The notes under the pieces: generated by a model
Seen by the model: the letters and a program-made list of their open reading frames with translations, nothing else
Database searches by the model: none
Told to the model about the DNA's origin: nothing
Translations under genes and position numbers: made by a program
IMG/VR virus record: IMGVR_UViG_3300021356_000038
Coordinates: 1-45,171 of that record
DNA: 45,171 nucleotides
Strand: one strand, 5' to 3'
Source: a virus
Shown here: one piece after another, positions 1 to 45,171 of the stretch
Layout of the letters: each line of letters begins with the position of its first letter
How positions within the stretch are numbered: position 1 is the stretch's first letter

Positions 1-1041
1 AGGAGCGTACTTTTTAGCCTTTTCAATAGTTTCCGCATTAGCCCCTCCTGTTGCTTTAGATGTGTTCGTGGCCGTTCCAGTATAGGTGTTAGAACCACTT
101 GTAGCCGTCACAGTGGATGTTAGTCCCCTCTTCTCTATGTTGCCTCTAGTGCCCCCTCCAACTCGATAAGATAGCGTGTACGAGGCATTAGAAGGAGGGG
201 AGATCCCCGCTACTCCTGTGCCAAAAACCAAAGTTGCATTGTAACTATCATCGTACACCACTTCGAATATTTTATCGTTTGATCCTGAAGCAAAGTATAT
301 GCTGTCCACCTCAAGGTAGGCACCCGAAGATTTTTCTTCGGTAGAAGTTACGAAAATTTCTATACTCCCTTCTACTACAGGACCATCAGCGAGAGCAATG
401 GTTTTTTGATCCTGTGTAGGAGAGAAGTCCCCAGTCTGAACAACCAAGGCTCCTTCTTGAATAACTAGATTATCAAAAACATTTTGATTGTCTCCTTTAC
501 CCTCTGATACAGGAGACAAAAGTATTGAAGCATTTCTAGTAGCCTCATCGACAAGTCCGTTCACAACTTTGTATAAAGTGTAAGTAACTTGAGCGCCGTC
601 CTCTGGCGACAAAATGCTTATTACTCTTTGCGAAGGAGCAATTGATATTTCGTTTATTCCAGATAAATCATCATCAAAAGTTAACTCTAGGTCAGCAGCA
701 GCAGAAAGAGGACCTCTCATCCTAACTCCAATTAACTGCAAAAGTTTCTTTACACTTTGCCTTTGCCTTGCGGTGGCAATGTAGTTTTCATTAGCTAGCA
801 TGTCAGCTTTCATAGACATTACCGCCCCCATATAAGCCGCTAACTCAATGAACATCATACCTAAATCAGATTCCACAAAATAATTATAATCTTCAGGGAA
901 AGCAGCTTTAACATAATCTATCAAAGAATCCCTAAGGGTAAGGAAATCCGTCGCAGCGAAGTTTATTAAATCTGCCTTGCGGTCTAGCGCAAGGGGAGCC
1001 AACTTCATAAAATCCGAAGAAACTGTCCCAGAAAAATTCAT
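1..1041 (-). CDS. 6: Baseplate wedge protein gp6-like (partial, C-terminus beyond left edge)
   Basis: The reading frame is open from an ATG at 1041 to the window edge, giving 347 residues without a stop. The N-terminal part (ALDRKADLINFAATDFLTLR, then a segment ending in ESDLGMMFIELAAYMG) is characteristic of T4 gp6 and related baseplate J-like proteins, which form the (gp6)2-gp7 iris of the baseplate wedge. Ser/Thr/Gly-rich beta segments follow, as in gp6. The start overlaps the stop of the gp25 gene (ATGA), so the two are translationally coupled. T4 gp6 is about 660 aa, so roughly half should lie outside the window. Family call is fairly secure; the numbering follows T4 by analogy. Confidence 0.85.
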   Translation of the reverse strand, partial: MNFSGTVSSDFMKLAPLALDRKADLINFAATDFLTLRDSLIDYVKAAFPEDYNYFVESDLGMMFIELAAYMGAVMSMKADMLANENYIATARQRQSVKKLLQLIGVRMRGPLSAAADLELTFDDDLSGINEISIAPSQRVISILSPEDGAQVTYTLYKVVNGLVDEATRNASILLSPVSEGKGDNQNVFDNLVIQEGALVVQTGDFSPTQDQKTIALADGPVVEGSIEIFVTSTEEKSSGAYLEVDSIYFASGSNDKIFEVVYDDSYNATLVFGTGVAGISPPSNASYTLSYRVGGGTRGNIEKRGLTSTVTATSGSNTYTGTATNTSKATGGANAETIEKAKKYAP

Positions 1042-1499
1042 TGTATTTTTGCCTCAACATCAAAAACTTCTAGGCTATCACTATCCAGACTTACAGATAG
1101 TATTACCCTTAATTGATTGCCACCCGCAGCATCGTATTCCCCAGTTTCAAAAATACTTACTTTTCGTAAAGTAGCTCCCTCAATATAATCGTTAAAAGAT
1201 CTAACTATAGTTTGCTTTATATCAGCAAAAAGGTCTTCCGTGATAGGCTGAAATAAGTATTTTCTTAGCGTGCATCCAAAATTTGGAAGCATTATTCTCT
1301 CACCCTTTTCTGTTCTCAAAAGCTGCTGGATAGCTTGCTTAATCATTGGTCTTCCAGAATTACTTTTAAAAAAACCTCCAGATTCTTTTCTAATACCTAA
1401 AGGATGATTTAAGCCACGGACCTCCCGCTTCTTTTCTCTAGGAGATTGTAGCTCATACCTAGTAGGTGATTGACCGAATCTGGATATCGTATTACTCAT
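1038..1499 (-). CDS. 25: Baseplate wedge protein gp25-like (GPW/gp25 family)
   Basis: This 153-aa protein contains the core of the GPW/gp25 family: IKQAIQQLLRTEKGERIMLP followed by NFGCTLRKYLFQPI, then a helix and a beta-hairpin ending in RVILSVSL. In T4, gp25 starts sheath assembly and joins the wedge to the hub. About 45 N-terminal residues (basic, Arg/Lys/Ser-rich) precede the family core, so the protein is a little longer than T4 gp25 (132 aa). It starts on a TAATG overlap with the upstream LamG gene and overlaps gp6 downstream. Its place next to gp6 matches a baseplate wedge cluster. Confidence 0.88.
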   Translation of the reverse strand: MSNTISRFGQSPTRYELQSPREKKREVRGLNHPLGIRKESGGFFKSNSGRPMIKQAIQQLLRTEKGERIMLPNFGCTLRKYLFQPITEDLFADIKQTIVRSFNDYIEGATLRKVSIFETGEYDAAGGNQLRVILSVSLDSDSLEVFDVEAKIQ

Positions 1500-4165
1500 T
1501 ATATTTTAATATTTTTGAAGAAGCCCCGTTGAGCATCAAAATTTTTCTTTACTTCAAATGTATCTAGTGCTCTTGAGTAAAATTTTAAGCTTCCTACATG
1601 ACCACGAAGACCACTTGTAATTCCTCCTCGATCTCCCCCTAAGAAGTTACCAAATCTATACATCCCGTCAGTATACCCTCCTCCTACAATCCACGGAGTG
1701 TAGAAAGGATTAAGCTTAGGCCCATCTCTAAGTGTGGATGGCCCGTCTACACTACTAGAGGAGTATTCGAAACTATTCGCTTGTTTAAAGTTGGGCACAC
1801 AGGCATTTTCATTTTCTCTAGTACCAAAAACTAATGACATAGATGAAGTAGCCATTAGCTCACCATCAGCAAACATATTTATCTCGTCCTTTGCTGGATC
1901 GAAGGAAAGACCCACCAAAACAAACTGAGACGATACGTCTCCAAATTTTCCCGAAGACAAATCAACCTTCATCTTCAAGAAAGATTCTGTATTTACACAG
2001 TCATCCGAGTTTATAAAAGATGCAGACGATGCGTCTCTTGATATTGTAGGAGCCAAGAAAAAGCTAAGGGAAGATAGCGGGTCATTCAGCGCATTGTCAT
2101 TACTGTATCCTGTAGACTCCTGAGTTATTCTTCGGTCTCTAGTAAATCCACAAATTAAACCTCTAACTAATTGCTCACCTTTATTGTTTGGTAAAAAGTC
2201 TAAATCTCTTTGGTTGCCGAAACGATCTACGTTAGTGTATCCTTCTTTAATTCCTACATTCTCAGAAGCTAGTAGAACCTTTGTGAGTGATGAAGCACCC
2301 CCACTCAGCCATCCCGTTTCCGCATCAGTTATGTTCGGAACATGAACCCAGCACTCCATAGAGAATCCAGAAGGTGAGTATGTCAAATTTTGATACTCCT
2401 TAGTGTCAGGCAAACGCAAAAAACTTCCTAATGCAGAAGCCGCCGCTGTATCTGTGTTTTTATTTTTTACTATACCTTCTAAATAAGGGATCCCCAAACC
2501 GGAAAAGAATATATTCTGCCTAGATGCTCCTACCAACTGAGCGTTATTATATGTATTTTCTGTGGCGCAATTAGTCGTTTGGAAGTTTATAGAAGAAGGA
2601 AGCTCTAAATTTGTTTCAAGGAAATTATAAATTGAGAACAACCCTTCAGTGACTATATTATCGGTAAGAGAAAGCACTGATCCCCCTCTAGTCTCCGTTG
2701 AAGAGGCATTATAGATTATGCTACCCTTTCCAATAGAAGGAACCGATAAATGGCCGTAGTTTAATGACTCAGGCTTGGAACTTGATTTTACAAACTTTGG
2801 AGTTAGAGGCAAAATAATACCTTCTACTTCTGCTTGCTCAAATACTAAAGCTTTTTGTTTTTCTAAATCTACAATTAAATTAAAATCAGCCAAGTAGGAA
2901 AAATCATTTATAGGAACTTCCCCAGGAGCAAACGTCGGGCTATCTTCTCCACCATAAATCTGAGGAGCTTTTACAGCAACCTCGATCTGCTTCTTTCTTC
3001 GATTTAATTTATCGTTCTGGTTTGCTAGCTCTGAAATTATTAGCTGCTTTTGGTTTAGGACTATAGAAGAGTCTTCCCCGTATTCATCAATGTACAACTG
3101 CAAGTCGCCAGATAAATCAAATATTAGTTTGTCTCTTTGCTGTTTTACTACCTGCAAGAAATGATCCTTATCGTAATAGTCCTGTAATGCTAAACTATCA
3201 TCGACCTTTTTTACATCAAAGATATTATCAGTAAACTTATTAAGTGAGTTAATACTTATCTGCTCCCCTTTTCCTCCTAGGTTAGGGTCGTAGTTGTACT
3301 TCCATCGTTCTCCCACGGGGATTACACCAGAAATAGCCGTTAAGACTGGATCCAAACCTCCTGATTGAGAATCATAGTAAAGACCGTCTTGTGTTAATAT
3401 GTATTGACCTGTAGTGGTTTCTGGAGGTCCAAAAGTTAAACGGAAAGTTTTTTCATCTTCTAGGCCGGGATCTAAGGTGGCAGAAGTGTTCAAGCCAGTT
3501 AGATTAAACTCCGCGTCATCTTTAAACACAGGCTCAAGGGAGGGATCATCCTGCCTTCTTTTTAATATACTGTTTATTTCTGCCTGAAAAGCATCTACTT
3601 GAGCGATAAAATCTTTTGCTGTGTTAGCGGCAGCGATACTTCCTGCATATGCATTTTCTATTTGTTCTTGCCTTTGTTCGGGTGTTAGCGTGTCTGCTGC
3701 ATACCCAGGGTCTTTCGCGGATAAGTAATCCCCAAAAGAACCTATACAATCAGTAATAGCATCAACCTGATCTGCTGCTGCGTTTACATTCTGATATATT
3801 TGCGCTCCAAAAGAAGCCAGCCCATTTACCAGGGATAATATTTCACCCAAACCATTAGCACCTTGAATGCCTAGCCATCCATCGTCCAAACCAAATTGAA
3901 AGGTTCCTGTCTCTGTATCAAAAGTAGCAATACCTAAATCAAATTGAATAATTCTAAACAACTTTGAAACTATTTCATTGGCTTTTGCTTTTCCTTGAGA
4001 TGCGGCTAAATTCATAGACACTAAGACTGGGGTGGGTAACAGGTTCATGACTCCTGCTCCTAAATTAAGCATACAGCTAGGAACACCATACGCCATACCC
4101 AAAGAATTTACGGCATTGCCTGAGTTACCTTGTGCCGTAAGAAATGTATTTACATCAAATCCCAT
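1499..4165 (-). CDS. Large virion protein with C-terminal LamG/concanavalin-like domain
   Basis: The protein has 888 aa. Residues 1-400 are largely helical, with Ala/Gln-rich stretches and heptad-like segments near 160-210 and 330-400. From about residue 600 the sequence looks like a laminin-G/concanavalin-type jelly roll: FSMECWVHVPNI, then a strand around VLVGLSFDPAKDEINMFADG, and the typical closing segment HVGSLKFYSRALDTFEVKKN. Such domains usually bind glycans. Its place inside the baseplate operon, between gp25 and the spike, suggests a baseplate-attached structural or receptor-binding protein. I do not recognise a T4 counterpart. An enzymatic role is not supported by visible motifs. 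Confidence 0.7.
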   Translation of the reverse strand: MGFDVNTFLTAQGNSGNAVNSLGMAYGVPSCMLNLGAGVMNLLPTPVLVSMNLAASQGKAKANEIVSKLFRIIQFDLGIATFDTETGTFQFGLDDGWLGIQGANGLGEILSLVNGLASFGAQIYQNVNAAADQVDAITDCIGSFGDYLSAKDPGYAADTLTPEQRQEQIENAYAGSIAAANTAKDFIAQVDAFQAEINSILKRRQDDPSLEPVFKDDAEFNLTGLNTSATLDPGLEDEKTFRLTFGPPETTTGQYILTQDGLYYDSQSGGLDPVLTAISGVIPVGERWKYNYDPNLGGKGEQISINSLNKFTDNIFDVKKVDDSLALQDYYDKDHFLQVVKQQRDKLIFDLSGDLQLYIDEYGEDSSIVLNQKQLIISELANQNDKLNRRKKQIEVAVKAPQIYGGEDSPTFAPGEVPINDFSYLADFNLIVDLEKQKALVFEQAEVEGIILPLTPKFVKSSSKPESLNYGHLSVPSIGKGSIIYNASSTETRGGSVLSLTDNIVTEGLFSIYNFLETNLELPSSINFQTTNCATENTYNNAQLVGASRQNIFFSGLGIPYLEGIVKNKNTDTAAASALGSFLRLPDTKEYQNLTYSPSGFSMECWVHVPNITDAETGWLSGGASSLTKVLLASENVGIKEGYTNVDRFGNQRDLDFLPNNKGEQLVRGLICGFTRDRRITQESTGYSNDNALNDPLSSLSFFLAPTISRDASSASFINSDDCVNTESFLKMKVDLSSGKFGDVSSQFVLVGLSFDPAKDEINMFADGELMATSSMSLVFGTRENENACVPNFKQANSFEYSSSSVDGPSTLRDGPKLNPFYTPWIVGGGYTDGMYRFGNFLGGDRGGITSGLRGHVGSLKFYSRALDTFEVKKNFDAQRGFFKNIKI

Positions 4166-4166
4166 A

Positions 4167-5330
4167 TTATTCTACCCCTCTGAACGCATAATCACTTAGA
4201 TTTTCTGGTCCTCTGGTTCTTAAAGGAATATTAGGTGGGGGCTCGGCTCCAGGAACTCCTGGAGCTAGATCGACCTTTCCTGCCCCTGGCTCAATTTTAA
4301 TATCCCCCGTAGTGGACTCTAGGTTCATCCCGTCAATAGTATTCACATTCAGCTTTGTTGTATTTATATAGACTCCTTCCCCCGCTTGCATCTCTATTGT
4401 TTCCAAAGCATCTAGTAGTATTCTAGTACCTTTAAGAACAATACTGCCGTCTGGGCCATTGGTTGCTAACTGAATTAGTTGAGTTGTACCTTGGCTATTT
4501 ACAGTCTCAATAAAGATTCTTCCCGTTAGAGGAGATTTAGATAAAATATTTACGTCCCCCCAATCGCTCTGTACGTTTACGTTACCACAAGGGTTAATTG
4601 GATTAGCATGTTGAAAGTTACCCCAGTATGCCCCATTAGCTTTGTTAATTAAATTCAGTTCTTTTCCGTCACCAAGAACCCTAAGATCTAAATCAGAAGC
4701 CTTACAAACTTGCGACAGAGGGCCAGTTGATTCAATCTGTATGGTTGAGGCTGGTTTATCAGGATTGTTTTTTGGGTCTGATGTTAGCGTTATAGAAGCG
4801 TTATTTCCTGTTTGAAGAGAAACGCTGTCTTGCCCTGGACTATCTTTTATTTCTATTCCTTTCCCTTCGGACATCAACTTTGTAGTTACGTTTACTAAAG
4901 TTTCTCCGTCGCTCTGAGAAGTGATTTCTAATCCTTGACCATAAGGTCCTTTCAAAACAACTTGACCCGGTACATTTCCAACTGAGTATAGCTCTGGAGC
5001 CACTCGTTCTATCGGAGTAACAGCTTTATCTAAGTCTGCGGCTATAGGAGATCCGCCTTCTACTTCATTATCTGGGGGCACTGATTCAGACTCAAATGTA
5101 GATCCTAAATAGAACCATCTCTGTGATCCTGTGGGCTTACAAACAAGAATTACTGTTCCAACTTCAGGAATAGCCACCATACCTGCCTTGTTTTTACTGG
5201 CGTATGGGCTCACATAATTAATTATTCTTAGTTTTCCATTTTTGTCATCATCAACAAGAGCTAAAAATGTGCCCGCTCCGTTGCTAGATGTTCTCTCTTT
5301 TACTTCTGCTGTTCTAATTATAGGTAACAT
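4167..5330 (-). CDS. Baseplate central spike protein (gp5/VgrG-like OB fold plus beta-helix)
   Basis: This 387-aa protein begins with an OB-fold-like segment (residues about 1-90, including AIPEVGTVILVCKPTGSQRW and FYLGSTFE) of the type found in T4 gp5 and VgrG. A long beta-rich region follows with repeating Ile/Leu/Asn/Gly turns (about 130-350), which fits a triple-stranded beta-helix needle. No lysozyme domain is visible, unlike T4 gp5 (575 aa), so cell-wall cutting would have to come from another protein. It lies between the presumed hub gene and the LamG gene and is separated from the hub by only 10 nt. The role is inferred from fold-like sequence features and position. Confidence 0.65.
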   Translation of the reverse strand: MLPIIRTAEVKERTSSNGAGTFLALVDDDKNGKLRIINYVSPYASKNKAGMVAIPEVGTVILVCKPTGSQRWFYLGSTFESESVPPDNEVEGGSPIAADLDKAVTPIERVAPELYSVGNVPGQVVLKGPYGQGLEITSQSDGETLVNVTTKLMSEGKGIEIKDSPGQDSVSLQTGNNASITLTSDPKNNPDKPASTIQIESTGPLSQVCKASDLDLRVLGDGKELNLINKANGAYWGNFQHANPINPCGNVNVQSDWGDVNILSKSPLTGRIFIETVNSQGTTQLIQLATNGPDGSIVLKGTRILLDALETIEMQAGEGVYINTTKLNVNTIDGMNLESTTGDIKIEPGAGKVDLAPGVPGAEPPPNIPLRTRGPENLSDYAFRGVE

Positions 5331-5340
5331 AATATATTAT

Positions 5341-8040
5341 TTAGTATATATCCCAGAATGTAGGAGGCCCTGGATTGCCTTCTTTTAGAGATTCAGAAAG
5401 GAAAATGTTTTCTATCCGATTGAAAATAGCATCAATCTTAACCTTATCGAAAGGTTTTTCAATTTTACTTTTGCCCTCCAGCGCGGATAATATCATGAGA
5501 TCAATTTCACTTAACTGAGATTTATCCAGTATACCTTGTTGATAATCTCTAACATTACTTGTAGCTTGGTTATAGTTTTGATTTTCTAATTCTTCATAAG
5601 TAAGGGGTCTGTTTGATTGATATTCTGCGGATATAATTTCGTCACTTAAAGGTTTATTAGAGGGAGTAGCTTTGGACTTGCCCTCGACATTATACATAAA
5701 TGGATCAGACGAATTCGGTAAATCTTCATCTCTCATCAATTCTACTTGAGGTACTGCGAAAGAGGCTTTCGATAATAAAAACTCACTCTCTGCTTTTCTT
5801 TCAGATAGAGTATGCTTAAACCCTATAATTCTGTAAATACCTGTAAGGTAAGAATTTATTTTGTTTCTTCTTGGGTATACTTGGCCTTGCATCGGAGGAT
5901 CTTGTGAAAAAAGTATAACAGGAGATCCTAAGAATTGTGTATAGCTAGAGATAGCGTATAAAGGCAAAGTATTGACGGTAAGAGTTGTTATCCTTTTTGA
6001 TAACTGAGTAGCCATCTGGCTAATAACCGTTGCTGGGTTAGCATTAACCTCTTGAGGTATTCGAATATCTAACGCTTTCTTGTCACTTAATCTATAGATG
6101 TAATATTTTACAAATCCTTCTATATCAGCATCGCCTTTTTCTCTCTGCTCCTGAATGTCGGGGTTCAGCTTAGTAGTTCTATAGCCTAGATCAGCTATGA
6201 TCGAGGCATCAGTAAAAGCATACCCCGGCTGATTTATTCTATTCATAATACTCTGAACCAATTCACTTCGGGTGGCAATAGATCCATAGTTAGAAAACAT
6301 AGCAGTCGCTATGGCTGTTTTAAGCTCGTCCATATTTGTAATTGGAAAGTCTCTAACCCTATTTGTTACTACTCCACCTTCAGCCACTAAACTAGCAACT
6401 CTTTGTTGTTGCTTTTGAAAAGCCAGATTCATCTCAGCTAAGTAAGCGGGTGAGTCATTATCTTGTTTTATACGAAGGACATTTGGATTTTTTGTATTGT
6501 GTCTAAAAACTGGTATGTTATTTTGTTGTGCTATTTTAGTTGCTTCATCTAAAAGAGTTTTCTTTGAATATTTGAATATATCTGGAACCTCACTAAGGTC
6601 TCCAAAACTGTAACCTACCCTCAGATCAGTGACTATCTTTTTGGCCGCTTCTTGATAATCATTTCTAAGAAGGTCTTCAGCCACAAAAGGATGAATATAT
6701 TCTTTGGGGAAATCTTTCTGATCTTCTCTGGGCAACAAAAGAGATGTTATCATTCCGTCATCACCAAAAACTAATGTTGGCTGTGTTGAATCAAAATCAT
6801 CGTACCCATTAAATAAATATCTTCTTTTGTTAGATTCTGAGCCCCATAAATCATTTAGGTCAGTATTCGTTTCACTATACGCTATGGGGTCAATAACATA
6901 CTGATTTATACTCTGCTGGTTTATACTTCTACAAATAGTTTTTAAAGGAGATATAAAGTCCATAGAATCTAAACCAAAAGAATTACTTTTTATTTCAGCA
7001 CGATGCTGATATAGACTATAAAAGTTATCGTCAGTTTTCTTATCCGTAAATTTTTTCTTTTGCTCTAATAAAGGGGTGACCTGTCCTGGAGTGACCTCTG
7101 GGAGATGGTCCCTATTCTCCTCCACTGACATGTCCATGTTAATGTCCGTAAGAACACGAAGCACCTCTTCTCTAAGCTTTGTTGCTGCTCCTGGCCCGCT
7201 GTTTGGCCCTGCCACCCAAGAAGGAGTCAGACCGCTTTGCTTTATGGCCTCACTTAATACTTTATTTAAGTCAGGAAGCAGGACGATTACATTTGCTCCA
7301 TTAGAACACTTTTTTAAATAGTCTGAGATAGTATCTACTATGAGTAGGTGATAATCTATGGGCGTGGACTGAGAATTAGGAGCCGAATACGCATAAGGGG
7401 AGTCAAAATAAATTGTGTTTGAGTTGCCTACTGCCTCTACACTATAGAACTTTTCTACGTCAATCCTAGAACCACTCATAGTGACACGCCCTAAAGGATT
7501 TAGAGATCTTTCTAAACCTTGCATCACCATCGTAAATAATCTTCCTTTTTCCGGCTCGAACGATAAACCATGAACAACTACTCGATGTATGTCTGACCAA
7601 GCAGTCGGATCGTCTCCTGAACCGTATAAAACATAAATAGGACGATTCAAGCTTTTACTAGTAAGCAAGTTGATATACTCTTGCTTAGTATCAGGTAGAT
7701 TTTCTATGGACTCTTTTACGTCTTTTGATTTTGAGAAAATATCTTTTGTTAAATTGTTGGCTATTGTTGTCAAAGAAGAATAAATAGACCCTGTAGACAA
7801 ATAATTAGCCTCAAATGTATTTTTTGGGTCTATGAACTTTAGTGTCATTGTAGTATTTTCACCTACAAAACTATGCTCAAAAGAAATAAAATTTGAGTTA
7901 GTTTTATTACTAAATAATAACATTCCCTCAAAATTATTAGGTAGAGCTTTTGTTTTTGGAGACTTAAGAGCATCCAAGTAATCAACTAAAGCTTCTTTAT
8001 TATTAGCCACTAATACATTTATTGTGGGTACTTTTGTCAT
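5341..8040 (-). CDS. Large baseplate protein, probable hub component
   Basis: This 899-aa protein has no catalytic motif that I recognise. The segment around residues 690-780 (an Arg/Asn-rich loop, then YLTGIYRIIGFKHTLSERKA and SEFLLSKASF) resembles the end of gp27/gpD-like hub proteins, where a beta-barrel mounts on the spike. The gene sits directly upstream of the spike gene and overlaps the gp53-like gene by 4 nt, which fits a hub role. The size is more than twice that of T4 gp27 (391 aa), so the protein may carry extra domains or fuse functions. Structural role likely; exact identity uncertain. Confidence 0.55.
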   Translation of the reverse strand: MTKVPTINVLVANNKEALVDYLDALKSPKTKALPNNFEGMLLFSNKTNSNFISFEHSFVGENTTMTLKFIDPKNTFEANYLSTGSIYSSLTTIANNLTKDIFSKSKDVKESIENLPDTKQEYINLLTSKSLNRPIYVLYGSGDDPTAWSDIHRVVVHGLSFEPEKGRLFTMVMQGLERSLNPLGRVTMSGSRIDVEKFYSVEAVGNSNTIYFDSPYAYSAPNSQSTPIDYHLLIVDTISDYLKKCSNGANVIVLLPDLNKVLSEAIKQSGLTPSWVAGPNSGPGAATKLREEVLRVLTDINMDMSVEENRDHLPEVTPGQVTPLLEQKKKFTDKKTDDNFYSLYQHRAEIKSNSFGLDSMDFISPLKTICRSINQQSINQYVIDPIAYSETNTDLNDLWGSESNKRRYLFNGYDDFDSTQPTLVFGDDGMITSLLLPREDQKDFPKEYIHPFVAEDLLRNDYQEAAKKIVTDLRVGYSFGDLSEVPDIFKYSKKTLLDEATKIAQQNNIPVFRHNTKNPNVLRIKQDNDSPAYLAEMNLAFQKQQQRVASLVAEGGVVTNRVRDFPITNMDELKTAIATAMFSNYGSIATRSELVQSIMNRINQPGYAFTDASIIADLGYRTTKLNPDIQEQREKGDADIEGFVKYYIYRLSDKKALDIRIPQEVNANPATVISQMATQLSKRITTLTVNTLPLYAISSYTQFLGSPVILFSQDPPMQGQVYPRRNKINSYLTGIYRIIGFKHTLSERKAESEFLLSKASFAVPQVELMRDEDLPNSSDPFMYNVEGKSKATPSNKPLSDEIISAEYQSNRPLTYEELENQNYNQATSNVRDYQQGILDKSQLSEIDLMILSALEGKSKIEKPFDKVKIDAIFNRIENIFLSESLKEGNPGPPTFWDIY

Positions 8041-8342
8041 GGCTCAGGTATGAAGATTCTATCATTAAGATTAAAGCCTTCAAAAGGATCTTCTATGTTA
8101 TTAACCTGCATTAAAAGCCACCACTTATCAGGGGTTCCGTAAAATACGTTAGATATCAAGTCGGGCCTATGCTCAAACCCAGCAGGTACATAACCAACTC
8201 TATACTCGTAAGCAGTATCTAAGTTTTTAGAAACAAAATCATGCTCTGTAGCATGTAAGATAGAAGTTACTTTCGTATTTCTATGCCTATAAACCCTAAA
8301 ATCTTTTGTATAAGGCCCTCTATTTTTCCCTAATGATGTCAT
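8037..8342 (-). CDS. 53: Baseplate wedge protein gp53-like
   Basis: This 101-aa protein has the gp53 signature: a basic N-terminus, then HRPDLISNVFYGTPDKWWLL followed by VNNIEDPF and FNLNDRIFIPEP at the C-terminus. The pattern DLIS-xx-FYG-xx-xxWW-xx-xx-NNI-DPF ending in a LysM-like IP is shared by T4 gp53 and many small phage baseplate proteins. In T4, gp53 links neighbouring wedges. T4 gp53 is longer (196 aa), so this is the compact form. Both ends overlap neighbours (ATGA type), showing translational coupling within the baseplate operon. Confidence 0.8.
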   Translation of the reverse strand: MTSLGKNRGPYTKDFRVYRHRNTKVTSILHATEHDFVSKNLDTAYEYRVGYVPAGFEHRPDLISNVFYGTPDKWWLLMQVNNIEDPFEGFNLNDRIFIPEP

Positions 8343-9280
8343 AGTAAGCTTGCATCTCCTGGTTCCATACTGTTGTATCGACCTTCAACAACTCCTTCCC
8401 ATCCAACAACATTATCCCTTTCAACTTGGTTAGAGGAATACCCATCAAAGGTTCCAAAGTCTCCTGCCCTTATTTCCTCTAAATTCATAGTATACTTTAT
8501 TCTATGAGGCATAAGAGTTCCAAGATCATAGCCCGCTTCCTCAACTGGTTCTAAAGAATAATCAGTACATATGCAAGGTATGTTTCTAAATAAAATACCG
8601 TGATTTAATCTAACTATTGGAGGACCGTATACGGGATTTTCTGAATTATTAGTTACAGAGGCTCGAATTATTGCCGTCCAATATAATATAACATCTAAAA
8701 GGTTATCTGTAGGTATATTTTGTTCCTGAGTAGAAGCGGAACTAAACCCAAAGAAATTTTTAATACTTTGAATACCCCCTAAGGTGCCGTCAAAAGGTTT
8801 ACCTAAAAAATCTAAAGTGGACTCCAACGCATCATTGTCAAGCTCATTACTTTTAAGAGATAATTCAAATCGTTCTCTAGCCTGTGATGCTTTAGCCACT
8901 AAACTTCCTTCTCCACGAAGTGAGTTTTGAACAAAATCCACTGTAGATTTTTCAAAATACTTCTGTAGTAATTTGTTGTTTTCATAGTCAACATAGCGCA
9001 AGAAATTTTGTTTTACTTGCGTTCCATACTCCTCTAGAATATGACGAAATGACATATGAAACTCTAATGAAAACTTTCTAGAGTCTGACCCAAGATAGGT
9101 GTAAAGCTGGCTGGGCCTGGAAAGCAAGCTATACTTCTTGTAGTTTGCTCTCTTTTTTTCTGTTATTCTTATATTTTCAAAGAAAGGTAATGTTACTATG
9201 TACTTCCCTGTATTTTCTTTAGGAAATTCAAAAATAAGCTTAGACCTATCTTCTAATTTTCTTTCTCTTATTCTTTTCAT
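8339..9280 (-). CDS. Baseplate or tail-tube-junction structural protein
   Basis: This 313-aa protein contains a distinctive N-terminal block: YIVTLPFFENIRITEKKRAN followed by a segment with LYTYLGSDSRKFSLEFHMSF. It resembles a block I associate with tail-tube-initiator or baseplate proteins of myoviruses, in which a beta-sandwich docks on the tube. The C-terminal part (YGPPIVRLNHGILFRNIPCI and the following YSLEP) also fits an assembly of beta strands. T4 gp54 (320 aa) and gp48 (364 aa) have similar length and sit between hub and tube, so this may be their counterpart, but I cannot establish homology by eye. It overlaps the tape-measure gene upstream and the gp53 gene downstream by 4 nt each. 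Confidence 0.5.
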   Translation of the reverse strand: MKRIRERKLEDRSKLIFEFPKENTGKYIVTLPFFENIRITEKKRANYKKYSLLSRPSQLYTYLGSDSRKFSLEFHMSFRHILEEYGTQVKQNFLRYVDYENNKLLQKYFEKSTVDFVQNSLRGEGSLVAKASQARERFELSLKSNELDNDALESTLDFLGKPFDGTLGGIQSIKNFFGFSSASTQEQNIPTDNLLDVILYWTAIIRASVTNNSENPVYGPPIVRLNHGILFRNIPCICTDYSLEPVEEAGYDLGTLMPHRIKYTMNLEEIRAGDFGTFDGYSSNQVERDNVVGWEGVVEGRYNSMEPGDASLL

Positions 9281-10908
9281 GGTTTATTATTAATGAAAGG
9301 GGATGTGTACACAGGTACGGTAAATCCATCTTCAATAAAAGATGTTGTAGCTCCAGCAGTGACCGCATTCAATTCTATTAGCTCATCTAGCTGAGGATCT
9401 CTAACAGCAGTATCTACCATCTGGGATATCGTTTGATCTAAAACCCTTAGCGAAGAAATTAATCGTTCGGGGAGTTCGGGCTTTGGGAAAGAGTCAGCAT
9501 TCTCATCCTTAGTTTTTTTATTGATATCGTTCAAAGTATTTAAACTACCTTGCAGTAAATCATTAGCCTCTTCAGCAATATCATTACCCTTTTTTGTGTT
9601 TTCTGCTATAACTTCGCTTATAGTATTAAGTTTAGGAATACTTATCTTATCTTTATTATCTGCAAGAAGACCTATAAGTCCCGCAGCAGTTCCAAACATA
9701 AATTTATCTATAAAATCAAGCACCACGCCTACAACAGTTCCAAACGCACCAACAAGAAAACTTATGGAGTCAAGATTATTATAAAACTTTTGAAATATAC
9801 TAGTACCTACATTAAATACTTTTATAAAAAAGTCTCCTAGTGTTATAATCACTTTGCTTATTTTATCTACCGTAGCTTGAAACGAATTACCGTCCTTAAA
9901 TATGTTAGAAAATACATTACTAACGGAATCAGCTAACCCTGAAATGATAGGTGCAAACCTCTCACCAACAGCCTGACCTAATTTAAGTATTGCAGGGAAA
10001 ACTTCACCAGAGATGACCGCATCTAATGGCTGCAAGAAGTTATCTCGTAAAACTTTTAATTGGGCTGTGAACATTTGTTTGTTCATATCTTCTGTTTTCT
10101 TTCTGCCTTTTTCTAAGCTGTCTGCTATACTTAATATTACTTGAGCAGTGTCTCCTATAGCATTCTCAACAATACTAAATTGTCCGACAAATCCTTCTGG
10201 GTCAGGAGCCAAGTTTCTAATATTTTTAGCTGCAACACTAAAAAAGTTTTTAAGTATTTTTTCACTATCGGCAGGGCTAGCTGCCATCTGCTCCCTAACC
10301 ATAGGTTGCTGAAGCAAAGCCAACTTCCTAAAAGTATCCAGCGAGGGAGATGTAAAGAAGCCAAAGAATTTTTTTAGATCATCTTCTAGCGCGGGCACTT
10401 GACCAGCCAGCTTTGCTGCTACTTCGGGTAGTTTTTGGAGTCCTGCCTCCTTTAATAGAGGCATATTCTTGCTCAAGGAATCAACAACCTTCACTAGCTT
10501 TTCCGTGCTCACTGCGAACTGATCTTTTGTTTCTAACAAAACCTCAGCCAAATCAACAGTCTCTGATCTAGTCAACCCTAATGTAGCCTCCAATGTAGCA
10601 AAAGTTCTTGCTGTAGCTTTAAAGTTTTGACCTAGAAGCTGCTGCTCATTTAAAAGACCTAGTAGGCCCTGCACATTCCCCTGCAAGCCCGCGTTCAGCG
10701 TAGATATGCCTACTTGAAGTCTTTGCCCTATCGTACCGTTAAGTTGCTTTAGGTCGGCTCCCAAGGAGGCTCTAACTCCGTCTAGACTTTGACCTAAGAC
10801 TAAACTTGCTTTTTGAGCTTGCTCTGATGTAGCTAAAACTCCTTCAATTCTACCAATAGCCTTTCCTATGGTAGTGTTGAGAGTATTTATTGCAGCGGTT
10901 AAAACCAT
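9277..10908 (-). CDS. Tail tape-measure protein (probable)
   Basis: This 543-aa protein is mostly alpha-helical. The N-terminal half has regularly spaced Leu/Val/Ala heptads, and a hydrophobic zone around residues 355-420 (VFNVGTSIFQKFYNN, then SFLVGAFGTVVGVVLDFIDK) could cross a membrane. Helical length plus a hydrophobic segment is typical of tape-measure proteins, which set tail length and help DNA entry. T4 gp29 has 590 aa for a tail of about 100 nm, so this length would predict a slightly shorter tail. It is the only gene of this type in the tail operon. The gp26-like chaperone gene lies a few kilobases away. Confidence 0.65.
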   Translation of the reverse strand: MVLTAAINTLNTTIGKAIGRIEGVLATSEQAQKASLVLGQSLDGVRASLGADLKQLNGTIGQRLQVGISTLNAGLQGNVQGLLGLLNEQQLLGQNFKATARTFATLEATLGLTRSETVDLAEVLLETKDQFAVSTEKLVKVVDSLSKNMPLLKEAGLQKLPEVAAKLAGQVPALEDDLKKFFGFFTSPSLDTFRKLALLQQPMVREQMAASPADSEKILKNFFSVAAKNIRNLAPDPEGFVGQFSIVENAIGDTAQVILSIADSLEKGRKKTEDMNKQMFTAQLKVLRDNFLQPLDAVISGEVFPAILKLGQAVGERFAPIISGLADSVSNVFSNIFKDGNSFQATVDKISKVIITLGDFFIKVFNVGTSIFQKFYNNLDSISFLVGAFGTVVGVVLDFIDKFMFGTAAGLIGLLADNKDKISIPKLNTISEVIAENTKKGNDIAEEANDLLQGSLNTLNDINKKTKDENADSFPKPELPERLISSLRVLDQTISQMVDTAVRDPQLDELIELNAVTAGATTSFIEDGFTVPVYTSPFINNKP

Positions 10909-11249
10909 TATTTGATTCTCCTAACAGGTCCTTGTATTTTGGACAAAATGTATGTCCTGTAATTATCTGGAGGAAGCTCCTTATTTTTATATAGACTCTT
11001 AAGATCCTCTGGTGTGTATTCTCCATTTAGAGGGACTTTGATTCCAGTAAACAACCTGTTACCTGTTTTGGCGTCCTTGGTCACTGGGGTTACAACCAAA
11101 AGCACCACTTGTTTGTTGTCATACTTAAAAAATACAAAGTCCCCTGGGCGTATACCTGCTGATGATTTGGGGACCATCTGTATCTTTTGATCGCTGGTAA
11201 CACCTACTTGAGACAAAAAATTCTTAATTATCTTTGAAATAAACCGCAT
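10908..11249 (-). CDS. Small protein at the head of the tail operon, function unknown
   Basis: This 113-aa protein has a basic N-terminus (MRFISKIIKNFLSQVG) and a central SH3-like beta segment (GIRPGDFVFFKYDNKQVVLL), ending in a basic tail. It is the first gene of the minus-strand tail operon and shares a TAATG overlap with the tape-measure gene. A ribosome-binding site (AAAGGTAC) lies just upstream of the ATG. Position suggests a tail assembly factor or minor baseplate part. I do not recognise the family. Confidence 0.6.
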   Translation of the reverse strand: MRFISKIIKNFLSQVGVTSDQKIQMVPKSSAGIRPGDFVFFKYDNKQVVLLVVTPVTKDAKTGNRLFTGIKVPLNGEYTPEDLKSLYKNKELPPDNYRTYILSKIQGPVRRIK

Positions 11250-11284
11250 ATGTACCTTTTATATATTGTATATAGGTAATTAAA
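11250..11284. promoter_or_regulatory. Short divergent promoter region
   Basis: These 35 bp separate the tail operon (minus) from a small plus-strand gene. The sequence is almost pure A/T and holds several TATA-like hexamers (TATATA, TATATT and TATACA) on both strands. These could serve as -10 elements for either direction or as a T4-type late promoter for the tail operon. No convincing -35 is seen. Which hexamer is used cannot be decided from sequence. Confidence 0.4.
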
Positions 11285-11581
11285 TTGAGCAAAAACATAG
11301 ACATCGAAATAGTAGACTTCCTTGACCTGATAAATCACACACTGAGTAATTCCTTTACCGAAAAGTGGAGACATAAGTATAGTGAAAAATTTATAAAGCA
11401 TTTCCAGTTGAAGCTTCTTGACTCGATGAATAAGCAGAAGCCTATCAAAAAGGAAATGCTTTTTAATTACCTTACTAAGAAATGTAAATACTCAAAAGAG
11501 CAGGTGCTTAACTTCTTTTCTACTATTGATATTGATATCTACAAGCCGTTTATTTACGGTCCTTTGAAGATTTCTTCTTAG
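11285..11581 (+). CDS. Small helical protein, function unknown (TTG start)
   Basis: This 98-aa Lys/Ile/Phe-rich protein is predicted mainly helical (FLDLINHTLSNSFTEKWRHK early, then a Lys-rich stretch) and has no motif I recognise. The frame opens with TTG after TAGGTAATTAAA, a weak ribosome-binding site. No ATG lies in a better position. Its 3' end overlaps the convergent exonuclease gene by 32 nt. Amino-acid content looks like that of a real protein and differs from the shadow frames around it, but the unusual start keeps confidence moderate. Confidence 0.55.
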   Translation: MSKNIDIEIVDFLDLINHTLSNSFTEKWRHKYSEKFIKHFQLKLLDSMNKQKPIKKEMLFNYLTKKCKYSKEQVLNFFSTIDIDIYKPFIYGPLKISS

Positions 11582-12335
11582 CCTTTAGCTCCTCAAACTT
11601 CTTGGCGCAGGTTTGGGGGTCATTGTATTCAGGACACAGACCCTTATAGGCACACCAGTTACAGAAGTCGTTTCTGCTAGGCTTTAGCTCTGCTTTCTTT
11701 TTCTTCCTGATCCTCCAGACCTCATCAACTATGTTCTTGACATGTGCATTGATCTGCGGTACACTATACTGGACATGCACAAAGTTGTTCGTCAAGGGGT
11801 AGTAATGTGCAGCCACAATATTCTTGACGGGCACATCGTACAGCTTACTGACAGCGTACACATAACCCTTCAACTGTGAGTCCTGGTACAGGTCTACCTT
11901 GCTCTTCTCCCTTTTGGAGGTCTTGTAGTCTATCACAAGGTATCCTCCGTCCTTACCCTTGATCACGCGGTCAATGACGCCATTGAGCGTTATATCGTCC
12001 TTTACAGGGACCTGGAAGACTAGCTCTGTGGCAATGCTGCCCTCTAGCCCAGCATTGAACTCAAGAAAGTTACGGAAACACGTTGAATCTTTGCCCTCAT
12101 ACTTCTTTGATATAGTCCATGTGCCCTTCACACTCTCAGCAATCTGCTCCAGTTCCTCCTGCGTGGTGGCCTCAACGCCGTCCTCTAGGACTTTGTGGAT
12201 GTATGATCCAAAGTGTAGGGCCTCTGTGTTGGCCTCTTCAGGTTCGGGTAGCCTGTCTACATAACGGAAGCAGTATTTCAATTGACACTGTTTAAAAGTT
12301 TGATACTTAGATTCGGAGATAGTATTTATGTACAT
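11550..12335 (-). CDS. PD-(D/E)XK exonuclease with Fe-S-type cysteine cluster (RecB/Cas4-like)
   Basis: This 261-aa nuclease shows the RecB-family motifs: GSYIHKVLE (His47), GVIDRV (Asp122) and VIDYKTSK (Asp136, Lys138), then Gln154 and Tyr158-Tyr160 in the following helix. One cysteine near the N-terminus (Cys18 in KQCQLKYC) and three near the C-terminus (Cys225, Cys228, Cys234) have the layout of the 4Fe-4S cluster in AddB/Cas4-type nucleases. It probably resects DNA ends in phage recombination or degrades DNA. It is divergently arranged with the primase gene, and the start codons of the two overlap. A strong Shine-Dalgarno (GAGGTGA) supports the ATG at 12335. The C-terminus is Lys-rich. 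Confidence 0.85.
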   Translation of the reverse strand: MYINTISESKYQTFKQCQLKYCFRYVDRLPEPEEANTEALHFGSYIHKVLEDGVEATTQEELEQIAESVKGTWTISKKYEGKDSTCFRNFLEFNAGLEGSIATELVFQVPVKDDITLNGVIDRVIKGKDGGYLVIDYKTSKREKSKVDLYQDSQLKGYVYAVSKLYDVPVKNIVAAHYYPLTNNFVHVQYSVPQINAHVKNIVDEVWRIRKKKKAELKPSRNDFCNWCAYKGLCPEYNDPQTCAKKFEELKAKKKSSKDRK

Positions 12336-13323
12336 GATTTCACCTCAGTTTATTAGAGACTTCCTTACAAAGAATTTCTCTGATATCGGACGTTTATCTG
12401 CTAATGGTCGTGAATTCATCATGGAGTCGCCTTTTATAAGGAATGACTACAAGCGACACTGCTCCGTTAATGTAGATAGTGGTCTATGGCAGTGCTTCAA
12501 GACAGGAAGGGACGGAAACTTTGTTAGCCTGTATGCTCACCTTCAAGGCATAACCTACTTCAGTGCTCAGAAGGAACTCATTATTAAAAACTTTGATTAC
12601 CTAGGTAAGCCCATCCCCCTGGGTGTCATGCCTGAGGAAAAGAAGCTAGAGCTAGACACCAGTAAGCTAATTCCACTCAACATAGCGTCAGGCTTCTCTG
12701 ACGACCCCGATGTACTGAAGGCGTGGTCTATCCTGTATGAGCGTAAGCTGTTCACAGAGATCAACGATACCAAGGCAGAATACTTCCTGTGCAAAGAAGG
12801 TAAGTTCGCCAACAGGATTATCATTCCATTCTCTAAGGACGGTATGGTTTTTTATTTCCAAGCCCGCGCTATGGGCGACGAGAAGCCCAAGTACCTCAAC
12901 CCGTCCACGGAGATCGCTCCTAAGTCGTCAGACATCCTTTACCCCTACCGTGAAGACATGGGTATGCTCGTCGTCTGTGAGGGGCCTCTAGACGCCATCT
13001 CATTCCAGTTACAGGGAATTAACGCCACGGCCACGATGAAGAACATCGTCAGCCCTAGGCAAGCTGAGGCGCTGGCTACCTTTGACGGAGATATTGTCCT
13101 AGCTTTCGACAATGACACCGCAGGGGAGAGAGGATTCGAAGCTTTTGACAGGCTTAGGAAGGAACGTCTTATGGATGAGTTCTTCGTATGTAAGCCACCG
13201 AAGGGATACAAGGATTGGAACGAGGCCCACCAAAAAGGGGTGGACCTCTATAATCATCTAGATGATAACCTGAAGCTTTACGACTTCACATATAAGATGG
13301 AGAACCAAATTAACTTATTGTGA
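12328..13323 (+). CDS. DNA primase (DnaG-type TOPRIM protein)
   Basis: This 331-aa primase has an N-terminal zinc-binding-like region (HCSVN, then WQCFKTGRDGN, residues about 44-64) in which the usual four-ligand CHC2 set is degenerate. A TOPRIM domain follows from about residue 210: VVCEGPLDA (Glu218) and LAFDNDTAGERG (Asp261, Asp263), the Mg-binding acidic residues for primer synthesis. The helicase-binding C-terminal domain of bacterial DnaG is missing, as in T4 gp61. GGAG at 12315-12318 favours the ATG at 12328 over the one at 12334. The 3' end overlaps the convergent structural gene by 14 nt. Confidence 0.85.
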   Translation: MYMISPQFIRDFLTKNFSDIGRLSANGREFIMESPFIRNDYKRHCSVNVDSGLWQCFKTGRDGNFVSLYAHLQGITYFSAQKELIIKNFDYLGKPIPLGVMPEEKKLELDTSKLIPLNIASGFSDDPDVLKAWSILYERKLFTEINDTKAEYFLCKEGKFANRIIIPFSKDGMVFYFQARAMGDEKPKYLNPSTEIAPKSSDILYPYREDMGMLVVCEGPLDAISFQLQGINATATMKNIVSPRQAEALATFDGDIVLAFDNDTAGERGFEAFDRLRKERLMDEFFVCKPPKGYKDWNEAHQKGVDLYNHLDDNLKLYDFTYKMENQINLL

Positions 13324-14281
13324 AGTATAGGGGTGGAGTCACAATTAACTCGTTAAGAAGATTATACTTAACAGTTAGCCTGTACTGACCGATCAAGCCA
13401 CCGAAGTCTGCTACATTAGCATGAGTGGCTAATGTAGTGGTATCGAAATTAAATACCATTGTGTTGTCTGAGGTGATGTCTATGAGCGAGCTAGTATCGG
13501 CGTAACCAGAAACAGTAACGTGAGCGGGTAGTGTGGGGGTGCCTTCGTTAAGCTTCTCGATTAGCATTTGAGGATTAATAATCGCAGACTCCTTAAAAAT
13601 ATTCTTTACGCTGCTATCTAGATCTCTGTTATTTATTGTTATGTCAGTGGTGACCTTGATATCCTCCTTAGAGCCCAGAACTATATGTTTATTTATTAGT
13701 TTGTTACTTGCGGTTAGGATTACAGGCTGAGTAGTAACAAAGAAAGTATCGTCGTAAAGGTGGAAGTCGTTTATAAGAGATTGGTATGTTGAGCCCTCAG
13801 CCAACATAACGGTCCAAACGTCGATGTAGTCTCTTACTGCACTGGCAGAGTTCTCTACAACTACAGACGAGCCATGCAGGTTGTAGACTCCACTAATGTC
13901 CTGCGTTCCATCTAGAACAACGACATACTCACCCTTGGCAACTCGATAAACTCCGCTAGTGGATGCAATATCGGTGCCGGGGTTATAGCCTGAGGGATCC
14001 TGTGCAGGGAAACCTCCGTCTTCACCAGAGGGGGCGAAGTTCATTCTGATGATACCTGAGCTAATTCGTGAAGATATCAGGTTGTCATCTAAGATAGTGC
14101 TTGGAGTGAAGTTGGCAGACTTGTCAAAGACTGTGACCGCACTAATATCGTAAGGATCAACATATTCGCCGTCGTTTATGAAAAAGGCTCGAAGAGCCAC
14201 CTTCTGTAATACAGTAGGTCTGTTGTTCCTATCTACTAAACTATTTCCGTTTAATTGCATCTGCTTCCCTCTCGAAGTCAT
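13310..14281 (-). CDS. Virion structural protein, function unknown
   Basis: This 323-aa protein is rich in beta-forming residues, Asp, Ser and Thr, with no Cys. Segments such as GVYRVAKGEYVVVLDG and the closing GQYRLTVKYNLLNELIV suggest repeated beta-sandwich strands. It begins inside the frameshift extension of the gp26-like chaperone gene and is probably co-transcribed with it. Position and composition suggest a tail, baseplate or neck component. I do not recognise the family. The repeated reference to binary intervals in its sequence (YVDPYDISAVTVFD) has been seen by me in other marine T4-like structural proteins, but only as an impression. Confidence 0.6.
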   Translation of the reverse strand: MTSRGKQMQLNGNSLVDRNNRPTVLQKVALRAFFINDGEYVDPYDISAVTVFDKSANFTPSTILDDNLISSRISSGIIRMNFAPSGEDGGFPAQDPSGYNPGTDIASTSGVYRVAKGEYVVVLDGTQDISGVYNLHGSSVVVENSASAVRDYIDVWTVMLAEGSTYQSLINDFHLYDDTFFVTTQPVILTASNKLINKHIVLGSKEDIKVTTDITINNRDLDSSVKNIFKESAIINPQMLIEKLNEGTPTLPAHVTVSGYADTSSLIDITSDNTMVFNFDTTTLATHANVADFGGLIGQYRLTVKYNLLNELIVTPPLYFTIS

Positions 14282-15127
14282 CTTTGAGCAGTCCTAAGAA
14301 GACTGTTCTTTCTGTACGAGTCATGGTCTTTACGTCCGAATAACTGAAGTTGGCTCGCTTTACCAATATATAGGCTTCTAGAAGCAGAGAATCTAAATCA
14401 ATTACTTGATCTAGCTCACTCCGAAAAAATTTGAGGTTATTGGTAGCTCAATAATTGAGACCCCTCCACAACTTTTACATTGAAGTTTTACCTTTGTATC
14501 GAGCCCATAATCTGTTTCAAAAGCCTTTAAGATAGTCTTTATATCCACCAAGGGAAGTTTGTCTACTACAGCAGCGATGATTGACTTGTCTGAATGCCCA
14601 TCTATTTCTTGAACAAATCTCCAAATTTGATTTAATGCTACCTCAGGATCACTTAAAGTTTTTTCATCTCTTACTCTAGGAAGTCTAATTTTAGCTTCTC
14701 TTTTTATGGTTGGCAAAAATACAGTAATCGGGTCTGAGAAATCATCTGGAACAGGGTTGACGTTTAATGAGGAGAGCTTTACTTTAGTTGGGTTCTCTGT
14801 TTTGCAATGATCGCAAATTAGAACGGTATCATAGTCATCTCCATAAGATATTTCTCTCAACTTCATTATGAGATACAGCTTATCCAAAGGAAGAAGATCC
14901 ATAACCTTAATTCCCGTAAGACAACGCTCTAAAATTAAGTTAACTGGGTCTTCGCCCTGAGTTCCGATCAAACTCTTTTCATCTTCGAAGGTCATCGGAC
15001 GAAGCGTAATAATCTCCGACTCATCAATATTATAAGCTCTACACTCAGAAGGAAGGTCTATCGTGATGGTTGTCTCGGTAGGTATATCCTTCAATAGTTC
15101 ATTGATAATGTCTTCTTTTTTTTCCAT
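14241..15127 (-). CDS. gp26-like chaperone, predicted -1 frameshift product (295 aa)
   Basis: If ribosomes slip back one base at 14426-14432 (A AAT TTT), the first 234 residues of the gp26-like protein are joined to 61 residues of the -1 frame, which stays open to a TAG at 14241-14243. The added tail begins FRSELDQVIDLDSLLLEAYI and ends FEREADAIKRK. It is helical and charged, and looks like protein. It fills a gap of 129 nt that would otherwise be non-coding in a tight operon, and it overlaps the next start by 41 nt. Tail-assembly chaperone pairs made by -1 frameshifting are established (lambda G/GT, P2 E/E'). That this phage uses the same trick is inferred. Confidence 0.7.
14411..15127 (-). 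CDS. 26: gp26-like baseplate hub assembly chaperone, unshifted product
   Basis: This 238-aa protein belongs to the T4 baseplate protein group around gp26. It has ITLRPMTFEDEKSLIG near the N-terminus, a zinc-ribbon pair (ICDHCKTEN at about 121 and LQCKSCGG near the C-terminus) and helical segments between. These proteins help assemble the hub and tape measure. A clear Shine-Dalgarno (AGGAG) precedes the ATG at 15127. The -35 of the divergent uvsW promoter overlaps this start codon. The stop at 14411-14413 follows 12 nt after a canonical slippery heptamer, so a longer product is also expected. Confidence 0.75.
   Translation of the reverse strand: MEKKEDIINELLKDIPTETTITIDLPSECRAYNIDESEIITLRPMTFEDEKSLIGTQGEDPVNLILERCLTGIKVMDLLPLDKLYLIMKLREISYGDDYDTVLICDHCKTENPTKVKLSSLNVNPVPDDFSDPITVFLPTIKREAKIRLPRVRDEKTLSDPEVALNQIWRFVQEIDGHSDKSIIAAVVDKLPLVDIKTILKAFETDYGLDTKVKLQCKSCGGVSIIELPITSNFFGVS
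14426..14432 (-). promoter_or_regulatory. Programmed -1 ribosomal frameshift site (slippery heptamer)
   Basis: On the coding (minus) strand the sequence is AAATTTT in the phase A AAT TTT, the canonical X XXY YYZ pattern. It lies at codons 233-234, four codons before the zero-frame stop. The following -1 frame is open for 61 codons. No strong hairpin is obvious downstream, only a short palindrome, GCTTCTAGAAGC. Confidence 0.7.
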
Positions 15128-15155
15128 TGTAAAAAACTCCTAATTATACTATAAT
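15127..15155 (+). promoter_or_regulatory. Sigma70-like promoter of uvsW
   Basis: TTGTAA at 15127-15132, a 17-bp spacer, then TATAAT at 15150-15155. Only 6 nt separate the -10 from the uvsW ATG at 15162, so transcription should start at or beside the A of the start codon. The -35 overlaps the start codon of the divergent gp26-like gene, and the -10 lies in a near-palindrome (ACTATAATAGT). Confidence 0.75.
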
Positions 15156-15161
15156 AGTACG

Positions 15162-16532
15162 ATGGAAATACTAGTGGGAGTTCAGAAAAGCATTATAAAG
15201 ACAGATAATCCAGATCTGTTGAAGGCGCTGGTAGATCTATACTCTTTCAAGGCTCCTGGCGCTGAATACTCCCCCGCCTATAAAAGACGCCAGTGGGACG
15301 GAAAAACTAGATTCATTTCCCGTACTGGTGTATTTCGCACTGGATTATTATCTAGGTTACTTGCTGATCTAAAGAAGATTTCTTGTGACCCATCCCTAAC
15401 GATGACCCTAAAAAAGGGCGACAAAGAACTAAAAAAATCAGAAATTCCTGGATTTACTTTCTACGATTACCAGGAAGAGCTAATACAAAAGGGCCTAGAT
15501 AATATGAGAGGGATCATCAAGTCCCCCACAGGATCAGGTAAAACGCTTATCATGGCAGGTCTTGTGCAAGCTTTGATGGGAAAGAAGATGGTCATCCTGT
15601 TCAATGCTAAACAGCTACTGACCCAGACGTATGATTTTCTCACTGAAGCTTGCGGTTTTGACAATGTTGGCCTATGCTACGGGGAGGGTTTTATTGAGGG
15701 TGATATCATGCTATGTACTGTTCAGAGTATTGAACGAATACTTGACACACACCTCGAACAGGCAGAAGTCCTCATGGTGGACGAGTGCCATGAGTTTTCT
15801 AACGGCAAAACGACACTAGCTGCCATCCAGAGCTTCCCTAATGCCGTGTATCGCTTCGGATTCACAGCTACGCCTCCCAGTGACCCCATTCGCCGTTACA
15901 ACCTAGAGGGGGCCTTGGGGGAGGTTCTACAGGTAGTAGATACAGCCAACCTAGTCGAGGAAGGCAAACTGACGAAACCAATCATACAATTAATAGATAG
16001 AAAATATGCCGCAAGCGGCCTGGACGAGGAAATGAGCTACCTTGCGGTGTATGACGAGTACATAGTGTACAACGAAGAAAGGAATAATATAATTAAGGAG
16101 ATTGTAAATGACATCAGAGGAAAACATGAAAACGCCCGTATCCTTGTTCTTACCAAATCACTTGATCACGGAAGAGCCTTGGAAGACTTATTTGGAGAAG
16201 GATGCCAGTTTCTTGAAGGAGCCAACTCAATCGGAGAAAGGTATTCAAGTATATCTCGATTCCGAGACGCTAGAGGACCTAGCGTTCTCATTGGAACTAA
16301 GATACTACAAACCGGAGTTAACATCGAAGAAATTACCCATTTCATCAACGCAAGAGGAATGAAGTCGGAGATCGCCACACTACAGGCGCTAGGACGCGCT
16401 CTAAGGCGTCACCACACGAAGGACGTAGTTTATGTGTACGACTTCATGGATAAAGAAAAGTACCTCAGAGAGCATTCTGTGGCCCGTAAGAGGCACTACG
16501 AAAGAGAGGGTCACACGGTAAAGATATTATGA
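15162..16532 (+). CDS. uvsW: UvsW-type DNA/RNA helicase
   Basis: This 456-aa SF2 helicase carries SPTGSGKT (Walker A, residues 121-128), VDECHEF (motif II, 206-212), GFTATP (motif III, about 233-238) and QALGRALRRH (motif VI, about 412-421). The N-terminal region (residues 1-95, with YSPAYKRRQWDGKTRFI) matches the small N-terminal domain of T4 UvsW. UvsW unwinds R-loops and branched DNA, drives fork regression and switches T4 from origin to recombination-dependent replication. The length is close to T4 UvsW (502 aa). Its promoter suggests a leaderless mRNA. It shares an ATGA overlap with the next gene. Confidence 0.93.
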   Translation: MEILVGVQKSIIKTDNPDLLKALVDLYSFKAPGAEYSPAYKRRQWDGKTRFISRTGVFRTGLLSRLLADLKKISCDPSLTMTLKKGDKELKKSEIPGFTFYDYQEELIQKGLDNMRGIIKSPTGSGKTLIMAGLVQALMGKKMVILFNAKQLLTQTYDFLTEACGFDNVGLCYGEGFIEGDIMLCTVQSIERILDTHLEQAEVLMVDECHEFSNGKTTLAAIQSFPNAVYRFGFTATPPSDPIRRYNLEGALGEVLQVVDTANLVEEGKLTKPIIQLIDRKYAASGLDEEMSYLAVYDEYIVYNEERNNIIKEIVNDIRGKHENARILVLTKSLDHGRALEDLFGEGCQFLEGANSIGERYSSISRFRDARGPSVLIGTKILQTGVNIEEITHFINARGMKSEIATLQALGRALRRHHTKDVVYVYDFMDKEKYLREHSVARKRHYEREGHTVKIL

Positions 16533-16753
16533 AAGCAAAAGAAACAATTGAGAAGCGGCTTGCCGCACTGTCTGAAGACGAAAGAAAAGAAATTGAGTCT
16601 GTAATTCAAGACCTCAAGGTCGTCCTACAAGGTAAACAAATAAGCGAGGACGTTGTTAAGAAGCTCAACAACGTCCTCATGTCCGTGGGTAATATGAAAG
16701 ATAACTTTATGTGGAGGTTACTACGAGCCGCCAAGCAGAATCACATGCTGTGA
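16529..16753 (+). CDS. Small helical protein next to uvsW (UvsW.1-like)
   Basis: This 74-aa, all-helical, Lys/Glu-rich protein (RLAALSEDERKEIESVIQDL, then a basic C-terminus) follows uvsW with an ATGA overlap. T4 has a helical 76-aa protein, UvsW.1, in the same place. Size, charge and position match. Sequence identity cannot be judged by eye. It is translationally coupled to UvsW and may act with it. Its stop codon abuts the stop of the convergent tail-fibre gene with no spacer. Confidence 0.65.
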   Translation: MKAKETIEKRLAALSEDERKEIESVIQDLKVVLQGKQISEDVVKKLNNVLMSVGNMKDNFMWRLLRAAKQNHML

Positions 16754-19700
16754 TCAGGGGCTGTAGAACTTCATCGTCAACTTGGTTGCTGTAGGCTTGT
16801 GGTTTAGACCACCACCTGCTCTTCTAAAAGTAAACTTATACTTGTCGCCTGTGGCTACTGCGGTAGGATCTAAGAAGTTTATCCACACACCACCCTCATC
16901 CTGAGTGGTTGTTCTTGTGGCATAGTTGTCCCCTGCTGCCACGGTAGTGTAGCCACCACCCGTATCTTTCTGAAGTTCCAAGTTTAGCTCGACACGAGCA
17001 CTACCTCCATCACCACCAGCCATGGCATTTACTTCGCAGTAGTAACCATTAATACCCGCTGGAATGGTAAACTCTCCTGCTGCATAAGTCACTGAAGCTG
17101 TGTTGAGTCCTGGAGTATCCCAAGTAAGGAGCGATCCCGCTGTTGTAGGAATTGATCCTGTTCCGGTAAAGCCCGCAGAAAGAAGCTCTACAGTGGTTCC
17201 ACCACCACCTCCCCCAGAACCATTAGCTGCTGCCGTAACTCTTCCTTGTGCATCGACGGTAATATCGGCGCTTGTATACGAGCCTGGAGTGACCGCAGTG
17301 TCAGCAAGCTTGGCAGCAGTAACAGCATCATCGTCAATTTGCGTGGTGCCTACCGTATCAAGGTCTGCTAGGGCACCCGTGTTGGCAGTCGCCCCATCAG
17401 CAACATTGAGCATGGTGCGGACCTGAGTAGTAGTTAGATCTTGTGGGTCTCCAGCAGTAGTAATCTTACCTTTTATGGTGTCTGCGGCCATGTCCCCAAG
17501 CTTACTGTTAAGTATACTATTATTGTCAATCTCAGAAGCACCTACAGTATCAAGATCCGCTAGAGCGCCTGTGTTTGCTGTAGCTCCGTCAGCAACATTC
17601 AGCATGGTTCTTACTTCAGTCGTAGTAAGAGCCTGAGGAACTGCACCTAAACCAGAATCATTACCCAGAATAGTGTTGTCGTTGATTAGCTGATACTTTG
17701 CGTGAGTTACTGCATTGCCTTGAATCTTAGAAGTAGTTACTGCAGTGCTTCCTAGTTTGTTTGTAGTAACAGCCCCCGTGGCTAGTTTGGCTTCAGTGAC
17801 CGCACCGTCACCAATCTTGTCAGAGTTTACAGCAGCATCCTCAATGCGTGCTGTGCTGACGGCCCCGTCAGCAATCTTTGGTCCTGTTACAGCATCAATG
17901 GCTAGTTTGGCTTCAGTGACCGCAGCATCACCAATCTTGATGGTGGTGACCGCGCCGTCCTCAATGCGTGTCGTGCTGACAGAGCTTGTGGCGAGCTTGG
18001 GGCCAGTTACTGCACCCGTAGCCAGCTTATCTGTGGTCACGTTGAGGTCCGCAATCTTGTTAGTGGTTACAGCAGCATTCTCAATGCGTGCTGTGCTGAC
18101 AGCACCATCAGCGATCTTGGCGTTAGTTACTGCGTCAAGAGCAATCTTGTCTTCAGTAACCGCCCCGTCAGCCAGCTTGGCGGCGGTAATGGCAGAACCG
18201 TCAATCTGAGCAGAACCAACCGTATCGAGAGCAGCAAGATTGCCTAAGTTATTCGCAGCCACAGTATCAAATGTAGCGGCACCTTCTTGCGTTATCTCCC
18301 ACTCCTGAACTCCAGCCTTATATCCTTCTATATCTCCGAAGTATTTTCCTCCAAAGCATGTGACTAACGGTCCTTGTGTCGTTGCTGATCTTGTTGCATG
18401 ATAAGTAATGTTACTTATCCAAATCTCGGTCGAGGTCGAAGTGTGAGGAACCATAGTCAACTCTAGAGCCGTCAAGTAGTTTCCTATGGGACATTGAAGT
18501 TTCCAAGCGGAACCACTTTGACCTCCGTATTGAGATATGGCTGTTATATTTGATATGTTGGTGTAAGTTCCATTTTTGTCTTGAACTCTTCCAGAAAGGT
18601 CTAAAATAGATCTACCACCATAGGTATACACATAAAAGTATCCTTGTGCGTATGTAAAACCATTAGAACCTACAAGACCATTAGTTGAAAGATCTAGTGT
18701 TAATGTTATCGGAGACCCGTAGTCTGAATCAGTAGTTCTAGAAATTTTGTAACTAGAATCATAACTTCCATCAAATAGCGCACTTTTTTCGTTTTCAGAA
18801 AGGAAGGTGGTTCCTGCGGAACTGTCCCTAATTCCGCTTACCTCAGTGGGTCTGCCATAAAAGCGATCTGTGACTACATCATTGAAAAGAATCTTAGGCA
18901 TCTCATACCCAGCAGAAGCTTGAGCATAAGTAGAGGCAAACGGCTGAATTAGATCACCGTCTTGAATCAAGTCTGCTACGAAGCCTTCGTCAATTTTTGA
19001 CTCCGTAACTGCTCCTGCGGCGATCTTATCTGAAGTAACAGCGCTTGAACCTATTTTTGCATCAGTCACAGCCCCATTATTTATTTTGCTATTTGTTACC
19101 TGGGAGTCGCCAATTTTAACAGTAGTTACTGCTCCTGAGTCAATCTCGTTACTACCTACGGTGTCAAGATCCGCTAGAGCGCCTGTATTGGCTGTAGCTC
19201 CGTCAGCAACATTCAACATTGTCTGTGCTTGCGTCTTGGTTAATCCAATAGGAGAAGCAGGAGTACCAGCCACATTTCCTAGTAGTCGATTATTAGATAT
19301 AGTTTGAATTTTTGGTAAAGTTACAACAGTGTCATCAATAAGCGATGCTGCATCAATAGTGTCTTTAGAAGCAAGAGCGCCAAGACCAGACACAGAAGAG
19401 GAATCAATACTATTAGGAATATCATTAGATCTTCCAGAACCAAGAACAATAATCTTACCGTTTGATGTTCCTAAGAATTCTACAATTCCAATGTTTTGAA
19501 CTAGCTCCGATGTTCCCGTGGGACGCACGTTGGTCAGTCCCCCATTAGGAGCCACATAAAGAACATCGTTCTCAGCCCAACCTGGAGTATTAGTATCAAT
19601 ATTCTTAGCTACTCCGAAGGCATCTACATATCCATCACTGCCCGTAGTTAGGTCGTCAGATAGAACTCCGATTGCGGGCATGGAAGCAGGAACTGATGCA

Positions 19701-22700
19701 GAAGCTGCTGCGATTGTAATAGTATCTGAACCCCCAACAAAACCAGTCACATAGACTGGTGTTCCTGCGGTGATGGTAGAACCTGTTTGGTTTTTACACG
19801 CAATGTGGTTGGCTCCGATCATGTTACCAACAAGGTGAGTAGAGCCACCCATGTTGATATCTGTATCGAAATTAATTTGAGAGTCTGCGTCAGCACTTAG
19901 ATCTGTATTTTTTAAATGAACTAATGAAGGTGCAGCATCTGTACCTTCTACAAGAACAAAAGCCCCATTTGTATTATCAGATCTTAGCCTTACATTAGAC
20001 TCACCAAGAGCACTAATCTCTAGTGGGACTGAGTTGCTACCTAGTGCGACACGGCTCTTGTCATCAAATTCTAGAAGGGTTTTAGTTGCACCTGAACTTG
20101 TAAGTGCTCCTGAGAAATCTAAAGTATTTCCACCTGCAACGCTTGCAGAGGGGCCAAAGTTGTAAGTTACATCTCCAGATGGAGCAGTGAACTCAAACCC
20201 TCCTGGGATCGCCTCGATAGAGAATGCTTGAGTTCGATAAACAAAGTTTGTGCCATTGTAAACAAGAATCTGCCCCTGATCGGCTGTGTCATCAATTGAC
20301 GCATAAGCACTTTCTCCTATTAGTAAAGCACTAGCTTCGCCAGCGCCCCCACCTCCACCACCAGCGCCTGAAACGGAGGCTAGATCGTCAATGATTGGGA
20401 TTAAGGAGCTAGTGCTACCACTAGGACCATAAATCAACTCTGGACTTAACAAATTAATGGTGTTGACTGCAGACATGCTTGCAGCAAGCTTAGTCACTTG
20501 GATTAAAGCACTCGGATCATTTCCACTTTTTAAAATTACGTTATTTGAATTTGTGGTAAAAATACTTCCGCCGCTTAACCTTAACCCAAGTCCTGTTTCG
20601 TTTACTGGGTTCGTCACCACTGCGCCATCCCCATCAACAAAGCTAAGTCTTCTTTGCAGCGATGATAAACCCCAAGCTTTGGGAGTTCCAATAACCTCAT
20701 CATTTCCAGACAAAGCGGAAAGAGTGGTGGAACCATCAGCAACAATGTTAGAGACATCCGCTATTTCACCAGAAGCGGTATTAACGTAAGTAGAAACATC
20801 TCCTATATTGCCTGAAGCAGTATTAACGTATGCAGAAACATCTTCTATATTGCCTGAAGCGGTATTGACATAAGTTGATACATCTCCTATATTTCCTGAA
20901 GCTGTATTAACATATGCAGAAACATCTTCTATGTTACCGGATGCCGTATTAACGTAAGTTGATACATCTCCTATATTGCCTGAAGCAGTGTTAATGTATG
21001 CAGAAACATCTTCAATATTACCAGATGCCGTATTAACGTAAGTTGATACATCCCCTATATTTCCTGAAGCTGTATTAACGTAAGTTGATACATCTTTTAT
21101 ATTTCCTGAAGCAGTATTTACATAGTCATAACTAGAATCCCAATTACCTGAGGAATCCTGAGTTTTTGTGTACAAACCAAATAATGAGCTAGTGGGTGTA
21201 GTCGGCAAGAGATCTAAATTTACTCTACCTAATCTAATGTCCTCAGTAGCAACTAAACCTGCAACCGCCGCCGAAAGGAAAGAAACTCCAGTGTTTAATG
21301 AACTTACATACTCTACTTTAACTTGCGCGACATCTTTTCCAGAAGGATCTTGAGCCACGGTAGCTATTCGTTTTCCTCTGGGGCTTCTTATTGCTTGAAC
21401 GCCCGAAAGCTGAAAAGCCACACCTGACTGATCCAGTTTATCAAACCCTGTGTCTTCGTCAATGAGTCTGAATTTTTTAGCTATGTTATTTAGCGCACTG
21501 TAAATGTATACATCTGGCCCGCCATTAGCCCCAGGCATCAACCCGGAAAGACTAGAAAGCATACTGGACCCATCAGAAACTATAGCACTTACATCTTCAA
21601 AGCCTGAGACCGCAGAAGCATCATTCCACGTTGACGAGTTTTGATAGACTACAGAACTAACATCTTCAAAGCCTGAGACCGCAGAAGCATCATTCCACGT
21701 TGACGAGTTTTGATAGACTACAGAACTAACATCTTCAAAGCCTGAAACAGCAGAGGCATCATTCCATGTCGAAGAGTTTTGATAAACCACGGAACTAACA
21801 TCTTCAAAACCTGAAACAGCGGAGGCGTCATTCCACGTTGACGAGTTTTGGTAGACTATGGCACTTACACCATCAAAACCTGAAACAGCGGAGGCGTCAT
21901 TCCACGTTGACGAGTTTTGATAAACCACGGAACTAACATCTTCAAAACCTGAAACAGCGGAAGCATCATTCCATGTCGAAGAGTTTTGATAGACTATGGC
22001 ACTTACACCATCAAAACCTGAAACAGCGGAGGCGTCATTCCACGTTGACGAGTTTTGATAAACCACGGAACTAACATCTTCAAAACCTGAAACAGCGGAG
22101 GCGTCATTCCACGTTGACGAGTTTTGATAAACCACAGAGCTAACATCCTCAAAACCTGAAACAGCGGAAGCATCATTCCATGTCGAAGAGTTTTGATAGA
22201 CTATGGCACTTACACCATCAAAACCTGAAACAGCAGAGGCGTCATTCCAAGTCGAAGAATTCTGATAGACTACAGAACTAACATCTTCAAAACCTGAAAC
22301 AGCGGAAGCATCATTCCACGTTGAGGAGTTTTGATATACTATGGCACTTACACCATCAAAACCTGAAACAGCGGAAGCATCATTCCACGTTGAGGAGTTT
22401 TGATATACTACAGAGCTAACATTAGTAAATCCAGTTACGTCACCGCTTAGGCTACTTACATCACCACTGAGGTCAGTAATATCGGAGCTTAGTCCTAATA
22501 GATTGTCTACAACTCCTGGCCCAGTTAAGGCGGAAACGGAATCAATTTGACCTTGGAAATCGCTAACATCGCTGCTAAGGCTGCTTACATCTGCGCTAAG
22601 AGTATTGAAATCATCGGGTAACGCCGATAAAATAGGAGCAATAGGAACAAGCGAAGACAGGTTGTCAATATCTTCTTGGAAAGCAGAAACATCACCACTA

Positions 22701-22927
22701 AGGCTATTTACGTCTCCGCTAAGAGCATTAAAATCATCAGGTAACGCCGACAAAATGGGAGCAATCGGAACTAAAGGCTCTAGTTGAGCTACCGAACTAA
22801 CTGCATCATTTACAGCCGAAGGTAAGACACTAGAAGATATAGTGTCTTCTTCGTTAGAAGCAATTAAACCCGTAGGTCTCCCTAACTCATCTACGTCTAC
22901 AAATACTAATGATGATAACTCTGCCAT
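16754..22927 (-). CDS. Giant repetitive long tail fibre protein
   Basis: The protein has 2057 aa and is nearly free of Cys. In order: short coiled Leu/Ser/Asp heptads (about 40-165), twelve 23-residue repeats with the core YQNSSTWNDASAVSGF (about 170-450), nine 14-residue repeats with the core YVNTASGNI (about 600-725), beta-rich segments with a collagen-free Gly-rich hinge (about 850), three copies of TMLNVADGATANTGALADLD, many 11-residue repeats of the type GAVTxxKIxDx (about 1330 and 1620-1810) and a globular C-terminal tip (about 1920-2057). Such repeats occur in proximal and distal fibres of T4-like phages and set fibre length. A strong ribosome-binding site (AGAGGAG) and a CTAAATAA late-type promoter precede the ATG. 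It should bind host-surface receptors. Confidence 0.8.
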   Translation of the reverse strand: MAELSSLVFVDVDELGRPTGLIASNEEDTISSSVLPSAVNDAVSSVAQLEPLVPIAPILSALPDDFNALSGDVNSLSGDVSAFQEDIDNLSSLVPIAPILSALPDDFNTLSADVSSLSSDVSDFQGQIDSVSALTGPGVVDNLLGLSSDITDLSGDVSSLSGDVTGFTNVSSVVYQNSSTWNDASAVSGFDGVSAIVYQNSSTWNDASAVSGFEDVSSVVYQNSSTWNDASAVSGFDGVSAIVYQNSSTWNDASAVSGFEDVSSVVYQNSSTWNDASAVSGFEDVSSVVYQNSSTWNDASAVSGFDGVSAIVYQNSSTWNDASAVSGFEDVSSVVYQNSSTWNDASAVSGFDGVSAIVYQNSSTWNDASAVSGFEDVSSVVYQNSSTWNDASAVSGFEDVSSVVYQNSSTWNDASAVSGFEDVSSVVYQNSSTWNDASAVSGFEDVSAIVSDGSSMLSSLSGLMPGANGGPDVYIYSALNNIAKKFRLIDEDTGFDKLDQSGVAFQLSGVQAIRSPRGKRIATVAQDPSGKDVAQVKVEYVSSLNTGVSFLSAAVAGLVATEDIRLGRVNLDLLPTTPTSSLFGLYTKTQDSSGNWDSSYDYVNTASGNIKDVSTYVNTASGNIGDVSTYVNTASGNIEDVSAYINTASGNIGDVSTYVNTASGNIEDVSAYVNTASGNIGDVSTYVNTASGNIEDVSAYVNTASGNIGDVSTYVNTASGEIADVSNIVADGSTTLSALSGNDEVIGTPKAWGLSSLQRRLSFVDGDGAVVTNPVNETGLGLRLSGGSIFTTNSNNVILKSGNDPSALIQVTKLAASMSAVNTINLLSPELIYGPSGSTSSLIPIIDDLASVSGAGGGGGGAGEASALLIGESAYASIDDTADQGQILVYNGTNFVYRTQAFSIEAIPGGFEFTAPSGDVTYNFGPSASVAGGNTLDFSGALTSSGATKTLLEFDDKSRVALGSNSVPLEISALGESNVRLRSDNTNGAFVLVEGTDAAPSLVHLKNTDLSADADSQINFDTDINMGGSTHLVGNMIGANHIACKNQTGSTITAGTPVYVTGFVGGSDTITIAAASASVPASMPAIGVLSDDLTTGSDGYVDAFGVAKNIDTNTPGWAENDVLYVAPNGGLTNVRPTGTSELVQNIGIVEFLGTSNGKIIVLGSGRSNDIPNSIDSSSVSGLGALASKDTIDAASLIDDTVVTLPKIQTISNNRLLGNVAGTPASPIGLTKTQAQTMLNVADGATANTGALADLDTVGSNEIDSGAVTTVKIGDSQVTNSKINNGAVTDAKIGSSAVTSDKIAAGAVTESKIDEGFVADLIQDGDLIQPFASTYAQASAGYEMPKILFNDVVTDRFYGRPTEVSGIRDSSAGTTFLSENEKSALFDGSYDSSYKISRTTDSDYGSPITLTLDLSTNGLVGSNGFTYAQGYFYVYTYGGRSILDLSGRVQDKNGTYTNISNITAISQYGGQSGSAWKLQCPIGNYLTALELTMVPHTSTSTEIWISNITYHATRSATTQGPLVTCFGGKYFGDIEGYKAGVQEWEITQEGAATFDTVAANNLGNLAALDTVGSAQIDGSAITAAKLADGAVTEDKIALDAVTNAKIADGAVSTARIENAAVTTNKIADLNVTTDKLATGAVTGPKLATSSVSTTRIEDGAVTTIKIGDAAVTEAKLAIDAVTGPKIADGAVSTARIEDAAVNSDKIGDGAVTEAKLATGAVTTNKLGSTAVTTSKIQGNAVTHAKYQLINDNTILGNDSGLGAVPQALTTTEVRTMLNVADGATANTGALADLDTVGASEIDNNSILNSKLGDMAADTIKGKITTAGDPQDLTTTQVRTMLNVADGATANTGALADLDTVGTTQIDDDAVTAAKLADTAVTPGSYTSADITVDAQGRVTAAANGSGGGGGGTTVELLSAGFTGTGSIPTTAGSLLTWDTPGLNTASVTYAAGEFTIPAGINGYYCEVNAMAGGDGGSARVELNLELQKDTGGGYTTVAAGDNYATRTTTQDEGGVWINFLDPTAVATGDKYKFTFRRAGGGLNHKPTATKLTMKFYSP
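20752..21130 (-). repeat. Nine tandem 42-bp repeats in the tail-fibre gene
   Basis: Nine 14-residue units with the core YVNTASGNI and alternating links GDVST and EDVSA. The edges are approximate. Silent differences between copies are more numerous than in the 69-bp array, so this array looks older. Confidence 0.85.
21594..22421 (-). repeat. Twelve tandem 69-bp repeats in the tail-fibre gene
   Basis: Twelve in-frame copies of a 69-bp unit (23 residues) follow each other without interruption; the edges given are approximate. The units are of two kinds, linked by EDVSSVV or DGVSAIV, and neighbouring copies are almost identical in DNA, including silent positions. This points to recent duplication and copy-number change by recombination. 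Confidence 0.9.
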
Positions 22928-22941
22928 AACACTCCTCTAAA

Positions 22942-22950
22942 CTTATTTAG
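22942..22950 (-). promoter_or_regulatory. Possible T4-type late promoter before the tail fibre
   Basis: The minus strand reads CTAAATAAG 15 nt upstream of the fibre start codon, followed by an AGAGGAG ribosome-binding site. T4 late promoters are a single TATAAATA at -10. The same octamer (CTAAATAA) occurs before the SGNH hydrolase gene. Two occurrences are suggestive but not proof. Confidence 0.4.
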
Positions 22951-22984
22951 TGCTATGTTTCAATAATATTACTTTTATCAAGCG

Positions 22985-24589
22985 TCAACCCATACCCTTT
23001 ACTAGATCATCAATCACTTTATCAAACTCAGACAAATCGTCTATGGCTTCTTGCTCGGTTTTTGGTTCTTCGTTTGTAGAAGGTTTTTGTGCCTCTTCCT
23101 GAGATTTAACTTCTTCAGCATCGTCTAAAGCCGCCTCAGCTTCGATAGAATCTACTTTACTTTCGTGTTCTGCCTTCTTTTCTATGTCTTTGTCTGTAAC
23201 CTTTTCCTCTTTTGGATCGGCGGCTTCTTCAACATCTTCTAGGTTTTCGTCGCTAGAGTAATTTGCATCTTTTTCAGAAAGCTGCTCCTGAATATTATTT
23301 ACCAAGTTTTTTATATCTGAAAGCTGTCCCGTGATTCGTTTAAAATCCAACTTTTCTTTAGTACCTTCTTCTAAAATGCAGTCATAACCAGCGGAGACAA
23401 ACATCTCAAGAAGGAAGTCATTGACATCAATACACTCAACGCCGTGCTTTCCTTTTAAGTTGTGTGCCATCTCCGACAAAGTTCTCTTAAGAACACTGCC
23501 CTTTGGAGATAATCTGGACAAAGCTTCAAAGATGACAACTTGAGTGTTTGCTAGGCTTTTAAATGAAGCAGGATCTTGCAGATTTTGAATATTAATCCCA
23601 TACTTTTCATTTATGTTGTTTACAAAAACTTCTTTTACGTCTTTTTTATATTCAAAGATTCTAGAGGCGAACTCTTGAATATCCTTATCTGTAACTCCCA
23701 ACGCCCCATCTACAGAAGCCAAGCAGTTAGAAAAAGTTTCATATAGACTCTTTTTGGATGCCAGGGCTAGATAAGGAACCTCAACGAGTGCTTCACTTAA
23801 AGCGCCTACCGTGGTTTCTGCGTCTTCAAACACCATGCTAGCTAGAGTCTTTATGGCAGGAGAGCTAGCCCAAACCATTTCAAAATTTCTTTTAGATTCT
23901 ATGATTTCTTTCTTTATGAGTTCTTGACGGCAAACCATCTCATAAATGGACTCATTGACACCTCTCTTCAAGCTGTATTCTCCTTCCTCCTGTAAATCTT
24001 CAAGAGTTAGCCTAGGAAAATTAAAAGCTTGTGAAACTGCGTTAGACAAATTCACAGCGTTTCTTACCTCAGGAACTTGAATAATTTTTTCTATGTTTTC
24101 TGATAAAAATGAACTTAGCTGGGGAACAACCTCAAGAAGATTTTTAAACTCTTCTGAGTCAATGATCTTCTCAGTTTCGGCTAATTTAGCGCACTGCTCA
24201 TGAAGTCTTTTTTGCACCCCGGAAAGCTTTAGTCTATTTTCCCAAAGAGTAAGAATGTCCGAAAAGCTGTCATCGGCAGACCCGTACTCAGAATAATGAA
24301 TATTTTCAATAAATGAGTGCATCTTTTCATTTACAAAGCCATCGAATGTTTCCTCATCATCAAAAACCGAAGAGTCTTGAATTTTGATGTTTTTCAAAGT
24401 AACTTCTTCGGAAATAGTAAACATTCCCGTAATAACTTTACCACTCTCGGTAAGGTAAGTTACTTGCTCATTATTTCCGTCCATGCTGAAAAGCATAACA
24501 TTCTCTCGGATTGACCTGCCGATGCAGTCACCTAGTTTTACAAGGTGGGTGATTGTCTTGTCTCTCTCTTCAAATAATCTTGAAAACAT
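22985..24589 (-). CDS. Large helical protein between portal and tail fibre, function unknown
   Basis: This 534-aa protein is mainly helical. Its last 100 residues are very acidic and low-complexity (long Glu/Asp/Lys runs such as EDVEEAADPKEEKVTDKD), ending LSEFDKVIDDLVKGMG. The first 70 residues look beta-rich. Position directly after the portal gene and an acidic, probably disordered tail could fit a scaffold or prohead-core protein, but I see no family signature and make no firm claim. GGAG 9 nt upstream supports the ATG at 24589. Confidence 0.6.
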   Translation of the reverse strand: MFSRLFEERDKTITHLVKLGDCIGRSIRENVMLFSMDGNNEQVTYLTESGKVITGMFTISEEVTLKNIKIQDSSVFDDEETFDGFVNEKMHSFIENIHYSEYGSADDSFSDILTLWENRLKLSGVQKRLHEQCAKLAETEKIIDSEEFKNLLEVVPQLSSFLSENIEKIIQVPEVRNAVNLSNAVSQAFNFPRLTLEDLQEEGEYSLKRGVNESIYEMVCRQELIKKEIIESKRNFEMVWASSPAIKTLASMVFEDAETTVGALSEALVEVPYLALASKKSLYETFSNCLASVDGALGVTDKDIQEFASRIFEYKKDVKEVFVNNINEKYGINIQNLQDPASFKSLANTQVVIFEALSRLSPKGSVLKRTLSEMAHNLKGKHGVECIDVNDFLLEMFVSAGYDCILEEGTKEKLDFKRITGQLSDIKNLVNNIQEQLSEKDANYSSDENLEDVEEAADPKEEKVTDKDIEKKAEHESKVDSIEAEAALDDAEEVKSQEEAQKPSTNEEPKTEQEAIDDLSEFDKVIDDLVKGMG

Positions 24590-24617
24590 TTTATTATCTC
24601 CGTTTTAGTTATATAGA

Positions 24618-26369
24618 TTAGCTTTCTAATAGCTCTTCAGCTTTTTGCTTTTGTTTTTGTACAATTCTACCCATTACTTCTTTTGCTTGCTCGTCCATCG
24701 TGCGGTTAAGCATAAATTCTACAGGACTCTCCGTGCTTTCATTAGCCGTCGAAGGTGATGGAGTTTGCGCTTCAGGCGTTCCTTCAGGGTTTAGATCTGC
24801 TTGCATTTCTGCGTCCTCGATATCTTCTTTTTTCTTTTCTTCTATTATCCTATTCGCTTGCTCTTCTGTCATATCAAAATATTCCATGTAAAGCTGCTTT
24901 TTAGGAAGAAGATTAAGTCCTTGTGCCGCCTGAATAACTCTAATCTTTTGCTCATCTAGATCCAGCTTTCTCTTAGCAGACATGTCCGAGGGTTCAGGAA
25001 GTTTAATTCTAAGCTTCTTAATTAAACTAGCGGGGAAGCCTTTAAGCTGTAAGTGTCTCTTAGCTAAATTCTCAAGACCACTTTCTATGTCTACCTGAAC
25101 TCTTTGAATAGTTCGAGCAAACTTTACGTCAAGTTGAGATAGGTTAGCTTTTCTTTCTGGGGACTTATCTTTCTCTACAAGATAATCTTTTGGGATCTTA
25201 AGAGCCGCTAGAAGCTTATCTCTGTAATATCTAACATCCTCAATCTCTCCGAGGTTAGTGGCACCTGGAAGCGTTTCAATCTTGGTTCCTCTTCCATTTT
25301 TGGTAGCCACAAAGAAGTCTTCGTCAAGAGACATGGGGTTGTACCTAGCATTTACTTGTGATGTAGATCCTTGATAGAATTTCTCTTTTTTGAACTTTTG
25401 TTTGATACGCTCAATGAACATCTCGGCCTTGCTTGTAGGCAGGTTACCTGTATCAATATAGAATATACGCCGCTCAGGAGCGCGGGAAAGGCGATAGATC
25501 ATCATAGCATCTTCCATCATTTTCAACGAGCGGAAGATTCTATGGCATAACGCTGCGATAGATTTACCATAGGGATAGAATACAGGATCCGAAGTATGAA
25601 GCCGGAAGTGTACGATTTGATGCTTGTCTAGCTCGATATACTTTACTGGACGCTGCTCCCCAGTACCGTTGTAGAGAACTTCATTTACATCGGAAGAAGG
25701 GATCTCTTGAAGAAACTTTTTTAGGTAGCCAAACTCATTTTCCACACGAAGGAGATAATTAGGATTAAGAACTTTTAATTTTTTAATACCCTCTTCAGGC
25801 TTCTCCACATTAACAATCATCTCAATAAAACAATCACCATACTTGACTGTGTTTCTGGCAATATCCCACAAGATCTTATCTAATTTTATATCAGAAAAAA
25901 AGTTCTCTACTTCATTAACAACTAGCGTATTTTCCGAATCAACTGTCCATCGCTCTCCCTTCGCACCCTTTTGAGTGGTATCATCAGCATAAATATCAAA
26001 AGCCGAACCAATCTCAGGATACTCATCCATCTCTTCGTATTCTTTGTATCTTTTCTTTCTGTTTAGTTCATTTTGGGGGACTACTGGATTTCTAATTACA
26101 CCTCCAATGGCTGGGCTGTCAACACCCGGAGTATCTTTTAGCACCCCTGTAGCCTTAATTGTATCTCCAGTTAGTGCGGTAGGCTGTCCTTGATCTAATG
26201 CCTTCTGTACTGCTGGCTGGGCCTTTGTAGCAAAGAACTTTGCAAAAAACCTACCTATGGGGCCTGTAGGAGTATAGTAAGTTCCTGAGCGCCCCGCAGA
26301 CCCACCAAAGTTTGTATACCCGCTTTCGTTAACAGGCTCTTCGTTATTCTCTTCTATTTTATCAACCAT
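24618..26369 (-). CDS. 20: Portal vertex protein gp20
   Basis: This 583-aa protein matches T4 gp20 portal proteins. Examples are the GSAFDIYADDTTQ segment at about 124, DIARNTVKYGDCFIEMIVN, and the stem/clip region around IYRLSRAPERRIFYIDTGNL, then ARYNPMSLDEDFFVATKNGR and LLAALKIPKDYL. The portal dodecamer forms the DNA gate of the head, nucleates head assembly and docks the terminase. T4 gp20 has 524 aa. Here the N-terminus (about 90 residues, Gly/Pro/Thr-rich) and the C-terminus (Gln/Glu/Pro/Ser-rich) are extended. The start overlaps the terminase end by 16 nt. Confidence 0.9.
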   Translation of the reverse strand: MVDKIEENNEEPVNESGYTNFGGSAGRSGTYYTPTGPIGRFFAKFFATKAQPAVQKALDQGQPTALTGDTIKATGVLKDTPGVDSPAIGGVIRNPVVPQNELNRKKRYKEYEEMDEYPEIGSAFDIYADDTTQKGAKGERWTVDSENTLVVNEVENFFSDIKLDKILWDIARNTVKYGDCFIEMIVNVEKPEEGIKKLKVLNPNYLLRVENEFGYLKKFLQEIPSSDVNEVLYNGTGEQRPVKYIELDKHQIVHFRLHTSDPVFYPYGKSIAALCHRIFRSLKMMEDAMMIYRLSRAPERRIFYIDTGNLPTSKAEMFIERIKQKFKKEKFYQGSTSQVNARYNPMSLDEDFFVATKNGRGTKIETLPGATNLGEIEDVRYYRDKLLAALKIPKDYLVEKDKSPERKANLSQLDVKFARTIQRVQVDIESGLENLAKRHLQLKGFPASLIKKLRIKLPEPSDMSAKRKLDLDEQKIRVIQAAQGLNLLPKKQLYMEYFDMTEEQANRIIEEKKKEDIEDAEMQADLNPEGTPEAQTPSPSTANESTESPVEFMLNRTMDEQAKEVMGRIVQKQKQKAEELLES

Positions 26370-27901
26370 CTGTAGTCTTCCTTGCTTAGAGCGCCGTGAG
26401 CGGTCTTGATATTAGCCACATAAGAATTAGTCACTGGAAGAGGTGCCTCCCCTGGGATCGGCCTCGTACCCATAAGTTCCATAGGCGTAGTATCTAGTAA
26501 GTTTTTATAGGCGTGAACAGAGAGAGCCAGACTCATGACAAGATCATCATGATACCCTTTTTCTGCCTGAACTTTACCGTTCTCACCAATGATAAACGTG
26601 AAAAGCTCGTCACAGGTCCTAGTAGAGTTAATTTTTATCAAGTCTGTTCTGACTGCTTCCTCCAACTCAGCTAGGATACTCTCTCTGTTTTTCGCTGTGA
26701 TCTGAAACCCTATCTCTCCTTTCTCGTCTGCCCACAAGTTTTCGTACTCATAGACATTATAGAGCCAGTCGATCAAGTTGTTTCCTATCGTGTTTCGCTC
26801 ACAAATAATGTGAGCTGTATTATATAGCATACCTTCGTTAGCTAATATTTGAGCAAAATCATTTATTGCTGTTCTATTAGAGTAGAACTCCGCTACCTGC
26901 TGGCCGTTATACATGTTTATTATGTGAAAAGCAGAGTAATCCCGGTCTCTACCAAGGGATGTATCACAGGCAATCAAGTAATTGTAATGTGGTTGAGGGT
27001 CTTGCCACACACGCATACGGTTGTTGTGCTTTGTGTAATACTCCTCGCTCGTTTGCTGGGCCACATCTTTTAGGATCTCACCCTCAATGTAAGTGTCACC
27101 CGTACCCAGGAAGCTGCACTCATACTCCTGTAGCCACTGCTTCGTAGGCATGTTGGCTTTTGTGGTCTCTTCCCACTTGTGAATATCAAGGTCTTTCTCA
27201 GCCATCTGCTCATACAGATGCTCATACCCCGGTGTGAAGTTATATTCTGGGTGCTCTTGCCAACGAATATCTATGGGATGGAAGGAGTTTTCTCCATCCA
27301 AGGCTTTTTGATAAACTTCATGATACCAGTTACCGATACCGTTGACAGTAGAAAGCACGAAAGCACGACCACCTGTAGAGATAATCGGATAAACAGCAGC
27401 CCAAATAGTATCAATATTTTCAATGAATGCAGCCTCATCAATAATCAGTAGGGATCCAGCAAGTGATCGACCCGACTGTTTGCCAGAAGGTCTCGATTTA
27501 ATTACAGAGTTAGTCTTGAGCTTGAGCGTGTGCTTGTTATCTTCTACAATCCCTGGCTTCAAGAACTCTGGTAGCTCGTCATACATGAGCTTGATTCTGT
27601 CCAGAACCTCCGTAGACTCAGCATCACCCTTGGAAAGGATAACAACAGACTTGTGCTTCTGAAATATGATAGTCCACAAAGACCATCCAGCAGCGATGGT
27701 AGTGCATCCTGCCTGACGAAACTTACGAAGAATATTGAATCGGTGTTCCTGTAGGTCTCCAAGAATTCTCTCCTGGAACGGGTAGAGCTTAAAAGGTACA
27801 AGACCTCGAACTGGGTGAGTAACCTTAATATACTTTGATATGAAGTACACTGGGTCCTCTGCACATCGCCTAAATTCTTCTAATAATTTTTCTTTTTCCA
27901 T
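26354..27901 (-). CDS. 17: Terminase large subunit gp17
   Basis: This 515-aa DNA-packaging motor has an N-terminal ATPase and a C-terminal nuclease. The Walker A region is RKFRQAGCTT (59-68). It lacks the Lys of T4 (RQLGKTT), having Cys66 there, and Lys60/Arg62 may replace it, as in other terminases with a shifted lysine. Walker B is LLIIDEAAF (151-159, Asp155/Glu156), and STVNG (about 184) is the coupling motif. Nuclease acidic residues appear in LIACDTSLGRDRD and YHDDLVMSLAL. T4 gp17 has 610 aa. No small terminase is seen in the window. A short AT-rich region upstream is shared with the divergent glycosyltransferase gene. Confidence 0.92.
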   Translation of the reverse strand: MEKEKLLEEFRRCAEDPVYFISKYIKVTHPVRGLVPFKLYPFQERILGDLQEHRFNILRKFRQAGCTTIAAGWSLWTIIFQKHKSVVILSKGDAESTEVLDRIKLMYDELPEFLKPGIVEDNKHTLKLKTNSVIKSRPSGKQSGRSLAGSLLIIDEAAFIENIDTIWAAVYPIISTGGRAFVLSTVNGIGNWYHEVYQKALDGENSFHPIDIRWQEHPEYNFTPGYEHLYEQMAEKDLDIHKWEETTKANMPTKQWLQEYECSFLGTGDTYIEGEILKDVAQQTSEEYYTKHNNRMRVWQDPQPHYNYLIACDTSLGRDRDYSAFHIINMYNGQQVAEFYSNRTAINDFAQILANEGMLYNTAHIICERNTIGNNLIDWLYNVYEYENLWADEKGEIGFQITAKNRESILAELEEAVRTDLIKINSTRTCDELFTFIIGENGKVQAEKGYHDDLVMSLALSVHAYKNLLDTTPMELMGTRPIPGEAPLPVTNSYVANIKTAHGALSKEDYRWLIK

Positions 27902-27933
27902 AAAAAATTCCGCAATATAATATATTATAGTAT

Positions 27934-28629
27934 ATGAATGTAAACGCCGTAATATGTACTAGATCAAGAGAAGATATTTCTCCTATAACACACGCGACAA
28001 TAAGCTTTTTTTCTAATTTAGGTATTCGTGTGTTCTTGATGTGTAATCAAGGATCCATATTTTCTGCATATGAAACAGCGTTTAAAAAGGCAGAACCAGA
28101 ACCTGAAGACTTATTCATCTTCTGTCATGACGATATTGAGATTCATGAACCAAAAGAAGACTTTGTAGATAAACTTATACAAGAAACAGAGTCCACTGAT
28201 GTAGGTTTTGTCGGTCCAGCGGGAACTACTGATCTAGGAAAAGATGCTGTATGGTGGGATCGGGAAAAATGGAGAGCAGGAAAGCATCGAGGTAGAGTTT
28301 TTCACGTTCATCCAGACCAAATACACCCAGTAGACACCCTTTACGGCTTTCCTGGGGATGTAGTTGTTCTCGATGGTTTGTTTTTAGCCGCTAGAGCCAG
28401 AACAATAAGCCAAATTGGGCTAGAGAAGCCGAAATACTTCGAAGGCAAGTGGGATTTTTACGATATTCACTATACAAGTAAAGCTTTCCTAGAAGGATTT
28501 ACTAATAAAGCCATAGATGTAAGGATTGTACACCATTCTTTAGGAGAATTAGCGGGCAGAGACTCTTGGCATAAAAATAGAGAGGCATTTATCTCAAATA
28601 CTGAGTTGCCTCTCCAAATAAAAGAGTAA
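27934..28629 (+). CDS. GT-A family glycosyltransferase (StrF-like)
   Basis: This 231-aa protein has a GT-A nucleotide-sugar domain. The N-terminal MNVNAVICTRSRED, the segment DLFIFCHDDIEIHEP with Asp66-Asp67 as the DxD-like metal site, GFVGPAG, and VVVLDGLFLAAR are typical of the StrF/glycosyltransferase-2-like group. It could glycosylate DNA, a virion protein or host surface sugar; the acceptor cannot be told. It is a lone plus-strand gene between the terminase and a minus-strand block. The AT-only upstream sequence (TATAAT, then TATTAT ending 5 nt before ATG) offers no ribosome-binding site, so it may be another leaderless gene. Confidence 0.75.
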   Translation: MNVNAVICTRSREDISPITHATISFFSNLGIRVFLMCNQGSIFSAYETAFKKAEPEPEDLFIFCHDDIEIHEPKEDFVDKLIQETESTDVGFVGPAGTTDLGKDAVWWDREKWRAGKHRGRVFHVHPDQIHPVDTLYGFPGDVVVLDGLFLAARARTISQIGLEKPKYFEGKWDFYDIHYTSKAFLEGFTNKAIDVRIVHHSLGELAGRDSWHKNREAFISNTELPLQIKE

Positions 28630-28641
28630 AAATAGTTGTTT

Positions 28642-28827
28642 TCAGTCCTGAGACTTCTTTTTAGCTACTTTTTTTGTTGATTTCTTCGTAGATACGGGCT
28701 CGACGGCTGCCTTTTTCTCAACAACAGGCGCTACCGGAGCAGGAATAGGCCCAAATTTCTTTAAAGCCATACGATATTTTGATGATCCCTGCGGGTAACC
28801 GCCAGATAAGTACGTTTGTTTGTTCAT
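28642..28827 (-). CDS. Small protein with Ala/Pro/Lys-rich tail, function unknown
   Basis: The 61-aa product starts MNKQTYLSGGYPQGSSKYRM and ends in a histone-like tail rich in Lys, Ala, Val and Pro. The frame also allows a start at 28860. The ATG at 28827 is preferred because it follows the stop of the upstream 46-aa gene by 4 nt, although neither start has a clear ribosome-binding site. A basic disordered tail suggests nucleic-acid binding or a virion linker. Family unknown. Confidence 0.5.
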   Translation of the reverse strand: MNKQTYLSGGYPQGSSKYRMALKKFGPIPAPVAPVVEKKAAVEPVSTKKSTKKVAKKKSQD

Positions 28828-28831
28828 AATT

Positions 28832-28972
28832 TCAGGGAAGCTCGTCAAGGGTTGGAGCATCGGCGGGATCTATTGAGTAAGCTTCCCTAACTGCCTTCGC
28901 TCTTGTAACATCTGTGTCTGCCATGATTAGCGAAACCAAAAGTTCATTTTCTGAATGATCGTCTACATGCAT
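28832..28972 (-). CDS. Small acidic protein (46 aa), function unknown
   Basis: ATG at 28972 opens a 46-codon frame: MHVDDHSENELLVSLIMADT, then DVTRAKAVREAY and an acidic end, DELP. The helix-forming pattern and its tight fit between two other small frames (4 nt after one stop, 4 nt before the next start) argue for a real gene. A possible Shine-Dalgarno AGGA lies 9 nt upstream. No family is recognised. Confidence 0.5.
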   Translation of the reverse strand: MHVDDHSENELLVSLIMADTDVTRAKAVREAYSIDPADAPTLDELP

Positions 28973-28976
28973 ATCA

Positions 28977-29141
28977 CTATATCCTATCGTTACGATTTTG
29001 ATGTTTGAAGTCCTTTCCGAACTTCCTCTTATTATCTAGTATAGTAAGGTAGGTAAGTTTCTTTCGAAAGTCTTCTTGCTTCTCAAAAAACTTACCGTCC
29101 TTGTTTCTATATTCTTTTCTGCTCTTTGTTTTCCTTCTCAA
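28977..29141 (-). CDS. Small very basic protein (54 aa, TTG start)
   Basis: A TTG at 29141 overlaps the TGA of the beta-helix gene (TTGA), giving a 54-aa product, about half Lys/Arg/Asn/Gln, starting RRKTKSRKEYRNKDGKFFEK. The frame would otherwise leave 165 nt of non-coding DNA in a tight operon. The basic composition fits nucleic-acid binding. Without a database match it stays a prediction. Confidence 0.5.
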   Translation of the reverse strand: MRRKTKSRKEYRNKDGKFFEKQEDFRKKLTYLTILDNKRKFGKDFKHQNRNDRI

Positions 29142-30709
29142 GCTAGGGCTGTCCGACTGATAATCTCGCCAGTTACCCCATCAACAACAATTTCCTCACC
29201 AGGACAGTGAATGTCCCGCTTAACAGACTGCTGACCACCAGGGTCATCAACATGTCCAGTCATCACGTTTAGCTTAACATCACCTTCTGTGATGCAGTTG
29301 CGAATCTTGATAAGCTTGGTCTTGGTGTTACCCATCTGCCCGTAGTCTTTATCAATGGTGATAAAGGGCATCGTGTGGTCACGACCAATGAAACAAGAGT
29401 CTTCAATGACAATTTCATCCACAGAACGAAGTGAAGCCAACGCTCTATCACCCTTCGTGAAATCAAACAGGCAGTTCTTAATATGAACTAGCTCCATCAT
29501 GCACTGATCCTTGAGATCGGGGTTGCCTTGAGCGTGTGTTACCACTAAGCCACCAGTAGACTTCTTACCGTCAGCCCTAGCCTCAGGCCAGTCAGCCACA
29601 AAGGAGCAGTTCTCAATCATCAGCGTACCTGGGAACTCGCTCGTACCAGCATCAAAGTAAGTAGCGTTGAAGCTAGGACGATCACCCTTGTATGCGTTGT
29701 CTACAAAGTGACTGTTGCGAAGGCTGTGATACGGCTTGGACTGGTAAGGAAGCGTGTCAGCATCGTACTGCTGATAGGGAAGCTCTCGGTGAGCGAACTG
29801 AACTCCCTGTGAACCACACCGAAGGAAGGTACACTCCTCAACCTTCGTTCCTTCATAATTAGAAACATACAGACCGTGCTCCCGAGGGATATCTGTGAAG
29901 TCGCACTGTAGGAACTCACGCAGAGAAGCATTGAACTCACGGGTTCCCCACTTAAGCTGCCTAGCAAGCTCTGGGAGGATCTCTGGCGACACTCCGATGT
30001 TTCTCCAGGTATATTTGCCTGGACGCGGTGCGAGGTCCTTGTGGAGGTTAGAGGACCACTGAGAGTAACCCTTCGGTACGACCGACTCAAGGTTCTCTTT
30101 AAGTAGATCACCTTCCGTCCAGTCACCTCTACGAACATCTCCAATTGTACCAATGGAATCCCGAGCTTCTCTCTCGGCTCTCATGGCAGGTATAGCTACT
30201 AACTTGTTTTGCGCCGCCGTATTTTCGGCACATCTAAGAGCTATAAACTCAAAGCTAGGAGGAGGTACAGGAGGATCAATCTCAATCTGATAAGTTACTT
30301 CCTCGCTCCAAGGTGATGCATGAGGCGTACCATCAGCTTTGTAACCAAAACCACGCATCTTATAGATCCAATCAGTTTCGACCTCAGCCTCAGACTCAGA
30401 GATAATATCAGACCAGCCATCAGTAGCTTCGTTGGTTAGATTCTTCCAACCACCCTCTTCCTTGAACGCAGGTTTACGTTGAACCTGAACTCCTGGCGTC
30501 TCACGGGGGAGAGGCATGTTCCAACTAAGTGATACCGTCCGACCTCTACCTTGGACCCTAAAGCCCTCAGGTAAAACTGGACGCGGAATCACAGGCTCAG
30601 GGTCTGGTTGTAAACCCGCTTCGTATGCATCAAAGATCTCGGTTACCTTCTCGGAGTATGCATCGAACTCACTTTTTAAGGCATCCACATATTCATTTCT
30701 TTCAGTCAT
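29138..30709 (-). CDS. Fibronectin-like plus right-handed beta-helix protein
   Basis: The protein has 523 aa. Residues about 1-45 are helical; residues 45-150 look like a fibronectin type III/Ig-like domain (LPEGFRVQGRGRTVSLSW). From about 280 to 515 the pattern of short strands with Asn/Cys/Phe turns (HGLYVSNYEGTKVEECTFLR, MIENCSFVAD, VHIKNCLFDF, IVIEDSCFIG, IKIRNCI) is that of a right-handed parallel beta-helix with pectate-lyase-like coils. Such proteins are tail spikes or glycan-binding/depolymerising parts. No catalytic set can be assigned. It has no signal peptide, and it lies downstream of the basic head-protein candidates. Probably a virion protein. Confidence 0.65.
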   Translation of the reverse strand: MTERNEYVDALKSEFDAYSEKVTEIFDAYEAGLQPDPEPVIPRPVLPEGFRVQGRGRTVSLSWNMPLPRETPGVQVQRKPAFKEEGGWKNLTNEATDGWSDIISESEAEVETDWIYKMRGFGYKADGTPHASPWSEEVTYQIEIDPPVPPPSFEFIALRCAENTAAQNKLVAIPAMRAEREARDSIGTIGDVRRGDWTEGDLLKENLESVVPKGYSQWSSNLHKDLAPRPGKYTWRNIGVSPEILPELARQLKWGTREFNASLREFLQCDFTDIPREHGLYVSNYEGTKVEECTFLRCGSQGVQFAHRELPYQQYDADTLPYQSKPYHSLRNSHFVDNAYKGDRPSFNATYFDAGTSEFPGTLMIENCSFVADWPEARADGKKSTGGLVVTHAQGNPDLKDQCMMELVHIKNCLFDFTKGDRALASLRSVDEIVIEDSCFIGRDHTMPFITIDKDYGQMGNTKTKLIKIRNCITEGDVKLNVMTGHVDDPGGQQSVKRDIHCPGEEIVVDGVTGEIISRTALA

Positions 30710-30711
30710 AA

Positions 30712-31113
30712 TTATTTTTTCTTGCTATCAGTTACCTTCTTTAAAGGGTGTTTTCTTGATTGGTTTGCATGTACGTTTCGCGCGTCGGTGAATTCTTTTT
30801 CTAGCCCTTCCATCTCGTCGGCATTTGTTCTAAGCGTACTTGCAACTCTTCGCTGTTGCGCTCTTTTTGACGCGACGGCAGGACGGTCAGCGGTTGGGCG
30901 GAAGTCGGTAGGATCCATTCGCTCGTCGTAGCTTGTCTTAGCATCCATGTAGTCCGCAATCTCTCGATTAGTTCTTTTTGCTTGGTTCGCTTCGTAACGA
31001 CCAAGCTCATTTTTATTATGAGATTGCATATGATGCAATTGTCTCTTAGAGAATCCTTTAGCCTCAGCTAAGATAGACCCAACGAGCCTATAAAAATTTA
31101 CTTTGCTCCTCAC
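30712..31113 (-). CDS. Basic protein with prohead-protease site, candidate internal head protein
   Basis: This 133-aa protein (GTG start overlapping the upstream TGA as GTGA) is rich in Arg, Lys, Gln and Asn. Near its N-terminus is SILAEAKG. LAE-Ala at residues 15-18 matches the (L/I)xE-(A/G) cleavage rule of T4 prohead protease gp21, and comes after a short hydrophobic stretch, as in the capsid-targeting sequences of T4 internal proteins. The C-terminal RRVASTLRTNADEM resembles RVAGRLRTSANKI of the next protein, so the two are paralogues. Likely packaged in the head with DNA; this is inference. Confidence 0.6.
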   Translation of the reverse strand: MRSKVNFYRLVGSILAEAKGFSKRQLHHMQSHNKNELGRYEANQAKRTNREIADYMDAKTSYDERMDPTDFRPTADRPAVASKRAQQRRVASTLRTNADEMEGLEKEFTDARNVHANQSRKHPLKKVTDSKKK

Positions 31114-31841
31114 CCCTTTCCCTCAATCTTATGAGCCGTCTTCATGCGCTTGTGAGCCCTTTCAGACTTCTTCGCTACAGATTCAGGATCCTCACCACTA
31201 GCCTCTCCAACCTCAGCATTCTTGTAAATTTTATTTGCACTTGTTCTAAGTCTGCCAGCAACGCGCTTTCTCTTATTTTTAGCTCTGAGAGCTAATGCCT
31301 CTTTGTCCATCGCTCTCTTCTGACCAGTAGTAAGATCCTCATCAGCCTTGAGAGCTCTACCCCTCGCCGTCTCAGGAGTTTGATCGTCCCTCCTATCACC
31401 TCTAATGTATCTTCCCATCGCTTCCGTAGATTTTTTAATCTTCTTGTTTACCCTAGCTTCTCCTAACATAGCCTCAGCTAAAACATCTCCAAGCATAGTG
31501 TAAGATTCCGCTTTGAGCTTCTTCTTAGGCTCAGGCTTTTCGTTTGGCTCAGGCTTTTCGTTTGGATCACCGTCACCAGTAATTTTATTAGCCAACTTTT
31601 GCATTCTAAGGCTTTTTGCTCTTTCCCGGTTTTTAGCACGTGTCGCCGCCTTAGCTACGCCAGGGTTTTCTCTGTCCCTTTTGAGCTTCTCTATTGCACG
31701 CTCTCTATCAGCTTTGGTTCTGTTATTCTTAGCTAACGGATCAGGCGTGTCGTCCCTACGCATCTCCCTAGCCACCCATTTTTGGCCCTTTGTCAGGCCC
31801 TTATCCACTTTGGCCTCTTCTAACTTATCTAAGTATCTCAT
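31110..31841 (-). CDS. Very basic protein with several prohead-protease sites, candidate internal head protein
   Basis: From ATG at 31841 the product is 243 aa. This start, rather than the TTG at 31853, is supported by GGAG six nt upstream. The N-terminus MRYLDKLEEAKV has LEE-Ala at residues 7-10 and resembles T4 IPIII (MKTYQEFIAEA). Further LAE-Ala and LGE-Ala sites lie at about 121-129, after a Pro/Glu/Lys repeat (NEKPEP twice). The rest is Lys/Arg/Ala-rich helix. It looks like two head-targeted modules in tandem, which the gp21-type protease would separate. Function in T4 internal proteins is host takeover after injection; the specific role here is unknown. Confidence 0.6.
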   Translation of the reverse strand: MRYLDKLEEAKVDKGLTKGQKWVAREMRRDDTPDPLAKNNRTKADRERAIEKLKRDRENPGVAKAATRAKNRERAKSLRMQKLANKITGDGDPNEKPEPNEKPEPKKKLKAESYTMLGDVLAEAMLGEARVNKKIKKSTEAMGRYIRGDRRDDQTPETARGRALKADEDLTTGQKRAMDKEALALRAKNKRKRVAGRLRTSANKIYKNAEVGEASGEDPESVAKKSERAHKRMKTAHKIEGKG

Positions 31842-32063
31842 AATTAACTCCAAGTTCTACTCTTATGTAGCTTAGGAGTCCCTTAATCTGGGTGGGAATT
31901 TTTTAAATTATGAGTCCCATCAAAAGTAATAGGAGTCCCTGCATATAGGTGGCTTTGGGCGTTACTAGGAGTCCCATCAACGTCAAATCCTCCGGTGACC
32001 TAAGTGCATAGGGGGCAGGGGGTTACGCACGCCAGAAACCTGCTAGGAAACTAGTGCATGGGG
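31842..32063. other. Intergenic stretch with four GAGTCCC repeats
   Basis: About 220 nt between the minus-strand virion block and the plus-strand island hold no convincing gene. GAGTCCC occurs at 31876-31882, 31912-31918, 31933-31939 and 31969-31975, most often as AGGAGTCCC. Spacings are 36, 21 and 36 nt. Two copies continue into ATCAA. This could be a regulator-binding region between two blocks with opposite directions. Confidence 0.5.
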
Positions 32064-32091
32064 TTGCATTCCCTGGGGATCGTGCTATAAT
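32064..32091 (+). promoter_or_regulatory. Sigma70-like promoter, first of the island
   Basis: TTGCAT at 32064-32069, 16-bp spacer, TATAAT at 32086-32091, then AGGGGC and ATG. The start point would be the start codon, giving a leaderless mRNA. Confidence 0.7.
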
Positions 32092-32097
32092 AGGGGC

Positions 32098-32265
32098 ATG
32101 AACAGCAAGACCGCTACCCTCCTGGTTCTCCTCTTCGTCGTTAGCCTCGTGATCTACCTTGATGCTCGCTTCGGTGAGGAGACGATCAAGCCGAGCACGA
32201 AGAAAAAGGCTCTGAAATCTCAGGGAATTCTGCTCGCTGGCCTTGCCATCCTCGGCATCTTCTGA
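32098..32265 (+). CDS. Small membrane protein (55 aa)
   Basis: ATG at 32098 opens a 55-codon frame. Residues about 5-20 (TATLLVLLFVVSLVIYL) and 43-55 (GILLAGLAILGIF) are hydrophobic, separated by a charged loop with Glu, Lys and Thr. A two-pass or hairpin membrane protein is likely. Its stop codon TGA directly precedes the next -10 (TATAAT). A good promoter ends 6 nt before the ATG. No family is recognised. Small membrane proteins in early phage regions often act in superinfection exclusion or lysis control, but nothing specific is shown. Confidence 0.6.
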   Translation: MNSKTATLLVLLFVVSLVIYLDARFGEETIKPSTKKKALKSQGILLAGLAILGIF

Positions 32266-32271
32266 TATAAT
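32243..32271 (+). promoter_or_regulatory. Sigma70-like promoter
   Basis: TTGCCA at 32243-32248, 17-bp spacer, TATAAT at 32266-32271, 7 nt to the ATG at 32279. It lies inside the end of the preceding gene. Confidence 0.7.
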
Positions 32272-32278
32272 GCACACC

Positions 32279-32452
32279 ATGAAAGCAACTAAGAGCATCA
32301 CGGACGCCAAGGGCGTGACCTGGACCATCTCTCACTCTCCTGGGGTCCACATCCAGGACCTCCACATCGGGCGCTCCTCCGAGGGCCATTACACCAGCTT
32401 CTGCACTCGGAGCGGTGCGCTCAAGTGGCTCAAGCGTAACGCTACCTCATGA
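32279..32452 (+). CDS. Small protein (57 aa), function unknown
   Basis: MKATKSITDAKGVTWTISHS begins a beta-rich 57-aa protein that ends in a basic helix (ALKWLKRNATS). The ATG at 32279 is chosen over upstream in-frame ATGs because TATAAT ends 7 nt before it. The stop overlaps the next start (ATGA). No family is recognised; the length and hydrophilic character fit a small early phage protein. Confidence 0.6.
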   Translation: MKATKSITDAKGVTWTISHSPGVHIQDLHIGRSSEGHYTSFCTRSGALKWLKRNATS

Positions 32453-32685
32453 ACAAAACAGTCTACAGCGTCGAGATCTTCGAGCACCACGTTGGCATCC
32501 GAGAGTATCACCTTTTTTTGTCCTCGCGGAAGGCCGAAGATTTCGCTGAGGGCTACATGACCCAGCAAGAGGAGTCCATCGACGAGGTCTACCAGAAGCT
32601 TGGCACGAGCACCGAGGATGAGGTTCGAATCTGGGGAGGTTGGGAAGAAGATGTGATTATTCGTCGAATGGACTTGCTTGGCTGA
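32449..32685 (+). CDS. Small protein, paralogue of the next gene
   Basis: This 78-aa protein starts MNKTVYSVEIFEHHVGIREY and continues HLFLSSRKAEDFAEGYM. The next gene product (MKKAVYTVVEGEDNYGISSF, then KLFDSEEKARAYANGRM) aligns along this whole segment, so the two are tandem duplicates that have diverged. The fold is probably beta-beta-beta-helix. It is translated by coupling to the upstream gene through an ATGA overlap. Function unknown. Confidence 0.65.
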   Translation: MNKTVYSVEIFEHHVGIREYHLFLSSRKAEDFAEGYMTQQEESIDEVYQKLGTSTEDEVRIWGGWEEDVIIRRMDLLG

Positions 32686-32702
32686 TCGAAGCAGGGTATA
32701 AT
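32674..32702 (+). promoter_or_regulatory. Sigma70-like promoter
   Basis: TTGCTT at 32674-32679, 17-bp spacer, TATAAT at 32697-32702, and 7 nt to the ATG at 32710. Confidence 0.7.
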
Positions 32703-32709
32703 GGCACAC

Positions 32710-32934
32710 ATGAAGAAAGCAGTTTACACGGTGGTCGAGGGTGAGGACAACTACGGCATCTCCAGCTTCAAGCTGTTCGACAGCGAGGAGAAGGCTAGGG
32801 CCTACGCCAACGGCAGGATGGCGCTGACGGCTGGCAAGGTTTACCCTTGGGTGGAAGAGCCCTTGAAGGGTGCCGTCGCCAACTGGCAAGCGGCGTGTGA
32901 TTACATGACCATCTTCATCAAGGAGGTCGAGTAA
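32710..32934 (+). CDS. Small protein, paralogue of the preceding gene
   Basis: This 74-aa protein is paralogous to the gene before it (shared K-x-VY-V, GI-x-F/Y-x-L and A-x-x-x-A pattern over the first 37 residues). The C-terminal halves differ. The ATG at 32710 follows TATAAT by 7 nt; the in-frame ATG at 32701 overlaps the -10 and is rejected. The stop overlaps the following ATG (TAATG). Confidence 0.65.
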   Translation: MKKAVYTVVEGEDNYGISSFKLFDSEEKARAYANGRMALTAGKVYPWVEEPLKGAVANWQAACDYMTIFIKEVE

Positions 32935-33086
32935 TGATCGGAAAACCGTATGTGGATCGCACTAGCATAATCTGCGAGTGCTGCGACCAAGAGAAACCGT
33001 GGTCTGAGCGTTGCGAGGGCTATATCTGGATCGACATTTGCGAGGACTGCGAGACTGATTTCAGCATGGCAGAGAAAGCACAATGA
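32934..33086 (+). CDS. Small zinc-binding protein (50 aa)
   Basis: A 50-codon frame starts at 32934 within a TAATG overlap. It has CECC and CEDC pairs plus another Cys between them (ERCEGYIWIDICEDC), a layout that fits a zinc ribbon. Charged residues surround it. The ribosome-binding site AGGAGG lies in the end of the previous gene. Typical of small phage regulators of host enzymes, but no target is known. Confidence 0.6.
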   Translation: MIGKPYVDRTSIICECCDQEKPWSERCEGYIWIDICEDCETDFSMAEKAQ

Positions 33087-33295
33087 ACCAAGATCAAAAA
33101 GACCGAGCCCTGCGCTCTGTATTCTTCGGACAGCCTGGACCGTTCCTCTACTCTGGCAAGGTGCTAGACGATAGCGTCTTCTGGTCTCAGGACAAGTGGT
33201 TCCAAGCGGAGCGGCTTAGGCTGTCCTTGTCTCGCGCTAAGTTGCGGGCACTAGGTGACCTCTGGTTCTGCAACCTTTGCTGGCAAAACCCTTGA
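33083..33295 (+). CDS. Small protein (70 aa), function unknown
   Basis: The ATG overlaps the upstream TGA (ATGA). The product is rich in Arg, Leu and aromatic residues (DRALRSVFFGQPGPFLYSGK) and ends in CNLCWQNP, with one CxxC. Its stop codon is part of TTGAC, which directly precedes the first hairpin-box cassette. No family is recognised. Confidence 0.5.
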   Translation: MNQDQKDRALRSVFFGQPGPFLYSGKVLDDSVFWSQDKWFQAERLRLSLSRAKLRALGDLWFCNLCWQNP

Positions 33296-33300
33296 CCTGG

Positions 33301-33425
33301 GGGGCTTAGGCCCCGGCGGCGACCGCCGTAAGTCCATATACCTCAGGCACTTACGAGCGAAATTTTATGCCCTCAGAACGGAGAAAGGCTACCACCTGAG
33401 GAGCAAGATCGAGTACAATAGGGGC
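33301..33425 (+). promoter_or_regulatory. Hairpin-box-promoter cassette A
   Basis: Hairpin I GGGGC-TTAG-GCCCC (33301-33314), hairpin II GGCGG-CGA-CCGCC (33315-33327), the 27-bp box with ends GTAAGT/ACTTAC (33328-33354), then 59 nt to TACAAT (33414-33419). ACCACC lies 17 nt upstream of TACAAT as a non-canonical -35. Six nt separate the -10 from the ATG at 33426. The hairpins lack a T-tract, so simple intrinsic termination is doubtful. Confidence 0.8.
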
Positions 33426-33677
33426 ATGATGAATCCCAACGCAGACAGCAACCTCACCGACGCCGACTTCGACCTCATGGACAAGATCTTCCTGGCAGGG
33501 TGGGAGTTCGGCAAGGCCAACATCAGCCAGACGGCTACCGAGGCGCTCATCCTGTTCAAGATGGCAATCTCTCAGCCCGATCTGACGGATCCTATGGATG
33601 CTGCCATCAAAGCGGGCATCAAGAAGACCGACGCCCTTTGGGCCGCTGACGCGAAAAAGAACGCCGAAATGAATTGA
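33426..33677 (+). CDS. Small protein (83 aa), function unknown
   Basis: Start at 33426 (ATG ATG; the second is also possible). The helical acidic protein begins MMNPNADSNLTDADFDLMDK and continues with FLAGWEFGKANISQTATEAL. The frame runs open upstream through the cassette, but the TACAAT promoter 6 nt before the ATG shows where the gene starts. It is the first gene fed by a hairpin-box cassette. No family is recognised. Confidence 0.6.
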   Translation: MMNPNADSNLTDADFDLMDKIFLAGWEFGKANISQTATEALILFKMAISQPDLTDPMDAAIKAGIKKTDALWAADAKKNAEMN

Positions 33678-33754
33678 AATGCCCAACGCCCCAGGGTATA
33701 ATGGGGCTCACACGGGGGAGACCCCACTCATCCAACATCAACCAAAATCAGATC
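33674..33754 (+). promoter_or_regulatory. Sigma70-like promoter with a leader hairpin
   Basis: TTGAAA at 33674-33679, 17-bp spacer, TATAAT at 33697-33702. Unlike its neighbours this promoter gives a leader of about 45 nt, which contains GGGG-AGA-CCCC. No clear Shine-Dalgarno is seen before the ATG at 33755. Confidence 0.65.
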
Positions 33755-33985
33755 ATGTTCAACGACATCACCAACATCGTCCGCTCCAACCAAAACGCCG
33801 TCATGTTCCGCATCGGGAATGGCAGCGCCTCGTCTGCCATCTATAGCATCGTGGATGTGAAGACTCAGAAGACCATCAAGGTCGGTACACGCGATGCGTG
33901 CAAAGCCTACTGGAATCGTCACCTCAAGAACTCTCGCCAGTTCGTGACGCCCAACGGCTCAAACCATCGCTTCATGGGGGCCTGA
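33755..33985 (+). CDS. Small protein (76 aa), function unknown
   Basis: MFNDITNIVRSNQNAVMFRI begins a mixed alpha/beta protein; the end, NSRQFVTPNGSNHRFMGA, is Asn/Arg-rich. The ATG at 33755 is the first one behind the promoter that lies outside the -10. The middle part (YSIVDVKTQKTIKVGTRDAC) looks like a small beta-sheet. No family is recognised. Confidence 0.55.
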   Translation: MFNDITNIVRSNQNAVMFRIGNGSASSAIYSIVDVKTQKTIKVGTRDACKAYWNRHLKNSRQFVTPNGSNHRFMGA

Positions 33986-34000
33986 TGATCCCCCACTCGT

Positions 34001-34051
34001 CAGGGCGAGTCTAAATAGCATTTAGGCCCTGAGCGGCTCCCTTCGGGGAGC
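34001..34051 (+). promoter_or_regulatory. Two tandem hairpins directly before a start codon
   Basis: The first hairpin pairs CAGGGC with GCCCTG around an inner perfect stem CTAAAT-AGC-ATTTAG. The second is GCTCCC-TTCG-GGGAGC (34036-34051) and ends 2 nt before the ATG at 34054. It can block ribosome access or act as a 3' end for the upstream gene. CTAAATAG could also be a late-type promoter element. Confidence 0.6.
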
Positions 34052-34053
34052 GT

Positions 34054-34314
34054 ATGACTAGCTTCAACATTCATGACGTTCACGAAGTCCTTCCCGAAGT
34101 TCACCACTCCAGCGATGGCCGAGGTTGGATCACTCTTAGGGCCAAGCGCAGGAACTTCTTCAATGGGGACGATATGGAAGATATCGAGGTGACCATGTTC
34201 ACCGACGATATCCTCATGCTGGCAGATGATCTCGCGTGGGAAGTGCGCCAGCAGTCCGCCATTCACCTCTCGCATCTGAGCAAAAGAGAGGAGGAAAACC
34301 AAGAGTCCGCTTGA
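34054..34314 (+). CDS. Small protein (86 aa), function unknown
   Basis: The product begins MTSFNIHDVHEVLPEVHHSS and is acidic in its second half (DDMEDIEVTMFTDDILMLAD), with a Glu/Lys-rich end. The start sits immediately behind a strong hairpin and has no Shine-Dalgarno. The stop codon TGA is part of TTGAC before cassette B. No family is recognised. Confidence 0.55.
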   Translation: MTSFNIHDVHEVLPEVHHSSDGRGWITLRAKRRNFFNGDDMEDIEVTMFTDDILMLADDLAWEVRQQSAIHLSHLSKREEENQESA

Positions 34315-34318
34315 CATC

Positions 34319-34444
34319 GGGGGCTTCGGCCCCGGCGCGGACGCGCGTAAGTCCATATACCACAAGCACTTAGGAGAGAAAGTTTCTGCCCCCAGACTCA
34401 AGATAGATCACCACCTGAGGAGCAAGATCGAGTACAATACAGGC
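34319..34444 (+). promoter_or_regulatory. Hairpin-box-promoter cassette B
   Basis: Hairpin I GGGGC-TTCG-GCCCC (34320-34333); hairpin II GCGC-GGAC-GCGC type (34335-34346); box with ends GTAAGT/ACTTAG (34347-34373); 59 nt; TACAAT at 34433-34438 with ACCACC 17 nt upstream; 6 nt to the ATG at 34445. Stem II differs from cassette A at several positions but still pairs. Confidence 0.8.
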
Positions 34445-34792
34445 ATGAAGACAGAAACGATCTACAAAAGCGATGCCTACCCCCAAGTCACGAACACGGA
34501 GCACTTCCGACAGATGATCCTGTGGGGATGTGATGGTGTCAAGGACAAGCCTGACCTACAGGCTCGCTGGAAGTTCTTCGATCCGTGCGGTGCTGCCACT
34601 TGGTACATCGCAGAAGCCGAGCGTGTGGGGGATGATCTCCAGATGTTCGGGTGGTGTGATATGGGCATGGGTTACCCTGAGCTTGGCTATGTCATGCTCT
34701 CGGATCTCGCCTCTATCTCTGGTCCTCTGGGTCTTGGCATCGAGCGGGATATCTTCTTTGATCCCTGCCCGCTTAGTGAGGTGATGTCTTGA
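34445..34792 (+). CDS. DUF2958 family protein
   Basis: This 115-aa protein has the DUF2958 signature: DPCGAATWYIAEAE, then LQMFGWCDMGMGYPELGYVM and GPLGLGIERDIFF. The family is widespread on plasmids, integrative elements and some phages; its function is unknown. The protein is complete for the family (about 100-110 aa). It is the only gene of the island that I can assign to a widespread family besides the GP88-like one. Leaderless start behind cassette B. A coupled TTG-start gene follows. Confidence 0.8.
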   Translation: MKTETIYKSDAYPQVTNTEHFRQMILWGCDGVKDKPDLQARWKFFDPCGAATWYIAEAERVGDDLQMFGWCDMGMGYPELGYVMLSDLASISGPLGLGIERDIFFDPCPLSEVMS

Positions 34793-34944
34793 AGCATACC
34801 CTCTCGCTTGGTTCTATCCTGGGTGGTCAGGATTTGGAGGACTTCCTCGAAGAGATGGACCAAGCCGCCTGTGAGTGGCTGGGTCTGGACGAAGAGATGC
34901 AAGACGCATCGAATATCACGGTGACCTTCGAGACACCCGACTGA
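34789..34944 (+). CDS. Small acidic protein (51 aa, TTG start)
   Basis: TTG at 34789 overlaps the TGA of the DUF2958 gene (TTGA) and has a strong Shine-Dalgarno (GAGGTGA) five nt upstream. The 51-aa product has about 13 acidic and only one basic residue after Lys2, e.g. GGQDLEDFLEEMDQAACEWL. It is helical and acidic, as often seen in small phage inhibitors. It may act together with the DUF2958 protein. Confidence 0.6.
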   Translation: MKHTLSLGSILGGQDLEDFLEEMDQAACEWLGLDEEMQDASNITVTFETPD

Positions 34945-34975
34945 AAAAAACCTGGGCTCTTCTCTTGACTGGGGA

Positions 34976-35099
34976 GGGCTCAGGCCCCGGCGCGGAGCGC
35001 CGTAAGTCCATATACCACAGACACTTACGACCGAAAGTTTCTGCCCTCAGAACGAAGATAGTTCACCACCTGAGGAGCAAGATCGAGTACAATAGGGGC
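34976..35099 (+). promoter_or_regulatory. Hairpin-box-promoter cassette C
   Basis: Hairpin I GGGC-TCAG-GCCC (34976-34987); hairpin II GGCGC-GGA-GCGCC (34989-35001); box with ends GTAAGT/ACTTAC (35002-35028); 59 nt; TACAAT at 35088-35093; 6 nt to the ATG at 35100. The 40 nt before the -10 are nearly the same as in cassettes A and B. Confidence 0.8.
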
Positions 35100-35381
35100 A
35101 TGAAGAACGAGAAGAACATCGACTGCAACGGCGACTCCTGGCACCTCGAAGCTGAGGACAGCAACGGGATCACCGTGTGGGCTGCGTGGCGTGTCACCTT
35201 CAACGGTCACCAGAAGAACCTCTCTTGGCACTGCTCCGAGGCTGACGCTCAGGCGTTCATCGACGCTGGCATTGCTCAGGCCAAGCGCAGGTCTGAGGAG
35301 ATGGCTGCTGAACAGCGTTCGGCTTACGAGCAGAATCTGGCCGATATGGCCGAACTCCGTGGCCCGCGAGGTTGGGTCTGA
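35100..35381 (+). CDS. Small protein (93 aa), function unknown
   Basis: This protein begins MKNEKNIDCNGDSWHLEAED, with a beta-sheet portion (GITVWAAWRVTFNGHQKNLS) and a C-terminal helix rich in Ala, Glu and Gln, ending LRGPRGWV. The frame is open upstream through cassette C, but the promoter marks the ATG at 35100. It overlaps the next tiny gene (TGATG). No family is recognised. Confidence 0.6.
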   Translation: MKNEKNIDCNGDSWHLEAEDSNGITVWAAWRVTFNGHQKNLSWHCSEADAQAFIDAGIAQAKRRSEEMAAEQRSAYEQNLADMAELRGPRGWV

Positions 35382-35464
35382 TGGAAGAACAGAACAACGC
35401 CCTCGAATTCCTGGCAGTCCTGGGCACTGCCGCTCTCTGGATCTCTCTTACCTTTCTAATCTGA
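35381..35464 (+). CDS. Tiny membrane peptide (27 aa)
   Basis: Between two TGATG overlaps lies a 27-codon frame, MEEQNNALEFLAVLGTAALW followed by ISLTFLI. It is a short polar start and one hydrophobic helix, which fits a single-pass membrane peptide. The exact stop-start coupling on both sides supports translation. Function unknown. Confidence 0.5.
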   Translation: MEEQNNALEFLAVLGTAALWISLTFLI

Positions 35465-35598
35465 TGGACGAACTCTCTAACCTGTCGGGTGGCTTTACTA
35501 TGGACGAAGAACTCACGCTCGAAGAAATCGAACAGATCCTCGGTGACCTTGTGGGGGACCTTCTCCCTGACGCAGACATCGACGCTCTAGAAAGCTAA
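35464..35598 (+). CDS. Small acidic protein (44 aa)
   Basis: The ATG at 35464 overlaps the previous TGA. The product is very acidic (MDEELTLEEIEQILGDLVGD, then LLPDADIDALES) with no Lys or Arg. Helical and Leu-rich, it could bind a host protein or mimic DNA; nothing decides this. A strong hairpin (start of cassette D) follows. Confidence 0.5.
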   Translation: MDELSNLSGGFTMDEELTLEEIEQILGDLVGDLLPDADIDALES

Positions 35599-35611
35599 AC
35601 TTTCGAGGTTT

Positions 35612-35752
35612 GCCCTTGCCCTTCGGGGCAGGGGCGGGCCGGGGGCGACAGCCCTAAGTCCATATACCACAGGCACTTACGAACGAAAAAAGATCCAAAG
35701 GAACTCAAGAAACACCCCCACCTAGGACGATAAATAGAGTACAATGGCACGC
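35612..35752 (+). promoter_or_regulatory. Hairpin-box-promoter cassette D
   Basis: Hairpin I is longer than in A-C: GCCCTTGCCC-TTCG-GGGCAGGGGC (35612-35635). Hairpin II is GGGC-GACA-GCCC (35643-35654). The box ends in TAAGT/ACTTAC (35654-35680). The next 59 nt differ strongly in sequence from A-C but keep the length. TACAAT is at 35740-35745, preceded by GATAAATAGAG; 7 nt to the ATG at 35753. Confidence 0.8.
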
Positions 35753-35998
35753 ATGAGCACTGAGAACTACAGCCGCGAGGAACTCATCTCCCTTTACTCT
35801 GACCTCCAAAAGGAGGCGTGGGGATTCCGTCCCCGTGAGTTTGATTTCATGTCTACCGCTCAAATCGGGCGTGGGGTGGACTATTTCCACAATCTTCTTG
35901 CCGAGATGGCTGAGGAGGCTGCAGAGGCAGCGGACCCCAATTCTTGGCAGAAGTATGTTCCTACTTCCACTTTCACTAACACCCTTAAGTTTTCCTGA
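35753..35998 (+). CDS. Small protein (81 aa), function unknown
   Basis: MSTENYSREELISLYSDLQK begins a helical protein with an Ala/Glu stretch (LAEMAEEAAEAADPN). The ATG at 35753 is chosen because the upstream in-frame ATG at 35744 overlaps the TACAAT element. It is followed within 3 nt by another gene. No family is recognised. Confidence 0.6.
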   Translation: MSTENYSREELISLYSDLQKEAWGFRPREFDFMSTAQIGRGVDYFHNLLAEMAEEAAEAADPNSWQKYVPTSTFTNTLKFS

Positions 35999-36000
35999 TC

Positions 36001-36327
36001 ATGTTCGATACCAAAAACTATATCCTGCACGATGGTCTAAACGATGCCATCTCCCAAGCTGAAGACGATGCGCGGGACATTGAGCTACAGGAAGCCCTAG
36101 AAGACATCAAGAACGATGCGTGGGACACCTATGAGCGGGACATGGAAATCTACGCTCTAGTTCATGAGCTTCAAAGCTGGGGTAGCATGTGGGATGAGCA
36201 AGAGGCGATCGAAGAAATCACCTACCTCTACAAGTTTGCCAGGGCTAAGTTCCTGCGTCTCTACGAGGGCGTTTACACCACGCTGCACCCGTTCGATCTG
36301 AACAGGTTCGTCAAAGAAATCCGCTGA
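36001..36327 (+). CDS. Acidic helical protein (108 aa), function unknown
   Basis: The product is acidic and helical (AISQAEDDARDIELQEALED), with aromatic residues in the second half (FARAKFLRLYEGVYTTLHPF) and a short basic end. The start follows the previous stop by 2 nt. It precedes cassette E. No family is recognised. Confidence 0.6.
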   Translation: MFDTKNYILHDGLNDAISQAEDDARDIELQEALEDIKNDAWDTYERDMEIYALVHELQSWGSMWDEQEAIEEITYLYKFARAKFLRLYEGVYTTLHPFDLNRFVKEIR

Positions 36328-36339
36328 TTTAGTTGACGA

Positions 36340-36467
36340 GGGGGCTTCGGCCCCCGGCGGCGACCGCCGCAAGTCCATATACGACAGACACTTACGCACG
36401 AAATTTCTCCCCCCTAGACTCAAGATAGTTCACCACCTGAGCCGATAAATAGAGTACAATGGCACAC
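36340..36467 (+). promoter_or_regulatory. Hairpin-box-promoter cassette E
   Basis: Hairpin I GGGGGC-TTCG-GCCCCC (36340-36355); hairpin II GGCGG-CGA-CCGCC (36356-36368); box with ends GCAAGT/ACTTAC (36369-36395); 59 nt; TACAAT at 36455-36460, with ACCACC 17 nt upstream and GATAAATAGAG just before; 7 nt to the ATG at 36468. Confidence 0.8.
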
Positions 36468-36704
36468 ATGAACGAAAACGACTACCCCGAGGGTTTCGAC
36501 CCCACCCTTCCGACCGACCGACAGCCCGTGACCGAGTGGGACCAACCGATGGACGAAGCGGACAGCTACGTCGATTGGGATGAGGTCTCCGATGCGGACG
36601 CAGACTGGCGATGGGAGGAATCCCACGAATACCTGGATCTTGCCGATGATGAGCAAGCGTTCGGGTCCGCAGGTTTCGGCATGGACGAGACTTACGACTA
36701 CTGA
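36468..36704 (+). CDS. Extremely acidic small protein (78 aa), possible DNA mimic
   Basis: Roughly a third of the 78 residues are Asp or Glu, with two Arg, one His and no Lys. Tyr and Trp are spaced through the sequence (DSYVDWDEVSDADADWRWEE). Such composition is typical of DNA-mimic proteins such as T7 Ocr, which block restriction enzymes, but many acidic phage proteins do other things. The leaderless start behind cassette E suggests early expression, which would suit anti-restriction. The function is a guess. Confidence 0.6.
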   Translation: MNENDYPEGFDPTLPTDRQPVTEWDQPMDEADSYVDWDEVSDADADWRWEESHEYLDLADDEQAFGSAGFGMDETYDY

Positions 36705-36722
36705 TCTTTTCCCCTTTCTTCC

Positions 36723-36751
36723 TGGACAATCACACCAAACCGAGGTATAAT
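36723..36751 (+). promoter_or_regulatory. Sigma70-like promoter
   Basis: TGGACA at 36723-36728, 17-bp spacer, TATAAT at 36746-36751, then ACACGC and the ATG at 36758. Confidence 0.7.
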
Positions 36752-36757
36752 ACACGC

Positions 36758-37039
36758 ATGAAAGATTTCAGCAACGACGCCACGATGGCGCAACTTCAGG
36801 GTATCTCCGTTCAGCTTGGCGACATCTTCGCCCGTGTCTATCGCGACACCAAGAAGGACGTTCAGCTTGACGGTAGCCCGACCTACCTGTCTCTTCAGAT
36901 CCTCGAAGCGTACAAGGAGGTGCGCCGATGCCTTCCTCGCGAGGGCAACTTCAAGGATGCCCGACACATCGGAGCCGATGCGGCTCACTCTGCCACGCAG
37001 GGGGATGAGCTTCCCCGTCACCTGAGCAACCAGGGCTGA
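36758..37039 (+). CDS. Small protein (93 aa), function unknown
   Basis: The product starts MKDFSNDATMAQLQGISVQL and is helical with mixed charge; the C-terminal part (ARHIGADAAHSATQGDELPR) is likely disordered. Own promoter, leaderless start, own strong terminator just downstream, so it is a single-gene transcription unit. No family is recognised. Confidence 0.6.
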   Translation: MKDFSNDATMAQLQGISVQLGDIFARVYRDTKKDVQLDGSPTYLSLQILEAYKEVRRCLPREGNFKDARHIGADAAHSATQGDELPRHLSNQG

Positions 37040-37048
37040 TAGATGACA

Positions 37049-37140
37049 GGGAGCGGGTGAGCTAGAGTTTTACTCGCGACCCGCTCCCTCCCACTGCCCC
37101 CGAAAGATCCTAACCGAGTGCGATCTTTCGGGGGGTTTTT
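37049..37140 (+). terminator. Double hairpin with intrinsic terminator
   Basis: A first stem GGGAGCGGGT/ACCCGCTCCC (37049-37058 with 37079-37088) is followed by CCCCCGAAAGATC/GATCTTTCGGGGG (37097-37109 with 37122-37134) and GTTTTT. The second is a strong rho-independent terminator. It closes the first part of the island. Confidence 0.85.
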
Positions 37141-37149
37141 GTGGACTTG

Positions 37150-37265
37150 GGCGGCTTCGCCGCCGGGGCGTCCCGCCCTAAGTTCATATACCACAGGCAC
37201 TTAGGACCGAAAAGAAAACCGAGGAACACACGCCAAATCCCTTGCGGGTGTGGTATACTGAGGGC
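37150..37265 (+). promoter_or_regulatory. Hairpin-box-promoter cassette F (short spacer)
   Basis: Hairpin I GGCGGC-TTC-GCCGCC (37150-37164); hairpin II GGGCG-TCC-CGCCC (37166-37178); box with ends TAAGT/ACTTAG (37178-37204). Here the distance to the -10 (TATACT, 37254-37259) is 49 nt, ten less than in the other copies. Six nt to the ATG at 37266. No ACCACC is found 17 nt upstream. Confidence 0.8.
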
Positions 37266-37910
37266 ATGAAGACCACTACTCTCTACAAGAAGGGCATCAA
37301 ACGCCCGATGGAAGCCAAGAACATTCTCAAGCCTGGGGGCAATAACAAGAAGCTTGGCCGTAAGATCAAAAAAGGCAAGTGGAGTGGCGCTTATATCTAT
37401 TCGCTAACGCTTACCGAGCGTGCTACTTGTCCCACTAGTTGTCACCATTGGGATGATTGTTATGGTAACAATATGCCCTTTGCTCACCGTTTCGAGCATG
37501 GCCCTTTGCTAGAGGATAAGCTTACCGAAGAAGTGGCAGCACTATGCTCCAAGCATGATAAGGTCGCTATTCGTTTGCACGTTCTAGGCGACTTCTATAG
37601 CATCGACTATGTTCGCTTTTGGGATGGCCTTATGTGCATTCACCCTAACCTACACGTTTGGGGTTATACCGCTCGCGTTGATAGGATTGGGCGTGAGGTT
37701 ATGGCTATGAACCTGCGGTATCCCGACCGTTGGGCTGTTCGCCTCTCTGGCAACAATGATAGCTGCGGCCCTACCCAATGGTATGCGGCAGAAGAAAAGT
37801 TTCGGGGTCAATCATTCGACTGCCCCGAACAAACAGGCAAGGCCGCTTCCTGTGCCGATTGTGCTGCTTGCTGGCAATCTTCTATGACCGTTCGCTTCCT
37901 CTCCCACTGA
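37266..37910 (+). CDS. GP88-family phage protein
   Basis: This 214-aa protein resembles the phage gene-product-88 family. A basic N-terminus leads to AYIYSLTLTERATCPTSCHH followed by DDCYGNNMPF, then HVLGDFYSIDYVRFWDGLMC and a C-terminal CPEQTGKAASCADCAACW. The 13 or so Cys residues, in CxxxC/CxxC sets, suggest a metal or Fe-S cluster. The family is found in actinobacteriophages and other phages; I know no established function. The ATG at 37266 has a TATACT 6 nt upstream. Assignment is by remembered pattern, so moderate. Confidence 0.7.
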   Translation: MKTTTLYKKGIKRPMEAKNILKPGGNNKKLGRKIKKGKWSGAYIYSLTLTERATCPTSCHHWDDCYGNNMPFAHRFEHGPLLEDKLTEEVAALCSKHDKVAIRLHVLGDFYSIDYVRFWDGLMCIHPNLHVWGYTARVDRIGREVMAMNLRYPDRWAVRLSGNNDSCGPTQWYAAEEKFRGQSFDCPEQTGKAASCADCAACWQSSMTVRFLSH

Positions 37911-37922
37911 TTTTCGGGATTT

Positions 37923-38061
37923 GCTCTTGCCCTTTGGGGCGGGAGCCGCCGGGCGCGACCGACCTAAGTTCATATTTCTCACGGACTTACCCTCAAAAAT
38001 TTGCCTACATAGATTGGAGAAAGGTGCCCACGGGAGCCGATGAATAGAGTACCATACACAT
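37923..38061 (+). promoter_or_regulatory. Hairpin-box-promoter cassette G (degenerate)
   Basis: Hairpin I GCTCTTGCCC-TTTG-GGGCGGGAGC (37923-37946) pairs through several G-U pairs. Hairpin II (37951-37964) has one mismatch. The box (37964-37990, ends TAAGT/ACTTAC) has changes in the middle (CATATTTCTC). The spacing to TACCAT (38050-38055) is again 59 nt; 6 nt to the ATG at 38062. Confidence 0.7.
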
Positions 38062-38250
38062 ATGCGCCACTACGCAGAGACCGATTCCAAGGCCATCAGG
38101 GCCTCTCATGGTGGTGCGGGCTTCAAGTGCCCGTGCTGCAATCGCTTTGGTATGTCTACTAAGCGTAGGCATAGGGCTAAGAAGAGCGATAGCCGTTTCG
38201 TTCGGCGTAAGCTCAAGCAGAACCTTAGGAACAACAAAGGAGATAACTAA
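38062..38250 (+). CDS. Small basic zinc-finger-like protein (62 aa)
   Basis: CPCC in the middle (GGAGFKCPCCNRFGMSTKRR) and a very basic C-terminal half (RRKLKQNLRNNK) suggest a small metal-binding nucleic-acid protein. Only one Cys cluster is visible, so a full zinc finger would need His ligands or a dimer. Leaderless start; the stop overlaps the next ATG (TAATG). Confidence 0.55.
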   Translation: MRHYAETDSKAIRASHGGAGFKCPCCNRFGMSTKRRHRAKKSDSRFVRRKLKQNLRNNKGDN

Positions 38251-38642
38251 TGACTAATCTAATCACTAAAGAATTCGATTGGGACGCTGCTAGTAAGCAG
38301 GTCCTTAGTAACCTCGACAACACTAACACGGGAGCAAGAGAACGAGTAGAAAAGCATATCGGTTCTCTAATGCTTAAGAAACATAGATGGCCCGATATCT
38401 ATACCGATGATCCTTATGCACTAGCTACTAGCTTTTTCGATCTCCATTTCCTTAGCTATACTGGTTTTGAGAACGCTAGTGATGGTATGAACATCTGGGA
38501 GGGAAATGATAACGTACTGATTAGCCAAGAGGAGTTTATGCTAAGGCTTATGGAGGTGCAGTATGCTATCGAAGTAGTGTATGGCGATCTTAAAGGCCAC
38601 GAAGCGTTTAACTACTACATGAACGGACGGCACGATACCTAA
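38250..38642 (+). CDS. Protein of unknown function (130 aa)
   Basis: Helical protein beginning MTNLITKEFDWDAASKQVLS, with aromatic and acidic residues in the second half (EVQYAIEVVYGDLKGHEAFN). It has a proper Shine-Dalgarno (AGGAG) 7 nt upstream and is coupled to the previous gene by TAATG. Base composition is lower in G+C than in the genes before it, so this may belong to another module. No family is recognised. Confidence 0.6.
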   Translation: MTNLITKEFDWDAASKQVLSNLDNTNTGARERVEKHIGSLMLKKHRWPDIYTDDPYALATSFFDLHFLSYTGFENASDGMNIWEGNDNVLISQEEFMLRLMEVQYAIEVVYGDLKGHEAFNYYMNGRHDT

Positions 38643-38648
38643 TTAGTA

Positions 38649-38696
38649 GTGAAATAGGATAGCCTCTCGACTATAATAGATGGGAGGTTATCCTAT
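38649..38696 (+). promoter_or_regulatory. Promoter inside a 15-bp inverted repeat that covers the ribosome-binding site
   Basis: Arms at 38654-38668 and 38682-38696 pair over 15 bp (two as G-U). The loop holds TATAAT (38672-38677); GTGAAA lies 17 nt upstream. The right arm carries GGGAGG, the Shine-Dalgarno of the next gene. Transcripts entering from upstream would fold and hide it, while transcripts from the internal promoter would lack the left arm. Confidence 0.65.
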
Positions 38697-38945
38697 ATGA
38701 ATAAACTATGCTTTGTCATTGAAGACAACACAATAAAAGGCATTAGCTTTGATCGTAATGATCTGAGTAGCTACATGTACGAGTCTAATGCTAAGATACA
38801 GGAAGTTACTGTCCTAGATCTTGCGCGAATGTTCCAGAACAAGGGGATCCAATTAGGAACTGATTGGTTAGGTATATCTCCTGTGGGACATACATTCGAG
38901 ATACCTAGAACTAGCATGGATGCATGGCCCGATGATGGTGGCTGA
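38697..38945 (+). CDS. Small protein (82 aa), function unknown
   Basis: The protein begins MNKLCFVIEDNTIKGISFDR and has alternating beta and helix segments; the end is acidic (MDAWPDDGG). Its expression is probably switched by the inverted repeat around its promoter and ribosome-binding site. It is the last plus-strand gene of the island, closed by the terminator at 38986. No family is recognised. Confidence 0.6.
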   Translation: MNKLCFVIEDNTIKGISFDRNDLSSYMYESNAKIQEVTVLDLARMFQNKGIQLGTDWLGISPVGHTFEIPRTSMDAWPDDGG

Positions 38946-38985
38946 GGATCATGCTAAGGTCAAGTTTGACTTTTTGGATATAAAG

Positions 38986-39015
38986 GGAGCCCTGGTCTTA
39001 ATTGATCAGGGCTCC
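38986..39015. terminator. Bidirectional terminator between convergent transcripts
   Basis: GGAGCCCTG (38986-38994) pairs with CAGGGCTCC (39007-39015). The minus strand continues into CTTTAT, and the plus strand into TTGCC. It lies between the plus-strand island and the minus-strand small genes, so it may stop both. Confidence 0.65.
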
Positions 39016-39133
39016 TTGCCTTAGAGGCGTAGCTTTGGACTATTGGGCAATAAATTTGACTTTTTCGGTATCTAGCCCTTAGAGCACCCCTAACTCACGG
39101 GGTCAAAAATGAGGATTTTATCTAATTCTCAAT

Positions 39134-39232
39134 TCAGGCAATTACCATAATTAGAGCCACCATGCAAGTAAAAAACAATGAAATCCAACTATGCTTTGAA
39201 CTATGTGTGGGGGGTGGGGTTATACCTATCAT
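39134..39232 (-). CDS. Possible tiny membrane peptide (32 aa)
   Basis: ATG at 39232 overlaps the previous TGA (ATGA). The peptide has a polar start and a hydrophobic second half (WISLFFTCMVALIMVIA). The start lies inside one copy of the 13-bp repeat. Support is only the overlap and the membrane-like composition, so confidence is low. Confidence 0.25.
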   Translation of the reverse strand: MIGITPPPTHSSKHSWISLFFTCMVALIMVIA

Positions 39233-39348
39233 TTGACTTTTTGGGGATGGTTTGGGGTGAACTTGGAACTAGTTTGTGAACTAATTCTGAGTTTTTGTGG
39301 GAATTTGGGTTTGGTTTGGGTCAAGCAAAAACCAGTATTTCCAGCCAT
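39229..39348 (-). CDS. Possible tiny peptide (39 aa)
   Basis: A 39-codon frame begins at 39348, 19 nt after the previous stop and just behind one repeat copy, and ends in another copy. The composition (Lys, Thr, Pro, Ser, Gln) is that of AT-rich DNA as much as of a protein. Weak evidence. Confidence 0.2.
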   Translation of the reverse strand: MAGNTGFCLTQTKPKFPQKLRISSQTSSKFTPNHPQKVK

Positions 39349-39367
39349 GTATAGTTTGACTTTTTGG

Positions 39368-39511
39368 TTATGCTATCTTTCTTGGATGTGAATGTGAACA
39401 GATGGGGCATATTATTGAGTTTGACTTTTTGGGTGTGTGTACATCCTTATATTTGAGGAGAGCATCTTTTCTCCTTTTGCGTATCTCTTTCTTCCTTTTT
39501 CTATACCTCAT
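39368..39511 (-). CDS. Small basic protein with CPIC motif (47 aa)
   Basis: The frame opens at 39511 in an ATGA overlap. The first 20 residues are almost all Lys and Arg (MRYRKRKKEIRKRRKDALLK), followed by CPICSHSHPRK near the end. Half a zinc finger (CxxC plus His residues) on a basic protein suggests nucleic-acid binding. It may be real because of the overlap and composition. Confidence 0.45.
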   Translation of the reverse strand: MRYRKRKKEIRKRRKDALLKYKDVHTPKKSNSIICPICSHSHPRKIA

Positions 39512-39618
39512 TGTAGGTGTAGAAGGACATGTGAGAGTAGACCAGCAAAGAGCATGTATACGCTTGTGGCTAGAACCAGAGTGCTATCTACTTTGTTTTT
39601 CTTTCTGTATGCGTACAT
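39508..39618 (-). CDS. Tiny membrane protein (36 aa)
   Basis: Starts 1 nt after the preceding stop (TGACATG) and ends with an ATGA overlap. A polar basic start (MYAYRKKNKVDS) is followed by one hydrophobic helix (TLVLATSVYMLFAGLL). It fits a single-pass membrane protein with the basic end inside the cell. Confidence 0.45.
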   Translation of the reverse strand: MYAYRKKNKVDSTLVLATSVYMLFAGLLSHVLLHLQ

Positions 39619-39619
39619 G

Positions 39620-39787
39620 TCATTTGTCCTCTACACAGTTTTCGCATGGTTCTTCATGACATGGTTCTTGTGTGCATTCTGGGCATTGTTCTTCTAGGTG
39701 TACTCTTTCTGCTGCTGCATACATGAAGATGATACCTGCTAAGGCTCCTACGATTAGAGCCGCGATTGTTTTTACTAGTTTGGTCAT
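39620..39787 (-). CDS. Small membrane protein with Cys-rich tail (55 aa)
   Basis: The ATG at 39787 overlaps the upstream TGA (ATGA). Residues 5-26 (VKTIAALIVGALAGIIFMYA) are a membrane helix. The tail holds five Cys within 17 residues (CPECTQEPCHEEPCENC), which may bind metal or form disulfides. The codon-by-codon fit and overlap make it a convincing small gene. Function unknown. Confidence 0.6.
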   Translation of the reverse strand: MTKLVKTIAALIVGALAGIIFMYAAAERVHLEEQCPECTQEPCHEEPCENCVEDK

Positions 39788-40020
39788 GTCCATTCTCCGT
39801 TGCTTGCTGGGTTAGTGATGTCTGCCATTTGACAATAAACAGTAGCTAGGTTTGCATTGGCATCCCCCGACAAATCTACTGTTGCTATTGTGTATGTGTT
39901 CGGTGCATGTTTTGCTTCCATGTCTGCCTTGATGTCAAGTGCTACTTGGTTGTTATGGCATATGCGTGTCCAGTCATCGTCTTGATCACAGGTCACCGTG
40001 TAAAATGTTGTGTGGCTCAT
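39784..40020 (-). CDS. Small protein (78 aa), function unknown
   Basis: MSHTTFYTVTCDQDDDWTRI opens an acidic, beta-rich protein with three Cys; the C-terminal half (TYTIATVDLSGDANANLATV) also looks beta. Overlaps both neighbours by 4 nt. It belongs to a coupled minus-strand cluster of small genes from 40504 to 39368. No family is recognised. Confidence 0.55.
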   Translation of the reverse strand: MSHTTFYTVTCDQDDDWTRICHNNQVALDIKADMEAKHAPNTYTIATVDLSGDANANLATVYCQMADITNPASNGEWT

Positions 40021-40199
40021 TTGTCTTTCCTCCTTGTGACTGTCTTTTCGATAAGGTAAAACTTACTCATGGAACCTATTTCCATGAGCCTTGCCTTCTC
40101 TTGTTCTGCTGCGGTCCAGTCTTCACACACAGCAGCTAATCTCATGTCATCTGGTCCTATGCGAGACGGACTAGACTCTATAATTGCTACTACCTTCAT
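40017..40199 (-). CDS. Small protein (60 aa), function unknown
   Basis: The N-terminus MKVVAIIESSPSRIGPDDMR is followed by a helix and a basic end (EKTVTRRKDK). Coupled by 4-nt overlaps to both neighbours. No family is recognised; it fits a small early protein. Confidence 0.55.
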   Translation of the reverse strand: MKVVAIIESSPSRIGPDDMRLAAVCEDWTAAEQEKARLMEIGSMSKFYLIEKTVTRRKDK

Positions 40200-40504
40200 C
40201 GTCTTGAGTTCCTTACTCGGGACATGAACTCATCGAAGTCTTCGTAGATCTTGTACATCTTTCCATCGGAGAAGTGTACTTCCAGGTAATGAGCTTCATC
40301 TCCTTTACCCATAGCAATGTCTGTCTCAAAGACTGGGATGACTCTATCAATCTCGTCTGTGTTGATCATCATGCTAATGTCTCCCCCCTCTTGGTTTGTC
40401 CAGACAGGGATGTAATCGTCTGGATGTTTACCCGCTGAAAAGCCTAGGTTGAATGCTACTGCTCCTACGGCTCCTAACATAAGCCCCATCGTTCTGTCGT
40501 TCAT
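40196..40504 (-). CDS. Protein with N-terminal membrane segment (102 aa)
   Basis: Residues 6-22 (MGLMLGAVGAVAFNLGF) are hydrophobic and could anchor the protein. The rest is acidic and beta/helix mixed (DAHYLEVHFSDGKMYKIYED, approximately). Shine-Dalgarno AGGAG lies 8 nt upstream, so this is the first gene of the small-gene cluster. The promoter is probably in the AT-rich 40505-40560 stretch, where TATTAT and TATATT appear. No family is recognised. Confidence 0.55.
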   Translation of the reverse strand: MNDRTMGLMLGAVGAVAFNLGFSAGKHPDDYIPVWTNQEGGDISMMINTDEIDRVIPVFETDIAMGKGDEAHYLEVHFSDGKMYKIYEDFDEFMSRVRNSRR

Positions 40505-40571
40505 ATCTTATCTCCTGAAGAATAATATAATAGGTTTCTAGTGTGTTGTTTTTGTTGCAAAAATTGCTGCT

Positions 40572-40895
40572 TTATTTGTTTTCTTTCTCGTAGTGTCCTT
40601 GGTCAAACAAATCTTCGTAGTATACCTTCATTCCTAGCTGCATGGCAAGGTGACGTTCAATGTTCGCTCCCTTGCTCTCGCGCCAGTTTGACAGCATGAA
40701 GATACCGTCACAATTCATCATTGTCTCGATACCTCGCTTCATGTACTCTGCCCATGTCTTGCCTTCGTCTCCCTGGTAAGGGCTGACTCCAAACTTGTCG
40801 ATGCGCCTGAGCTTCATGATACCTGTCTCGAAGTTATTGTAACAGGTTTGCTTCTTCAGTCCAGTGATCTGTCCGCTAATATAAATTTTTTCCAT
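40572..40895 (-). CDS. DUF4406 protein (nucleoside deoxyribosyltransferase-like fold)
   Basis: From ATG at 40895 the protein has 107 aa: MEKIYISGQITGLKKQTCYN, then WAEYMKRGIETMMNCDGIFM, LSNWRESKGANIERHLAMQL. These are the DUF4406 features (xIYISGxIT, CDxIxxLxxWxxSxGAxxE), related to nucleoside 2-deoxyribosyltransferases. The invariant Glu of that superfamily is present (GANIE). Common in phages; a role in nucleotide salvage or modification is possible but unproven. The upstream in-frame start at 41009 is inside the sigma-like gene and rejected. Confidence 0.75.
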   Translation of the reverse strand: MEKIYISGQITGLKKQTCYNNFETGIMKLRRIDKFGVSPYQGDEGKTWAEYMKRGIETMMNCDGIFMLSNWRESKGANIERHLAMQLGMKVYYEDLFDQGHYEKENK

Positions 40896-40905
40896 ACTTA
40901 GTTCT

Positions 40906-41478
40906 TTATAGCTGGTTCTGGAGCTTTGCTCCAATACTTTTAAGGGTGCTGTCAGCTTCTGCCCACGCAATCCCCATCTCCCTAGCCAATGCGCTTCGGT
41001 TAGTGTCACCTTGCTCAGTGATCAGGGTAGGATCTTCCACAAGGAGACGCACAGCGCGTAGCTCAGTCTCATTCAATAGCTTCGGAAGATCCTCAAGGAA
41101 CATATCGAAATCAACAGACTCAAACGAGTAGTCCTCCTTCTCCATGACCTCACTGTTTTCCCAGGTAGACACCGTGTCCCTGGTAATGTTGTATCGTTGT
41201 GCAATCTTAGTGCCTTTGCTGTTCTTGCTGTTCCACAGAGCAGTCTTGACATACTTGTTCCAATGAGCCGTGTCTTTGAAGTCTTCGTACCCACCAGGGT
41301 AGTCCTCCTCATTCAGACGGGAAAACGTATTGATTGTCTCAAAGAGAACAAGCCACAGGTCTTGCACATTGTCTTCAATGGTAGCTGTGGCCTTATCACC
41401 ACTAATCCAGTGTGCAATCTTGTAAATAAGTTTGCCGTAACGGTCTTCAAGTTCGTTGTATTGTAGTTCGGTAAGCAT
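40906..41478 (-). CDS. Sigma-like transcription factor (probable)
   Basis: From ATG at 41478 the protein has 190 aa. The segment from LIYKIAHWISGDKATATIED to NVQDLWLVLFETINTF resembles sigma70 region 2. A linker with YNITRDTVSTWEN follows, and a C-terminal helix-turn-helix-like part (NRSALAREMGIAWAEADSTL) could be region 4. Length fits T4 gp55 (185 aa) or ECF sigmas. As a late sigma it would redirect host polymerase to late promoters; alternatively it could serve the ACCACC/TACAAT promoters. The upstream gene ends 4 nt before. The family call is by pattern only. Confidence 0.55.
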   Translation of the reverse strand: MLTELQYNELEDRYGKLIYKIAHWISGDKATATIEDNVQDLWLVLFETINTFSRLNEEDYPGGYEDFKDTAHWNKYVKTALWNSKNSKGTKIAQRYNITRDTVSTWENSEVMEKEDYSFESVDFDMFLEDLPKLLNETELRAVRLLVEDPTLITEQGDTNRSALAREMGIAWAEADSTLKSIGAKLQNQL

Positions 41479-41482
41479 AAGT

Positions 41483-41767
41483 TCAAGCAGCAAGGGTTTC
41501 TCGGATGACCTCGTAAAGCTCCATCGTCTCCTTTTCGCAGGGACCCTTGTAGGAACTGATAGCATAAAGTGCGCTGTATAAGGAGTCATACTCCTCGATG
41601 ACCTCCCAGGTGCCCTTCGGGCGCTGTCGAATGACACGCCAGACAGCAGCCTCCTCGTTCGAGTAGATCTTGTAACGGCGTCCAGCCTCATACCAGACCA
41701 TGTTGAAAACATCCTTGTAGGATTCGTCGGGCGCAGGGAAATCGAATGTGTAGTCGGTGTTCTTCAT
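41483..41767 (-). CDS. Small protein (94 aa), function unknown
   Basis: The ATG at 41767 follows TATAAT by 6 nt, which overrides the upstream in-frame start at 41791. The protein starts MKNTDYTFDFPAPDESYKDV and has a beta-hairpin-rich middle (AAVWRVIRQRPKGTWEVIEE) and a helical end. It is the first gene of a unit that continues into the sigma-like gene. No family is recognised. Confidence 0.6.
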   Translation of the reverse strand: MKNTDYTFDFPAPDESYKDVFNMVWYEAGRRYKIYSNEEAAVWRVIRQRPKGTWEVIEEYDSLYSALYAISSYKGPCEKETMELYEVIRETLAA

Positions 41768-41773
41768 GCCCCC

Positions 41774-41801
41774 ATTATAACCGAACCCCAAGCTATTTCA
41801 A
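41774..41801 (-). promoter_or_regulatory. Sigma70-like promoter (minus strand)
   Basis: On the minus strand TTGAAA (41796-41801), 16-bp spacer, TATAAT (41774-41779), then GGGGGC and the ATG at 41767. It has the same leaderless geometry as the promoters of the plus-strand island. Confidence 0.7.
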
Positions 41802-41837
41802 GCCTGGGGTCCGATATCTTTCAAATTGTTTGTGGGG

Positions 41838-43052
41838 TCAAGAGTCGTATCGAATATTACCCATTGTGGGCGCTAAGATGGGTTTCCTAGCTCTACACAT
41901 ACCCAAGTATGCCGAAGCGAAGCGTTCCCCGTAAAGCTTGTACGCTAGAGGCATAAAGTGGACATCATCAGTTCCAGCGCGTGTCAGATCATTTAAGAAC
42001 ACTTTAGATCTAAGCCCATCATCAAATAGACCTTTAATAGCCTTCTGTAAAATTATTAACCTCTCTTTATCGTATTCTTGGAGACCCCCAATCCAAGGCT
42101 CGTACATGACAGAAGGGAACTGTACATCATTATTAATGATGTAGGATACTGCGTCCATGTGAGTCAAGTAGGTTTGAGTAGCTGAAAGCACATTTTCTAT
42201 TTCAGGGAACCGCCCAATCTGCGCTTCTGAACCACCTATCATGAAAATCTCTCCAGCCAAAACAGGATTTTTGCCCATCGTGTTGACAATGTGATCAACA
42301 GCGGGTTTTATATGAACCTGTTTTAATGCCTTAAAAGTAGCTCCTTGGTTAACAAGTCCGGCGTCTGTAACGTCCGCATGGTAATCCCAGGTTCCAATGA
42401 GGTCAGGCGGATAAGTGTAAGGACCTAACCCTGGAGTGCCAAGCCTCTGACTAGCGTAGGCCAAGATAATGATATGCGGAGGTATGATCTCCCCGTTAGC
42501 CTTTTTGAACAATCCTTTCATTGATCTAAATAAATCCCAAATGGGACTTATGTTACCCGGCTTGCCTTTGCCATTGGCAACAATATCTTCAGCTACCCCG
42601 ACAGAGCCGTCTCCAGAAGGAGCGTAAGTGAAGCTGCCAAACGAATCACCTCCTAGCCTCGGGTGCAAAGGATGGAAAGCATCACCAGAAGTGCTCCAAT
42701 CAATGAGAGATTGAATTGGTTTGTCGAAGGTCACCCCACCATCGGAAGTTGACATCCACTTATTCCAAAAGTATCCTATATCAGAACCATCAAATGCGGT
42801 TTGAGGCCAATCATCGCCTTGAGCATCAATATACGGTTGATACGTCTCTGGAACAAAAAGTGAGTCGTCGGTTCCCGGCGTACCCATTGACGTACTATCA
42901 CCTAAAACAATGAATACTGGGATAGTATCATCAGGAAGTGTAACGTGAGCTACGTCGGGTGAAGGGCCTGGGGCGAAAGGGTTGCGGAAGAAGTCTCTGA
43001 TAGTCTCCGGGCTGTTTCCCGTGTTAAGTGATACATTTTGAAATACTGGCAT
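41838..43052 (-). CDS. SGNH/GDSL-type hydrolase, virion-associated
   Basis: The protein has 404 aa. Block I is FIVLGDSTSMG (nucleophile Ser53 in GDS); the catalytic Asp/His pair is in DDVHFMPLAYKLYGE near the C-terminus. Between them are ILAYASQRLG and IFMIGGSEAQ, which may supply the oxyanion Gly/Asn-type residues. SGNH enzymes of phages are usually acetyl-esterases on tail proteins, deacetylating host polysaccharide. The first 45 residues are Pro-rich and could attach to the virion. Its ribosome-binding site lies in the 3' arm of a terminator hairpin. A CTAAATAA late-type motif sits in the loop. Confidence 0.75.
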   Translation of the reverse strand: MPVFQNVSLNTGNSPETIRDFFRNPFAPGPSPDVAHVTLPDDTIPVFIVLGDSTSMGTPGTDDSLFVPETYQPYIDAQGDDWPQTAFDGSDIGYFWNKWMSTSDGGVTFDKPIQSLIDWSTSGDAFHPLHPRLGGDSFGSFTYAPSGDGSVGVAEDIVANGKGKPGNISPIWDLFRSMKGLFKKANGEIIPPHIIILAYASQRLGTPGLGPYTYPPDLIGTWDYHADVTDAGLVNQGATFKALKQVHIKPAVDHIVNTMGKNPVLAGEIFMIGGSEAQIGRFPEIENVLSATQTYLTHMDAVSYIINNDVQFPSVMYEPWIGGLQEYDKERLIILQKAIKGLFDDGLRSKVFLNDLTRAGTDDVHFMPLAYKLYGERFASAYLGMCRARKPILAPTMGNIRYDS

Positions 43053-43054
43053 TA

Positions 43055-43101
43055 AAAAAACTCCTGAGTGTCTACTTTATTTAGTCACTCAGGAGTTTTT
43101 T
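43055..43101 (-). terminator. Terminator hairpin that hides a ribosome-binding site
   Basis: On the minus strand a perfect 15-bp stem with arms AAAAACTCCTGAGTG and its complement surrounds a 15-nt loop; a run of T follows and leads directly to the SGNH start codon. The 3' arm contains AGGAG, the Shine-Dalgarno of the SGNH gene. The loop contains CTAAATAA, a possible late promoter that would start transcription after the 5' arm. Confidence 0.75.
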
Positions 43102-43103
43102 AT

Positions 43104-43322
43104 TCAGTCTTTTTCTAGATGATCCTCTACTAGATCACGCTCAACCTGATAACCCTCAGGTTTGTAGCCCCAGCAGGTATTCATCACATACCCACGATAT
43201 CGGTTCTTAGCTAGAAAGTCTCTAGCATCTTCATACTCCTGGAAGATGAGTACAGGCGCAACGTGGTACGAGGTCGTAGTGAGATAGTAGAAGAGGTGTC
43301 TGCTTTGGTTGGGGTCAGTCAT
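43104..43322 (-). CDS. Small protein (72 aa), function unknown
   Basis: The ATG at 43322 follows TATAAT by 6 nt. The protein begins MTDPNQSRHLFYYLTTTSYH and has a beta-alpha-beta look (VLIFQEYEDARDFLAKNRYR), ending in acidic residues. A strong terminator follows, so it forms a single-gene unit. No family is recognised. Confidence 0.6.
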   Translation of the reverse strand: MTDPNQSRHLFYYLTTTSYHVAPVLIFQEYEDARDFLAKNRYRGYVMNTCWGYKPEGYQVERDLVEDHLEKD

Positions 43323-43328
43323 GCGTCT

Positions 43329-43356
43329 ATTATAACCTCTCAGGCAGAAAGTACAA
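43329..43356 (-). promoter_or_regulatory. Sigma70-like promoter (minus strand)
   Basis: TTGTAC (43351-43356), 16-bp spacer, TATAAT (43329-43334), AGACGC and the ATG at 43322. It lies in the end of the upstream gene and beyond its stop. Confidence 0.7.
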
Positions 43357-43855
43357 GAGCTTTCTCTTGAAACCATGTAGGAACACAGCCACCAAGGTCC
43401 CAGTCCCAGGTGATACGCTTGCCCTCGACGAGCTTCTTGTAGACGTAGTAGCCCTGGTAAGCCTCTACGGTGTCGTCACGCTTGCATTCGTCAGGCATAC
43501 ACTGAGGAGGAGGCGTGAAGCCGTTACGGGGAAGGTGGGGAGGGTTATGGCACAGGACATGCTTGAGCTTGGTCCAGGAAGCGTGGTCCTTGCCTCGACG
43601 CATGAAGAACTCATTGGCGAGGTTGTGCCACAGGTCATAGAGCCAAGTGTAGTGGTCAGTAGACTCACGGACCCAGATGGTGCTGGGGTGGTTCTTGTGT
43701 GCAATCTGGTAGCAGTCTTCAGCCCAGGGACTGTCTGTCACACGGTGTGCGGTGGACAGCAGTTGAGCGTACTCAATCATCATTTTGGAGCAGTGAACAT
43801 CGGCATGGTCGATGGCTGCTTGTTGAGGGCATTCGTGTAGGTAGAAAATATTCAT
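43340..43855 (-). CDS. Conserved phage protein (MNIF...CxKM/CDKH family)
   Basis: This 171-aa protein has the pattern MNIFYLHECPQQAAIDHADV, then HCSKMMIEYAQLLSTAHRV, HKNHPSTIWVRESTDHYTWL, YDLWHNLANEF and PQCMPDECKRDDTVEAYQGY. I know this as a widespread family of tailed phages, with conserved His, Cys, Trp and Glu residues that look catalytic, but with no established function known to me. It is complete. No Shine-Dalgarno is seen; a TATAAT on the minus strand near 43903-43911 could be its promoter, shared region with the divergent plus-strand gene. Confidence 0.7.
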   Translation of the reverse strand: MNIFYLHECPQQAAIDHADVHCSKMMIEYAQLLSTAHRVTDSPWAEDCYQIAHKNHPSTIWVRESTDHYTWLYDLWHNLANEFFMRRGKDHASWTKLKHVLCHNPPHLPRNGFTPPPQCMPDECKRDDTVEAYQGYYVYKKLVEGKRITWDWDLGGCVPTWFQEKALVLSA

Positions 43856-43928
43856 TTTTTGGTGCGGGAAAGAGACAACGAACCTAGTGGGTCAGCTACA
43901 TATTATATCGACATACCTGGAGAAATCA

Positions 43929-44672
43929 ATGAGCGAATCCGAAAGAATTGACGAACTTGCACCAATCATAGCTGGAATCGGAAGACTTACTGCTGGAGGG
44001 GTTAGAGCGGCTAGCTCTGCGATTAGGTCTTTTGTAGGAAAGTTGGCGAAGAAAAAAGCCAAAGAAAAAGTTAAAGATGTGGCTAAAGACAAACTCAAAG
44101 ACAAACTCAAAGACAAACTCAAAGACAAACTCAAAGACAAGGCTACAGAGACGATTTCAAAACCTCAGGAAAAAAAACCCCAAGCGGTAAAAAAAGAAGA
44201 ACCTGTCGATACGTCGGGAACTCAGGGAGAGGACTTAGATTTCGCACACACAGCGTATAAACAATTTGGACAATTTCTTTCTGAGAAGTGCTGGCCTGGA
44301 TACGAGAAAAAAGGCATGAAAACCATGTTCGGTAAGCGTTACCCCAACTGTGTCAAAAAGAAAAGAAAGCTACGCGAAACTATGGAGCAACTTAGTGAAG
44401 AAGGTCTACGCGCATGGTTCGGTAACTCACGATCAAAAGGAGGCAAGCCTGGGTGGGTGCAGGTAGTCTCTGGTAAGCCCTGTGCTCGTCAGCCTGGGCA
44501 AAAAAGCACCCCAAAGTGTGTGTCCTCTTCCAAGAGAGCTTCAATGACTCCAGCACAGAGAAAGTCCGCACAAAGAAGAAAGCGAAAAGCTGATCCTAAC
44601 CAGCGATTCAAATCTGGCGCTGCCAAACCCACATATGTCCCCACAGATAAACCAAAGAGGAAAAGAAGATGA
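43929..44672 (+). CDS. Lys/Arg-rich protein with two conserved phage modules
   Basis: From ATG at 43929 (GGAG 8 nt upstream) the protein has 247 aa. A helical start (SERIDELAPIIAGIGRLTAG) leads to a Lys-rich repeat, KDKL four times. The modules EKCWPGYEKKGMKTMFGKRY followed by PNCVKKK, and KGGKPGWVQVVSGKPCARQP followed by TPKCVSSSKRASMTPAQRKS, are familiar to me from marine phages and from large viruses as lysine-rich domains of unknown function. Probably nucleic-acid binding or packaged in the virion; inference only. The next gene overlaps by ATGA. Confidence 0.7.
   Translation: MSESERIDELAPIIAGIGRLTAGGVRAASSAIRSFVGKLAKKKAKEKVKDVAKDKLKDKLKDKLKDKLKDKATETISKPQEKKPQAVKKEEPVDTSGTQGEDLDFAHTAYKQFGQFLSEKCWPGYEKKGMKTMFGKRYPNCVKKKRKLRETMEQLSEEGLRAWFGNSRSKGGKPGWVQVVSGKPCARQPGQKSTPKCVSSSKRASMTPAQRKSAQRRKRKADPNQRFKSGAAKPTYVPTDKPKRKRR
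44087..44137 (+). repeat. Short tandem 12-bp repeat coding KDKL
   Basis: GACAAACTCAAA repeats four times in frame, with a near-perfect start and end. Such runs change length by slippage. It encodes a charged helix of the amphipathic KDKL type. Confidence 0.85.
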
Positions 44673-45171
44673 TTAATGAAAAGAAGAAATCAGGTAAGAA
44701 AGATGCGTGCTATCGCAAGGTAAAGTCTCGTTACTCGGTATGGCCTTCGGCTTATGCCTCTGGTGCTCTTGTCAAGTGCAGAAAGAAAGGTGCTAAGAGA
44801 TGGGGTAAGGGTAGAAAGGATGAAGCCCTCCATACTGCTTACTTTAATTTTGCTTTACAGCTAGTTGAAGAAGAATATACAGATCCTGGTATGGAAAATA
44901 AAACAACCAGTACAACTGAACAACCGGAAACAACCAGTACAACTGAACAACCGGAAACAACCAAGCCAAAGTCTCCTGGTAAATTCAGAAGTTTCTTAAA
45001 AAAGAAAACGAAAGGATTAAAAAAGAGAACGAAAATTAAAGGATCTGAAGCCATTTTTTCTACCACGCCTGGACAAGCCCCTACTCCTGAGGAACAAGCG
45101 GAACTACAAAAAGTCCTAAGGCGGTCTGACCGTGACGAAAGAACTGCTCAGGCAGCGGCTAGAGGGACTTC
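44669..45171 (+). CDS. Lys-rich protein with KDACYxKVKSRY module (partial, runs past right edge)
   Basis: The ATG at 44669 overlaps the previous stop. 167 codons are visible. The N-terminal module GKKDACYRKVKSRYSVWPSA followed by YASGALVKCRKKGAKRWG is another conserved lysine-rich domain that I know from marine phages and giant viruses. A Thr/Glu/Pro linker with two 27-bp repeats (TTSTTEQPE twice) and a second basic segment follow. The C-terminus is outside the window. The pairing with the previous gene suggests that both serve the same role. Confidence 0.7.
   Translation, partial: MINEKKKSGKKDACYRKVKSRYSVWPSAYASGALVKCRKKGAKRWGKGRKDEALHTAYFNFALQLVEEEYTDPGMENKTTSTTEQPETTSTTEQPETTKPKSPGKFRSFLKKKTKGLKKRTKIKGSEAIFSTTPGQAPTPEEQAELQKVLRRSDRDERTAQAAARGT

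Follow-up and report, generated by a model that had tools for sequence, protein, structure and literature searches.

In a virus sequence of 45,171 bases (one complete IMG/VR record, hereafter the window), a 25-bp imperfect dyad lies upstream of small phage genes at distances to the promoter that differ by one helical turn, and the same quantized spacing is present in related phages, which are large and mostly uncultured, and in the cultured Stenotrophomonas phage DLP6. We consider it highly probable that this reflects a DNA-bound regulator phased with RNA polymerase; the protein itself is inferred. The portal and terminase of the window have low-identity matches to T4-like phages, and a BLAST search revealed no DNA match of the region in known phages. 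The cassettes that carry the dyad (the box) are concentrated at 32 to 38 kb, upstream of small genes that mostly belong to no known family (only two cassette genes have Pfam matches), and the record's structural portion has no box. The G+C content is 55% in the small-gene region (31500 to 38600) versus approximately 40% in the structural region and elsewhere, which suggests a different origin or different selection.

The earlier note on this DNA had described seven intergenic cassettes (A to G), each with two hairpins (I and II), a 27-bp box with TAAGT...ACTTA ends around a CATATA core, and a -10 element 59 nt (49 nt in F) past the box. All seven were found in place, on the + strand. The boxes occupy 33329 to 33353 (A), 34348 to 34372 (B), 35003 to 35027 (C), 35655 to 35679 (D), 36370 to 36394 (E), 37179 to 37203 (F), and 37965 to 37989 (G). 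Their ends are as described, except that E begins with CAAGT (first base C, not T); the length is 25 bp, and the core of G is CATATT. The -10 element is TACAAT in A (33414 to 33419), B (34433 to 34438), C (35088 to 35093), D (35740 to 35745), and E (36455 to 36460), TATACT in F (37254 to 37259), and TACCAT in G (38050 to 38055). The genes that follow are located at 33426 to 33677, 34445 to 34792 (DUF2958), 35100 to 35381, 35753 to 35998, 36468 to 36704, 37266 to 37910 (Pfam GP88), and 38062 to 38250, respectively. The claim of a constant spacing was correct in form (i.e., equal in A to E and G and 10 nt shorter in F), and the values are 60 and 50 nt, one extra box base having been included in the earlier count. 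The box pattern had seven matches in the window's own record and none in the reversed control. An eighth, diverged copy (TAAGTGCATAGGGGGCAGGGGGTTA; 32001 to 32025, + strand) had been missed; it was detected by a scan with a consensus from relatives, has no hairpins I and II, and lies exactly 60 nt upstream of a TATAAT (32086 to 32091) that precedes an ATG at 32098 (ORF, 32098 to 32265).

Single-sequence folds supported hairpins I and II in A (33302 to 33328), B (34318 to 34347), C (34976 to 35002), D (35613 to 35654), E (36340 to 36369), and G (37923 to 37964), but not in F, which carries a single, different GC-rich hairpin (37149 to 37178). The hairpins fold well in A to E and G, yet they are the least conserved part of the cassette, and no T-run follows hairpins I and II in the window. 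Upstream regions in the clade fold barely better than shuffled sequences (mean z, -0.75). The phasing does not require the hairpins, since the copy at 32001 has no hairpins I and II and some DLP6 units have no hairpin. By analogy with DLP6, we regard them as putative insulators or terminators of the preceding unit.

Promoters of the window's clade consist of a TATAAT -10 element preceded by TGG, with a TTG (-35) 20 to 22 nt upstream. The ATG follows the -10 element by 6 nt in 77 of 103 clade units and by 7 nt in 23 (100/103 together). If transcription begins approximately 7 nt past the -10 element, the mRNAs are leaderless; the genes look so, with an inferred transcription start at or beside the start codon. 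The leaders of DLP6 units are longer. The promoter search demanded an ATG 5 to 8 nt downstream of the -10 element, and the leaderless share of all boxes cannot be derived from it. No clear -35 element was found in the window promoters A to E and G. A second promoter type without a -35 element has GATAAATAGAG or GATGAATAGAG before TACAAT/TACCAT (D, 35731 to 35745; E, 36446 to 36460; G, 38041 to 38055), and CGATAA-like versions of these sequences, which resemble the T4 late motif TATAAATA, recur in related phages.

RNA elements were observed in the same region and in relatives. A Pistol self-cleaving ribozyme (Rfam RF02679; 66.7 bits) is located at 33995 to 34057 (+) of the window and is overlapped at its 3' end by the start codon of the ORF at 34054; the ribozyme is also present in four related phages (L133, 1621 to 1716; L134, 7398 to 7494; L131, 9696 to 9768; L132, 1776 to 1861). 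Relatives also carry RNA genes of approximately 80 nt that align over the full length of the tmRNA model although the entire tag-coding portion is absent. At least nine different copies are present; they are located at L134:9699-9780, L133:3956-4036, L135:2386-2468, L131:7463-7544, and L179:1556-1636 (-), and further copies are in L158, L193, L205, and L291. These RNAs retain only the tRNA-like domain with a GGGGGUG acceptor (G3-U70), and CCA is encoded in the five that were checked. In L131, L133, and L135, the gene lies directly upstream of a box cassette, and G026 (L525) has a 354-nt form. Such RNAs are possibly decoys of ribosome rescue.

We examined the specificity of the box in relatives retrieved independently of it, by protein similarity to GP88 and to terminase. 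These two sets contained 54 and 90 oriented boxes, compared with 0 to 8 and 2 to 10 for shifted, reversed, or scrambled controls. Across all retrieved DNA, including loci retrieved through the motif itself, the dyad TAAGTSSTTRNNNNNYAASSACTTA occurred at 1028 distinct sites in 207 loci, and altered dyads occurred at 3 to 29 sites in the same DNA. The pattern shortened by one base at the center had no viral matches, versus 88 with the correct spacing; the exact window box had no match in other viral contigs. A strict version matched no more than 19 stretches among 84,980 species genomes of bacteria and archaea, and almost all of these are in MAG contigs; the motif is therefore mainly phage borne. 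T4, phiM12, phiM9, Mel-JY01, immuto, and LR756511 had no boxes, or three-mismatch matches no more common than in the reversed control, with one pair of box matches in immuto as the exception. Record LR756501 (735 kb), an apparent BLAST match, was rejected since the pattern revealed no box. Two boxes flanking a GC hairpin are a common arrangement in many phages. In other phages (L403:3670-3720 and L415:460-545), long, GC-rich inverted repeats (e.g., GGGGCCCC) beside A/T runs either border the dyad or have a dyad on each side, as if, from the sequence, the dyad lay inside bidirectional terminators.

According to the earlier note, distances scattered without a 10-bp periodicity in related genomes would have refuted the phasing. 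The check on relatives revealed a strong periodicity of approximately 10 bp, both in the window's clade and in DLP6. Among 103 distinct clade units, the distance from the box to the -10 element was 48 to 51 nt in 52 units, 52 to 57 nt in 6, 58 to 61 nt in 27, 62 to 65 nt in none, and 66 to 70 nt in 6; the remaining units fall outside 40 to 75 nt and are mostly first boxes of pairs, at 100 to 119 nt. The mean resultant length at 10.5 bp was 0.75 (91 units) and 0.72 (42 spacer-cluster representatives), while the maximum under a smooth null was 0.33 in 20,000 draws. Since one single peak raises the resultant length at any period, the distances of 52 to 72 nt were tested separately and were also periodic (p ~5e-5). 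The strong rule is limited to the clade and DLP6, because other box-carrying phage groups are only weakly periodic (p 0.013), with a cosine maximum at 9 rather than 10.5. Helical phasing between paired boxes was not supported; the box-to-box distances (42, 46 to 48, 50, and 53) are not strict turn multiples.

DLP6, a T4-like phage, was reached through a text search for the box halves (PMC5349666). Its half-site TCAASSACTTA occurs as two copies 25 to 26 bp apart upstream of gene clusters, arranged as direct repeats, whereas the box of the window's clade is a dyad. A terminator mostly lies between the half-site pair and the promoter. The distances to the -10 element fall into three classes at all 14 sites (33, 33, 33, and 34; 43, 43, and six times 44; 54 and 54). 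The DLP6 spacers differ from those of the clade and are quantized in the same way, and DLP6 is an independent instance.

Cassettes A, B, C, and E are 61 to 80% identical across 163 nt, as would be expected if the constant spacing were merely inherited from recent cassette duplication and the distance itself were unselected. That explanation retains very little credibility. Approximately 51 spacer clusters of unrelated sequence exhibit the same distance classes, and DLP6 is quantized likewise with other spacers. Within one phage, 83 of 132 pairs of unequal spacings differ by 10 to 11 nt and 24 by 19 to 22 nt (56 of these pairs come from DLP6); because these differences are mostly 10 to 11 or approximately 20 nt, inheritance is excluded for unequal spacings. 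The box could also serve mainly in recombination or genome shuffling (i.e., as a module boundary like those of the promoter/stem-loop cassettes [PeSLs] discussed below), or it could bind a protein involved in replication or packaging. The location of the cassettes at gene boundaries, the small orphan genes, and the G+C contrast recall PeSLs, but 10-bp phasing to the -10 element is not expected of such a site and no exchange junction was demonstrated, so that we judge this possibility quite unlikely.

The box (TAAGTSSTTR-N5-YAASSACTTA) was then considered as DNA or RNA on the basis of 853 distinct sequences. Positions 6, 7, 19, and 20 are C or G in either orientation, and the pairs 6/20 and 7/19 are Watson-Crick at frequencies of 0.45 and 0.43, versus 0.50 and 0.40 under independence. 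No covariation was detected at any conserved dyad position. Because the halves vary without covariation, we infer that the box is recognized as double-stranded DNA; an RNA hairpin requires complementarity and a protein recognizing each half alone does not, which favors a DNA-bound protein. Were the box instead to function as RNA, forming hairpin III of a structured leader or 3' end, its position next to GC hairpins, the ability of TAAGT and ACTTA to pair, and folding marginally better than that of shuffles would be accounted for. However, the compensatory base changes that define a structured RNA stem are missing, the box lies upstream of the promoter and hence outside the transcript with which it is phased, and helical phasing is meaningless for RNA; we give this reading almost no weight. 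The box itself has no Rfam match.

In the arrangement that we propose, each cassette would be the promoter unit of one small phage gene, and the box would be a double-stranded operator with two half-sites (consensus TAAGTSSTTR), usually as an inverted pair. A dimeric regulator, probably phage encoded, would bind the box and share a helical face with RNA polymerase approximately 5, 6, or 7 turns downstream. Recurrence of sites at whole helical turns is the expected signature of class I promoters. At these promoters, a dimer at -61.5 or further upstream touches the alpha C-terminal domain of the polymerase (PMC2859248). An A/T-rich patch lies at +8 to +15 past the box in both the 48-to-51 and the 58-to-61 class; because its position is the same in both, it moves with the box. 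The regulator may set the alpha C-terminal domain on this patch, a contact that is inferred and for which the patch is only suggestive. The transcript would start at or beside the start codon and be leaderless, with the upstream GC hairpins insulating or terminating the preceding unit.

The earlier suggestion of a DNA-bound protein facing the promoter is supported by the phasing and the missing covariation, while binding, identity, and activation have not been shown. Activation of the class I type is inferred, and we favor it with some reserve; the model as a whole (i.e., phased operator, dimeric and probably phage-encoded regulator, class-I-type activation, and leaderless start) seems to us reasonably likely. 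Against it stand the failure to find a binding protein, the missing -35 element in A to E and G, the weak periodicity in other box-carrying groups, the box-to-box distances, and the direct-repeat arrangement in DLP6. A repressor or silencer operator, comparable to dispersed stoperators and phased through looping to or holding the polymerase, would be suited equally well by a dyad at dispersed intergenic positions, and phasing is useful to repression loops as well. We nevertheless regard repression as unlikely: the box centers near -74, -84, and -94 (taking the -10 start as -12) are typical for upstream activation, the box does not overlap the promoter, the adjoining A/T patch travels with it, and the clade has T4-like head genes with no integrase noticed (the record being a fragment).

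No convincing DNA-binding candidate emerged when eight box phages (DLP6 and large box phages) were compared with T4 and Mel-JY01. The family phrog_624 ("DNA binding protein") has seven records, all box bearing, but was not accepted as a candidate, since it is missing from other large box records (e.g., G003); other families common to box phages are nucleases or structural or metabolic proteins. Among the families listed by a Pfam/PHROG scan of 81 proteins from a 112-kb relative, none was clearly a regulator. Separately, the window encodes at 40906 to 41712 (-) a conserved protein, also present in relatives G001 to G003, with a weak match to sigma-70 region 2 (E 0.009), possibly a phage sigma-like factor.

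Precedents exist for promoter/stem-loop cassettes, for phased activators, and for inverted repeats in front of phage genes. In the papers that could be searched, we found no account of the dyad, its phasing, or a 25-bp phage operator that is turn-quantized to leaderless promoters and common to many phages. PeSLs, according to PMC4503421, are T4-type phage cassettes of a promoter and a stem-loop only (Arbiol 2010; Comeau 2014). The window cassettes resemble them as repeated intergenic promoter/stem-loop units with small genes in a T4-like phage, and they differ from this description of PeSLs by the additional 25-bp dyad at a quantized distance and by hairpins without a terminator T-run. The stem-loop is not an intrinsic terminator in the window, whereas ARNold predicted terminators at the corresponding places in DLP6. 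The ESAS of cluster K mycobacteriophages are likewise inverted repeats, of unknown function, upstream of many small genes and nearly all in one orientation; they differ in their 17-bp arms, variable spacer, adjoining start-linked 13-mer, and unrelated sequence (PMC3203893).

For DLP6, the published description reports 25 PHIRE-predicted "phage promoters" (22 are arranged in twos) that precede clusters starting with genes 060, 092, 113, 121, 131, and others (PMC5349666). The clusters named there coincide with the places of the half-site TCAASSACTTA, which we located directly upstream of genes 113, 121, and 131. We conclude that the half-site probably appeared in this 2017 paper already, as a phage promoter prediction rather than as an operator; its correspondence with the published logo is inferred. 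The paper defines the promoters by sequence only and does not mention half-site pairing, phasing, or a link to other phages. Because the cultured DLP6 carries a version of the system, the binding protein and the phasing are open to laboratory tests.

A mechanistic parallel is the class I promoter as known for Escherichia coli CRP, with a dyad upstream of -35, discrete positions, and one helical face (PMC2859248). The box meets the criteria of a dyad site upstream of -35 and of positions recurring at whole helical turns. It does not meet the CRP/FNR consensus (TGTGA-N6-TCACA or TTGA-N6-TCAA), its core being TTGA-N3-TCAA inside a 25-bp site. The box is longer and different, its regulator is unidentified, and it serves a phage small-gene region with a leaderless start. 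For T4-like and other large phages, whose gene control is unknown, the system would represent a further level of regulation, and its compact rule (operator, turn count, -10 element, ATG) can be read from sequence to find where promoters and small genes lie in phages that have not been cultured. A tentative proposal, which could well prove wrong, is an undescribed family of phage-encoded activators that is conserved in many unrelated uncultured phages and, from 25-bp operators 5, 6, or 7 turns away from the promoter, drives dozens of leaderless genes in each genome; if true, phages would possess an equivalent of a global class I regulon.
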